Shown: positions 1-50,567 of the stretch, one piece after another | Numbering within the stretch: position 1 is the stretch's first letter | How the letters are laid out: the number at the start of each line of letters is the position of its first letter | Assembly (NCBI GenBank): GCA_009711805.1 | Contig: VEMX01000065.1 | Location: 1-50,567, forward strand | DNA from: Balneolaceae bacterium | GTDB lineage: Bacteria; Bacteroidota; Rhodothermia; Balneolales; Balneolaceae | Reading direction: 5' to 3' | Length of the DNA stretch: 50,567 bases | Notes under the pieces: generated by a model | What the model was told of the DNA's origin: nothing | Seen by the model: the letters and a program-made list of their open reading frames with translations, nothing else | The model's database searches: none | Translations under genes and position numbers: made by a program

Positions 1-51
1 ATAGGTAATGAGCTGGTCAAGGACTTGTTGAGAGATATCAGGAAAGGTTAA
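1..51 (+). CDS. C-terminal end of an unidentified gene (partial)
   Basis: Frame 1 is open from the left edge and ends at a TAA at 49-51, giving a 16-residue tail (IGNELVKDLLRDIRKG). The other two plus-strand frames hit stops within the first few bases. The charged tail matches no family I can name and does not resemble the end of the PilV-like protein encoded at 2034. An 87-bp gap follows before the pilin-like gene at 139, so it may or may not belong to the same operon. Confidence 0.3.
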   Translation: MGNELVKDLLRDIRKG

Positions 52-138
52 TTTGGCCATGAGTTTTTGATGAAAAATACGAAACTCTAATCTTTATACC
101 CTAATTATTTAGTGGTAATAACACTAGGAGCATATACA

Positions 139-732
139 ATGAATTTTGGCATACTAATTAGTTATGTAATTGCGGGAATCTTAACGATTTCGATACTCAC
201 CGTGAGTTATAATATGTCGTATAATGCTACAGAGATGACGACAACGCAAATCAAGAAAGTCCATTCAAGGGCGGTCAATGATATTCTTACATTTGACATC
301 CCCAAAATAGGCTATCAATACAAGAGTACTTTAAGCACGAAGTTTGCAACAGCTGACAGTTCAGAAATTACTTTCTACGCCAACCTGGATAATAGTTTAG
401 ATAAGAGTGTGGAGACTATTACCTGGAAGTATACCGATCTGCCCTCTCCCGATTCAAAAAACCCGAACGACAATATTTTAAAGCGAACCGTAGATGGTGA
501 TGTTACAAATATTGAACTGGGTGTAACAAAATTTGAAATCCGATACTATGATGAACATGGAGGCAGTACACCAATGTCTACTCCTGTTAGTTCCTCCGAT
601 TTCGATAGTATAAAACAGATTGAAATAGAAATGGTTTTAGAAAGTAGTTACGAGGTCAATTACAGGGCTGGTCAAGAGAACTACGTCCAAACTACCTGGG
701 TAAAACGGTTTTCTCCCGTTAACCTCAGGTAA
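139..732 (+). CDS. PilW/GspJ-like minor pilin (copy 1)
   Basis: A 197-residue protein with one N-terminal hydrophobic helix (about residues 4-24) and a polar, beta-rich remainder. After the helix comes the segment ILTFDIPKIGY, which matches the D-x-x-x-x-GY signature of PilW/GspJ-type minor pilins. The protein at 2456 is a clear paralog with the same layout (NDMNRIGY, TVRWY/TITWKY, and a final VWKR/WVKR-F-P-N-L end). Minor pilins sit at the tip of type IV pili or type II pseudopili. There is no classical prepilin leader (G|FTLIE); the protein begins almost directly with its membrane helix. The ATG at 139 is preferred to the GTG at 112 because AGGAG at 126-130 is 8 bp upstream of it and because it aligns with the paralog's start. 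A TadE/G-like assignment is the alternative. Confidence 0.65.
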   Translation: MNFGILISYVIAGILTISILTVSYNMSYNATEMTTTQIKKVHSRAVNDILTFDIPKIGYQYKSTLSTKFATADSSEITFYANLDNSLDKSVETITWKYTDLPSPDSKNPNDNILKRTVDGDVTNIELGVTKFEIRYYDEHGGSTPMSTPVSSSDFDSIKQIEIEMVLESSYEVNYRAGQENYVQTTWVKRFSPVNLR

Positions 733-751
733 TTAATAAACCTATATTACT

Positions 752-1882
752 ATGGGAAGAGCAACAATTATTATAGCAACGGGAGCCATACTGGTTCTTG
801 GAATTCTTCAAATGGGAATGAATACAACCCGCAAGAGTATTGCGGAAGGTTCAGCCAGCTATGCGAACAACGTCCAAGTTCGTAATACTGCATTTACTGC
901 TTCTCAAATTGCCATGGAAAGAATCAACGAAAGTGCTGGTACATGGCATCCTACCGAAGGTTCACCCTGGTATGAGGAAATCGAAGGATACAATATCTCC
1001 CTTTACTATGAATTACTTCCCACATCAGCTTCTGGAGCCTTTTCTTCTCTGGAAGAAGATACCGTAATCATCCATACCGTTTCATACTACCTCAACTCGT
1101 TAACCGAACAGCAAGACTCTGTTGAACTTATAAATACATATACTAAAACGGCCCTTCATTTTGTACCAGAGTTCAAGTCGGCGCTTTCTTTTGCTACTGA
1201 TGACTTCACATTCTCGGTAGGAGGAAGCTCAAGTATTTCCGGGAATCCCCCTTCAGGATCATCTTGTGAGACAAAACCAGCCATTACCGTTATGGACGAT
1301 GGCTCCTTAATCAACGACGACTATAATGAAGTAACAAATGCGGACCCGTCAAGCACCCACTTTGAAAGTGACAGCACGGATGTGGCCATTGATCCTGAAT
1401 TAACGTATTCACCGGTAGATGAACTTATAGCTCGTTTATCCGAAATGGATGGTACCATAAGTATTTCAGGAAACTATAAAGGCACCATGGGTTCTGAAGA
1501 AAGTCCCGGAGTTTTCTTTGTAGAAGAAGATGCTAAATTGACGGGAGGTATTTCTGACGGTTATGGAATAATGGTGGTACGATCGGGAGGAGAGTTAGCC
1601 TATGACTCTTCAGGTGTTGAGCTTGATATTGCAGGTAACTTCACTTTTAACGGCTTAGTTGTATTTGAGGATGCCTACGAGCTCAAAGGCCGGGGTACAC
1701 CAACCATTAATGGTTCTGTTTTGGTTGGGCATACAGAGGATTCCTCATCCGGAACCATTAATGTAGACATGAGCGGTAATATAGCACTTCAATATGATTG
1801 TACCGCTGAAAAATATGCACAGCTTGCCTCAGCAAATCTACTGGATCAAAACAGGTATAAGCGATTAAGTACTTATGAGTAG
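752..1882 (+). CDS. PilX-like pilus assembly protein (copy 1)
   Basis: A 376-residue protein 19 bp after the PilW-like gene. Residues 4-22 form a membrane helix (MGRATIIIATGAILVLGI), followed by a PilX-N-like stretch with NNVQVRNTAFTASQIAMERI. The C-terminal half contains hydrophobic rungs separated by glycine and asparagine (ISGNYKG, ITGN-like LDIAGNFTFNGLVVFEDA, TINGSVLVGH), the beta-helix-like layout common at the C-terminus of PilX-type proteins. One cysteine pair (about residues 170 and 348) could form a disulfide. Its paralog is the gene at 3055, which shares the MGRA start and N-terminal organisation. The role, anchoring or capping a type IV-pilus-like fibre, is inferred from family and position. 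Confidence 0.6.
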   Translation: MGRATIIIATGAILVLGILQMGMNTTRKSIAEGSASYANNVQVRNTAFTASQIAMERINESAGTWHPTEGSPWYEEIEGYNISLYYELLPTSASGAFSSLEEDTVIIHTVSYYLNSLTEQQDSVELINTYTKTALHFVPEFKSALSFATDDFTFSVGGSSSISGNPPSGSSCETKPAITVMDDGSLINDDYNEVTNADPSSTHFESDSTDVAIDPELTYSPVDELIARLSEMDGTISISGNYKGTMGSEESPGVFFVEEDAKLTGGISDGYGIMVVRSGGELAYDSSGVELDIAGNFTFNGLVVFEDAYELKGRGTPTINGSVLVGHTEDSSSGTINVDMSGNIALQYDCTAEKYAQLASANLLDQNRYKRLSTYE

Positions 1883-2033
1883 ATTTTATACCCTCTCAAA
1901 AATCATCTAAGCACTGATTTTCATCTCTTTATTAAGATCCTCTTACATACTTTATTTTTTTTTAATGTAACAAACACTCATTCAGAACTCTTTTAGATTA
2001 GAGGCATCTAACAATTTTATACTTTAGATCTGT

Positions 2034-2456
2034 ATGAGTAATTACTCTGATATTTTATATCTAACGGTAGCAATGGTGGTATTTTCTATTTTAACCATCA
2101 ATACAGCCCGCAGTTTTCAATTTACCGCAGATACCTTAGTTCGAGCCGATCTTGAATATCGAGCTACTGCTATTGCACAAGATGAGATTGATCAGATTCG
2201 CTGGGAAACAGACGAGAATAAGTTAGATCCCGAGCATGATGATTATCTTTTTGATTCCTATCCCCAAAACCAGGCCATAACCTATGGTAATGAGAATGAA
2301 TATTCGGAAACCTTTAAGGTAAATGGAAAATCAACCCTTATTGAAAATACCTCAAGCATGAAGAGGTATAAAGTTACTATTACTACAACCAGTAATTCCA
2401 TCGACCCTAAAGTTGAAGTCTCACTGGAATTTATAAAATCATATATGCAAGAATAA
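2034..2456 (+). CDS. PilV/GspI-like minor pilin
   Basis: A 140-residue protein with an N-terminal hydrophobic helix at about residues 7-25, then a segment RATAIAQDEIDQIRWE that resembles the A-x-x-x-AQ-x-x-(D/E)-x-IR pattern of PilV/GspI minor pilins. It starts the second pilin module (V-W-X order, as in many type IV pilus minor-pilin operons). Its TAA overlaps the ATG of the PilW-like gene (TAATG), so the two are translationally coupled. It lacks a recognisable prepilin-peptidase site. The first module in this window has no visible PilV partner, unless it lies beyond the left edge. Function is inferred from order and weak motif similarity. Confidence 0.55.
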   Translation: MSNYSDILYLTVAMVVFSILTINTARSFQFTADTLVRADLEYRATAIAQDEIDQIRWETDENKLDPEHDDYLFDSYPQNQAITYGNENEYSETFKVNGKSTLIENTSSMKRYKVTITTTSNSIDPKVEVSLEFIKSYMQE

Positions 2457-3037
2457 TGAATGTAGGAATTGTAACAAGTTTTATAGTTGCTGGTCTCATG
2501 ATATTATCAATCATGGCCTTTAATCACTCTATATATACCTCCTCTGCAGAAACAACGATTACCACTATAAACCAAAACAATCTTGATAACCTGACAGAAA
2601 TTATTAGTAATGACATGAACAGGATTGGTTATAAAACAGGGTCTTCTGATAATTTTAATCATATCTATAGCCAGGATGTTGAGTTCCAGGGTGATATTTA
2701 TGACAACGACTCCCATGCTGTAACCACGGTCAGATGGTATCTTGACACATCCGATTCGGTGTCTACTACCACAAACTCAAATGATGTGTACTTAAAACGT
2801 ACCGGGCCAACCTCAGATGGCAGTATTTCCACATTAAAATATCCAGTTACTCATTTCGAATTAAAATATTTTGCAGGTGATGGAACTGAAACAACCAATA
2901 CCATCAATGTAAAAAGCATACAGGTTGAAGTTGTTATGGAATCCGGTGAGTACCATACCACAAGATCGGATGGTAAGAAACAATATCACCGAACAGTGTG
3001 GAAACGAACCTTCGTCCCTAATAACCTCAATTTCTAA
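2456..3037 (+). CDS. PilW/GspJ-like minor pilin (copy 2)
   Basis: A 193-residue paralog of the protein encoded at 139. It has an N-terminal membrane helix (residues 4-22), the NDMNRIGYKTG segment typical of PilW/GspJ proteins, and a beta-rich C-terminal domain ending in VWKRTFVPNNLNF, which mirrors the end of copy 1. Its start codon overlaps the stop of the PilV-like gene, so the reading frame is coupled to it. The PilX-like gene follows after 17 bp. Duplication of the W-X pair suggests either two alternative pilus tips or one tip complex with two W/X pairs. Confidence 0.65.
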   Translation: MNVGIVTSFIVAGLMILSIMAFNHSIYTSSAETTITTINQNNLDNLTEIISNDMNRIGYKTGSSDNFNHIYSQDVEFQGDIYDNDSHAVTTVRWYLDTSDSVSTTTNSNDVYLKRTGPTSDGSISTLKYPVTHFELKYFAGDGTETTNTINVKSIQVEVVMESGEYHTTRSDGKKQYHRTVWKRTFVPNNLNF

Positions 3038-3054
3038 ATTACAGGTATAGAATC

Positions 3055-4398
3055 ATGGGAAGAGCAATGCTACTTATTGTAACCGGGATGGTTGTAATTA
3101 CCGGAATTATTCAAGCTAATAACAATAGAAGAACGGCTATACTACCAGAACGATCCCAAGACTATTTTTATGAACAACAAGCAAGAAATGAATCCATAAG
3201 CTTAGTTGATAATGCCATTGAGTATTTAAAGAATGATAACGAATGGGAAGATTCCATAAGCACAGGTGAGCACTTTCAGGGATCTGGAAAACTATACAGC
3301 TACAGCTCCACCACTGTCCCGGATTCTATTAACCATAGTGTAGATCAATGGAATCAATATCGAGTCCTTTTATTCAGCACATCCGAATACAAAGGATATT
3401 CGGTGCAAACCGAGGTTTTAATGCAGCGTGATTCTTTTTCTAAATATTCCTACTTCACTGAATCAGAACTATCCAGCGGAGGAAATTCCATTTATTGGTA
3501 TACCGACGATGAGGTAACAGGCCCTGTTCACACCAATGGCACCTTTAAAATAGCAGGTACCCCAACCTTCCATGGCTTTGTTACAAGCCCAAATATGTAC
3601 GACTCTACATCAAGCAGCTCTAGTCCAAATCTTTATGGGGGGTCTGATTTTAATGCTCCTGAAAATAACAGTCTGCTTAATAGCAATGTAAATCAACAAG
3701 TTCAGAACCTTTCTTCTCAAGCATCTTCTGGAGGATTAAGATTTAACGAGCATAAAAAGCTTGAGTTTTATGTAGATGGAGATGATGGATATGTGCGCAC
3801 AAAATCAGTTCAAACCTATTCATGTGGGTATTATTACACCGAGACCTGTTACAGCTTTGCTACAGAATCAGATGATGATTCCTACCGTTTAAGTGACTAC
3901 AATGGCATTATAAGTGTTGATGGGCAAACTTTTGTTGACGGTACTGTAAAAGGGGAAGCAACGGTACATTCAACAAGTAAAATCCATATTATGGGAGATA
4001 TTCAGTACAATACAGACCCTCTTACCGACTCTAACTCCACAGACATTTTGGGTTTGGTAAGTGAAACTGATGTTGAAATTGATGAAGATGCACATACTGC
4101 TTCAGGATCTTCAGATATCGACATACAAGCTACAATCATGGCCCTTGATACCTCTTTTGGAGTCGAAGATTATTCATCTTCCGGTTTCAGAGGAAACATA
4201 AATTTGTTAGGAGGGATTATTCAGGTTCAAAGAGGAGCTGTAGGCACCTTTGGCGGATATTATGGGCAAACTGGTTACTCAAAAAATTATGTGTACGACA
4301 CTCGCCTTAGAGGCATGACCCCCCCACTTTTCCCAAGAGAAAGTATCTTCTCTATTGTGTATTGGAAAGACAAAGTAGTTAGCACCCCAGACAGTTAA
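3055..4398 (+). CDS. PilX-like / DUF4900-type pilus protein (copy 2)
   Basis: A 447-residue protein starting MGRAMLLIVTG with one N-terminal membrane helix, paralogous at the N-terminus to the gene at 752 but longer. The middle contains GPVHTNGTFKIAGTPTFHG, which strongly resembles the GPVHTNG repeat region of DUF4900-type proteins found beside type IV pilus genes. The last 100 residues have a rung-like pattern and a YDTRLRGMTPPLFPRE segment also typical of that group. Two close cysteines (CGYYYTETC) may form a disulfide. Likely a large minor pilin or pilus-tip protein exposed outside the cell. It ends 7 bp before the small secreted protein at 4406, so that gene is probably co-transcribed. 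Confidence 0.65.
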   Translation: MGRAMLLIVTGMVVITGIIQANNNRRTAILPERSQDYFYEQQARNESISLVDNAIEYLKNDNEWEDSISTGEHFQGSGKLYSYSSTTVPDSINHSVDQWNQYRVLLFSTSEYKGYSVQTEVLMQRDSFSKYSYFTESELSSGGNSIYWYTDDEVTGPVHTNGTFKIAGTPTFHGFVTSPNMYDSTSSSSSPNLYGGSDFNAPENNSLLNSNVNQQVQNLSSQASSGGLRFNEHKKLEFYVDGDDGYVRTKSVQTYSCGYYYTETCYSFATESDDDSYRLSDYNGIISVDGQTFVDGTVKGEATVHSTSKIHIMGDIQYNTDPLTDSNSTDILGLVSETDVEIDEDAHTASGSSDIDIQATIMALDTSFGVEDYSSSGFRGNINLLGGIIQVQRGAVGTFGGYYGQTGYSKNYVYDTRLRGMTPPLFPRESIFSIVYWKDKVVSTPDS

Positions 4399-4405
4399 TT
4401 TATTT

Positions 4406-4792
4406 ATGATTAAAAAAGTAGCCTTCTTCTGTATCATCTGTATAGCTTCAGGAAATGCGTTGGCACAAACCTCCATCACCTTTAATCTTAATATGAAGCC
4501 TATGCTGGAAGACAGCTCATTCATTCCGGGAAAGGATCTTCTCAAGATAAATGGCAACCTCTACCCTCTTGGCCGTGGAAAAGATAAAATACTCAAAGAC
4601 CGCTCTCCTATCGATAGTGTATACTCTGTCGAAATTTCTTTTCCATCCCGCTATGAAGGTGAGAAGCTTACCTACAATTTCTACATTGTTAAACCAAAAA
4701 AAACAATACGGGAAATCAGACCACGTATTCTTGTGCTCAGTAATAGAGATACAGTTCTTCCCCCCATTATTTTCAATGCATTTGCCTGGTAG
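4406..4792 (+). CDS. Small secreted protein with a CBM-like beta-sandwich
   Basis: A 128-residue protein with a clear signal peptide (cleavage likely after ALA in GNALAQ, near residue 20). The mature part begins TSITFNLNMKPMLEDSSFIPG followed by a short NGNLYPLG segment. This is reminiscent of the V-x-F-x-VNM ... F-x-P ... G-x-F/L-N pattern of small CBM20/48-like or starch-binding-fold modules in Bacteroidota, but the match is by eye and weak. It sits directly behind the second pilin module and ahead of the DUF4402 block, so it may be a secreted accessory of either appendage. No catalytic residues are evident. Confidence 0.45.
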   Translation: MIKKVAFFCIICIASGNALAQTSITFNLNMKPMLEDSSFIPGKDLLKINGNLYPLGRGKDKILKDRSPIDSVYSVEISFPSRYEGEKLTYNFYIVKPKKTIREIRPRILVLSNRDTVLPPIIFNAFAW

Positions 4793-4971
4793 CATATCTA
4801 TATTAGATTCCATTAAATAAGTGTTTCTTGTTGAATGGAATATTTAAAAAATACATTTGATTATTAACTCATACACCTGAATGTTAACGGCGGCCAGCGT
4901 TATTCTAATTAAGAAATATTAACTGGTTTAATCGGTGAATAAATAAGAGCTTTAAATAAAAAGGTTTCGTT
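4793..4971. promoter_or_regulatory. Intergenic gap between pilin and DUF4402 blocks
   Basis: This 179-bp AT-rich stretch separates the pilin-like operon from the DUF4402 operon and is the natural place for an end of one transcript and start of the next. It holds an 8-bp inverted repeat (ATTCCATT near 4810 and AATGGAAT near 4836) with a long loop. That could be a weak terminator or a protein-binding site. I see no convincing promoter boxes. Confidence 0.3.
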
Positions 4972-5466
4972 GTGAAAAGAATATCATTCCTTTTTCTGCT
5001 GATTATCTCTTTTGCTGTTAGCTCCCATGCTCAGGAAATAAGTGGTATGAATATTGAAGTAACGGCAAATGTGATAGAATCTATTGAGCTCACCACTTTG
5101 CAGAATATGCAATTTGATGATATCCAACCCGGGCAAGAAGAACTCTCTATTAGCCCTATTCTCGACCCCAACGCAGGTCGCATGGTAGCCAAAGGAATAC
5201 CAGATGCTCGAATAAGACTCAGTTACCTAAAAGAATGGACCCTTACCAACGACAGAGACAATAGTACCCTTACATTTTACTATCAGCTGTCAGGCAATGA
5301 TCTTGAAAACCAAAGCAATTCAGAATTATTACAAGCCAACAACCGGAATCTTCAGTTTAATTCAGAAGGAGAATACTTCATATGGATTGGAGGTAGTGTA
5401 AATATCTCAAATGCTCAGCCTGGTAATTATGAAGGTGAATTCACTATAGAAATAGAATATATTTAA
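4972..5466 (+). CDS. DUF4402-type secreted subunit (divergent), candidate fimbrial minor subunit
   Basis: A 164-residue exported protein (signal peptide ending SSHAQ, cleavage near residue 21). The mature part has the IEVTANVIESIEL start and QFDDIQPG segment that correspond to the N-terminal strand and LxFG-x-(I/V)-x-(P/G) region of DUF4402 beta-sandwich proteins. It ends with PGNYEGEFTIEIEYI. This alternating hydrophobic terminal strand with a penultimate tyrosine parallels chaperone-usher pilus subunits. It is the first of four similar genes ahead of a PapD-like chaperone. The start is GTG, with AAGG about 7 bp upstream. It is the most divergent of the four, so it may be a tip or adaptor subunit (inference). 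Confidence 0.6.
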   Translation: MKRISFLFLLIISFAVSSHAQEISGMNIEVTANVIESIELTTLQNMQFDDIQPGQEELSISPILDPNAGRMVAKGIPDARIRLSYLKEWTLTNDRDNSTLTFYYQLSGNDLENQSNSELLQANNRNLQFNSEGEYFIWIGGSVNISNAQPGNYEGEFTIEIEYI

Positions 5467-5480
5467 CAAGCAGGGTTCCC

Positions 5481-6032
5481 ATGCTTCGACTCACCGCTTA
5501 TTTTTTTATTCTGCTCGCTTGCCTCTTTGATGAAGTTAATGCACAGGAAGTAAATTTTGGCCAATACGCCACCGAAGACATCATATTAACCAATATTGGG
5601 TCAAATTCTTCGCTCGACTTTGGACAAATCCTCTCTGGTCAGGGACTCACTCAGATAGCACTCTCAGATCCCGAAGTTGTTGTTTACAGTATACAGGCAG
5701 AGGCTGATAAAGATATATTTCTCACGCTATCAGCCCCCTCTAATTTACAACTTGATGCCAGTAACACAATACCTTTTACGTTACGAGCTGCTTATGCCAA
5801 CAAAGGCAATGATAACATAGCCCAGGCTGTATTAATAAGCGGAAGCTCTGCCCGATTTCCCGTTTTGGCAAGAGGCAATCAACCGCCGGGACCGCCGCCA
5901 GATCCAAAAGTTGAAGGAGATACTACACCTACTGCTACCGCTTACCTCTACCTTTATGGGGATCTCAGTGTTGGCAGCGTGGCATCAGGTGTTTATTCCG
6001 GCATCGTGAACATTACGGTCAGTTATGAATAA
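5481..6032 (+). CDS. DUF4402-type secreted subunit, candidate fimbrial minor subunit
   Basis: A 183-residue protein with a signal peptide ending in VNAQ (about residue 22). It contains SSLDFGQILSGQG, the LDFG region typical of DUF4402 proteins, and ends SGVYSGIVNITVSYE, again with tyrosine in the penultimate position. A proline-rich loop (NQPPGPPPDPK) interrupts the domain around residue 135-145. It is paralogous along its length to the next gene (both have AAY-N-G, AxxLY-x-YG and G-x-Y-x-G motifs). It lies 14 bp after the preceding subunit gene and 6 bp before the next. Likely role: a structural subunit delivered through the chaperone and usher encoded downstream. Confidence 0.6.
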   Translation: MLRLTAYFFILLACLFDEVNAQEVNFGQYATEDIILTNIGSNSSLDFGQILSGQGLTQIALSDPEVVVYSIQAEADKDIFLTLSAPSNLQLDASNTIPFTLRAAYANKGNDNIAQAVLISGSSARFPVLARGNQPPGPPPDPKVEGDTTPTATAYLYLYGDLSVGSVASGVYSGIVNITVSYE

Positions 6033-6038
6033 TACACT

Positions 6039-6557
6039 ATGAAAACCATTCTACTTAACATAGTACTTTTTCTTTCCATTGGTAGTGCAGATAGCTACGC
6101 CCAGTTTATTCACCTCCAAATAAATATAGAAACTGAAATGCGAGCTGATGTTATAGAAGAACTGGACTTTGGAACCGTAATCATTAACTCCGGACTTCGC
6201 CAAATAGACCGTGGAGACCCAAATATGGGAGTGTTCCAGCTTAGAGCATTAAAAAATCAAACACTTCTTGTTACTTTAAACAACCCTGAGCAACTGACTC
6301 ACTCCAATTTAAATGTGCCTGACTTAGTTCCTGTCAATCTTGAAGCAGCCTATAATAATACCGGTACCCAGAGTGCCAACAACGCAGTTCCGTTTGTAAA
6401 CAACCAAGCATCATTTAAACTAATAGGAACGGATGCTAACGACCCATCCAATCAATGGGAGTTTGCATATATTTTTATATATGGAGGGATAACCGTAGGA
6501 AATATTACCCCGGGAATGTATACCGGAACCCTTGTCATCGAGGTTGAATACCTTTAA
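6039..6557 (+). CDS. DUF4402-type secreted subunit, candidate fimbrial minor subunit
   Basis: A 172-residue exported protein (signal peptide ending SYAQ, near residue 22). The mature domain has EELDFGTVIINSG, the same LDFG signature as its neighbours, and closes with PGMYTGTLVIEVEYL, a terminal strand with penultimate tyrosine. It is a paralog of the gene immediately upstream. It is followed by an 88-bp gap that may carry a separate promoter for the next subunit. No cysteines are seen, so the fold would be stabilised by donor-strand complementation if it is a true fimbrial subunit (inference). Confidence 0.6.
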   Translation: MKTILLNIVLFLSIGSADSYAQFIHLQINIETEMRADVIEELDFGTVIINSGLRQIDRGDPNMGVFQLRALKNQTLLVTLNNPEQLTHSNLNVPDLVPVNLEAAYNNTGTQSANNAVPFVNNQASFKLIGTDANDPSNQWEFAYIFIYGGITVGNITPGMYTGTLVIEVEYL

Positions 6558-6645
6558 GCGTTACTTAAATGATTAAGAGACTCTAACTTTTTTAAGTTAA
6601 TTCATCAATGTATTTTTCATCCAAACATAAATAACTCAACTACCC

Positions 6646-7182
6646 ATGAAACGATTATTCTCTTTTTTAACAGCTCTTGTTTTAATTTCCGTTTTCAGCA
6701 TAGATGCTTTTGCGCAAGGTACCGACAATGATGCGATGACAGCTACAGCAAGTGTTATTGCTCCGGTAAATGTTACAGCCGGTACTACATTAGATTTCGG
6801 CGAAGTTGTGCCAAATGTAAATAAAACTGTAAACGTTAGTGGAAGTGGTAATGATGCTGATGTTGCTATAGGTGACTTTACTGTAACAGGTGAGACTGGA
6901 AACACAGTACAGCTTTCTTTTACTGCACTAAATGACCTTACGGATGGCGGCAGTAACACACTGACTATAGACTATAACAATACTAACTATGCAGCTTATT
7001 TCCCAAGCTCAGGTTCTTATGCTATTGACGGTACTGACTTTAACCCTTCATCTTCAACCCCAACAGTTACTTTAGTTGGTGGTTCTGTAGATGTATTAAT
7101 CGGTGGTGAAGCTCAACCAGGCGCCAGTCAAGCAGGCGGAACTTATACTGGTACTATTACACTGACTGCGACGTATAACTAA
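6646..7182 (+). CDS. DUF4402 secreted protein, candidate major fimbrial subunit
   Basis: A 178-residue protein, the most typical DUF4402 member of the set. It has a signal peptide ending DAFAQ (residue 24), then TATASVIAPVNVTAGTTLDFG, FTVTGETGNTVQLSF, and a GTYTGTITLTATYN end with penultimate tyrosine. The mature protein is rich in Thr, Gly, Asn, Ser and nearly devoid of Lys and Arg, as expected for an abundant surface polymer. It has its own 88-bp upstream gap and is followed by a perfect hairpin terminator, so it can be made in excess over the chaperone and usher. That layout is typical of a major pilin gene. The role as main shaft subunit is inference from composition and position. Confidence 0.7.
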   Translation: MKRLFSFLTALVLISVFSIDAFAQGTDNDAMTATASVIAPVNVTAGTTLDFGEVVPNVNKTVNVSGSGNDADVAIGDFTVTGETGNTVQLSFTALNDLTDGGSNTLTIDYNNTNYAAYFPSSGSYAIDGTDFNPSSSTPTVTLVGGSVDVLIGGEAQPGASQAGGTYTGTITLTATYN

Positions 7183-7207
7183 GCAGCGAGATTCAAAAAA
7201 TATTTCC

Positions 7208-7241
7208 ATAGCCAAGGATTTAAATCCTTGGCTATTTTTTT
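7208..7241 (+). terminator. Strong intrinsic terminator after candidate major subunit
   Basis: A perfect 28-bp palindrome at 7208-7235 (arm ATAGCCAAGGATTT) is followed by a run of seven T residues. It lies 25 bp after the stop of the DUF4402 gene and 87 bp before the chaperone start. It would limit read-through into chaperone and usher genes and so set subunit stoichiometry. Confidence 0.85.
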
Positions 7242-7321
7242 GATTTCGGAATAAATCTTAGTTCGTGGTTTTTATAATTAAAATTCTTAGGTTAGTTAAA
7301 AGAATAAATTATCCCAAATGT

Positions 7322-8146
7322 ATGCTTAAGAGACTTTTTGTTTCACTTTTTTTTCTTTTTTGTTCCGTCACTGCCCTTTACGCACAGATCACAATAGCAC
7401 CTATAATGCTATTTATCGATGATCAAGACCGCTTTGCCTCTTTGCTTATCATGAATGGATCCAGTGAAGTACAAGAAGTTACCATTGAATTCCCTTTCGG
7501 TTATCCATTAACAACTGATATGGGGGAGATAGAAATGGTATATGACGACTCCGTTACAGCAAATCGGCATGGAATAAGTGACAGAATAAGAGCATTTCCG
7601 AGAAATTTCACACTTCAACCTAATCAAAGACAAATAGTTCGATTAACTATTGCTCCGGGAAATTTTGAACCCGGCACCTACTGGTCCAGAATTAAAACCA
7701 CTTCTTCTCCCCAATCCCCCCCTATTGGAGAAACAGGCAATGACCAGGTAACCACTCAGATTACATACAACTTCGAGCAGATAACAACAGTTTTCTATAA
7801 AAAAGGCAACGTTACTACAGGATTGAACCTAATGGATATTTCTGCTGGGCAAAATGAAGATTTTATTTGGGTTAAAACTGATTTGGAACGAACAGGTAAT
7901 TCTCCATTCCTTGGAAGCGCCTATTTAACGGTTATAGATGACAATGGCAATGAAGTACTAAGTCGCAGAACTTCAGTATCTATTTATTTTGACTATACAC
8001 AAGCATTTAAAATACGACCAACTGAACTACCAGCAGGCGAATACCAGGCAGAAATCAGGTTTGTTTCTCAGCGGTCTGATATACCAGATACCGAGATAGT
8101 TGAGACAGAACCTGTGTCTCAGTCTATTACATTTACAGTAAGGTGA
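7322..8146 (+). CDS. PapD-like periplasmic fimbrial chaperone
   Basis: A 274-residue protein with a signal peptide ending LYAQ (near residue 22). The mature N-terminus ITIAPIMLFIDDQDRFASL matches the I-x-P-x-x-x-x-x-(D/E)-x-x-R-x-(A/G)-x-(L/V) start of archaic or spore-coat-U-type chaperones. The segment IRAFPRNFTLQPNQRQIVRL is the hallmark P-R-x-(F/V)-x-L-x-P-G-x-x-Q-x-(V/I)-R strand, and GTYWSRIK matches their G-E-Y-x-S-x-(L/I). Such chaperones fold and cap pilus subunits in the periplasm. The ATG at 7322 places the signal peptide at the very N-terminus; a GTG-type start further upstream (7265) would put a basic stretch ahead of it and is less likely. The stop overlaps the GTG of the usher by 4 bp, indicating coupling. 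Confidence 0.8.
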   Translation: MLKRLFVSLFFLFCSVTALYAQITIAPIMLFIDDQDRFASLLIMNGSSEVQEVTIEFPFGYPLTTDMGEIEMVYDDSVTANRHGISDRIRAFPRNFTLQPNQRQIVRLTIAPGNFEPGTYWSRIKTTSSPQSPPIGETGNDQVTTQITYNFEQITTVFYKKGNVTTGLNLMDISAGQNEDFIWVKTDLERTGNSPFLGSAYLTVIDDNGNEVLSRRTSVSIYFDYTQAFKIRPTELPAGEYQAEIRFVSQRSDIPDTEIVETEPVSQSITFTVR

Positions 8147-11100
8147 ATGACTATCGTTTATGGCTTGTACTCCTTTTTTTACTGCTCCCACTTCACTTAA
8201 CAGGAGCAGCAAGCCCCTTTTTCCCTAATAATTCCCCTTCTACCGAAGAACCTTATGAGGTTTTCCTTTCTTTCAACTACAAAAACCTTTTCAATAATGT
8301 AGTAATAGCCTATTATGATGAAGGGGATTACTACCTCCCTGTTTCTCAAATATTTTCTCTCTTGAAAATAAAACATGCGGTTTCATCTTCTCCGCCAGCT
8401 GTTTCTGGTAGTTTTTTGGATGCTAATAATACATTTTACCTCGATTTTGAAACTCTGACTATTTCCTTAAAAGAAAAAGGAGAATTCTCTATAGAACAGG
8501 TGGATTTAATACTAGGTGAAACTGACTACTATCTGGAAAGCTCCATTTTTAATGAAGTATTTGGGTTAAACTTCACTGTAGATTTTAACAATCTGGTACT
8601 ACATCTCGAATCTGAAAATGAACTCCCTGTTTATTCTCAATACCTTCGGAAAGAAAGAAGACAAAAGACGAACAGGTATTCTATTACCAGAGAGTATTAT
8701 GATTTGAAATTTTACAGAGAAAGAAAAATAGTAGCAGGCGGCTTCCTTGATTACTCTTTAACAACTCATATAAGCGAAGATGATCTCTTGTACGCCTATA
8801 GCACAAATATTGGGGGTGAAATACTCGGAGGCGATGTTCAAGGGTCTATAAATGGAAATTTCAGTAAAGAAAACTCCAATTTTCTTACCAATAACTTGCG
8901 TTGGAGGTATGTTGACCAAAATAACCCTTACTTCAGCCAAATATTTGCTGGTCAAAGCAGCACCGAGGGTTTATACTCACGGGCAATAACCGGAATAAGA
9001 ATAACAAATGATCCTATTGTCCCTCGTTTTATTTTTGATGAAGTCGAAATTCAGGGAGCAGTAGAACCAGGTTCAGAAGTAGAATTATACTTTAATGACG
9101 CTCTCTACGATTTCCAAAATGTAAATCAGGATGGAAAATATCGATTTATTGCCCCTCTCACTTTTGGAACATCCCGGTTACGTTTGCAGATTTATGATCC
9201 TGCGGGAAGTATGCGTCAACAGCTAAAAAATATTCAAATACCTTATCGTTTCCTTCCCCCTGGTAAAACCATCTATAATGCGAGCCTGGGTAGATTGGAC
9301 TCCCCTATTTTAGGAGCATTGAGTGATAATTACCTGGCTCAGGGAGAGGTAGGTTACGGTATCAATAATTGGCTTACTCAAAAGCTGGGCGCTGAGTATA
9401 TCACAGACACAGAGTTAAGACGCTCTACCCTCCTATACAGTTCTACTTCTCTTCGCATATCCCAGGGGTACCTCGTAAACCTGGATATAGCCCCCGCTGC
9501 ATTTTATCGGTTTTCAACCAGTAGCATATTACCTTCTTCTGCAAGCTGGGATATAGACTATTCATACTATACAGCTTCTGAACATATATATAACAACCTC
9601 GACCTGGATCAGGAATTGAATGCATCCTTTTATTTGCCTGTTCAACTTTTTAAAAATGATGTAAACCTTCGTTTTACGACCAATAGCATTTCAAGGGGCG
9701 ACTATTATAGGAATAGATATAACATTGATTTAAACAGCCGAATAAACCGATTCAATGTGCGGTTTAATTACAGTGATACAAAAATAAAAACCTTTAGTCT
9801 TTCTCCTTCAAATGCCGCTGAATTATCTTCATCACTCAGCTATTTTGTTCCAAAAACATCTCCTCTTCCCAAGGCGTTACACGGCTTTTTGTTCAGAGGA
9901 GAAATCGCCTTTAATCCATCTTCCAACGAACTTACCGGTGTACGGTCTTTAATAGCTAAAGACTTTCTGGCAGATGGACGTATTCAGGTCTCTTACGCTA
10001 AAAATCTGATTAGTGATTATACTTTTTTCAATGTGGGACTGTCTTTTGATCTCGATCGTGTCCGCTCTTCTTCCTCGGCCATTCACTCCGCCAGAGGATC
10101 TGGGTTTAAACAAAATTTTCTTGGGTCTGTGGGTTTTGATCCACACAACTCAAAATTCATCCTATCCAACAGAAGACAAGTTAATCAGGCGGGAGCAGCA
10201 GTTAAGTTATTTGTTGATAACAATAATAACGAACGTTTTGATGAGGAAGACACTGTGATCAAAGACAATGCTATCCGCATAGGCAGATCAGGGAAATCCA
10301 GATTTACCAGCGATGGAACTATTTATATAAGTCAGTTACAAGCATACCATCAGGTTAACCTGGAAATAAACAAAGGAGCATTGCGGAATCCCTTGATAGT
10401 ACCTCAATTTGAACAGTTCTCTTTTATTGCTCCTCCCAATCAATACAAAAGAATTGAAATACCATTTTATACTTCCGGAGTAATATCAGGTAACGTAAAA
10501 CGAATATACAATGGTAAACAAAAAGGAATAGCCGGTTTACGTATGTATTTGGTACCACAAACCGATTCTGTAACTTCAACAGAATTAGAAACCAAGCAGA
10601 TCCCTACTTTTTCAGATGGCTCTTTTTATGCATATGAGATCAGGCCCGGAAAGTATTATTTATTTCCTGATCCAAACCAACTCGATTTCCTTAATATGAT
10701 ATCTAAACCTGATTCTATGGATATTGAAATTGAAGCACTTGCGCAGGGCGATTTTGTAGAAGGGTTGAATTTCAAATTGGAGGATCGAACCTTACAAAAT
10801 CAACCTGCTTTAAACCAAAATATTGAAACCAAAGACATCGGCGCCCCTGGTAATGAAAAACAGCGTAAAGATAACAGTGGAACCACGCTGAGTATTGGAT
10901 ACAATATTTCCGTTGACAGCCTTCAAACTACCGAATGCAATTATCACCTCCAATATGGTGGCTATGATACCCCAGGCCAGGCTTTAGCAATTATACAAAC
11001 TGATAGTAATAATGTGTACTATAACAACCAAAGCAAGCAATATTTTAGCTGGGAAAATTCTTTTTCCACACTTGGAAATACGGCACATCATATACGCAAC

Positions 11101-11682
11101 AATGGGCTTAATACAGCCTCTGTAGTAGAACAGTGTAATACATTCACTCCTGCTTCTCCTTCGGAGGAAGATCTTGCCAATGAAGCTTATTTCTTGCAAT
11201 ATGGAGCCTTCAAAAACCAAAGTGATGCCAACACGTTAAAACGGCAGCTAAATAATCTTCACGGAATACGTACACATGTCACTGCTGATCCTGAAAACAA
11301 TTTCTACAAAGTTCGATCAGCCCCCTTCCCCAGCCGTGAAGAAGCCAATAATCAGAAGGAAGAAATCCTTTCATCTACCTCTCTTGCGGAAGATGGTATT
11401 TTCCTGACAAAAGGATCCATTACTTCTGGAATACAGTCATTTAATCCATCCTATCAGCTACAGCTGGGACTATTCGAATCTACCCGAAAAGCAACGCTTT
11501 ATGCCATACGGTTGGATGAAGTGTTTAACCTGCGTTCCAGGGTTGTTATAGATCAAAACCAACAGGTACTCCTATATATTGAACAGGACTTCAGTCGCTG
11601 GGAAGAGGCCGCATCTGTACAAAAAGCTATTTCTGGTGATGAATCATTTCAGCCGCCGATTATACATACTACTATAAAATAA
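8143..11682 (+). CDS. Outer-membrane fimbrial usher with three C-terminal SPOR-like repeats
   Basis: A 1179-residue exported protein (signal peptide to about residue 21) starting at a GTG that overlaps the chaperone stop. Residues about 35-140 form an N-terminal domain with NNVVIAYYDEGDYYLPVSQI, like the subunit-binding N-domain of archaic ushers. Residues about 180-680 are rich in alternating beta strands. They include a plug-like section (about 300-380) with GAVEPGSEVELYFNDAL and GKYRFIAPLTFGTSRLRLQI. At about 690-760, KLFVDNNNNERFDEEDTVI followed by DGTIYISQLQAY resembles the F-x-D-x-N-x-(N/G)-x-x-D-x-x-(D/E) C-domain of such ushers. After residue 900 there are three SPOR-like repeats: about 934-990 (YHLQYGGYDT), 1014-1080 (YFLQYGAFKNQSDANTLKRQ, best match), and 1104-1160 (YQLQLGLFES). 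SPOR domains bind denuded peptidoglycan strands, so this usher may be tethered to the wall. The fusion is unusual. Confidence 0.75.
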   Translation: MNDYRLWLVLLFLLLPLHLTGAASPFFPNNSPSTEEPYEVFLSFNYKNLFNNVVIAYYDEGDYYLPVSQIFSLLKIKHAVSSSPPAVSGSFLDANNTFYLDFETLTISLKEKGEFSIEQVDLILGETDYYLESSIFNEVFGLNFTVDFNNLVLHLESENELPVYSQYLRKERRQKTNRYSITREYYDLKFYRERKIVAGGFLDYSLTTHISEDDLLYAYSTNIGGEILGGDVQGSINGNFSKENSNFLTNNLRWRYVDQNNPYFSQIFAGQSSTEGLYSRAITGIRITNDPIVPRFIFDEVEIQGAVEPGSEVELYFNDALYDFQNVNQDGKYRFIAPLTFGTSRLRLQIYDPAGSMRQQLKNIQIPYRFLPPGKTIYNASLGRLDSPILGALSDNYLAQGEVGYGINNWLTQKLGAEYITDTELRRSTLLYSSTSLRISQGYLVNLDIAPAAFYRFSTSSILPSSASWDIDYSYYTASEHIYNNLDLDQELNASFYLPVQLFKNDVNLRFTTNSISRGDYYRNRYNIDLNSRINRFNVRFNYSDTKIKTFSLSPSNAAELSSSLSYFVPKTSPLPKALHGFLFRGEIAFNPSSNELTGVRSLIAKDFLADGRIQVSYAKNLISDYTFFNVGLSFDLDRVRSSSSAIHSARGSGFKQNFLGSVGFDPHNSKFILSNRRQVNQAGAAVKLFVDNNNNERFDEEDTVIKDNAIRIGRSGKSRFTSDGTIYISQLQAYHQVNLEINKGALRNPLIVPQFEQFSFIAPPNQYKRIEIPFYTSGVISGNVKRIYNGKQKGIAGLRMYLVPQTDSVTSTELETKQIPTFSDGSFYAYEIRPGKYYLFPDPNQLDFLNMISKPDSMDIEIEALAQGDFVEGLNFKLEDRTLQNQPALNQNIETKDIGAPGNEKQRKDNSGTTLSIGYNISVDSLQTTECNYHLQYGGYDTPGQALAIIQTDSNNVYYNNQSKQYFSWENSFSTLGNTAHHIRNNGLNTASVVEQCNTFTPASPSEEDLANEAYFLQYGAFKNQSDANTLKRQLNNLHGIRTHVTADPENNFYKVRSAPFPSREEANNQKEEILSSTSLAEDGIFLTKGSITSGIQSFNPSYQLQLGLFESTRKATLYAIRLDEVFNLRSRVVIDQNQQVLLYIEQDFSRWEEAASVQKAISGDESFQPPIIHTTIK

Positions 11683-12580
11683 GTATTCTGAGTCCCTTCA
11701 AATCGGGCACGCAATGGTTTTTGCCTTGCCTCCTCCGTCTCGCCGATTGCACAAACCGAGCAACCCCGCTTTACCTTATATCCAATTCAGGAAGTGTAAC
11801 CCTAACTCATCGATCGAGACCGGTGATCGGTCAGATCGGCTACGGGGTTGGTTGGGTTTACCCCTCGGTCTGCCGGCTGGAGTCCGTCTGACCGATTGCT
11901 GGATCCAGGGTACCCACATTTAACCTCGTTCCGCAGCTCCGCTACCTAACGCTTTATGGCGGCCCTGCCTCCAACTACAAAAGAAAAAGAATTAAACCAG
12001 CATTATGTTGGATTGAGAGAAATGAACTACCCCGAGGAGAGCCATCGGGGAATTCTTTGATTAAAGTGGCTCCATGGTTGTATAACAAGTGACCCGCCCC
12101 TGTCCCCTCCGGGGGGAACGCTTTGATTTAGATGGTTCGCTGCATTGGAAATTCCAACCACGAAAAAATATCATGAATCACCTACAATTCACACCAACCA
12201 ACTTCCCCTCCCCGGAGGGGATTGTGGGGTGGGTAAATAATGCCACCAAAGCCCATCCCTAGGGAAGGGATGGCATAAACCAACGAGGGCTTCATCCCAC
12301 AATTATTTTATGTTCTATGTGTAGCATCCCTGCCGGGACTTGCAGAAATCAACTACCCCGAGGCAAAGTCATCAGGGAGTTTTTTGATTAACAAGATGTT
12401 CCTTATAATCCTGCACATCCTGGTCATCCCTAAAATCCTGGTTCATAATGCGAAGGTTTGAACCAGTTTTACAGGATGTTTGGATGGAGACAATAACAAG
12501 GTTTGATCCTTGAAAAGCCAATGATATTGTGTTGCAGAAAAAATACAGCCAGCGCTGATTCTGCAAATCATACTAACATA
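11683..12580. repeat. Gene-free stretch with GC-rich hairpin elements
   Basis: No credible gene lies between the usher and atpC. Two copies of a GC-rich element face each other: 12091-12118 (reverse orientation) and 12203-12233 (forward, CCCCTCCCCGGAGGGG hairpin then GGATTGTGGGGTGGG). Three related units with a GC hairpin followed by GGGGAAxxCTTTGATT-like sequence sit near 12033-12065, 12101-12134 and 12352-12390. A further hairpin (CCATCCC / GGGATGG) lies at 12254-12275. Near 12407-12442 is a run of degenerate ATCCTG/ATCCT repeats. These look like REP/BIME-type dispersed repeats and decayed sequence. Confidence 0.55.
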
Positions 12581-12620
12581 AAAAAGCCAACATATAACTT
12601 TATATGCTGGCTTTAAAAAT
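12581..12620 (-). terminator. Intrinsic terminator of the atpD-atpC operon
   Basis: A 13-bp stem (12585-12597 with 12600-12612, one G-T pair) is flanked on the minus-strand 3' side by a run of T (AAAAA on the plus strand at 12581-12585). It lies about 20 bp beyond the atpC stop codon. Confidence 0.75.
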
Positions 12621-12636
12621 AGTTTAAAAGATAGTG

Positions 12637-12894
12637 TTACCCTTCAGTAACCGACTCGGCTAAAAGTGTAAGTTTATTATTATTCACTTCAACAAAGCCT
12701 CCTGAAATCATATAGATTGTCTCTCCGTCTTGTTTGCGTACAAGAACGGATCCTTCATCCAGGGTAGAGACAATAGGAGCGTGATGGGCTTTCACCTCAA
12801 AACTCCCTTCTGATCCCGGCATTTGTACTCCGGTTACTTCCCCTTCATACAAGGAGCCTTCCGGAGTTAATATCTGTGCTTGAAATGTACTCAT
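12637..12894 (-). CDS. atpC: ATP synthase F1 epsilon subunit (short form)
   Basis: An 85-residue protein consisting only of the N-terminal beta-sandwich of the epsilon subunit: MSTFQAQILTPEGSLYEGEV, the GSEGSFEVKAHHAPIVSTL segment (counterpart of the conserved G-x-x-G-x-(L/F)-x-(V/I)-x-x-x-H-x-P) and SGGFVEVNNNKLTLLAE at the end. Standard epsilon subunits are about 130-140 residues and carry a C-terminal helical hairpin that can inhibit ATP hydrolysis. That part is absent here, as is common in Bacteroidota and green sulfur bacteria. The gene lies 21 bp after atpD in the same operon and is followed by a terminator. Confidence 0.93.
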   Translation of the reverse strand: MSTFQAQILTPEGSLYEGEVTGVQMPGSEGSFEVKAHHAPIVSTLDEGSVLVRKQDGETIYMISGGFVEVNNNKLTLLAESVTEG

Positions 12895-12915
12895 AAGATT
12901 ATTTCAACAATTTGA

Positions 12916-15470
<2,555 letters not shown>

Positions 15471-15471
15471 T

Positions 15472-15479
15472 TATCTTTG
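15472..15479 (+). promoter_or_regulatory. Possible TAnnTTTG promoter element
   Basis: TATCTTTG at 15472-15479 fits the TAnnTTTG -7 element used by the main sigma factor of Bacteroidota. No clear -33 TTG is seen at the expected distance. A transcript from here would pass through a small hairpin (15491-15509) and a terminator (15531-15560) before rsmB. Confidence 0.35.
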
Positions 15480-15530
15480 GAAAGATTAGAGCCGCGCTAA
15501 AAACGTGGCTTGTTTTTATTGCGTGATCTC

Positions 15531-15560
15531 AAAAAAAGGTGACAACAATCACCTTTTTTA
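15531..15560. terminator. Intrinsic terminator or attenuator upstream of rsmB
   Basis: An 11-12 bp stem (AAAAAAGGTGA, loop CAACAA, TCACCTTTTTT) with A and T tracts on both sides, so it can act in either direction. It lies 39 bp ahead of the rsmB start. No gene immediately upstream needs a terminator, so it may end a short leader or small RNA. Confidence 0.7.
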
Positions 15561-15598
15561 GTTGCAAGCAACCTCAATTTTAAAAACCCTGTACTCCA

Positions 15599-16918
15599 TT
15601 GGAAACTGAATTTTCTGAACGATCGGTAAGTATCGACATACTAATACAATTTGATGAAGGAAATATTGTCGATTACTCGTTAGCCGATGAACTCGAAACC
15701 AGAGAACGTGCTCAGGTTCGGGAATATGTGCAAAATATCTTCCGCAAAAGAAGTTACCTCGATTTCATCATCGATCACTATTCTTCTGTCAGGGTAGACG
15801 AAATGAAGCCCGGACTCAAAAATATTCTGAGACTGGCCATTTATGACCTCCTGTTTATGGACAGCACTCCGGATTATGCAGCCATTAACGAAGCCGTGGA
15901 AATAGCCAAATACAAATTGGGCTCCAAAACCGGCGATCTCGTAAATGCCATTATGCGTAACCTGCAGCGTGACGGAGAAGAACTCCCCAAACCCGCTTAT
16001 AAAGATCGCAATAAACTCGTAGCTACAACTTTCTCCCATCCGGAATGGTTGGTAGAGCGCTGGAGAAAACGATTTGGGGAAAGAGAAGCTTTCCAATTGA
16101 TGCAATCCAATAACTCCCGGCCACACTTTTATGTTCGGGTAAATACACTGCGTACCAAGCCTGAGAATTTTGAGCTCCGCATGAAGAAGATGGATATGAT
16201 TGCAGAAGCCAGCGACTGGCTGCCTTACTACTATATGGTAGAAACTGTTCAGCCACTCATCGAAAAGGGATTGCTTAAAAAGGGATTATGCCTGGTTCAG
16301 GACATAGCAGCAGGCTTTGCTCCTACTATTCTTGACCCCCAGCCCGATGAATCTATTTATGATTTATGTGCCGCTCCCGGTACAAAATCTATTATGATGG
16401 CTGACCTGATGCAGGGTGAAGGTGAAATTGTCTCCGTTGATATCTCTTCTGAGCGACTGGAAAAACTTGCAGAAAATGCACTTAATTACAAGGCTGAAAA
16501 CATCAAAATTCGCCGGGGTGATGTGCTTGAAGTATCCCTTGGGTTGGCCGATGGAGTATTACTGGATGCCCCCTGTACCGGAACCGGTGTACTGAGTAAA
16601 CGCGCAGATCTCCGCTGGAGACGCGATCAGGAAGGCCTGGACCGGGCGGTTGAACTTCAGGAACAATTGCTTGAAGAAGCCGCCAACATGGTTAAACGTG
16701 GCGGCAGGCTGGTATATAGCACCTGTTCGCTGGAACCGGAAGAAAATATGGAGCAAATCACCAGGTTCCTCGATAAATATGACAATTTTGTATTAGAACC
16801 TCTGGGCGATTACCTGCCGGAAGAAGTACTGGCTGAAGACGGCAAGGCCTACCAAACCTTCCCGCACAAGCATGGCTGTGATGGTCACTTTGGCGTACTT
16901 TTGAAGCGAGTGAAATAA
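15599..16918 (+). CDS. rsmB: 16S rRNA (cytosine-5) methyltransferase RsmB-like
   Basis: A 439-residue protein with an N-terminal NusB-like RNA-binding domain (residues 1-125) and a C-terminal SAM-dependent Rossmann methyltransferase domain of the RsmB/NOP family. Visible motifs: SAM-binding DLCAAPGTKS (about 258-267), the PC motif DAPCTGTGVL with Cys326, and the catalytic YSTCSLEPEEN with Cys376. It methylates a cytosine in 16S rRNA (C967 in E. coli). The start is a TTG at 15599; no better in-frame ATG lies upstream. The gene stands alone between a terminator and the decayed GxxExxY region. Confidence 0.92.
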   Translation: METEFSERSVSIDILIQFDEGNIVDYSLADELETRERAQVREYVQNIFRKRSYLDFIIDHYSSVRVDEMKPGLKNILRLAIYDLLFMDSTPDYAAINEAVEIAKYKLGSKTGDLVNAIMRNLQRDGEELPKPAYKDRNKLVATTFSHPEWLVERWRKRFGEREAFQLMQSNNSRPHFYVRVNTLRTKPENFELRMKKMDMIAEASDWLPYYYMVETVQPLIEKGLLKKGLCLVQDIAAGFAPTILDPQPDESIYDLCAAPGTKSIMMADLMQGEGEIVSVDISSERLEKLAENALNYKAENIKIRRGDVLEVSLGLADGVLLDAPCTGTGVLSKRADLRWRRDQEGLDRAVELQEQLLEEAANMVKRGGRLVYSTCSLEPEENMEQITRFLDKYDNFVLEPLGDYLPEEVLAEDGKAYQTFPHKHGCDGHFGVLLKRVK

Positions 16919-17012
16919 TTTAACGACAGAGGATACAGAGCTTCGCGGAGGTTTCGAAATGCATACTGCTTTGAGTTCCTCTACAAACTCCGTGACTCAA
17001 AATAACTATCTT

Positions 17013-17167
17013 ATGATACTTTTGGATGAGCTTACTGATGAAGTAATTGACTCGACTATTCAAGTTCATAAAGAACTGGAGCCGGGATAAGCTGAATCTG
17101 CTTATCAAGTGTGTCCTTTTCTTTGTTGAAAAAGAGCCTCAAAAAAGTAATAAAATCAGAAAATCTA
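17013..17167 (+). pseudogene. Remnant of a GxxExxY-family gene
   Basis: Reading from the ATG at 17013 gives LLDELTDEVIDSTIQVHKEL, the characteristic start of GxxExxY proteins (ELT-x-x-(V/I)-I-x-x-x-(I/F)-x-VH-x-ELGPG). It is then EPG, a stop, and AESAYQVC in the same frame, matching their GLLESAYE-x-C. Most of the body is deleted, and a tail LKKSLKKVIKS matches the family's C-terminus. The flanks (16925-16960 and 17172-17205) are imperfect inverted repeats of ACAGAGG / CGGAGG type often seen around such genes. A PD-(D/E)XK-like enzyme in intact form; inactive here. Confidence 0.6.
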
Positions 17168-17215
17168 CCACTCTGTGCACCTCCGTGCTCTCTGTGGTTT
17201 AAAAACATTGTTGAT

Positions 17216-19885
17216 TTGAGTAAAGAAATACCCGCACAATACGATCCCACCAAGGTAGAAGACAAATGGTACTCCTACTGGATGGAGAACAAATATTTCT
17301 ACTCCACTCCCGATGACCGTGACCCTTTTACTATCGTCATCCCTCCTCCCAATGTAACGGGGGTACTCCACATGGGGCATATGCTCAACAACACCATTCA
17401 GGATGTACTGGTGCGTAAGGCCCGCATGGAAGGGTACAATGCCTGTTGGGTGCCTGGAACCGACCACGCCTCTATTGCCACCGAAGCTAAAGTAGTACAG
17501 AAGCTCCGCAAAGAAGGAATCAAGAAAAGTGATATCGGGCGGGATAAGTTTTTGGACCATGCCTGGGAATGGACCCACAAACATGGCGGGATTATCCTGG
17601 ACCAGCTTAAAAAATTAGGTGCAAGCTGCGACTGGGACCGCACTACCTTCACTATGGATGAAAAGTATTCCGAAAGCGTCATTGATGTGTTCATTGACCT
17701 GTTTGAAAAAGGTAAAATATACCGTGGTGCCCGGATGATAAACTGGGACCCTGAGGCCAAAACTGCTCTAAGTGATGAAGAGGTGATTCACAAGGAAGTC
17801 AACTCCAGGCTCTATCATATTAAATACAAGATTGTGGGCGAAGATGAGTATGTAACCATCGCAACCACTCGCCCCGAAACGATCCTCGGGGATACAGCCG
17901 TTTGTGTGAATCCTGAAGATGAGCGTTATACTCAACTCAAAGGAAAGAAAGTGATTGTACCCCTGGTAAACCGTGAGATCCCGGTAATCGAGGATGACTA
18001 TGTAGATGTGGAATTTGGCACCGGCTGCCTGAAAATTACCCCGGCCCACGATGTGAATGACTATGAGATTGGCCAGCGGCATAAGCTGGAAACCATCAAC
18101 ATGATGAATGCCGATGGCACCGTCAGTGAAGAGGGTGAGCTTTATATCGGCAAAGACCGTTTTGAGGTCCGAAAGGAAATAAGCAAGGATTTAGAAGAAG
18201 CCGGCCACCTGATCAAAGTAGAAGATTATCAGAACAAGGTGGGATATTCGGAACGAACCGATGCCGTTATAGAGCCGCGCCTGTCCCTGCAGTGGTGGGT
18301 TGATATGAAAGAACTCAGCCAGCCGGCCCTGGAAAATGTAATGAACGACAATGTAGAATTCCATCCGTCCAAGTTCAAAAACACCTATCGCCACTGGATG
18401 GAAAACATCAAGGATTGGTGTATCAGCCGGCAATTGTGGTGGGGACACCGCATCCCGGCTTATTACTTTGGGGAAGGTGACGAAGATTTTGTGGTGGCCA
18501 AGACTCCCGAAAAAGCTTTAGAATTGGCGAAAGAGAAATCGGGCAATACAGGCTTAACCTTCGATGATCTTAAGCAGGATGAAGATGTACTGGATACCTG
18601 GTTCTCTTCCTGGTTGTGGCCAATCTCCGTATTTGACGGATTTTATGAAGAAGATGAAGTAGACTACTACTATCCAACCAACGACCTGGTGACCGCTCCC
18701 GAAATCATGTTTTTTTGGGTGGCGCGTATGATTATCTCCGGATATGAATACCGGGATGAACAGCCCTTCAGGAATGTATACTACACCGGTATTGTCCGGG
18801 ACAAAAAGGGCCGTAAGATGAGTAAGAGCCTGGGGAACTCTCCCGATCCGCTTAAGCTCATCAAAGAGTATGGTGCTGATGGCGTTCGTATGGGACTGCT
18901 TTTTGCCACTCCTGCCGGCAACGATCTCCCCTTCGATGTGAAACTGTGTGAACAGGGGCGTAATTTCTCCAATAAAATCTGGAACGCTTTCCGTTTCCTC
19001 ACCATGAACATGGATGAAAACGAAAGCTACACCCCTACCCTTGAAATTAACGAAGAAGATTTGTCGGACCGTTGGATGTTGGCCCGGCTGCAAGAAACAA
19101 TTTGCGGGGTTGATGAGGACTTTGAAAAGTACCGCCTCAATGATGCTATTAAAAAAGTATACTCCCTGATCTGGGACGATTTTTGCGACTGGTATATTGA
19201 ACTGGCCAAAGCGGATAACTATGGGGATAGCATTCCAACCGCCAAGCTGAATACCGCTCTGGGATTCTTTGAGCAATTAATGAAACTGCTCCACCCATTC
19301 ATGCCCTTTATTTCAGAAGAAATCTGGCAACACATTCAGGAGCGTTCAGCAGAAGAAGCCCTCCTTGTTTCGGAATGGCCCGAATTTGATGAAACTGTGT
19401 ACCGTAAAGAAGACATTGAATTCTTTGGCATCTTCCAACAGATGATCTCCTCACTTAGAAATATCCGTGCCGAAGTAAATGTATCTCCCAAAGAAAAACT
19501 GGATGTATTCATTAATACCAAAACAGCCGACTTTGCCGCCAAACTAACCTCCAACCGCTGGATGATAGATAAACTGCAGGCTATTGGTAAACTAACCGTT
19601 TCTGACAAGGTGGAAAAACCCAAGGTATATTCATCTGCTATTGTAGAAGGCCACGAGATTTATGTATCTCTTGAAGGCTTGATTGACTTTGACAAGGAAA
19701 GAGAGCGAATCAATAAAGAAATTAAGCGGCTCGAAGGATTCCTGAAAGGCATTAAGGGTAAACTCTCCAATGATGGATTTGTAAACAATGCCCCGGATGC
19801 CGTTGTAGCCAAAGAACGCAAAAAGAAATCAGATACCGAAGACAGTATTGCCAAACTGAAAGAACAGTTAAAGGACTTTTCCTGA
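17216..19885 (+). CDS. valS: Valyl-tRNA synthetase
   Basis: An 889-residue class Ia aminoacyl-tRNA synthetase. It has PPPNVTGVLHMGHM (HIGH motif region), the editing domain with TTRPETILGDTAV, GTDHASIATEAKV, ISRQLWWGHRIPAYY, KMSKSLGNSPDP (KMSKS) and a C-terminal coiled coil (LEGFLKGIKGKLSN) typical of ValRS. Charges tRNA-Val in the cytosol. The open frame extends upstream to 17111 but those residues (PLCAPPCSLWF) come from the GxxExxY remnant. The TTG at 17216 gives MSKEIPAQYDPTKVEDKWY, which agrees with the family N-terminus, so I chose it. There is no good ribosome-binding site. The normal upstream region appears displaced by the remnant. Confidence 0.95.
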   Translation: MSKEIPAQYDPTKVEDKWYSYWMENKYFYSTPDDRDPFTIVIPPPNVTGVLHMGHMLNNTIQDVLVRKARMEGYNACWVPGTDHASIATEAKVVQKLRKEGIKKSDIGRDKFLDHAWEWTHKHGGIILDQLKKLGASCDWDRTTFTMDEKYSESVIDVFIDLFEKGKIYRGARMINWDPEAKTALSDEEVIHKEVNSRLYHIKYKIVGEDEYVTIATTRPETILGDTAVCVNPEDERYTQLKGKKVIVPLVNREIPVIEDDYVDVEFGTGCLKITPAHDVNDYEIGQRHKLETINMMNADGTVSEEGELYIGKDRFEVRKEISKDLEEAGHLIKVEDYQNKVGYSERTDAVIEPRLSLQWWVDMKELSQPALENVMNDNVEFHPSKFKNTYRHWMENIKDWCISRQLWWGHRIPAYYFGEGDEDFVVAKTPEKALELAKEKSGNTGLTFDDLKQDEDVLDTWFSSWLWPISVFDGFYEEDEVDYYYPTNDLVTAPEIMFFWVARMIISGYEYRDEQPFRNVYYTGIVRDKKGRKMSKSLGNSPDPLKLIKEYGADGVRMGLLFATPAGNDLPFDVKLCEQGRNFSNKIWNAFRFLTMNMDENESYTPTLEINEEDLSDRWMLARLQETICGVDEDFEKYRLNDAIKKVYSLIWDDFCDWYIELAKADNYGDSIPTAKLNTALGFFEQLMKLLHPFMPFISEEIWQHIQERSAEEALLVSEWPEFDETVYRKEDIEFFGIFQQMISSLRNIRAEVNVSPKEKLDVFINTKTADFAAKLTSNRWMIDKLQAIGKLTVSDKVEKPKVYSSAIVEGHEIYVSLEGLIDFDKERERINKEIKRLEGFLKGIKGKLSNDGFVNNAPDAVVAKERKKKSDTEDSIAKLKEQLKDFS

Positions 19886-19890
19886 TCACC

Positions 19891-20042
19891 GGTACTGCCC
19901 GAATATAAACTCTGCCATTCGATGGCAAGGAATCGGGGCGAAGGAGTGGGTTTCCCAGTTGTTCCAAAATTTCAGTAGTAAGCAACCGATCTATTGGTTG
20001 GCCAGCAAGTCCTCTCCTCCAGGAGAGGATTTAGGTGAGGTG
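19891..20042 (+). repeat. Direct repeat A, copy 1 (152 bp)
   Basis: Nearly identical to 20457-20608; differences are limited to a few bases. It starts 6 bp after the valS stop codon and contains a CCTCTCCTCC/GGAGAGG hairpin followed by ATTTAGGTGAGGTG. Confidence 0.85.
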
Positions 20043-20166
20043 GAGAATAAAGGCTATTATCCTATTACAGCTTGAAGCACCTTCTTCGCTCAAGACTAAA
20101 AAGATCAGTAAAACCCTAACGAACCCCGAGGGATGCTTTCAGCAGGGAGGGATCGAAAGTAAAGGG
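19979..20166 (+). repeat. Direct repeat B, copy 1 (188 bp)
   Basis: Nearly identical to 20878-21065 at an offset of exactly 899 bp. It overlaps the end of repeat A, so the hairpin unit is shared. It also holds the TTCGCTCAAGACTAAAAAGATCA motif region at 20081-20107 in its second half. Confidence 0.85.
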
Positions 20167-20456
20167 TAGTGACCACCTTAAAGCTCTCTTAAGTCTTACA
20201 GCGAGTATCGGGGTTTCATTACAGCGAACAAAGCCCGTCGAGCGCTGACTTAAGAGCGGGGGCCTCGCAAGTTTCTGACTTGCTTTAGGAAGAAAAATTG
20301 TTGTACATACGCCCACAGAAACCCCTTTCATTTAATTTTAGGGTAATACATGGTGCGATACCCTTTATACGCCAAAGGCATCGCTTCGTGTGAAGTCAAA
20401 GACTTCCCGGTTATTTACTTTTCAGTCACCGCTCCGCTAAAGACTGAAAAGATCGG

Positions 20457-20608
20457 GGTACTGCCCGAATATAAACTCTGCCATTCGATGGCAAGGATTC
20501 GGGGCAAAGGAGAGGGTTTCCCAGTTGTTCCAAAATTTCAGTAGTAAGCAACCGATCTATTGGTTGGCCAGCAAGTCCTCTCCTCCAGGAGAGGATTTAG
20601 GTGAGGTG
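20457..20608 (+). repeat. Direct repeat A, copy 2 (152 bp)
   Basis: Second copy of the 19891-20042 repeat. It is preceded by a hairpin with 9-bp arms TTTTCAGTC (20419-20427) and GACTGAAAA (20442-20450). No coding function is seen. Confidence 0.85.
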
Positions 20609-20877
20609 AAAGTATATGGCAGTCTCCCCGTTCACGGCAACTGATGTGGGCAGCGTTGATGTAGATACCAGGCATATTTCAGGAGATCGCTGCGTCGGTA
20701 TTGAACCAGGCCTGATTGAAGGTTTGAGCTCCTCGCGAATGGCTCCTCCCCGCGGGGACTCGTTCTGAATGACACCTTGATTTGAGGATAGGAAAGAAAA
20801 AATTAATAAAAGCCCCCCCTCCGGACGTCTGCGGCGCTCAAGGAAAGAGCTTTTCAGTTGCTACAAAATCTCAAAAG

Positions 20878-21065
20878 TAAGTAACCGATCTATTGATTAC
20901 CCAGCAAGTCCTCTCCTCCAGGAGAGGATTTAGGTGAGGTGGAGAATAAAGGCTATTATCCTATTACAGCTTGAAGCACCTTCTTCGCTCAAGACTAAAA
21001 AGATCAGTAAAACCCTAACGAACCCCGAGGGATGCTTTCAACAGGGAGGGATCGAAAGTAAAGGG
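20878..21065 (+). repeat. Direct repeat B, copy 2 (188 bp)
   Basis: Second copy of 19979-20166, with changes mainly at the start (GATTACCC for GGTTGGCC) and one base near the end. The whole 19886-21335 gap of 1450 bp between valS and uvrD is made of such repeats and unrecognised sequence; I see no gene in it. The uvrD promoter must be near 21240-21330, where the sequence becomes AT-rich. Confidence 0.85.
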
Positions 21066-21335
21066 CTATGAGCGCTGTTTGCTGTCCTCAAACTTGCCCC
21101 GGAAAACAACGGAGAGATAACCCACCGGAAGGGACATGTTGAGGAACCATAGCATTACACAGCATATCCCGCCGCCCGATTATCCATATAAAACTAAGGT
21201 TGTTTCCCAATTGCACCTTATACCCCTTAAAAAAAGATTGAAATTAAACCACCAATAAAATACTAAAATCAATATCTTATCAAATTCAATAGGTGCAAAA
21301 TTATTCCAATACAACTATAGCGCGTACTTCTATTT

Positions 21336-23618
21336 ATGAAGACATTTTCCCTGGCATCCGAAGAACCCAAAAAAGACCCGGATTTTCTCCAATCACTTAA
21401 TGAACAACAGTACAAAGCAGTAACCCACACCCGCGGCCCCCTGCTTATTGTAGCCGGTGCAGGTTCGGGTAAAACACGCGTACTTACCTATCGCATAGCC
21501 TACCTGCTCCAGCAGTTTAAAGCAGCTCCCAATGAAATCCTGTCCCTGACTTTTACGAATAAAGCAGCACGCGAAATGAAAGAGCGTATTGGTAAGCTGA
21601 TTGGCGATAAAGCAGGAAAACTATGGATGGGAACCTTTCATTCTATCTTCTCCAAGATACTGCGGTTTGAAGCCGAAAAAATTGGCTTTGGTTCTGATTT
21701 CACCATTTATGATACCAGCGACTCACAGGTGGTCATCAAGCAAATTCTGCAGGAATTGAATTTTGACCCCAAAGAGATTAAACCCCGGGTCATCCATAAC
21801 AAAATTAGTGATTCTAAAAATGAGCTGATTGATCCCGATACATATCTGCAGCGGTTTGTGAGTAGTACCCTCGACGACATCACGGCACGGGTGTATACCA
21901 TCTATGCCAAGCGGCTCAAACAAAGCAATGCTATGGATTTTGATGACTTGCTGGTGAAACCCATCCAACTTTTTGAGGAACACCCTGATGTTCTCGAAAA
22001 ATACCAGGACCGTTTTAAATACATCCTGATTGATGAGTACCAGGATACCAACCACGCCCAGTACAAAGTAACCAGGATGCTGGCTGATAAATACAAAAAC
22101 ATTTGTGTGGTTGGGGATGATGCCCAAAGTATTTACTCCTTTCGCGGGGCTGATATTTCCAATATCCTCAACTTTAAGGAAGACTATGAAAATGCCACCC
22201 AGGTTCCCCTGGAGCAAAATTACCGATCTACCAAGTCTATCCTCCAATGTGCGGATTCCATCATTAAAAAGAACACCAAGCAGCTCGACAAAACCCTTTG
22301 GACTGATAAAGAATATGGTGACAGTATTACCCTGCTTGAAAATTTTGATGAACGGGATGAAGCTAACCGGGTAGCCAACTACATTAATGAACTGAAAATG
22401 CGGCATGGCTATCAAAACAATGATTTTGCCATACTGTACCGCACTAATTACCAATCCCGGGTATTTGAAGAAGCTTTCCGCCGAAAGGATATTGCGTACC
22501 AACTGGTGGGCGGACTCTCGTTCTATCAGCGAAAAGAAATTAAGGATGTCCTGGCCTATCTTACCCTGCTGGTAAATCCTCATGACGAAACCAATCTTCT
22601 GAGGATTATTAATGAACCTTCAAGAGGAATAGGACAAAAATCTATACAGGATTTATTAAAACAAGCGCGGGAAGAACGGAGAAGCGTGTGGAGTATCCTT
22701 CAGAATGTAGAACAAACCGATGTTTACAAGCCTGCAAAAGTTCGTATTCGTGAATTTGTGGATATGATTAATAAGCTGCGCTCTGAGCTCGAACATGGAT
22801 TGAGCATAACCGAAGTAACCAAAGCAATGATGGAACAATCAAGGTATATGAAAGCTTTGGTTGAGGAAAATTCCCCTAAATCCATGATGCGAAGGGAAAA
22901 TGTTATAGAACTTCAAAATGCCATTTCATACTACGAAAAAGGAAACAGCAAGCCCTCATTAAGTGCTTTTTTGCAGGAAATCAGTCTTATTACTGACACC
23001 GATAAGTTTGACGAGTCTAAACCGGCAGTAACCCTGATGACTGTGCACGGCTCAAAAGGACTGGAATTCCCGGTCGTATTTATCGTAGGGCTTGAAGAAA
23101 ACCTCTTTCCTGTGGGAGCCCGCCAAAATTTTGATGTTGATATAGAAGAAGAACGGCGCCTTTTTTATGTAGCCATTACCCGTGCTGAGGAACGACTGTA
23201 TTTTAGCCATTGCCGCAGCAGGTTCAAGTTTGGAGAAGAGCTCAAACAACTCCGCTCCCGTTTCCTCGATGAAGTAGATTCAGGAGTGGTACGAACGGAG
23301 ACCGGAGCTACCATCTCCCAGAAAGAGGAAAGCAGTTCGCTGCAAAAAAATAAGGACACCTCTACCCGCGTTGAGTACGACTGGAAGCAGCCAAAACAAA
23401 AGAGATCGGCTTCCTCGTCCACAACCATCCACTACGACTACCAGGATGGTGACGATCCTTTCCAGGTAGGAACCAAGGTTATTCACAAAAAATTTGGCCC
23501 TGGAAAAATTATCAGCCGGTCAGGTATAGGCAATGATGCCAAAGTTGTTGTATTTTTTAAAAGCAGGGGCCAAAAGAAGTTGATGTTGCGTGCAGCCCCT
23601 CTGCAAATCATCGGTTAG
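21336..23618 (+). CDS. pcrA: ATP-dependent DNA helicase UvrD/PcrA
   Basis: A 760-residue superfamily 1A 3'-5' helicase acting in nucleotide-excision and mismatch repair and in clearing replication blocks. Motifs in order: Q motif LNEQQYKAV, I AGAGSGKT, Ia TFTNKAAREMKERI, II LIDEYQDTNHAQY, III VGDDAQSIYSFRGA, IV LEQNYRST, V TVHGSKGLEFPVVF, VI VAITRAEERLYF. The C-terminal VGTKVIHKKFGPGKI is the Tudor-like domain that binds RNA polymerase in PcrA/UvrD. The ATG at 21336 is followed by a short poorly conserved lead before the Q motif. The barrel gene starts 24 bp downstream. Confidence 0.95.
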   Translation: MKTFSLASEEPKKDPDFLQSLNEQQYKAVTHTRGPLLIVAGAGSGKTRVLTYRIAYLLQQFKAAPNEILSLTFTNKAAREMKERIGKLIGDKAGKLWMGTFHSIFSKILRFEAEKIGFGSDFTIYDTSDSQVVIKQILQELNFDPKEIKPRVIHNKISDSKNELIDPDTYLQRFVSSTLDDITARVYTIYAKRLKQSNAMDFDDLLVKPIQLFEEHPDVLEKYQDRFKYILIDEYQDTNHAQYKVTRMLADKYKNICVVGDDAQSIYSFRGADISNILNFKEDYENATQVPLEQNYRSTKSILQCADSIIKKNTKQLDKTLWTDKEYGDSITLLENFDERDEANRVANYINELKMRHGYQNNDFAILYRTNYQSRVFEEAFRRKDIAYQLVGGLSFYQRKEIKDVLAYLTLLVNPHDETNLLRIINEPSRGIGQKSIQDLLKQAREERRSVWSILQNVEQTDVYKPAKVRIREFVDMINKLRSELEHGLSITEVTKAMMEQSRYMKALVEENSPKSMMRRENVIELQNAISYYEKGNSKPSLSAFLQEISLITDTDKFDESKPAVTLMTVHGSKGLEFPVVFIVGLEENLFPVGARQNFDVDIEEERRLFYVAITRAEERLYFSHCRSRFKFGEELKQLRSRFLDEVDSGVVRTETGATISQKEESSSLQKNKDTSTRVEYDWKQPKQKRSASSSTTIHYDYQDGDDPFQVGTKVIHKKFGPGKIISRSGIGNDAKVVVFFKSRGQKKLMLRAAPLQIIG

Positions 23619-23642
23619 TTACAGACGGAAGAATACGATAAA

Positions 23643-25154
23643 ATGAGAAAAGCACTACTCACACTTATCTGGGTGTGTACATGTATTAGTTTGAGTTATG
23701 CTCAAGCAGTTTTAACGCCCGAGAATATGGCCCTGGGTGGCGGGGGAAGTACATATATTAACGACTATCAAGCCAACTTTTATAACCCGGCCAACCTTAT
23801 GATCAAAGACCATCCCGGTTCTTTTGACATAGGAGTAGCTGTTGGCGGCATCTATTTTGATCCTGTGCTGAACTACCGGGGGCTCCAAGATCAATTCCAT
23901 AACCTGAAAGATTATATCCAAAGCTATGATCCTTCTTCTTACACCTTAACGCCAAAGATGAGGAACCAAATACTGGAGCAAGACTTCAAACCCGGGGCCA
24001 GCATCTCATCAAACCAAAGCCGATACGATATCACCCTTTTGGGATTAAAATGGGAAAACAAAAACTCAGCTATTTCTCTTGCATTCCGCAGCCGAACCTC
24101 TTCTAAATACACCACCGGAAAAGAATGGTATACTGATTACATTTCAGCTGTCAATGGTATTGAGACTATGGACCGCACTCTTACTCACCGTTATCAAACT
24201 TTGCATGAAATATCCTTTGGCTATGCAGAGTCCTTTCCTTTTTTAAGCGGACTAACCCCCCGGCTCGACAAATTCATCATTGGCATAGCACCCAAACTGG
24301 TTTTTGGAGGAGGGTACCTGGACGCTTCCTGGACCAACATTTATGAACGAAGCATAATCAGTGGTGAAATCAACCGGATTCAATCGCTAAATTATTCAGC
24401 AACAGGAAATTTTGGGGCGGCCGTCTCCGATTATAATGTAGGAATGGACGCCCGACAGGCAGTCTCCAACAATTTTGATTATGATGCATCTTCAATCTAC
24501 GGCATTGGGGCAGGCCTCGATATTGGCGTTACCTACTTGCTGACCCTTGGTGATGATTTATCAGCAATACACTCGGGCAACGAACTTACCCGAAAATCGC
24601 TGCGGGTATCCTTCTCGATGACCGATATTGGTTTTATCTCCTATTCGCAGGATGAAGTAACCATCGACAGTCCCCAAGACACTACCCTTGTGGAGGCGTT
24701 CCCGGCCCAATTGGCCCAAGAACCCTTTATGGGCATACAAGGGCAGTATCTTAACTTTATTGAGGCCTATGGTGAAGACAACCCATTAAAAAGCTCAAAC
24801 AGAATCACCGATACCTTTTCCACTCTTTTGCCGCTTGCCCTGCATGGCGGCATTATGCTCGACCTGAACCGCATTAAGCTGATGAGTGATTTAAGTATAG
24901 GACTCACCAAAAATGCCTTTAATTCCACAACCCTAATATCATCTTTTGGTATAGAGCTGAGACCCCTCAAATTTATGCCGCTGAGAGCCGGTATCCAGTT
25001 AGAATCAAGTGAAGTGAATTTTCTAAGTGTAGGAACTGGTATTGAAAGCCGGTATTGGGATTTTTCAGTAGCTGCACAGCTGTCGCCGGAGCCTCTCCCC
25101 TCTTTTGGGGCTGTATCGGGATTCTCAATGGCGACACTTCGTTTTCATTTTTAA
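23643..25154 (+). CDS. Outer-membrane beta-barrel protein, DUF5723-like
   Basis: A 503-residue exported protein (signal peptide ending SYAQ, about residue 21). The mature start has ENMALGGGGSTYINDYQANFYNPANLM, the G-G-x-x-x-(A/Y)-x-x-D-x-x-A-x-x-x-NPA-x-L pattern shared by FadL/PorV-like and DUF5723 barrels of Bacteroidota. The rest alternates hydrophobic and polar residues in probable beta strands and ends in an aromatic strand (ATLRFHF), the usual Bam recognition signature with a terminal phenylalanine. Likely an outer-membrane barrel of unknown cargo. It follows uvrD by 24 bp and could be co-transcribed, though functions are unrelated. Confidence 0.7.
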   Translation: MRKALLTLIWVCTCISLSYAQAVLTPENMALGGGGSTYINDYQANFYNPANLMIKDHPGSFDIGVAVGGIYFDPVLNYRGLQDQFHNLKDYIQSYDPSSYTLTPKMRNQILEQDFKPGASISSNQSRYDITLLGLKWENKNSAISLAFRSRTSSKYTTGKEWYTDYISAVNGIETMDRTLTHRYQTLHEISFGYAESFPFLSGLTPRLDKFIIGIAPKLVFGGGYLDASWTNIYERSIISGEINRIQSLNYSATGNFGAAVSDYNVGMDARQAVSNNFDYDASSIYGIGAGLDIGVTYLLTLGDDLSAIHSGNELTRKSLRVSFSMTDIGFISYSQDEVTIDSPQDTTLVEAFPAQLAQEPFMGIQGQYLNFIEAYGEDNPLKSSNRITDTFSTLLPLALHGGIMLDLNRIKLMSDLSIGLTKNAFNSTTLISSFGIELRPLKFMPLRAGIQLESSEVNFLSVGTGIESRYWDFSVAAQLSPEPLPSFGAVSGFSMATLRFHF

Positions 25155-25278
25155 AGCCTGACACTTTGCCCTACATTACTGACAGGTAGTTCACGGTACT
25201 GACGGTTTGTTTTAGTCTGATAAATCTGGCTCCGTATTTGCGAGATAAGAGAAAAATAAAAGATTGCAATTATTATTT

Positions 25279-27819
25279 ATGAAAGAACATTTAGATTGGT
25301 TTAACAATTTGGATTCCGCTGACTCAGATTTTGATGACTTTGAGCAAGCTATTCCGCTGATGTCGGAAGAAGAAGAAAAAGAACTTACAGAGGCAGAAAT
25401 ACCGGAATCCCTGCCGATACTCCCCCTTAAAAACACCGTATTATTCCCCGGTGTGGTAGTCCCCATAACCGTTGGGCGCGATCGCTCCCTGGCTATGGTT
25501 AAGGAAGCATACGAAGGCGATAAAATTATCGGGGTGGTTACCCAAAAACAGGAAGAAATAGAAGAGCCCAAATACAAAGACCTTCATAAGGTTGGTACGG
25601 TAGCGCAAATCCTGAAGCTCATCAAAATGCCCGATGGCAGCAAGAGTATTGTAATACAAGGTAAATCGAATTTTAAAGTAGAGGAATTCACCCAGGACAC
25701 CCCATACTTCAAAGCCAAAGTTCAAGCCTATCCAAAAGAAATGGATATTGAAGGAGTAGAACTGGATGCTTCTGTCCGCAACATAAAAGAGACGGCCTCC
25801 AAGATTATTAATATGTCTCCCAACATCCCTTCAGAGGCCTCTATTGCCGTTAATAATATTAACAGCCCTACATTCCTGCTCAATTTCATCTCCTCTAACC
25901 TGAATGTATCTGTTGCCGACAAACAGAAACTGCTGGAAATAAAGAAATTTTCTGATAACCTTGACCAGGTCATGGAATTCCTGGAAAAAGAAGTTCAGGT
26001 ACTGGATATGAGTGAGAAGATCCGTACCAAGGTTAAATCCGATATTGACGATCAGCAACGTGAATTCTACCTCCGCCAGCAAATGAAAGCCATACAGGAA
26101 GAGCTGGGTGATGATGCTGAACAACAGGAGATTGACAAGCTTCGGGATAAACTGGAGGATAAAGAACTGCCCGACTATGCCATAAAGACTGTTGAAAAAG
26201 AACTACAGCGGTTGGAGATGACTCCCAATGCTTCCCCTAATTACGGCATTATTCACAGTTATGTTGAATGGATTCTCGACCTTCCGTGGAATGAGTTCTC
26301 CAAGGACAAACTCGACCTCAAATATGCCAGAGAAGTACTGGATGAAGACCATTATGGCCTCGAAAAAGTTAAAAAAAGAATTGTTGAATACCTGGCCGTA
26401 CTGAAACTTAAAAAGGATATGAAGGCTCCCATCCTGTGTTTCTATGGCCCTCCCGGTGTAGGTAAAACATCGCTGGGTAAATCTATAGCCAGAGCTCTGA
26501 ACCGTGAGTTTGAGCGTTTTAGTCTTGGAGGCATACGGGATGAAGCAGAGATACGGGGACATCGCAGAACATATATAGGAGCGCTTCCCGGCCGCATCAT
26601 CCGTTCAATGAAAAAGGCCGGAAAAGGGAACCCGGTCATTATGTTGGACGAAATTGACAAAGTAGGCAGCGATTATCGCGGAGATCCTACTTCTGCCCTG
26701 CTTGAGGTACTTGATCCTGAACAAAACGATACCTTCAGTGATAATTACCTCGAACTGGAGTATGACTTATCAAAAGTAATGTTTATTGCCACAGCCAACT
26801 CCCTGGATACTATTCCTGCTCCCCTCAAAGACCGAATGGAGATTATCAATATCAGCGGTTATACCCTGGAGGAGAAAACTCAGATTGCCAAAAAGTATTT
26901 AATCCCCAAACAGATTAAAGAAAACGGACTGACCGAAGAACAGATCTCGATTAATGATGAAGCCGTTGAGCGTATTATTGATCAGTATACCCGTGAGTCT
27001 GGGGTTAGAAACCTGGAGCGGCGCATTGCCGGTGTATGCCGTGGCGTAGCTGCCAAAGTAGCCTCTGGCGAAATAGAATCTTTTGATGTAGAAGACGACC
27101 ATATTGAAGAATATCTTGGTAAACGCAAATTCTTTAGCGATGCTGCTGAACGAACTACCGTGCCCGGAGTAGCTACGGGACTCGCCTGGACTCCCTATGG
27201 AGGCGACATCCTCTTTATTGAAGCCAGCGTCTCCAAAGGTTCCGGCAAAATCAATATTACCGGACAGCTTGGAGATGTGATGAAGGAATCGGCCATGTTG
27301 GCGGTTTCTTACCTGCGGGCTCATGCCGATAACATTGGCATACCGGAAGAAGCTTTTAAATTTTGGGACCTTCACATTCACGTACCTGCCGGTGCCGTAC
27401 CTAAGGATGGTCCATCAGCGGGTGTATCCCTGATGGCAGCCATTGCCTCTATCTTTACACAGAGGAAGGTTAAAGGTACTATTGCTCTCACTGGAGAAAT
27501 CACCTTACGGGGACTGGTTCTTCCGGTGGGTGGTATCAAAGAAAAAGTACTGGCAGCCAAACGAGCAGAAATTGAAAAGGTGCTGCTTCCTAAAAAGAAT
27601 GAAAAAGACGTAGCTGAAATAGAAGATGATGTCATCGGAAACCTGAAGGTCCACTATCTTGAACGAATGGATCCCCTGCTGGATATCATTCTTGAAGAAG
27701 ACGAAATCAATGATCCTTTTGAATTTTTTAAGGTCAGTGATGATCATAAAAATGCCGTATCCGGCAAAAATGGTGTAATGAGTGATGATGTGGAAGTAGT
27801 CAGTAATAAAAAAGACTAA
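25279..27819 (+). CDS. lon: ATP-dependent protease Lon
   Basis: An 846-residue LonA protease: N-terminal substrate-binding domain (LPILPLKNTVLFPGVVVPI, about residues 45-63), a coiled coil (REFYLRQQMKAIQEELG), an AAA+ module with Walker A GPPGVGKTS and Walker B VIMLDEIDK, and the C-terminal serine-lysine protease domain with PKDGPSAG (Ser713) and GGIKEKVLAA (Lys756). The Ser-Lys spacing of 43 is that of LonA enzymes. It degrades misfolded and regulatory proteins in the cytosol. The ATG at 25279 is chosen over an in-frame TTG at 25264. A terminator follows. Confidence 0.97.
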   Translation: MKEHLDWFNNLDSADSDFDDFEQAIPLMSEEEEKELTEAEIPESLPILPLKNTVLFPGVVVPITVGRDRSLAMVKEAYEGDKIIGVVTQKQEEIEEPKYKDLHKVGTVAQILKLIKMPDGSKSIVIQGKSNFKVEEFTQDTPYFKAKVQAYPKEMDIEGVELDASVRNIKETASKIINMSPNIPSEASIAVNNINSPTFLLNFISSNLNVSVADKQKLLEIKKFSDNLDQVMEFLEKEVQVLDMSEKIRTKVKSDIDDQQREFYLRQQMKAIQEELGDDAEQQEIDKLRDKLEDKELPDYAIKTVEKELQRLEMTPNASPNYGIIHSYVEWILDLPWNEFSKDKLDLKYAREVLDEDHYGLEKVKKRIVEYLAVLKLKKDMKAPILCFYGPPGVGKTSLGKSIARALNREFERFSLGGIRDEAEIRGHRRTYIGALPGRIIRSMKKAGKGNPVIMLDEIDKVGSDYRGDPTSALLEVLDPEQNDTFSDNYLELEYDLSKVMFIATANSLDTIPAPLKDRMEIINISGYTLEEKTQIAKKYLIPKQIKENGLTEEQISINDEAVERIIDQYTRESGVRNLERRIAGVCRGVAAKVASGEIESFDVEDDHIEEYLGKRKFFSDAAERTTVPGVATGLAWTPYGGDILFIEASVSKGSGKINITGQLGDVMKESAMLAVSYLRAHADNIGIPEEAFKFWDLHIHVPAGAVPKDGPSAGVSLMAAIASIFTQRKVKGTIALTGEITLRGLVLPVGGIKEKVLAAKRAEIEKVLLPKKNEKDVAEIEDDVIGNLKVHYLERMDPLLDIILEEDEINDPFEFFKVSDDHKNAVSGKNGVMSDDVEVVSNKKD

Positions 27820-27847
27820 ACCAAATCAACATATAAAATTTAGTTAG

Positions 27848-27877
27848 AGAGCGGGCAATTTGTCCGCTCTTTTTTTA
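27848..27877 (+). terminator. Intrinsic terminator of lon
   Basis: Stem AGAGCGGG / TCCGCTCT (27848-27855 with 27863-27870, one G-T pair), extendable inward, followed by a T run to 27876. It lies 28 bp after the lon stop and 50 bp before cutC. Confidence 0.85.
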
Positions 27878-27927
27878 TCCTCTTCCCTCGTTGTTATTTG
27901 CCATAGCAAAGCTTTTATTCATTCTCT

Positions 27928-28683
27928 ATGCAACAACCTCATACCATCGAAATTTGTATTGACTCGCCAGAAGCTGCTTTTCTGGCTTCCCAACATGGAG
28001 CACATCGGCTGGAAGTATGTTCTGCTTTAGCAGAAGGAGGACTCACTCCCAGTTACGGTTTTTTGCACCACCTTAAAGAACAGCTTACCGCTGAGCTGGC
28101 GGTATTAATTCGCCCGCGATCGGGCGATTTCCTGTACAACCGGCATGAATATGAAGTGATGAAGAAAGATATCCGGTTTTGCAAATCCATAGGTGTACAT
28201 GCCGTTGTATTTGGAATTTTAAAACAGGATGGGACGGTTGATTTGGAGAGAAACAACGAACTGGTTGAGTTGGCTAAACCAATAGATGCTGTATTTCACC
28301 GGGCATTTGATGTAGCCAGGGATCCCTTTGAAGCCCTGAATTCTTGCATCAAAGCCGGCTTTAGCCGTATTCTAACCTCGGGTCAACACAACAAAGCTTT
28401 CGATGGAATTACACTTATAGAGCAACTTATACAGCAAGCTGAAGATAGGATTAGCATTATGCCGGGCTCAGGTATTTCACCTTCAAACATTCAGCGTTTT
28501 ATAGATATAGGAGCCGGTGAGTTTCATATGTCGCTTAAAACTACAAGAGAAAGTAATATGGAATACCGGAAATCTGGGGTATCGATGGGGGCTTCCAGCC
28601 CGGATCAGGAGTATCAACTCAACAGTGTTGATCTGAAAAAATTAGAACAAATCATTTCTATTGTAGACAAGAATAAGACATGA
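27928..28683 (+). CDS. cutC: CutC family protein
   Basis: A 251-residue TIM-barrel protein of the CutC family: IEICIDSPEAAFLASQHGAHRLEVC at the N-terminus (the E-(I/V)-C-(A/I) ... GA-x-R-(I/L)-E-(L/V)-C signature), LIRPRSGDFLYN, FHRAFDV, RILTSGQ and MPGSGI. The family was named for copper tolerance in E. coli, but a direct role in copper handling is disputed and an enzymatic activity is possible. The stop overlaps the start of the beta-mannosidase gene (ATGA), so the two products are made together. That hints at a link with glycan metabolism. A CopD-like gene lies further downstream. Confidence 0.92.
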   Translation: MQQPHTIEICIDSPEAAFLASQHGAHRLEVCSALAEGGLTPSYGFLHHLKEQLTAELAVLIRPRSGDFLYNRHEYEVMKKDIRFCKSIGVHAVVFGILKQDGTVDLERNNELVELAKPIDAVFHRAFDVARDPFEALNSCIKAGFSRILTSGQHNKAFDGITLIEQLIQQAEDRISIMPGSGISPSNIQRFIDIGAGEFHMSLKTTRESNMEYRKSGVSMGASSPDQEYQLNSVDLKKLEQIISIVDKNKT

Positions 28684-31208
28684 GAATACGACTACTGTTA
28701 ATTGCCGTTATTTTACTGCAGGCATGTACACATCAAAAAAAGGAAGTACTGAAACTGGATACTTCCTGGGAGTTTAAAAATAAGGCAGATTCAGTTTGGC
28801 GCAGCGCACGGGTTCCCGGTACTGTACACACCGACCTAATGGCACATAAACAGATTAAAGATCCGTTTGAAGGAAAAAATGAAGAAGATGTCCAATGGAT
28901 TGAAGAAGAAGACTGGGAGTACAGAACACAGTTTAGACTGGATGATTCTCAGCTCAACTCCGACCATATCGAAATTCAGTTTAAGGGATTAGATACATAC
29001 GCTACCGTTTATATTAACGATGAAAAGATGCTTACCGCCAACAATATGTTTCGGTCTTGGAATAAGGACATCAAGCCCTTTGTGCAACAAGGAAATAACC
29101 GGCTTAGAGTCGTACTCCACTCCCCCATGAAAATGGCGCGGGAGCAGGCAAAATCTATTTCTTATAAACTGCCCGCTGGTAACGATCAATCAGATGAAAA
29201 ACTAAGTGTCTTCACCCGGAAGGCCCCTTTTCAATATGGGTGGGACTGGGCTCCGCGTTTGGTCACTTCGGGAATATGGAAACCGGTACACATTAGTTTT
29301 TGGGACGAGGCCCGAATAACAAATGCCCATATCATCCAAAAAAATCATACTAACAAAAATGTAGATATTGTCGCAAAATACACTGTAGAATCAGATTCAG
29401 CCCAGGAATATACTTTATCGGTCCAATTGGATTCAGAAGAACCAATTTCCAAAAAGATCCGGCTTCAAAAGGGAAAGAATACGGATTCACTTACCTTTAG
29501 TATCTCTAATCCTGAATATTGGTGGACGAATGGTTTGGGCACTCCCCACCTCTACAACCTAACTTCTACCCTTTCATCACCATCCGGTGAGCTCGATTCC
29601 CACTCTGTGCAAATAGGTATTCGTACCCTGGAACTTGTTCAGGAAAAAGACTCGATCGGGCGAAGTTTCTATTTTAAACTGAATGGCAAGAAGCTGTACA
29701 TGAAAGGAGCTAATGTAATCCCAATGGATAGTTTCATTCCCAGGGTCTCAAAAGAAGATCAGCAGACGTTGTTTAGCACGGCTAAAGCATCCAATATGAA
29801 TATGCTCCGGGTTTGGGGAGGCGGTGTATATGGATCTGATTATTTTTACCAGCTGGCCAATGAACATGGAATACTGGTATGGCAGGACTTCATTTTTGCA
29901 AACAGCATGTATAATCTCTCTGATGAGTTCAAACAAAATGTAACCCAGGAAGTGCGCCAGAATATTCTTCGGTTGCGAAACCATCCAAGCCTGGCCCTCT
30001 GGTGCGGCAATAATGAAATTGACATAGCCTGGCATAATTGGGGCTGGCAGGATCGATATTCGGAATCAGAACAAGAAAAAATATGGGGAGATTATCAGAC
30101 CCTTTTTACCGAATTAATCCCTGATCAGATCGCAGAATTGAGCCCGAAAATCCCCTATGTTTCAACCAGTCCCCTGAGCAACTGGGGTACACCTGAAAAC
30201 TTTAATTATGGCAGTATGCACTATTGGGGAGTATGGCATGGTGAAGATAAATTCGAGCAATTTAAGGACAATGTGCCCCGCTTTATGTCGGAATATGGTT
30301 TTCAATCTTATCCTCAATATTCAACCGTTGCCTCATTTGCCGATTCATCCGAGATGTCCTTGTATTCGGATGTGATGAAATGGCATCAAAAAAGCTATAA
30401 GGGAAACCGGCTGCTGGAGACACATATGAATCAATATTATAATCCGCCTAAAGATTTTAAATCATTTTTATATGTAAATCAGCTGGTACAGGCTAAGGGC
30501 ATCTCTATGGCTATCGCCAATCATCGCCAACAAAAAGGACACAACATGGGTACCCTGTACTGGCAGCTTAATGATGTATGGCCGGTTGCCTCCTGGTCCA
30601 GCATGGATTACTTCCAACATTGGAAAGCAGCACAGTATGCGGTCAAAAAGTCGTACAGAGATTTATTTTTAACTGTTGATGATCTTGCAGATGATGTAAA
30701 TATCCATCTCATCTCGGATCGGTTGCAGCAAGTTTCTGGTACATTAACTGTACAATTAATCGACTTTGACGGTCAGCTCTTAAACTCCTATAAAAAAGAA
30801 GTCTCCATAACAGAGAATGCAGCAAATCGCGTGCTGACATTATCCAAAGAGGATTTTATGGACCAACATGATTTGGCTTCCTCTCTGCTGTATGTCAGTT
30901 TTCAAAATAAGAAAGACTCCGTGAGTACTCTGCATTATTTTAAAGAAGAAAAATACCTAAAGCTGAAGGATGGTACGATAAAAAGTACTTTGACCAATAA
31001 CGCTGAAACCTATACCCTGAGATTACATTCCCCCACATTAATTAAAAATCTGAGGCTTTCTACCCCCCGGTCAGAAAACCTGCATTTTTCTGATAACTAC
31101 TTTGATTTATTACCCAACAAAACCTACACCATCACTTTTAAATCAAAACAACCCATAGAAAAAAAGGATATTGAATACTTTTCTTTAGTCAATAGTTTTG
31201 TCCCATAA
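28680..31208 (+). CDS. Beta-mannosidase, glycoside hydrolase family 2, lipoprotein
   Basis: An 842-residue GH2 enzyme with a lipoprotein signal (LLIAVILLQAC, lipobox Cys16), so it is probably anchored in the outer membrane or periplasm. The sandwich domain has RVPGTVHTDLMAHKQIKDPF and FKGLDTYATVYIN, both typical of beta-mannosidases. The TIM barrel has LRVWGGGVYG, the acid/base motif WCGNNEID (Glu446) and the nucleophile FMSEYGFQSYP (Glu538). It removes terminal beta-mannose from manno-oligosaccharides or N-glycan cores. It is coupled to cutC by a 4-bp overlap. No SusC/SusD pair or other glycosidase is nearby, so this is not a full polysaccharide utilisation locus. Confidence 0.93.
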   Translation: MRIRLLLIAVILLQACTHQKKEVLKLDTSWEFKNKADSVWRSARVPGTVHTDLMAHKQIKDPFEGKNEEDVQWIEEEDWEYRTQFRLDDSQLNSDHIEIQFKGLDTYATVYINDEKMLTANNMFRSWNKDIKPFVQQGNNRLRVVLHSPMKMAREQAKSISYKLPAGNDQSDEKLSVFTRKAPFQYGWDWAPRLVTSGIWKPVHISFWDEARITNAHIIQKNHTNKNVDIVAKYTVESDSAQEYTLSVQLDSEEPISKKIRLQKGKNTDSLTFSISNPEYWWTNGLGTPHLYNLTSTLSSPSGELDSHSVQIGIRTLELVQEKDSIGRSFYFKLNGKKLYMKGANVIPMDSFIPRVSKEDQQTLFSTAKASNMNMLRVWGGGVYGSDYFYQLANEHGILVWQDFIFANSMYNLSDEFKQNVTQEVRQNILRLRNHPSLALWCGNNEIDIAWHNWGWQDRYSESEQEKIWGDYQTLFTELIPDQIAELSPKIPYVSTSPLSNWGTPENFNYGSMHYWGVWHGEDKFEQFKDNVPRFMSEYGFQSYPQYSTVASFADSSEMSLYSDVMKWHQKSYKGNRLLETHMNQYYNPPKDFKSFLYVNQLVQAKGISMAIANHRQQKGHNMGTLYWQLNDVWPVASWSSMDYFQHWKAAQYAVKKSYRDLFLTVDDLADDVNIHLISDRLQQVSGTLTVQLIDFDGQLLNSYKKEVSITENAANRVLTLSKEDFMDQHDLASSLLYVSFQNKKDSVSTLHYFKEEKYLKLKDGTIKSTLTNNAETYTLRLHSPTLIKNLRLSTPRSENLHFSDNYFDLLPNKTYTITFKSKQPIEKKDIEYFSLVNSFVP

Positions 31209-31272
31209 ATAGTCGTGACTGGAGATAACGCAATAGTTCAAACAGTTTATAGTAAGAACCTGTCCAACTTTG

Positions 31273-31302
31273 CGGCTACCATTGTTTATTGTAGCCGGGA
31301 AT
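31273..31302 (+). terminator. Possible terminator after the beta-mannosidase gene
   Basis: A 7-bp perfect stem CGGCTAC (31273-31279) / GTAGCCG (31291-31297) with an 11-base loop, followed by GGAATTTT. The T run is short, so this is a weak call. Confidence 0.4.
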
Positions 31303-31343
31303 TTTAATCAAAGTAAGTTATCAGATAGAACGAAATAGAAACT

Positions 31344-31787
31344 ATGTACGGATTATTGTTATTCATTCACATTCTTGGGGCAACTATATGGACGGGAGGA
31401 CATATTATCCTCTCGGTAGTTATTCTACCTAAAGTACTCAGGCAACGCTCTCCCGAAATACTGCTCACATTTGAGACTGACTATGAGAAGATTGGTATGC
31501 CCGCTTTAGTCGTTCAGATAATTGCAGGTATAATATTGGCCTACCGGGTGTTACCTGATCTTTCAAAATGGATGAACTTCAGCAATCCGGTTTCACTTGG
31601 TATCATCCTAAAACTGGGGTTACTGCTGCTAACATTTGTTTTTGCGCTGGATGCAAAATTCAGGGTCCTTCCCCACCTATCAGAGGATAATTTAAAAGAT
31701 ATGGCCTGGCATATTATAGCCGTTACCATACTATCTGTTCTTTTTGTACTTACGGGAGTTGCTTTCCGGGTAGGATGGTTTTATTAG
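31344..31787 (+). CDS. CopD-like integral membrane protein
   Basis: A 147-residue protein with four predicted transmembrane helices (about 1-25, 48-70, 85-103, 120-143). The first helix reads LLLFIHILGATIWTGGHIIL, matching the H-I-x-(A/G)-(A/V)-x-x-W-x-G-(G/A) start of CopD-family proteins, and FETDYEKIG and KFRVLPHL keep conserved-looking polar positions. His8, His20 and His122 could bind metal or haem. CopD proteins are linked with copper uptake or resistance. It stands alone, 135 bp after the beta-mannosidase gene. Confidence 0.75.
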   Translation: MYGLLLFIHILGATIWTGGHIILSVVILPKVLRQRSPEILLTFETDYEKIGMPALVVQIIAGIILAYRVLPDLSKWMNFSNPVSLGIILKLGLLLLTFVFALDAKFRVLPHLSEDNLKDMAWHIIAVTILSVLFVLTGVAFRVGWFY

Positions 31788-32098
31788 GGATTGAGTTATT
31801 AAGAGATTGTGCCGAAGGCATTGGGCAGGTGATTGAGTATACAGGATAGAGTTGAAGCTCCTCCATATTCATAGCTCAATCTTCAGAAGAGGGAGCATAT
31901 TTTACCCTCACCCGGGTGAAAAAATGACATTAGTTTCATCTGGTATTTCCATTCTGTTTTGCGTTTATGTCACTAATACAATGGTTAGAAATGAGAACAA
32001 AATCATTTTAATATGCCAAAGTTATTATTCAATTAATTGCTTTCCAGCTTCTTTTTAGCCAATTTGTACTATTACCTATTCAAAAAGCCCAAGTACGG
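31788..32098. other. Gene-free stretch
   Basis: About 310 bp with no credible gene. A segment near 31878-31910 (CTTCAGAAGAGG then ACC) loosely resembles 15157-15180, suggesting shared decayed repeat sequence. Otherwise I see nothing. Confidence 0.4.
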
Positions 32099-32362
32099 AT
32101 GAATAATAACCCAATGCTTAGAGACATATCGCAACTTAGTAAAGACGAGAAATTACTTTTGGTTGAAGCCTTATGGAATTCTATTTCATCAACTCCGGAA
32201 CAAGTGGAAATTCCAACACATCATAAAGATATTCTTGAACAAAGACTCCGATCTCTGGATAGAGAGAAAGAGGATTTGACATGTAAAGACGTAAATGAAA
32301 AATACTTGCTGATAGCAATCCCCAAATCACATTTGTCGCTGCTAAAATTTACTGATCATTAG
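32099..32362 (+). CDS. Addiction-module antitoxin-like protein, truncated
   Basis: An 87-residue protein whose N-terminal half, MLRDISQLSKDEKLLLVEAL then WNSI, matches the L-s-x-x-E-(R/K)-L-x-L-(V/A)-E-x-L-W-(D/N)-S-(I/L) start of the putative addiction-module (TIGR02574-like) antitoxins; LEQRLRSLDREKED fits the following helix. The expected C-terminal W-E-E-(V/L) segment that contacts the toxin is replaced by an unrelated hydrophobic tail (LLIAIPKSHLSLLKF). No RelE/ParE-type toxin gene is next to it. The true start may be the ATG at 32114. Probably an orphan or decaying antitoxin. Confidence 0.6.
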   Translation: MNNNPMLRDISQLSKDEKLLLVEALWNSISSTPEQVEIPTHHKDILEQRLRSLDREKEDLTCKDVNEKYLLIAIPKSHLSLLKFTDH

Positions 32363-32825
32363 TTTTTTTACTGCAGGTATTTATTACGGTTTTCAGCTAA
32401 CGGCTCCAAAGTACTATTGATGCATTTGAGATTCAGCTAATACGCATGAGACAAATATTTCCCCCAACATATGCGGGAGAATAATAGAAATTTGGTTATT
32501 GGAGTTAGATCTTGTTATCAAGCTCCGGCTTCCCGTAGAGAAAAAACCTGAAGATGATACACCATATCTGTTTTCACTACAATATACCTTAACTCCGTGT
32601 CCATTAAAATGTAGCAAGTCCAGAGAACACTAATAGGTCATACCTGCATTCTTATCCCAACCAAAGCATAAGGAGACGAGATGCTTCTCCCAAAGAGATC
32701 CTTTCGGGAGGCGGTAACCTTTGCGTGACTTTCTTCGTCCTGCATAGCCTTTTATACAGACTTCGGTTTCTTTAAGGACTCTCAATCACACCCCTGCTAT
32801 AAAACCTTGTTCTCAACAAAGTTCA
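32363..32825. other. Gene-free stretch with a dispersed repeat
   Basis: About 460 bp between the antitoxin-like gene and thiL. No toxin gene remnant could be read. The segment 32642-32694 (core TATCCCAACCAAAGCATAAG) is a near copy of 15214-15260. A GC-rich hairpin-like stretch lies around 32686-32712. Confidence 0.45.
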
Positions 32826-33845
32826 CTATAATACATCCGGAGATTCAAAATGAGTAAATCCCTTATTGGACATCCGTACTTCCCGGCTTTCTTTCATCCA
32901 TCGGATTTCCGTTGCTCCTTCCTCAATCCCACCTATTGGATAGAGAGGCGTTTCAAATCTCTCCTCAAACTCCTGCTGAACAGCCGTTAACTTATCTTTT
33001 TGTACGGTGAATAGTAACTCGTAATCCTCACCCCCACCCAAAGCTAAGCCCAAAGCATCCCATTTATTCTTTTGAGAGATGCTTTTTAATTCATCAGAAA
33101 GGGGAATATCCTCCAGGCATACTTTTGCCGATACACCAGAGGCATTCAGAATATGTGACAAGTCGGATGCAATACCATCTGAAATATCCATCATAGCATG
33201 TACTCCTTCAAAGGAAGAAAGAAATAAGGCCTCCTTTACTCTTGGTTCTGGCTGGTGATGCTTTTCCAATAAGCCTTTATGTTCATTGTTCAAGGGAATT
33301 TCATCCAATAGCAGTTGCAACCCGCCGGCTGAGTCACCCAGGCAACCGGTAACGCAAATCACATCACCCGGTAGTGCCATCGACCGTAACCGGACCTTAT
33401 CTTTGTGGCACTTCCCCAATACACAAACATTGATGGCTATTGCTTTCATTGATTTCGTGGTGTCTCCTCCCAACAAGGGAAGCTGGTATTCTTCGGATAA
33501 TGTCCGATACCCATCCATTACTTCATCCAGATAAGCCACATCCAGCTCCAATGGAATAGCTATAGACATAAACGAAGCTATAGGAGATCCTCCCATCCCA
33601 GCAATATCACTTAAACTAACCGCAAGAGCCTTATGACCAAGTTGCAAAGGAGAAATAGCTTCTCTTAAAAAATGAACATCCTCGATCAAAAGATCAGTAG
33701 TCACCAATAAGTCTTCATGGTCATTCATGGGAAGGATAGCACAGTCATCTCCTATTCCGGTCATCCCCTCTGCTGCCAGATGTTCAAAAGCAGGTGCCAG
33801 TGTATTTATAAATCCAAATTCGCCAAGTTCGTCTAACTTCATCAT
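32826..33845 (-). CDS. thiL: Thiamine-monophosphate kinase
   Basis: A 339-residue ATP-dependent kinase of the PurM/ThiL fold that phosphorylates thiamine monophosphate to the diphosphate coenzyme. Recognisable motifs: GIGDDCAIL (metal/ATP-binding GIGDDAA), TTDLLIEDVHFL (substrate region, usually D-x-L-V-E-G-VHF), LGHKALAVSLSDIAGMGG, LLGGDTTKS, GDVICVTGCLGDSAGG and MDISDGIASDLSHI. The start is ATGATG; either codon could be used. It is a single gene here with no other thiamine genes alongside. Confidence 0.95.
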   Translation of the reverse strand: MMKLDELGEFGFINTLAPAFEHLAAEGMTGIGDDCAILPMNDHEDLLVTTDLLIEDVHFLREAISPLQLGHKALAVSLSDIAGMGGSPIASFMSIAIPLELDVAYLDEVMDGYRTLSEEYQLPLLGGDTTKSMKAIAINVCVLGKCHKDKVRLRSMALPGDVICVTGCLGDSAGGLQLLLDEIPLNNEHKGLLEKHHQPEPRVKEALFLSSFEGVHAMMDISDGIASDLSHILNASGVSAKVCLEDIPLSDELKSISQKNKWDALGLALGGGEDYELLFTVQKDKLTAVQQEFEERFETPLYPIGGIEEGATEIRWMKESREVRMSNKGFTHFESPDVL

Positions 33846-34124
33846 TTTATGTTAGGGTATCTGAGGATTAGCTGATTAACCCGGATCATTCACGAAGATT
33901 ATGTGAAAATCATTGGATTGATTTGATAACATTGAACATGCTTCATGAAATAGGTAGCTCAACTTTGGGCTGTGAATTAAAACGGCAAAATTTGGCCATG
34001 TGCTGCATTAAAGTAAGAAGAAAAAAAAGTACTTTTGTGTTATTGATATAGTGATTATTGGAAATGACCAGCCCTTTAACCCTGGCAAGGATTTGATCGT
34101 TATAGTGCTGGCATATACGCCCAT

Positions 34125-36242
34125 TTAATCCGGGTATACCTGTTCTTTCTTAAATTTGAACTCAAAAACTAATCCTTCTTCGTTACGGTAGCTAAAGGTG
34201 GCTCCCAGTTGCTTGGCCAGGGTTTTAATGAGAGTCATCCCCAAAGAGCTTTTTACATCTGTTTCCTGTTCAACGGGCATACCAACTCCGTTATCTTTTA
34301 TCTTTAACAACAATGCATTGTCATCTGCTTTTTTTAATAAAATACAGATTCGTCCCTGCTCCATTCCTTTAAAAGCATGTTTAAAGCTGTTGGTCATAAT
34401 TTCATTTACCAACAAGCCGGTTGGAATCGCCTGCGTAATCGAAAGGCCTATCTTATCAACCTCAAGATGTACATCCACTTCCATTCCCCGTGTGCTTAAG
34501 GAGCGATGTACTTCATCAGTAAGTTCTTGCAGGTATTGCCCCACTTCAATTTCAGAGAAGCTTTCACTTTGATAGAGTTTCTCATGTACCAGGGCTATAG
34601 AATTAACACGCATCTGGCTATCAGCCAATATGCTTTTTGCGTTTTCATCTTCAGCCGAATAGGACTGTAATTCCAGCAAACCGGTTATAACCGCCAGGTT
34701 ATTTTTTACTCTGTGATGTATCTCAGCAAGCAAAATCTCTTTTTCTTTTAACGATTCCTTAATCTGAGCTTCCGCTTTTTGGCGTTTGGTAATATCTACA
34801 TAGATGCCGTAAATACCTACTACTTGAGATTCAACAACAACCGGTACCGCGTATATAATGACTTCTAAAAACCTACCGTCTTTTCGGATCCTTTTTTCGG
34901 TTACCTGCAACACTTTTTCACTTTCTGAAAGCCGGGCTGCTTTTTCATGTCCTTTTTCAGGTACTATGAAATCGTCGAGCTCGCGGCCTTTAAGCTCTTC
35001 TTCCCGCCAGCCAAATAAATGTTCAAAACCTTCATTTACCAATTCAACTTCTTTATGTTTATTCAGCAGGGCTATACCGATAGGAGCCGAATTAAACAGC
35101 TTGCTAAATAACTCCTCCCGCTTCTTTAATGCATCCTGGTACTCTTTCTGATCTGAAGTGTCCCGCTCTATAATAATGAGTACATCCGAGCCAAAATAAT
35201 TTCCCGCATTTACCAATACATCAGACGGAAATACTTCCCCATTTTTCTTTTTGCCCCAACCCGAGTACTGCGAAGGATTGCCTTCCTGGATAGTACTCAT
35301 GATCTTTTCCATCTTTTCCTCTTTATACTTACCAGGAGCTGCCAGCATACTATAGTGTCGGCCAATCACTTCTTCCCGGGTATAACCGAAGGTGAACTCC
35401 AAACCGTTATTGGCTTCTATAATAGTCCCATCCGGTTCAAGCAGGTATATGGCATCACTTATACTGTTAAACAAATCCTGATAACTCCTCATGCTGCGTT
35501 TGGCATGTTCCATCGCCTGCTCCCTGCCGGTCACATCATGCGTGAGAGAGTATACCGATATTATATTACCATCTTTATCATACAAGAAAGAGTTATACCA
35601 TTCGCAATAAATCGTCCGGCCGTCTTTGGTGATGTTACGATTAATGATGGATACCTGATGATTCCGGCCTTCTAAAGACTTTTGGTGTTCATCCCGCACA
35701 TATTTCCGGTCGCCGGGATGTATAAACTTTTCCAGCAATCTTTCCGTTTTAATGGCTTCTTCTTCTGTCCAGCCAAACAGCTTCTCAGCATTATCCGACC
35801 ATCGAATGATATTTAAATTCAAATCCCATTCAATTTCGGCCAGTGGAAAATTATCTATACTTAACGGTTTTGATAACACACCTTTTCGTTTAGGGGAGTT
35901 AAAACGGCCGCTTACATCATGAGCTATCAGGAATTTAGCTGGTTTTCCTTTATAAGTGATAAGGTGAACTGAAATCTGAAAATATAGTTCTTTGCCTTTG
36001 CTGTTTTTTATCAACCAGTACTTTTCTTTGCGGGAAGCTTTGTCTGGCTTAAAAATGGATAATATGCTTTCTTTACTTACCGGCTTGGCTATTTCAATGA
36101 CCCGTTTTCCCAAGAGTTCTTCCTTGCTAAACCCTAATAAATTAACAGCTGCTTCATTTGCATCCAAGATACTAAGCGTAGGCTGATCGCAGATAAACAT
36201 AGGTTGTTTATCAAAAAAACTTACATCTTTACTGAAGGTCAT
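34125..36242 (-). CDS. Multi-PAS sensor histidine kinase (HisKA_2 type)
   Basis: A 705-residue cytosolic kinase with no transmembrane segment. Four PAS domains are visible at about 15-110, 125-240, 253-360 and 375-490 (for example ILDANEAAVNLLGFSKEEL, WSDNAEKLFGWTEEEA, IEANNGLEFTFGYTREEVIG, VNEGFEHLFGWREEEL). The transmitter has EIHHRVKNNLAVITGLL (phospho-acceptor probably His510) and an ATPase domain with NEIMTNSFKHAF (N box), KIKDNGVGMP (G1) and SSLGMTLIKTLAKQLG (G2). That is the HisKA_2/LytS-like class. It senses an intracellular signal by PAS, ligand unknown. No response regulator is adjacent. It is divergent from thrS with a 150-bp shared promoter region. Confidence 0.9.
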   Translation of the reverse strand: MTFSKDVSFFDKQPMFICDQPTLSILDANEAAVNLLGFSKEELLGKRVIEIAKPVSKESILSIFKPDKASRKEKYWLIKNSKGKELYFQISVHLITYKGKPAKFLIAHDVSGRFNSPKRKGVLSKPLSIDNFPLAEIEWDLNLNIIRWSDNAEKLFGWTEEEAIKTERLLEKFIHPGDRKYVRDEHQKSLEGRNHQVSIINRNITKDGRTIYCEWYNSFLYDKDGNIISVYSLTHDVTGREQAMEHAKRSMRSYQDLFNSISDAIYLLEPDGTIIEANNGLEFTFGYTREEVIGRHYSMLAAPGKYKEEKMEKIMSTIQEGNPSQYSGWGKKKNGEVFPSDVLVNAGNYFGSDVLIIIERDTSDQKEYQDALKKREELFSKLFNSAPIGIALLNKHKEVELVNEGFEHLFGWREEELKGRELDDFIVPEKGHEKAARLSESEKVLQVTEKRIRKDGRFLEVIIYAVPVVVESQVVGIYGIYVDITKRQKAEAQIKESLKEKEILLAEIHHRVKNNLAVITGLLELQSYSAEDENAKSILADSQMRVNSIALVHEKLYQSESFSEIEVGQYLQELTDEVHRSLSTRGMEVDVHLEVDKIGLSITQAIPTGLLVNEIMTNSFKHAFKGMEQGRICILLKKADDNALLLKIKDNGVGMPVEQETDVKSSLGMTLIKTLAKQLGATFSYRNEEGLVFEFKFKKEQVYPD

Positions 36243-36392
36243 TATTAATAAACTGTTAATTCATTGCCCGCCGAATATGCAATTTCTTAATGAGCATATC
36301 CACTTTTATTTATACCCTGCAAAAGAAAGCTGTGTGTGCTTTCTATTTTTTTTATCTTCCAGCACTATAAAAAATTTGGAATTATATACTGA

Positions 36393-38339
36393 ATGGCAAA
36401 AGATAAAATCACACTTACACTACCAGACGGATCTCAAAGAGAATATACATCAGGAATTACCGGCTACAAAGTTGCAGAATCTATTTCAAAGGGGTTAGCT
36501 CGCGCTGCGCTCAGCATCACGGTTGACGGCGATATTATAGACTTGGATCGTCCCATCACACAAGATGCTTCTATTGCCATTAACACCTGGAATTCTGAAG
36601 ACGGTAAATACACCTTCTGGCACTCATCTGCTCACTTACTTGCTGAGGCAGTTCAGGCACTTTATCCAGATGCTAAATTTGGCATTGGCCCTCCCATCGA
36701 AAACGGCTTCTATTACGATATCGATTTTGGAGAGGAGAAAATAAGCCAGGAAGACTTATCAAAGATTGAAGATAAGTTCATCGAAATGGCCCGCAAAAAA
36801 TCTGAATTCGAACGCAAGGCCATTTCTAAGAAAGAAGCTCTTGATTTCTACAAAGAGAAGGGCAACGAATATAAAGTAGACCTGATTAAAGATCTTGAAG
36901 ATGGCACCATCACTTTTTATACCCAGGGAGATTTTACAGACCTTTGCCGTGGTCCTCATATTCCCGATAGTGGTGCGGTTAAAGCTATTAAATTAACCAG
37001 TCTTGCCGGCGCCTATTGGCGAGGTGATGTAGACAGTAAACAGCTCACCCGAATTTACGGTATCAGCTTTCCCAAGCAGAAACTCCTGAAAGAACATATC
37101 GAGCGTATGGAGGAGGCCAAGAAAAGAGACCATCGCAAGCTGGGTAAAGAACTGGGCATTTATAAAATTGACAAAATGGTTGGCAGCGGACTTCCTCTGT
37201 GGTTACCCAACGGGACTATACTGCGCCGAACCCTGGAATCATTTCTGAGAGAAGAGCAGGTAAAACGTGGATATAAGGAGGTAATTACTCCCCACATAGG
37301 AAGTATTGAACTTTATAAGACTTCCGGTCACTACCCCTATTATCAGGATTCGCAGTACAATCCAATTAAGGTAGATGATGAAGAATATATGCTGAAACCC
37401 ATGAACTGCCCTCATCATCACCGGATTTACTCCAGCGATATGAGAAGTTACAGAGACCTTCCCCTTCGTCTTGCCGAGTTTGGCTCGGTATACCGCTACG
37501 AGCAGTCTGGGGAATTAAGCGGCCTTTCCAGGGTACGGGGCTTCACTCAGGATGACGCTCACATCTATTGTACACACAACCAATTGAAGCAAGAAATACA
37601 ACATACCATTGAGCTCACCCAGTTAGTGTTCAAAACATTTGGCATGCCGGTAGATATCCGCCTCTCATACCGTGATGAAAACGATGAAAAATACGGTGGA
37701 GATTCTGACTACTGGAACCGGGCACAAAAAGAAATTAAAGAAGTAGCCGATGAAATGGAGCTGGATTATACCGTTGCTCCCGGTGAGGCGAGTTTCTACG
37801 GTCCAAAAATTGACTTTATCATCCGGGACGCCATTGGAAGAAAATGGCAGCTGGGAACCGTTCAGGTAGACTATGTAATGCCCGAGCGTTTCGACCTTAC
37901 ATATATAGGTTCTGACAACAACAAGCATCGTCCGGTAATTATACACCGTGCTCCCTTTGGATCCATGGAACGGTTTACCAGTATTCTAATTGAACACTTT
38001 GCCGGCGACTTCCCTCTGTGGTTAGCCCCGGAACAAATCAGAATCCTTCCTATTGCAGACGAACAACACGCCTATGCAACCTACTGCTTCGAAAAGCTGA
38101 AACAGCAAGGACTGCGTGTAACAATGGATGACCGAAGTGAACAAATAGGCGGAAAAATCAGAGATGCTGAAACGGGAAAGATCCCATATATGTTAATTAT
38201 GGGTGCAAAAGAAGTTAAAGCAGAAACAGTTTCGGTACGTCGGCATAAGATGGGAGATGTTGGAACTTTTAAATTTTCTGATTTTATTTCCGATATTACT
38301 GAAGAAATTGAAACAAAAGCTTTACCAAACAAAGATTAA
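36393..38339 (+). CDS. thrS: Threonyl-tRNA synthetase
   Basis: A 648-residue class II synthetase with an N-terminal TGS domain (ITLTLPDGSQREY, about residues 3-60), an editing domain with HSSAHLLAEAVQALYP (the H-x-x-x-H site), a catalytic core with MNCPHHHRIY (zinc Cys and His), RYEQSGELSGLSRVRGFTQDD and IHRAPFGSMERF, and an anticodon-binding C-terminal domain. Charges tRNA-Thr and clears Ser-tRNA-Thr. It leads the conserved block with infC, rpmI and rplT, 22 bp ahead of infC. Confidence 0.97.
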   Translation: MAKDKITLTLPDGSQREYTSGITGYKVAESISKGLARAALSITVDGDIIDLDRPITQDASIAINTWNSEDGKYTFWHSSAHLLAEAVQALYPDAKFGIGPPIENGFYYDIDFGEEKISQEDLSKIEDKFIEMARKKSEFERKAISKKEALDFYKEKGNEYKVDLIKDLEDGTITFYTQGDFTDLCRGPHIPDSGAVKAIKLTSLAGAYWRGDVDSKQLTRIYGISFPKQKLLKEHIERMEEAKKRDHRKLGKELGIYKIDKMVGSGLPLWLPNGTILRRTLESFLREEQVKRGYKEVITPHIGSIELYKTSGHYPYYQDSQYNPIKVDDEEYMLKPMNCPHHHRIYSSDMRSYRDLPLRLAEFGSVYRYEQSGELSGLSRVRGFTQDDAHIYCTHNQLKQEIQHTIELTQLVFKTFGMPVDIRLSYRDENDEKYGGDSDYWNRAQKEIKEVADEMELDYTVAPGEASFYGPKIDFIIRDAIGRKWQLGTVQVDYVMPERFDLTYIGSDNNKHRPVIIHRAPFGSMERFTSILIEHFAGDFPLWLAPEQIRILPIADEQHAYATYCFEKLKQQGLRVTMDDRSEQIGGKIRDAETGKIPYMLIMGAKEVKAETVSVRRHKMGDVGTFKFSDFISDITEEIETKALPNKD

Positions 38340-38361
38340 TTAAAATTTAAAGAGGTTAACT

Positions 38362-38907
38362 ATCGCAAGAAGAAACTTTCGCAGAAGAGGCCCCAGAAAC
38401 GACGACCGGCCTCGCATTAATGAAGAAATAAATGCTTCAAAAGTACGGGTTATTAAGCCTGATGGAGAACACGAGGTAACGAATTCTGATCGTGCAATCA
38501 AAATAGCCGAATCATACGACCTGGACCTGGTAGAAGTGGCGCCCAAAGCTCGCCCTCCGGTTTGTAAGGTTATTGATTACGGTAAGTTTATGTATGAGAA
38601 AAAGAAGAAGGAGAAGGAAGCAAAAAAGAAGCAGCATACCATTACGGTAAAAGAACTGCGTTTCCGTCCCAATACCGACGATCATGATCTGGAATTTAAG
38701 ACCCGGCACGCACGAGAGTTTTTGGAAGGTGGAGACAAGGTGAAAGCTACGGTCCAGTTCAGAGGCCGTGATATGCTTTATACCGAAAAAGGAGAATTAT
38801 TGCTTCTGCAGCTCGCCAAGAATCTGGAAGATGTCTCCAAAGTTGAAACCAAACCCAATATGGAAGGCCGACGAATGATTATGATGTTGTCTCCATCTAA
38901 AAGTTAA
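38362..38907 (+). CDS. infC: Translation initiation factor IF-3, probable ATC start
   Basis: A 181-residue IF-3. The N-domain includes NDDRPRINEEINASKVRVI and SYDLDLVEVAPKARPPVCKV with VIDYGKFMYE; the C-domain has KELRFRPNTDDHDLEFKTRH and GDKVKATVQFRGRDM and ends in PNMEGRRMIMMLSP. It keeps ribosomal subunits apart and checks initiator tRNA pairing. There is no ATG, GTG or TTG at the family start position. The codon at 38362 is ATC, preceded 8 bp by AGAGG (38351-38355), and gives MARRNFRRRGPRND, the expected N-terminus. The first ATG in frame (38536) would delete most of the N-domain. A rare start codon in infC is known to let IF-3 repress its own translation. Confidence 0.93.
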   Translation: MARRNFRRRGPRNDDRPRINEEINASKVRVIKPDGEHEVTNSDRAIKIAESYDLDLVEVAPKARPPVCKVIDYGKFMYEKKKKEKEAKKKQHTITVKELRFRPNTDDHDLEFKTRHAREFLEGGDKVKATVQFRGRDMLYTEKGELLLLQLAKNLEDVSKVETKPNMEGRRMIMMLSPSKS

Positions 38908-38981
38908 AATTTCGTTGACTGGCGGTATATTTCTACCTATTTTATAAATCTTTAAAATTTCACAAAAGTTGGTGGATTCCA

Positions 38982-39179
38982 ATGCCAAAAATGAAAAGCA
39001 ATAGTGGAGCTAAAAAGCGATTCAAGGTTACCGGATCAGGTAAGCTTAAGCGTAAAAAAGCTTACAAGCGCCACATTTTGACAAAAAAAAGTAACAAACG
39101 AAAGAGACAGCTCAGAAAAGATGCTATCGTTGATAAATCCAACGAAAAGTCCATCAAAAGGCTGATCCCTTATAAATAA
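38982..39179 (+). CDS. rpmI: 50S ribosomal protein L35
   Basis: A 65-residue, very basic protein with [40 protein letters not shown] and a C-terminal RLIPY-K, the standard L35 sequence features. It follows infC after 74 bp and precedes rplT after 26 bp, the usual order. Confidence 0.97.
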
Positions 39180-39205
39180 ATTATTAACCCTCTAATTAAG
39201 ACAAA

Positions 39206-39553
39206 ATGCCACGTTCAACAAACAGAGTGGCTTCCCGTCGCCGTCGCAAGAAGATTTTAAAGCAAGCGAAAGGTTACTGGGGCAAGCGTAAGAACGTTTA
39301 CACTATCTCGAAAAATGCGGTAGAAAAAGGTTTAGAATACCAATACCGTGATCGCAGAAATCGTAAACGTAATTTCCGTCGATTATGGATCGTCCGCATT
39401 AATGCGGCTGCAAGATTAAATGGCACTACCTATTCTCGGCTCGTCCACGCGATGAAGCAGAAGAATATGGAAATCAACCGAAAGGTTCTTGCCGATCTCG
39501 CCGTACACGATGCCGATACGTTTGCTACTATTGTAAAGGAAGCCACAGCTTAA
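39206..39553 (+). CDS. rplT: 50S ribosomal protein L20
   Basis: A 115-residue ribosomal protein L20: [72 protein letters not shown] and [14 protein letters not shown]. It binds 23S rRNA early in assembly and in several bacteria represses its own operon. It is followed by a strong terminator. Confidence 0.98.
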
Positions 39554-39570
39554 TTGCTAATCTTTGATAC

Positions 39571-39610
39571 AACCGGTAAATCTTTTTACTAAGGTTTACC
39601 GGTTTTTTTA
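39571..39610 (+). terminator. Intrinsic terminator after rplT
   Basis: Perfect 10-bp stem AACCGGTAAA (39571-39580) / TTTACCGGTT (39595-39604) with a 14-base loop and a T run to 39609. It separates the ribosomal block from pheST and allows the two to be expressed at different levels. Confidence 0.9.
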
Positions 39611-39650
39611 TTTTAGGCCACATTAATATCGATCTCTTAAATACTGCTTC

Positions 39651-40658
39651 ATGCTTGATAAAATAAAAGCATTAGAAAAAGAAATTCACTCATTTGAAAT
39701 AACAACCGACGAAGAACTGGAAACCTTCCGCCTTGAGTTCCTCTCCAGAAATGGCAAAATACAATCCATGTTCAAGAACATGGGTAAAGTGCCCAAAGAG
39801 GAACGGGCTACCGTAGGTAAGGCGATGAACAGTGCTAAAAACCTGGCCCAGTCTGTTTTTGAGGAAGCTCAACAAAGGCTTAACCAAACCGCAGCCAAAG
39901 ACCTGAATGCCCGGGATGATATCACTCTCCCGCCTCAACCCTATCCCCTGGGTTCGTTGCATCCTCTTACACAAACCCTGGAAGAGATGAAGTCTATCTT
40001 TTACCGCCTGGGCTTTACTATTTCGCACGGCCCTGAGATTGAAGATGATTTCCATAATTTTACGGCACTCAATTTCCCCCCCAATCATCCGGCACGAGAC
40101 GAACAGGATACTTTTTTTGTTCGCAAAAGTGATGACCCCGACATGCAAGACCTGGTATTACGCACACATACCTCCCCTGTTCAAATTCGGCTTATGGAAA
40201 AAAAAGAGCCGCCTATTCGGGCTATTATGCCGGGCCGGGTATACCGTAACGAAGCCGTTTCACCAAAGTCATACTTTTTATTTCACCAGGTAGAAGCCCT
40301 GTATGTAGATGAAAATGTAAGTGTAGCCGATCTCAAAGAGACACTTATTACTTTTGCAAAGCTGATGTTTGGATCTGATGTTAAATACCGTCTTCGTCCG
40401 GGCTTCTTTCCTTTTACCGAACCCAGCCTCGAAATGGACATCTGGTGGGGAACTCCCTCTGGAGGAAAATGGCTCGAAATCCTGGGTTCTGGCATGGTAG
40501 ATCCAAATGTATTTAAATCTGCAGGGGTAGATCCGGAAAAATATACGGGCTTTGCCTGGGGTATGGGAGTAGAACGAATCGCTATTCTCCGTCATGAAAT
40601 TGACGATATCCGCACTTTCTACCAAAACGACATCCGATTCCTCGAACAGTTCAACTAA
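39651..40658 (+). CDS. pheS: Phenylalanyl-tRNA synthetase alpha chain
   Basis: A 335-residue class II synthetase subunit: N-terminal coiled coil (residues 1-85), LHPLTQTLEEMKSIFYRLGF, GPEIEDDFHNFTALNFPPNHPAR (motif 1 region), DTFFV, LRTHTSPVQIRLM (motif 2), YRNEAVSPKSYFLFHQVEALY, and GMGVERIAILRH (motif 3). Forms an alpha2-beta2 tetramer with the pheT product encoded 20 bp downstream. Confidence 0.97.
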   Translation: MLDKIKALEKEIHSFEITTDEELETFRLEFLSRNGKIQSMFKNMGKVPKEERATVGKAMNSAKNLAQSVFEEAQQRLNQTAAKDLNARDDITLPPQPYPLGSLHPLTQTLEEMKSIFYRLGFTISHGPEIEDDFHNFTALNFPPNHPARDEQDTFFVRKSDDPDMQDLVLRTHTSPVQIRLMEKKEPPIRAIMPGRVYRNEAVSPKSYFLFHQVEALYVDENVSVADLKETLITFAKLMFGSDVKYRLRPGFFPFTEPSLEMDIWWGTPSGGKWLEILGSGMVDPNVFKSAGVDPEKYTGFAWGMGVERIAILRHEIDDIRTFYQNDIRFLEQFN

Positions 40659-40678
40659 AAGTTATTCTCTCTGTATAA

Positions 40679-43087
40679 ATGAAAATTTCTTATAACTGGC
40701 TCAAAGATTTTATTGACCTCGAATTATCCCCGCAAGAAACTGCCGATAAACTAACCCTTATCGGTCTTGAAGTAGAAGATATTGAAGCATTTGGGAATAC
40801 CCTTGAGGGAGTAATTGTTGGTGAAATACTTCAGCTTCGCGAACATCCCAACGCCGATCGACTTCAGATCTGTGATGTAGACCTGGGTAGCGAACAAACT
40901 CAAATTGTATGTGGTGCCAAGAATGTAGCTGCCGGTCAAAAAGTACCGGTTGCTACTGTAGGCTGTCAACTTCCTATTACCCTGGATGACGGTAGCAAGC
41001 TCACCATCAAAAAAGCGAAACTCAGAGGCGAAGTATCAGAAGGCATGATCTGTGCCGAGGACGAATTGGGACTGGGCACCGATCACGACGGTATTATGGT
41101 ACTGGATAACAACCTTGAAGCGGGCCTCCCAATCAGTGCGGTCTTTGATTTATATCAAGACACTATTATTGATATAGCCATCACCCCTAACCGTCCTGAT
41201 GCCACCTGCCATCTTGGTGTAGCCCGAGACCTGGCCGCAGCTCTGAATTTGGAATTGCGAAAGCCGGAGATCACAACAGCTGCCAAAACTGAAGCATCTG
41301 ATGATGTCTCCATCTCAATTAGCAGCCCTGAAAAATGTCACCGTTATGTGGGTAAAATGATCCGGGGAGTAGAAATTAAGGAATCTCCCTCCTGGTTAAA
41401 AAACAGGGTGGAAGCAATTGGACTGCGCCCGGTAAACAATGTAGTAGATGTAACCAATTATGTGATGCACGAATTGGGACAACCACTTCACGCATTCGAC
41501 TATGCCTCCATTAAAGGAAAAGCCATTACCGTCAAAGAATTCGGAGAAGAAATTGAATTTGAAACTCTGGATCACAAAAAAAGAAAATGTCCCGCAGGCA
41601 CTCTTTTTATCTGTGACGGTGAAGAAGCAGTAGCCATCGCCGGTGTGATGGGTGGAGTAGATTCTGAGGTAAGCGATGATACTACAGACATCCTTATTGA
41701 AAGCGCCTACTTCGATCCCGGTACGGTTCGCCACATGGCTAAAGAGCAAATGCTGCAAACCGATGCCTCCTACCGGTTTGAGCGGGGTATTGATCCCAAT
41801 TTACAAGCTGCCGCCGCTGAACGGGCTGCACAGCTTATCCAGCAAGTAGCAGGTGGAACCGTTTCGGATGAGATCATAGATATCCATCCTGTTAAAACTG
41901 AACCGCATGAGCTCACTCTCCGAAAAAGCTATGTAAACAGATTACTGGGCACTCATTTTGATATTGAGACCATTATCTCGATTCTGGATGGGCTGGAGCT
42001 GAATGAACTGTCGCATGATGAAGCATCAGTTACGTACGAAATTCCCACTTTTCGCCCCGACCTGGAACGAGAAGTAGACCTGATTGAGGAAGTAGGCCGT
42101 TTGTTTGATTACAACAAGATTCCCGCGCCCAGTCATGGTATTTATGTATCCTCTGAACCGCTTACAGAATGGGAGCAGCTTAACAACAATATCAGAAATA
42201 CAGCTCTGCAACTCGGATTCAGGGAAATATATTCTAATTCACTCATATCAGAAGAAGAAGCGGGGCATTTTGGCTCGCTGGGTGATATGATAGACACACT
42301 GAATCCCCTGAATAAAGATATGAGTACCCTTCGCCCTTCCTTACTGCATGGTTTTCTGAAATCTGCTTCATATAATTTCAACAGGAAAGCTAAGGCTGTT
42401 CGCTTTTTTGAAGTTGGCAATGTTTTTAATTCTTTTGAAGAAAAAACATTCCATGAAGGTATTCACGAAGAAACCCATCTGTTATTTGGAATATCTGGCT
42501 TAAAACAAGCTGACCACTGGTCGGGCGAAGGCCGGTATTACTCCTTCTTTGACTTAAAAGCACTGTTACATGGTTTCTTCCAAAAAATAAACCTGCTGGA
42601 GCATCTCACAACCCAAGCTTCAGGCGAAACCACCCTTGATTATTACTGGGGTAAAGAAAAAATCGGAACGCTTTCGTATGTAAATGCTGAGCTGAAAAAG
42701 ATTTATGACCTGGAGCATGAGGCATACACAGCTGAACTCTCGGTCACCAAAATAGCACAAGCGCTTCAGCTGATTCCCGAAAACAAGTTTAAACCTGTAC
42801 CCAAGTTCCCCGGTTTTGAATTCGACTTTGCAGTTATCGTAAACCAATCGGTTATGGCTGGCCAACTCACAGACAGTATTCGGGAGAAGGCAGGCGATCA
42901 ACTCGAAAGTATTGATATCTTTGATGTTTTTGAGGGTGATTCCATTGGCAAAAAAAATAAAAGTATTGCATTCAGGCTAAATTTTGTTGATCCGAACAAA
43001 ACCTTGAATATCAAAGAAGTAGAACCTATTATTGACCGTATAGTTAAATTTCTGGAAAAAGAATACTCTGCTAAACTTAGATCTTAG
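40679..43087 (+). CDS. pheT: Phenylalanyl-tRNA synthetase beta chain
   Basis: An 802-residue subunit: MKISYNWLKDFIDL start, tRNA-binding OB domain (about 40-150, HPNADRLQICDVDLG, IVCGAKNVAAGQKVPVA), B3/B4 editing domain, B5 domain, catalytic-like core and a C-terminal FDX-ACB anticodon-binding domain (FPGFEFDFAVIVNQSV ... FRLNFVDPNKTLN). Length and order match the long bacterial beta chain. It sits 20 bp after pheS. Confidence 0.97.
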   Translation: MKISYNWLKDFIDLELSPQETADKLTLIGLEVEDIEAFGNTLEGVIVGEILQLREHPNADRLQICDVDLGSEQTQIVCGAKNVAAGQKVPVATVGCQLPITLDDGSKLTIKKAKLRGEVSEGMICAEDELGLGTDHDGIMVLDNNLEAGLPISAVFDLYQDTIIDIAITPNRPDATCHLGVARDLAAALNLELRKPEITTAAKTEASDDVSISISSPEKCHRYVGKMIRGVEIKESPSWLKNRVEAIGLRPVNNVVDVTNYVMHELGQPLHAFDYASIKGKAITVKEFGEEIEFETLDHKKRKCPAGTLFICDGEEAVAIAGVMGGVDSEVSDDTTDILIESAYFDPGTVRHMAKEQMLQTDASYRFERGIDPNLQAAAAERAAQLIQQVAGGTVSDEIIDIHPVKTEPHELTLRKSYVNRLLGTHFDIETIISILDGLELNELSHDEASVTYEIPTFRPDLEREVDLIEEVGRLFDYNKIPAPSHGIYVSSEPLTEWEQLNNNIRNTALQLGFREIYSNSLISEEEAGHFGSLGDMIDTLNPLNKDMSTLRPSLLHGFLKSASYNFNRKAKAVRFFEVGNVFNSFEEKTFHEGIHEETHLLFGISGLKQADHWSGEGRYYSFFDLKALLHGFFQKINLLEHLTTQASGETTLDYYWGKEKIGTLSYVNAELKKIYDLEHEAYTAELSVTKIAQALQLIPENKFKPVPKFPGFEFDFAVIVNQSVMAGQLTDSIREKAGDQLESIDIFDVFEGDSIGKKNKSIAFRLNFVDPNKTLNIKEVEPIIDRIVKFLEKEYSAKLRS

Positions 43088-43099
43088 GTATTACAGCTT

Positions 43100-43354
43100 A
43101 TGAACCAGCTTGCCCAACAAACAGATCGATTTCGTCAGCTTCTGGAAGAAGTAAGTGAAGAGGTATCTGCAATGAAGCAGGAAATCGACGATCTGAAAAA
43201 AGAAAACAGCCGGTTAAAGAAAATGCTTGAAGACGAAAGGGATAAACAAACCGACATCTTTTCGGCAATCAGCGAATCAGAGCGGCTCGCCCTCCGGCAG
43301 CATGTACAGGGATTAATTTCAAAAATTGATCATCACCTCGGGAGTACCTCATGA
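43100..43354 (+). CDS. Small coiled-coil protein preceding zapA
   Basis: An 84-residue protein that is almost entirely one coiled coil (residues 5-55, leucine/isoleucine heptads in FRQLLEEVSEEVSAMKQEID and ENSRLKKMLEDERD). A short conserved-looking tail (RLALRQHVQGLISKIDHHL) follows. It begins 12 bp after pheT and overlaps zapA by 4 bp (ATGA). Small coiled-coil proteins in this place are common in Bacteroidota and may partner ZapA at the division ring, like ZapB in E. coli, but this is inferred from position. Confidence 0.75.
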   Translation: MNQLAQQTDRFRQLLEEVSEEVSAMKQEIDDLKKENSRLKKMLEDERDKQTDIFSAISESERLALRQHVQGLISKIDHHLGSTS

Positions 43355-43644
43355 AGTCGATAAAAGTAAGCATCATGGGTAAACAGTACCCGCTGAAGGT
43401 GGAAGATCATGAAGAAGAATCCATGGTCCGCATTTGCAAGTTTGTAGATGAACGATTCCAAAGCTACCGCAAAGATCTGGTTAAACAACCAGAATCTACC
43501 GTTATGGTGCTGGCAGCTTTAAGTATTGCTGAAGAACTGTTTGAAGCCAGAGAATCAAACAAAGATCTTGAAAAAAATGAGCAGGTGCTCATGAAAAAGG
43601 TTAATAAAAGTATTGAACAGCTATTAACCGATATCAGAGATTAA
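43351..43644 (+). CDS. zapA: Cell division protein ZapA
   Basis: A 97-residue ZapA: KSIKVSIMGKQYPLKVEDHE (the I-x-G-x-x-Y-x-(L/I) start), MVRICKFVDERF, AALSIAEELFEAR and a C-terminal coiled coil. ZapA tetramers cross-link FtsZ filaments at mid-cell. It is coupled to the coiled-coil gene by the ATGA overlap. Confidence 0.92.
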   Translation: MKSIKVSIMGKQYPLKVEDHEEESMVRICKFVDERFQSYRKDLVKQPESTVMVLAALSIAEELFEARESNKDLEKNEQVLMKKVNKSIEQLLTDIRD

Positions 43645-43675
43645 TAATCTGCACTAAGTAACAAAAGGAGAACCA

Positions 43676-44491
43676 TTGGCTGATACAATCAGCATTTTTT
43701 TTATTGGTGATATTGTAGGTGATGCCGGCTTGGAATTGTTAGATACTGTACTTCCCGGCCTTATTCAAAAGCATGAACCTGATTTTGTGATAGCCAATGG
43801 GGAAAACTCTCACCAGGGCTTTGGCATCAACAGAACGATAATAAAAAACCTGCATAAACTGGGCATACATGTTATAACGGGAGGCGATCATTCTTTCGAC
43901 AAGTGGAAGGTGTTCGATTATATGCGCGAAAACAAAGAAATACTTCGGCCTCTTAACTATCCCAAAGGCAACTCCGGGCTGGGATACGGTATCTATGATA
44001 TTCCTGGCAAAGACAAGAAGATTGGGGTACTCAACCTACAGGGCCGCACTTTCATGAAGGCAATTGACGACCCTTTTAATACAGCCGATTGGGCCCTTGA
44101 ACAAATCCGGAAGGAAACTAACATCATATTGGTGGATATGCATGCTGAGGCTACCGCAGAAAAAGTAGCTATGGGCTGGCATGTAGATGGGAAAGCTTCT
44201 GTTCTGGTTGGCACACACACTCATATTCCAACCAATGATGCCCGAATTTTCCCCGGGGGCTTAGGATATGTAACCGATGCCGGCATGACAGGCTCCTTTA
44301 ATTCTGTGATTGGAATGAGTAAAAAGGTAGCCATTAAACGGTTTATGACCGGTGTACATCAAAAATATCAATCTGCTTCGGGAGATAATCATATGTGTGG
44401 CGTACTTGCAAAGGTAGATACAGAATCTGGTAAATGCGTTCATATTGAATCCCTGATATACCCAGAGTTTAATCATTCATCAGAAGGATAA
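43676..44491 (+). CDS. YmdB-like metallophosphoesterase (TIGR00282 family)
   Basis: A 271-residue calcineurin-like phosphoesterase of the YmdB family, whose studied members hydrolyse 2',3'-cyclic nucleotides and influence biofilm and motility. Metal-binding motifs: GDIVGDAG, IANGENSHQGFG, HVITGGDHSFDKW, LVDMHAEATAEK, GTHTHIPT. Relatives usually have a GNH motif; here it is GDH, an Asn-to-Asp change at a metal/phosphate site. The start is TTG at 43676 with AGGAG 5-6 bp upstream. The stop overlaps the lolD start by one base. Confidence 0.9.
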   Translation: MADTISIFFIGDIVGDAGLELLDTVLPGLIQKHEPDFVIANGENSHQGFGINRTIIKNLHKLGIHVITGGDHSFDKWKVFDYMRENKEILRPLNYPKGNSGLGYGIYDIPGKDKKIGVLNLQGRTFMKAIDDPFNTADWALEQIRKETNIILVDMHAEATAEKVAMGWHVDGKASVLVGTHTHIPTNDARIFPGGLGYVTDAGMTGSFNSVIGMSKKVAIKRFMTGVHQKYQSASGDNHMCGVLAKVDTESGKCVHIESLIYPEFNHSSEG

Positions 44492-45183
44492 TGGCGTTTG
44501 ATAATTTTATTCTTGAAGCTTCTGATTTATATAAAAGCTTTCCAGGGGGGCCTAATAAACCCGCCCTCGAAGTACTTAACAGCCTTTCTATCCAGATTCC
44601 GGAAGGAAGCATAACCTCGATTATTGGATCCAGCGGAAGCGGAAAAAGCACCCTCCTTCATATATTAGGTGGATTGGATCAGCCCGATAAAGGAACTATA
44701 AGCTGGAACGGTACCGACATCACCACACTCGATTCGGACGAGACCGCAGAAATACGTAATAGCTTTACCGGTTTTGTCTTTCAATTTCATCACCTGCTGC
44801 CAGAATTTTCTGCGCTCGAAAATGTGAGTATGCCTGCATTAATAAAAGGGGTGGAAAGTACTAAAGCATTTGAACGCGGCCGCTCCCTCCTCGATCGTTT
44901 TGGTATATTGGAACGGGAAGATCACCGGCCTGCCCAACTTTCTGGCGGCGAGCAGCAACGTGTATCTATGGCACGAGCGCTTATGAACAATCCCCGGTTA
45001 ATACTTGCAGACGAACCCACTGGCAACCTGGACGATGACAATACCTCCGTGATCCTTGATCTTTTATATGAATTAAGGGAAACCGATGGAGTCTCAGTGC
45101 TGCTCATTACTCATGAGAAATCTATTGCAGAAAGATCAGACCGAATCCTGGAACTCAAAAACGGGGTATTACATCCACTTTAA
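44491..45183 (+). CDS. lolD: ABC transporter ATPase, LolD-like
   Basis: A 230-residue ATPase with Walker [11 protein letters not shown] loop [18 protein letters not shown], signature [15 protein letters not shown], Walker [13 protein letters not shown] and H loop LITHEKS. The [10 protein letters not shown] segment and overall sequence place it in the MacB/LolD group; LolD powers release of lipoproteins from the inner membrane. The partner permease LolC/E is not adjacent. Last gene of the pheST-zapA-ymdB run, coupled to ymdB by TAATG. Confidence 0.88.
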
Positions 45184-45253
45184 TGTTTTGTGAATTCATA
45201 AAACAGTGATATTTTTCAGCCCTTAAAATTATATCAGTACAACCAACAAAATT

Positions 45254-45937
45254 ATGTCGAACAGACTTTCAAAAGAAGAATTGGAAACCGATCCGCTCAT
45301 TGAAAATTATAATAGAGCGGTTGGCTTCTACCATGACAATAAAACAATTTTACTTTCTCTAATCGTAGGTCTTGTAGTTATTATCGGTTCCCTGGTAGGC
45401 TACAGGTACTATGCAGACTCTCAAGAGCAGAAAGCTCAACACTTATTGGCTACTGCTCAAAATTATTACGATCAGGGCGACTATGAGAGTGCGTTGAAGG
45501 GGAATGAATTTGAACTTACATACGGTTTCCAGCAAATTGCAGATGAGTTCTCAGGAACTAACGCAGGAAACCTCGCCATTTACTTTGCCGGTGTTTCCAG
45601 TTTTAAACTTGGCAACGTAGAAGGAGCCATCAACTATGTTAGCCGGTATGATGTACCTGAGGGAATATTAGGAGTAGGTCCTGTTTCATTCCTTGGCAAC
45701 TTATACGAAGCCACCGGAGATTATACTCAGGCTGCAGAAACTTATGTTCAGGCGGCAAACTGGGATGTTAATGAATCCACCACTCCTTTCAACCTCTTGA
45801 AAGCAGCCCGGGCCTATTACAAAGCCGGAAATACCGCCCAAGCATCTGAGCTAACTTCCAAAATCATTGACGAATATGCCAATAGCACTGAGCTTTCAGA
45901 AGCTAAAAAAATACAAGGTATGTTAGCGGCAAAGTAA
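45254..45937 (+). CDS. Membrane-anchored TPR protein (YfgM-like)
   Basis: A 227-residue protein with a cytosolic N-terminal tail, one transmembrane helix (residues 32-52, TILLSLIVGLVVIIGSLVGY) and a C-terminal domain of tetratricopeptide-like helices (AQNYYDQGDYESALKG, FAGVSSFKLGNVEGAINYV, GNLYEATGDYTQAAETYVQA, AARAYYKAGNTAQASELTSK). This is the layout of YfgM-type proteins associated with the Sec translocon. It follows lolD by 70 bp and ends in a terminator. Confidence 0.8.
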   Translation: MSNRLSKEELETDPLIENYNRAVGFYHDNKTILLSLIVGLVVIIGSLVGYRYYADSQEQKAQHLLATAQNYYDQGDYESALKGNEFELTYGFQQIADEFSGTNAGNLAIYFAGVSSFKLGNVEGAINYVSRYDVPEGILGVGPVSFLGNLYEATGDYTQAAETYVQAANWDVNESTTPFNLLKAARAYYKAGNTAQASELTSKIIDEYANSTELSEAKKIQGMLAAK

Positions 45938-45962
45938 CCAATCTCATTACTACTTTTTTATC

Positions 45963-45990
45963 AAGGCTTTCCTGTATAGGGAAGCCTTTT
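45963..45990 (+). terminator. Intrinsic terminator of the TPR gene
   Basis: 10-bp stem AAGGCTTTCC (45963-45972) / GGGAAGCCTT (45979-45988, one G-T pair), loop TGTATA, then TT and an AT-rich tail. It lies 25 bp after the stop codon. Confidence 0.75.
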
Positions 45991-46094
45991 CTATATCCCT
46001 TTGCCGCATAATTTTCTGGCTGTTCATTTTTTTAAAATTCATATCATTTTTTTTGGTATGCTTAGCCCAGTAAATTCAAACTCACTTAACTTAG

Positions 46095-47435
46095 ATGACT
46101 CAAAAGAAACAAAACCTTCAGCTGGCCTTCATTGTAGTAACCGTTCTCTTTTTCATGTGGGGGTTTATCACTGTACTTGTAGATGCCTTAATCCCCCGAC
46201 TCCGTGATGTATTCGAGTTGTCTTATTTTGAGGCGGGTTTAGTCCAATTTGCCTTTTTCACTGCCTACTTTGTCTTTTCTATACCAGGAGGTGCCCTAAT
46301 CTCAAAAATTGGCTATAAAAAAGGAGTGGTTGCCGGCCTGCTTATGATGGGAGTTGGTTGCCTCCTCTTTTATCCTGCAGCCTCATTTCGGGTATTCCCC
46401 ATTTTTTTGATGGCTATGTTTGTACTGGCCGGTGGTATCACCATTTTGCAAGTAGCGGCCAATCCCTATGTAGCGGCCCTTGGCCCTGAAAGCACCTCTT
46501 CGAGCCGTCTCAACCTTTCTCAGGCCTTTAATTCGCTGGGAACTACTATAGCTCCCCTGGTTAGCGCCGCATATATCCTGAGCAATAATGTAATGTCTTC
46601 GTCCGAAATTAAGCAGCTCAATGAAGTGCAACAAGAAACCTATTATGCTTCAGAAGCTTCAGCTGTGCAAGGGCCATTTATGGTATTGGCTGCAGTACTT
46701 ATTGTGCTTGCCATCCTCTTTGCCCTCTTTAAGCTCCCCAAAATCCTGGAAGGCGATGAACATAAAAGCGGAAGCTACCGCAGTGCCTTCAAAAGCAAAC
46801 ATCTGATGTTCGGTGCTCTTGGAATTTTTCTATATGTGGGTGCAGAAGTTGCCATAGGCAGTTACCTGGTTAATTATTTTCTCTCCCTGGATGTAAAAAG
46901 CATTGTAGATGCCAGTCCCCTTATGGAACGCATTGCCAACACCCTTTCTACTATATTTTCTGATGCGGATCCTTCGCAGATGACCGCTGCTCAACTTGCA
47001 GGTACCTATGTGTTTTTCTACTGGGGAGGTGCCATGGTTGGGCGTTTTATCGGCTCTGCCATCCTTCAGAAAGTAAAATCTGGAAACCTCCTGGCTTTAT
47101 ATGCCATCATTAATATAAGTTTACTTGTCATCAGTATAAGTACGGGCGGTTTGGTTGCCATGTGGTCGGTGTTGTGTATTGGATTGTTTAATTCCATCAT
47201 GTTTCCAAATATTTTCACCCTGGCCATCCGCGGGCTTGGGCAAAATACCGCTCAGGGGTCTGGCATCTTGTGTACAGCCATTGTAGGGGGAGCTATTATT
47301 CCTCCACTATTTGGTGCTGCCGCCGATCAATTTGGACTGCAACTGGCACTTATAGTGCCCGCCATATGTTACCTCTACATCATGTGGTATGGTGCATCAG
47401 GATCTAAGTTGGATGTGGAAGAAGTTCCGGCTTAG
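46095..47435 (+). CDS. Sugar MFS transporter, FucP/GluP family
   Basis: A 446-residue protein with about 12 transmembrane helices. The first helix VVTVLFFMWGFITVLVDALI and the ANPYVAALGP motif in helix 4 are typical of the fucose:proton symporter and glucose/galactose transporter (FHS) family; LNLSQAFNSLGTTIAPL is also characteristic. It imports a hexose or deoxyhexose across the inner membrane. The sugar cannot be read from sequence. It is convergent with the PLP enzyme gene with only 7 bp between stops. No sugar-catabolic gene is alongside. Confidence 0.92.
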   Translation: MTQKKQNLQLAFIVVTVLFFMWGFITVLVDALIPRLRDVFELSYFEAGLVQFAFFTAYFVFSIPGGALISKIGYKKGVVAGLLMMGVGCLLFYPAASFRVFPIFLMAMFVLAGGITILQVAANPYVAALGPESTSSSRLNLSQAFNSLGTTIAPLVSAAYILSNNVMSSSEIKQLNEVQQETYYASEASAVQGPFMVLAAVLIVLAILFALFKLPKILEGDEHKSGSYRSAFKSKHLMFGALGIFLYVGAEVAIGSYLVNYFLSLDVKSIVDASPLMERIANTLSTIFSDADPSQMTAAQLAGTYVFFYWGGAMVGRFIGSAILQKVKSGNLLALYAIINISLLVISISTGGLVAMWSVLCIGLFNSIMFPNIFTLAIRGLGQNTAQGSGILCTAIVGGAIIPPLFGAAADQFGLQLALIVPAICYLYIMWYGASGSKLDVEEVPA

Positions 47436-47442
47436 TCTGCCA

Positions 47443-48708
47443 TTAAATGAGGGACTTGACGGTATGGAGGAATTGATCCAGTTCCTCTTTAGAGTTATAG
47501 ATATGCGTTGAAATCCGAATCGCATCCAGATTGCTCTCCGGAACAATACGGATGCGATAACCTTCTTTACTGACAGTCTGAGCAAATTTTTTATAATCCC
47601 ATTGGTGTGGTTTAAAAGTAACCATACATATTCTGGAAGCGGATTCCTCTGGGGTAAGTATATCTAAGGATGAAGACAGCTCACTCAATCCATCATACAG
47701 ATATTGATTCAATTCCCGGACCCTTTTCTCTATCTTTTCTTTTCCTATTGATGTGTGATATGCAGCTGCCGCCCTCACTGCTTCATACATTGGGGAACTC
47801 TGAGTTCCATAATCATAACGATGGGCAGTAGGTACATAGCCATCTAAATGAGGAGGATCACTGTATAAATCCCATCCGGTATCCGAATAACCTCCTACGT
47901 GATAAGCCTGCAGAGTATCTAGTAACTCCCTTTTAACATACAAAAAACCTGAGCCCGCAGGACCTAACATCCACTTGTGGCAACAGCCGGCATAAAAATC
48001 ACATCCCAGTTCTTTTAAATCCAGGTCAAGGGTTCCCGGACCGTGGGCTCCATCAATTGCAGTATATATATTGTGTTTCTTTGCCAATTCAACAACTTCC
48101 CTTATGGGGAACAGAAGTCCGGTAGTGCAAGTGATATGCGGCAGTGCTATAACCCTGGTCTTGGGAGTTATAAGAGCTTTAAGACCTTCCAGGTTAGCCT
48201 CTTGTGTATCGGCGGGTTCAAAAGGCTTCAGCTTTATGTTATGCAATTTTGCACGGTTCAGCCACGGTAAAGCATTACCAACATGCTCATGTAGTGAAAT
48301 TATAACTTCATCTTCTTCCTCCAGCGGTATCCCCCAGGTCATAATATTTATCCCTTCTGTGGTATTATGGGTTAGGCTAATTTCAGATGAATCTACCCCG
48401 GTAAAATCAGCCAGCTGTTCTCTGGCCTTTTGGGTGTGGCCATATTCCCCGGTTGTGTTCGTCTTCTCCATGGAATTCATCAAAGCATCGGAAACAGGCT
48501 TTGGCGAAGGACCAAACGTACCGTTGTTCAAATAGACCCGGTCTTTCGTAAGCGGAAATGTATCTCTGACAGAATCCCAAAAATCATCTCCCTCCAAAGA
48601 AAAATCTATTTCATTTTTTGGTGTATGCAAGGTGTTTAAGGGAGATGAAAGAGCAGGAACCGCAAGCCCCATAGAAAGTTGTTGAAGGAAAGAGCGTCTG
48701 GTAGTCAT
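47443..48708 (-). CDS. Tat-exported aminotransferase class V-like PLP enzyme
   Basis: A 421-residue protein starting MTTRRSFLQQL with the twin-arginine signal motif (RRSFL) and a short hydrophobic stretch up to about residue 25. The mature part is an aminotransferase class V fold similar to isopenicillin-N epimerase/cysteine desulfurase-like enzymes: YLNNGTFGPSP, THNTTEGIN, DGAHGPGTLDLDL and the PLP-lysine motif CCHKWMLGPAGSGF (Lys245). Export of a folded PLP enzyme by Tat fits the cofactor's need to be inserted before export. Substrate is unknown; candidates are epimerase, lyase or desulfurase activity on an amino acid in the periplasm. Confidence 0.88.
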   Translation of the reverse strand: MTTRRSFLQQLSMGLAVPALSSPLNTLHTPKNEIDFSLEGDDFWDSVRDTFPLTKDRVYLNNGTFGPSPKPVSDALMNSMEKTNTTGEYGHTQKAREQLADFTGVDSSEISLTHNTTEGINIMTWGIPLEEEDEVIISLHEHVGNALPWLNRAKLHNIKLKPFEPADTQEANLEGLKALITPKTRVIALPHITCTTGLLFPIREVVELAKKHNIYTAIDGAHGPGTLDLDLKELGCDFYAGCCHKWMLGPAGSGFLYVKRELLDTLQAYHVGGYSDTGWDLYSDPPHLDGYVPTAHRYDYGTQSSPMYEAVRAAAAYHTSIGKEKIEKRVRELNQYLYDGLSELSSSLDILTPEESASRICMVTFKPHQWDYKKFAQTVSKEGYRIRIVPESNLDAIRISTHIYNSKEELDQFLHTVKSLI

Positions 48709-49213
48709 AAGGTGATCTTAACAATTGGTTGTATCTAAATAAACAAAAATATGAACTCAAAATAACCCTGATTTTCTTTATTCTGATCCGGAAAATGTGG
48801 ATTCTAATCTTGAAGCGAGTCAAGAGCCCTCTATATATATACATTGATCTTTTCAGTTTTGAGCGAAGCGGATGGAACAGGAACACTCGTTATCAAGGCT
48901 GTCATCCCGAATGCCCCACAAAAGCTATAGCCATCGGTAGTAGCACAGAGGGATCTCAAACCTTGAACTACCTGCCATGTTGTTTATTTGAAACCCTTCC
49001 CTTGGTTAACGCCATATGGCACAATAGAAGGGAGATGAATCTCCTTATGATCTGCTTCTACACAGTTCTCTCACCCGGGATTGCATCCGGAGCTTCAATA
49101 CTTATTGTCCCTATGTTTAGAGGTGCATAAATCAAATGTTACCAAGTAGGGATGCCATCTCATTGATCTTTTCAGATTTGAAGCGTTAATCATTCTGGAT
49201 GTTCAATTCTGCC
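48709..49213. other. Gene-free stretch with REP-like motifs
   Basis: About 500 bp with no credible gene. Two reverse copies of the motif CGCTTCxxxxxTGAAAAGATCAA are at 48844-48872 and 49163-49185; related forms occur in the valS-uvrD gap. A common TGTCATCCCGAATG sequence is at 48899-48914. A small GGAGAT/ATCTCC inverted repeat sits near 49031-49044. Confidence 0.4.
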
Positions 49214-49495
49214 CTACTCACCTATCTTAAGCCAAAAGAAACTTGGGCGGTAGCTGTGGGGATAATTCAAAATGTCATTGAAATAATCCATGGTAATGGT
49301 ATTGTAGCTGATCAGTAATTCCTTCTCGGTTGATAATACAGGATGGGCTTTGGCATTATAGGGAATAATGCCCGGGGGCTCTGACAGTTCGGGCACCTTC
49401 CTGATTTTCTGTATGGGACCAAACGGACCGTGGGGTGAATCACCTATGCGGATGGCTGTATACTCCCTCCCATGAACTACAAACGCCTCTTGCCG
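49214..49495 (-). pseudogene. 3' fragment of a DUF4185/DUF5005-like gene
   Basis: Minus-strand frame open from 49495 to a TAG at 49214. It reads RQEAFVVHGREYTAIRIGDS, then PHGPFGPIQKI, PGIIPYNAKAHPVLS, ELLISYNT and YRPSFFWLKIGE. The LLISYN ... YRP-x-F end resembles the last strand of DUF4185/DUF5005-type beta-propeller proteins of Bacteroidota. A TGA precedes the fragment and no start or N-terminal body is seen, so it is a truncated relic. Confidence 0.5.
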
Positions 49496-49585
49496 TCATT
49501 AAGGGCAAGCTTGAATTGTTCCCCACCTGACGCAAGCGTCCGCTTGTGCCTGCATAAGCCCATTACATCAAAATATACTTTAATA

Positions 49586-50126
49586 TCAATAGCACAGTTC
49601 CACCTCAATCAGCCCCGGTTTTCCATAGTAGTTACGTGCACTGCTGTACATCCAATGCTCAGGACTTTCTACATATCCTGCTTTTACCGGGTTATAATGT
49701 ACATATTCCAGTTTCTGGTCAATGATCTTATTCGAAGATAACTCTACTGGGTGATTATGTTGCTGCCACAACTGCCAGTCTTTATTGTTTCCGTTCTTGT
49801 TACCTGCCCTCCTGAACATCCACTGCATCCATTAACGCCGGCTTTCATAAGGGTAGTCCCGGATTTCCTCTTTTATTCGTCGGGAAGTATAGCTTTTCAG
49901 GTCACGCAGTATATCCTGCATATTTTTATCCCTTGTTGCCATGATCAAATGGACATGACTTGGCATGATACACCACGCATACAAGATTAACCCTTTGTGG
50001 TTCGCGCAATGCTTCAGGCTTTCAACATCGCTGTAATGAGCTCTTGTAAATACATCAATCCAATGGACTGTGGCAAAGCTGACGAAGTAAGCCTGGGTTT
50101 GATCCAGGAATATATTTTCTACTCAT
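49586..50126 (-). pseudogene. REP-associated tyrosine transposase (Y1/IS200-like), broken
   Basis: Starting at the ATG at 50126, MSRKY is followed by a frameshift near 50105-50112 after which the proper frame reads LDQTQAYFVSFATVHWIDVF, then AHYSDVESLKHC, YAWCIMPSHVHLIM (the HxH metal site) and DILRDLKSYTSRRIKEEI (probable catalytic Tyr). An in-frame TAA at 49832-49834 interrupts the gene, after which WMQWMFRRAG and YVHYNPVKAGYVESPEHW and a YSSARNYYG end complete the family profile to 49586. RAYT enzymes mobilise short palindromic REP elements. With a frameshift and a stop this copy should be inactive. Confidence 0.85.
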
Positions 50127-50226
50127 TGGTTTCTTTTTAGCAGTTAGACCAGTGAACAGGCTATTCCTTACAGATCAATGGGTACTTCCCCAAACAGTGT
50201 GTCTACCGGTAGCATAAAAAATTGTA

Positions 50227-50443
50227 TCATCTTAAAATATGGTTGTCGATTTTATAAGAGACTATTTCAAATTCCATTAAATCAGCATTGGTAAGAGCCA
50301 GACCAAATAGGTATTCCCCATCTTCAGTTACAGCAATATGCGCTAATGGTTTATCGACAGTAAATTCAGAAACCTCTACACCTTCCCAATTGAAAACTCT
50401 GATTTTTTTTGATAATGCCCTCCACTCTATTACATCACTTCTA
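50227..50443 (-). pseudogene. C-terminal fragment of a TolB-like 6-bladed beta-propeller gene
   Basis: The minus strand reads SDVIEWRALSKKIRVFNWEG, then VEVSEFTVDKPLAHIAVTED and GEYLFGLALTN, ending EFEIVSYKIDNHILR at a TGA (50227-50229). The I-(R/K)-V-F-(N/D)-W-E-G ... L-(D/K)-(K/R)-P-(L/I)-x-x-(I/F)-AV-(T/D)-E-(D/E) pattern is typical of the last blade of 6-bladed propeller proteins of Bacteroidota. The reading frame is cut at about 50443, where the IS630-type element appears to begin. The upstream part lies beyond the element, if it exists. Confidence 0.6.
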
Positions 50444-50567
50444 GTGTCAAGTCAAGTATGTAATGTCGGTATAAAGTTGTATCTTAAAAGAAACTGCTAT
50501 GACTTCCTACCATGTCACTCTTACCGACCAAGAACGCTCCCAGCTTGAGGCTATAAAATCCAAGGGA
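50444..50567 (+). mobile_element. Left end of an IS630-type insertion sequence (partial)
   Basis: A transposase start at 50499 is preceded by GTGTCAAGTCAAGTATGTAA at 50444-50463, which looks like a terminal inverted repeat, and a TA dinucleotide at 50442-50443, the expected IS630/Tc1 target. The element runs off the right edge, so the other end and target duplication cannot be checked. Confidence 0.6.
50499..50567 (+). CDS. IS630-family transposase, N-terminal fragment
   Basis: The last 69 bases encode MTSYHVTLTDQERSQLEAIK then SKG, matching the K-Y-x-V-x-L-(T/S)-x-x-E-R-x-x-L start of IS630-type transposases, just before their helix-turn-helix domain. The gene continues beyond the window. 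The catalytic DDE domain is not visible. Confidence 0.75.
   Translation, partial: MTSYHVTLTDQERSQLEAIKSKG

Follow-up and report, generated by a model that had tools for sequence, protein, structure and literature searches.

A Balneolaceae usher gene with three C-terminal SPOR domains suggests a pilus platform tethered to peptidoglycan

Chaperone-usher pili are viewed as passive fibres seated on an outer-membrane pore, and the load-bearing of their base has been little studied. The window, as we call the whole stretch of 50,567 nucleotides of a Balneolaceae bacterium analysed here, holds a gene in which an usher appears to continue into domains of a peptidoglycan-binding type, and the question is what such a tail does on a pilus assembly platform. 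The gene is a continuous open frame for a single protein of 1179 amino acids. As the first-pass annotation had claimed, usher and three SPOR domains are joined in this one frame, and both the usher fold and the three SPOR folds were recovered from structure models. Misassembly of two genes is ruled out, since this fusion is found again in numerous independent assemblies; the search for this architecture in Balneolota returned SPOR-tailed ushers from dozens of genomes, mostly of Balneolota and other Bacteroidota.

Four DUF4402 or DUF4402-like genes (4972-7182) lie 5' of a putative chaperone gene and the usher (Table 1). A gene for the putative chaperone is found immediately 5' of almost all related ushers; the window copy gave neither a PapD profile match nor a PDB sequence match in profile and PDB sequence searches. 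The chaperone and pilin identities are assigned mostly by context and are therefore given as putative. Further upstream, positions 112-4398 encode small N-terminally anchored proteins in a fixed order, the third of which begins MGRAMLII and matches DUF4900. They look like pseudopilin-type components, and similar sets occur 5' of the usher in the related loci L075, L076 and L082, in both SPOR-type and motor-type loci (see below).

Table 1. Positions of the usher-SPOR gene, its domains and the neighbouring putative pilus genes in the window.
Feature	Position	Strand	Basis or remark
Putative pilin, DUF4402	4972..5466	+	Pfam 1.6e-5
Putative pilin, DUF4402-like	5481..6032	+	Pfam, weak
Putative pilin, DUF4402-like	6039..6557	+	Pfam, under cut-off
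Putative pilin, DUF4402	6646..7182	+	Pfam 2.8e-9
Putative periplasmic chaperone, 277 residues, secreted; overlaps usher start	7313..8146	+	Context and motif only
Usher-SPOR gene, 1179 aa	8143..11682	+	Continuous frame and structure model
Predicted N-terminal periplasmic domain, residues 38-160	8254..8622	+	Strands and high pLDDT in the model
Outer-membrane beta-barrel, residues 191-666	8713..10140	+	Z 22-23 to PapC and FimD translocation pores
Probable plug domain inside barrel, residues 312-366	9076..9240	+	Strand block breaking the barrel strands; analogy with PapC/FimD
Usher-core C-terminal beta-sandwich domains, residues 671-880	10153..10782	+	Model residue 879 aligned to FimD 833
Linker, residues 881-931	10783..10935	+	Low confidence, pLDDT <50
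SPOR repeat 1 (R1), residues 932-999; Gln937; bracketed by C932 and C998	10936..11139	+	Profile-profile, model
SPOR repeat 2 (R2), canonical, residues 1014-1092; Gln1019	11182..11418	+	Pfam, profile, model, superposition
SPOR repeat 3 (R3), divergent, residues 1102-1179; Gln1107	11446..11679	+	Profile-profile, model

A full-length AlphaFold2 model was built from 67 aligned sequences (mean pLDDT 81). Residues 191-879 were modelled as an outer-membrane usher, with a VIA Z of 24.4 to FimD (9fw9) over 607 residues and a Foldseek E of 1.2e-28. In VIA, FimD and PapC scored Z 20-24 and the PapC pore 22.5, while the next unrelated barrels scored about 15.6. Like FimD and PapC, the predicted protein has a barrel, a probable plug and C-terminal domains, with putative pilin and chaperone-like genes upstream, but the sequence identity is only 11-15%. 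No match to Pfam Usher (PF00577) was obtained even at E 10, and this family matches 2 of 40 close relatives, the best at 3.4e-8. Judged by its modelled fold, the window protein is thus a remote usher homologue that Pfam Usher does not match. The alignment stops at FimD residue 833, which corresponds to model residue 879. FimD itself ends there and has no SPOR tail, so residues 881-1179 are an addition past the usher C-terminal domains.

The three repeat starts listed in the first-pass annotation were found at residues 934 (YHLQYGGY, nt 10942), 1016 (YFLQYGAF, nt 11188) and 1104 (YQLQLGLF, nt 11452). Its description of the middle repeat as a good SPOR domain was borne out, R2 matching Pfam SPOR (PF05036) over residues 1013-1074 with E 3e-15 and 56.8 bits against a cut-off of 21 bits; the profile search it had proposed was positive for this repeat only, as R1 and R3 gave no PF05036 match. 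Both could nevertheless be linked to R2 by family profiles, with 97.7% probability for R1 (E 1.9e-12) and 97.1% for R3 (E 6.4e-11), compared to maxima of 1.6% (R1) and 7.8% (R3) among 100 column-shuffled profiles each. The top PDB match of the R1 profile was the SPOR domain of CwlC (E 0.0017), and those of the R2 profile were CwlC (1.5e-7) and the RlpA SPOR domain. R1 was of low confidence in the full-length model and was resolved using an alignment of the C-terminus. The resulting C-terminal AlphaFold2 model (mean pLDDT 86.4) shows the RNP-like beta-alpha-beta-beta-alpha-beta order in all three repeats. R2 superposes on RlpA SPOR with Z 9.2 (73 of 76 residues, 3.0 A) and also on the SPOR domains of CwlC, DedD and DamX. 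Two-domain ferredoxin-like structures of ACT/RRM type took the top Foldseek ranks by E-value for the C-terminus as an effect of the tandem alpha-beta repeat, and per-domain alignment ranks SPOR structures first. These results confirm that the tail consists of three SPOR folds, R2 being canonical and R1 and R3 divergent.

In RlpA, FtsN and DamX, a glutamine contacts the glycan (Q270, Q251 and Q351, respectively; PMC6895207). This strand 1 residue is kept in all three repeats (Q937, Q1019 and Q1107); among related SPOR domains, a simple motif could be located in 104, and 78 of these have the glutamine. In R2, a KVR motif additionally aligns with the basic residue pair of RlpA. The sequences of R1 and R3 are without such basic residues, so it may be that only R2 binds glycan. 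C932 and C998, the sole cysteines of the window usher, flank R1, and relatives mostly have either the same pair, at a spacing of about 66-76, or no such pair. From the sequence, the pattern is what would be expected for a disulfide in an oxidising compartment, and it recalls C252-C312 of FtsN, where wall binding correlates with the formation of a disulfide linking two SPOR cysteines (PMC6895207).

The C-terminal domains of ushers are periplasmic, and the tail should therefore be so too. Since the usher fold ends at FimD's own C-terminus, the SPOR block would hang from the periplasmic side, which agrees with the earlier proposal that docking of the repeats on peptidoglycan is plausible. We consider that the window usher is probably a chaperone-usher pilus platform with a built-in peptidoglycan tether to the sacculus. 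The core, up to about residue 880, would form a pore in the outer membrane and assemble DUF4402-type pilins brought by the putative chaperone encoded upstream. The linker would let the three SPOR domains reach from the periplasmic C-terminal domains to the sacculus, with R2 at least binding glycan strands poor in stem peptides. Such a tether would hold the pilus base against pulling forces by passing load to the sacculus, and it may also cause platforms to gather at sites rich in denuded glycan. Counting against the tether are the missing basic residues of R1 and R3, an usher assignment by fold without Pfam Usher, and the existence of tailless ushers.

The usher was present in 42 of 58 sampled genomes of the GTDB family of the window, and 94 of 394 genomes of a phylum sample had a match. 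A scan of named genomes gave 80 loci, mostly from Balneolota and other Bacteroidota. Outside Bacteroidota, some MAG labels probably reflect binning errors: the usher contigs L102, L103 and L104 are labelled archaeal, Cloacimonadota or actinobacterial and have similar isolate names (CSSed), and L102 and L104, placed by the tree among sequences of Bacteroidota, are probably such cases. Tails were of several types: SPOR (1 to 5 copies), TPR, OmpA or none. Several groups (Algoriphagus, several Bacteroidales) have the usher core, about 870 residues long, as a complete protein by itself. Because the core occurs tailless in 16 loci, each with at least 1.5 kb of downstream sequence, the tail is an add-on, and anchoring would not be essential for pilus assembly. 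At the SPOR position, four loci have an OmpA domain instead, above the Pfam cut-off in L141, L148 and L174 and by a local profile in L176; these four ushers form one clade. OmpA-family domains are known to bind stem peptides across the whole sacculus. Two unrelated wall-binding folds at one position suggest that the tail serves to hold peptidoglycan, and this exchange is the strongest argument for such a function that the sequences offer.

The core of the window protein groups with L036-L038 (support 100), and its SPOR triplet groups with those of L040, L076, L039 and others (support 98). This is a hint, tentative given the long branches, that the tail was swapped by recombination. Other TPR-like array tails were seen in L166 (3065-6883), where a SPOR-like end follows the array, and in L168 (3028-6618), both without the motor genes described next.

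Every TPR-tailed usher gene is followed, without a change of strand, by a gene whose product is of secreted-then-membrane type and similar to FliF_C and FliG_N/M/C. In complete loci this FliFG gene is followed by genes for a TPR lipoprotein related to the usher TPR, a MotA/ExbB protein and a MotB-plug/OmpA protein, with tightly spaced or overlapping ORFs. One such cassette, L084:10846-15853, is composed of FliF/FliG-like, TPR lipoprotein, MotA and MotB (OmpA, often with three SPOR) genes directly 3' of a TPR-tailed usher, and an equivalent stretch is present in 25 TPR-type loci, e.g. L082, L091, L108, L122, L128, L132 and L161. Among distinct loci with enough downstream sequence, the FliF/FliG-like gene lay directly 3' of the usher in 25/25 TPR loci versus 0/75 others (SPOR 0/43, none 0/16, other 0/13, OmpA 0/3), in automatic classes of which "other" includes some members that carry SPOR as well as L148, which carries OmpA by Pfam. 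Genome-wide, usher-linked FliFG genes and close FliFG homologues were seen only next to TPR-tailed ushers. On a FastTree phylogeny of 110 usher cores, with long branches, the TPR state changes 14 times with the motor changing alongside, and 12 of 12 independent contrasts agree. Beyond the usher locus lies the same pdhC gene whether the module is SPOR (18 loci) or motor (10 loci), which means that these genomes have one or the other at a single chromosomal position. Two TPR-type loci, L058:293-4606 (G044) and L162:7931-12457 (G152), have truncated or missing motor genes, L058 retaining a FliFG remnant of 224 aa and no MotA/MotB before pdhC; they are possibly decaying intermediates or draft errors. 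No motor cassette was found in the window genome, where the search returned just a normal flagellar FliG and a single MotB-plug gene of an ordinary flagellar cluster.

The MotB-like protein also bears on the tail. In 14 distinct Balneolaceae loci it ends, beside its OmpA domain, in a SPOR triplet related to that of the usher; some MotB proteins of motor cassettes are without SPOR. The stator Asp, read by eye, is retained in 29 of the 29 MotB-like proteins listed. A single branch (support 99, 1 change) divides the usher triplets from the MotB triplets; as separate clades, they point to a triplet that was shared once and not traded repeatedly. An in-frame loss or gain of the cassette leaving one orthologous SPOR triplet was rejected in its simple form, as the two sets are not intermixed. 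A cassette without an usher was found in L155:9631-14687, L156:5127-10386, L157:8514-13564 and L158:5689-10699, in the order FliFG-like, secreted protein of about 360-390 aa, TPR lipoprotein, MotA and MotB(OmpA); by sequence, it is likely a related non-flagellar motor.

The first-pass annotation had proposed that the repeats mainly target the usher to denuded glycan at the septum or new poles, so that pili would be placed at division sites. In its favour, R2 is canonical, denuded glycan at the septum is what the SPOR domains of characterised proteins recognise (PMC6895207), and an Amidase_3 enzyme that could produce such glycan is encoded in the genome; a septal localisation of the usher is accordingly possible. 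As the main function, however, targeting seems unlikely: relatives have in this place OmpA domains, which are not known to mark the septum, two of the three repeats have diverged at the basic binding positions, and a stator protein with a homologous triplet speaks for anchoring. The four OmpA tails and the MotB-like triplet thus fit a mechanical anchor better. Less likely still is an RNP-fold scaffold that does not bind peptidoglycan, for instance an usher gating or chaperone-docking element. The divergence of R1 and R3 could be read in this way, and a fold alone is no proof of glycan binding, but the glutamine is conserved in all three repeats, R2 scores above the Pfam SPOR cut-off, and what replaces SPOR is OmpA, a different wall binder.

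The periplasmic wall tether also gains, by analogy, from the MotB-like stator, whose known counterpart needs wall anchoring. A broader reading contains the tether and goes further: the usher C-terminus in Bacteroidota would be a port for force, static when SPOR or OmpA connects it to the wall, as in the window usher, and active when TPR connects it to a FliFG/MotAB motor. The strict association of TPR tails with the FliF/FliG-like gene, its agreement over the tree and genome-wide, the compact cassettes, the retained stator Asp and the pdhC flank common to both types speak for it. On the other hand, operon co-occurrence does not show contact or torque, SPOR is absent from some MotB proteins, the usher-free cassette indicates that the motor has other uses, and the window genome is without a cassette. 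Overall, we regard this wider proposal as tentative and rather less probable than not; for the TPR-tailed sister state, coupling to a rotary motor is a strong lead, as yet unproven.

Each of these domain families is already known. P-usher CupB3 of Pseudomonas aeruginosa is also an usher with an extra fused domain, in that case a POTRA-like one with a role in TpsA secretion instead of wall binding. PilQ with its AMIN and TsaP with its LysM domain are outer-membrane machines tied to the wall via a periplasmic binding domain. A chaperone-usher component fused to a translocator domain is mentioned in PMC4793230, and YeeJ is a peptidoglycan-anchored surface machine (PMC5595812). Unlike the window protein, none of PilQ, TsaP and YeeJ is a chaperone-usher platform, and their wall-binding domains are unrelated. 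RlpA, DamX, DedD, FtsN and CwlC share with the tail the SPOR fold (R2 Z up to 9.2), the glutamine and the KVR of R2, but the window protein differs from them in having three SPOR domains in tandem at the end of a pilus usher. Known SPOR proteins have roles in division or morphogenesis (PMC6895207). The open-access literature searched held no description of an usher-SPOR fusion, in line with the first-pass annotation, nor anything relevant on usher-OmpA wall anchoring or on rotor and stator components of flagellar type next to a pilus usher, although such absence is weak evidence.

With ushers that carry their own wall-binding domains, the load-bearing of the pilus base becomes directly testable. 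The repeated exchange of the tail for another wall binder, or for another tail together with a motor gene set, suggests a mechanical link between these pili and the cell wall. Its alternation with the motor cassette raises the possibility that some pili are moved actively, which, if true, would add a new type of motor-driven structure to the cell surface. If the C-terminus is indeed a port for force, a chaperone-usher pilus of the TPR-tailed sister genomes would be driven by an ion-powered FliF/FliG-MotA/MotB rotary motor, and the motor-linked usher operon, which is absent from the window, could be categorically new.
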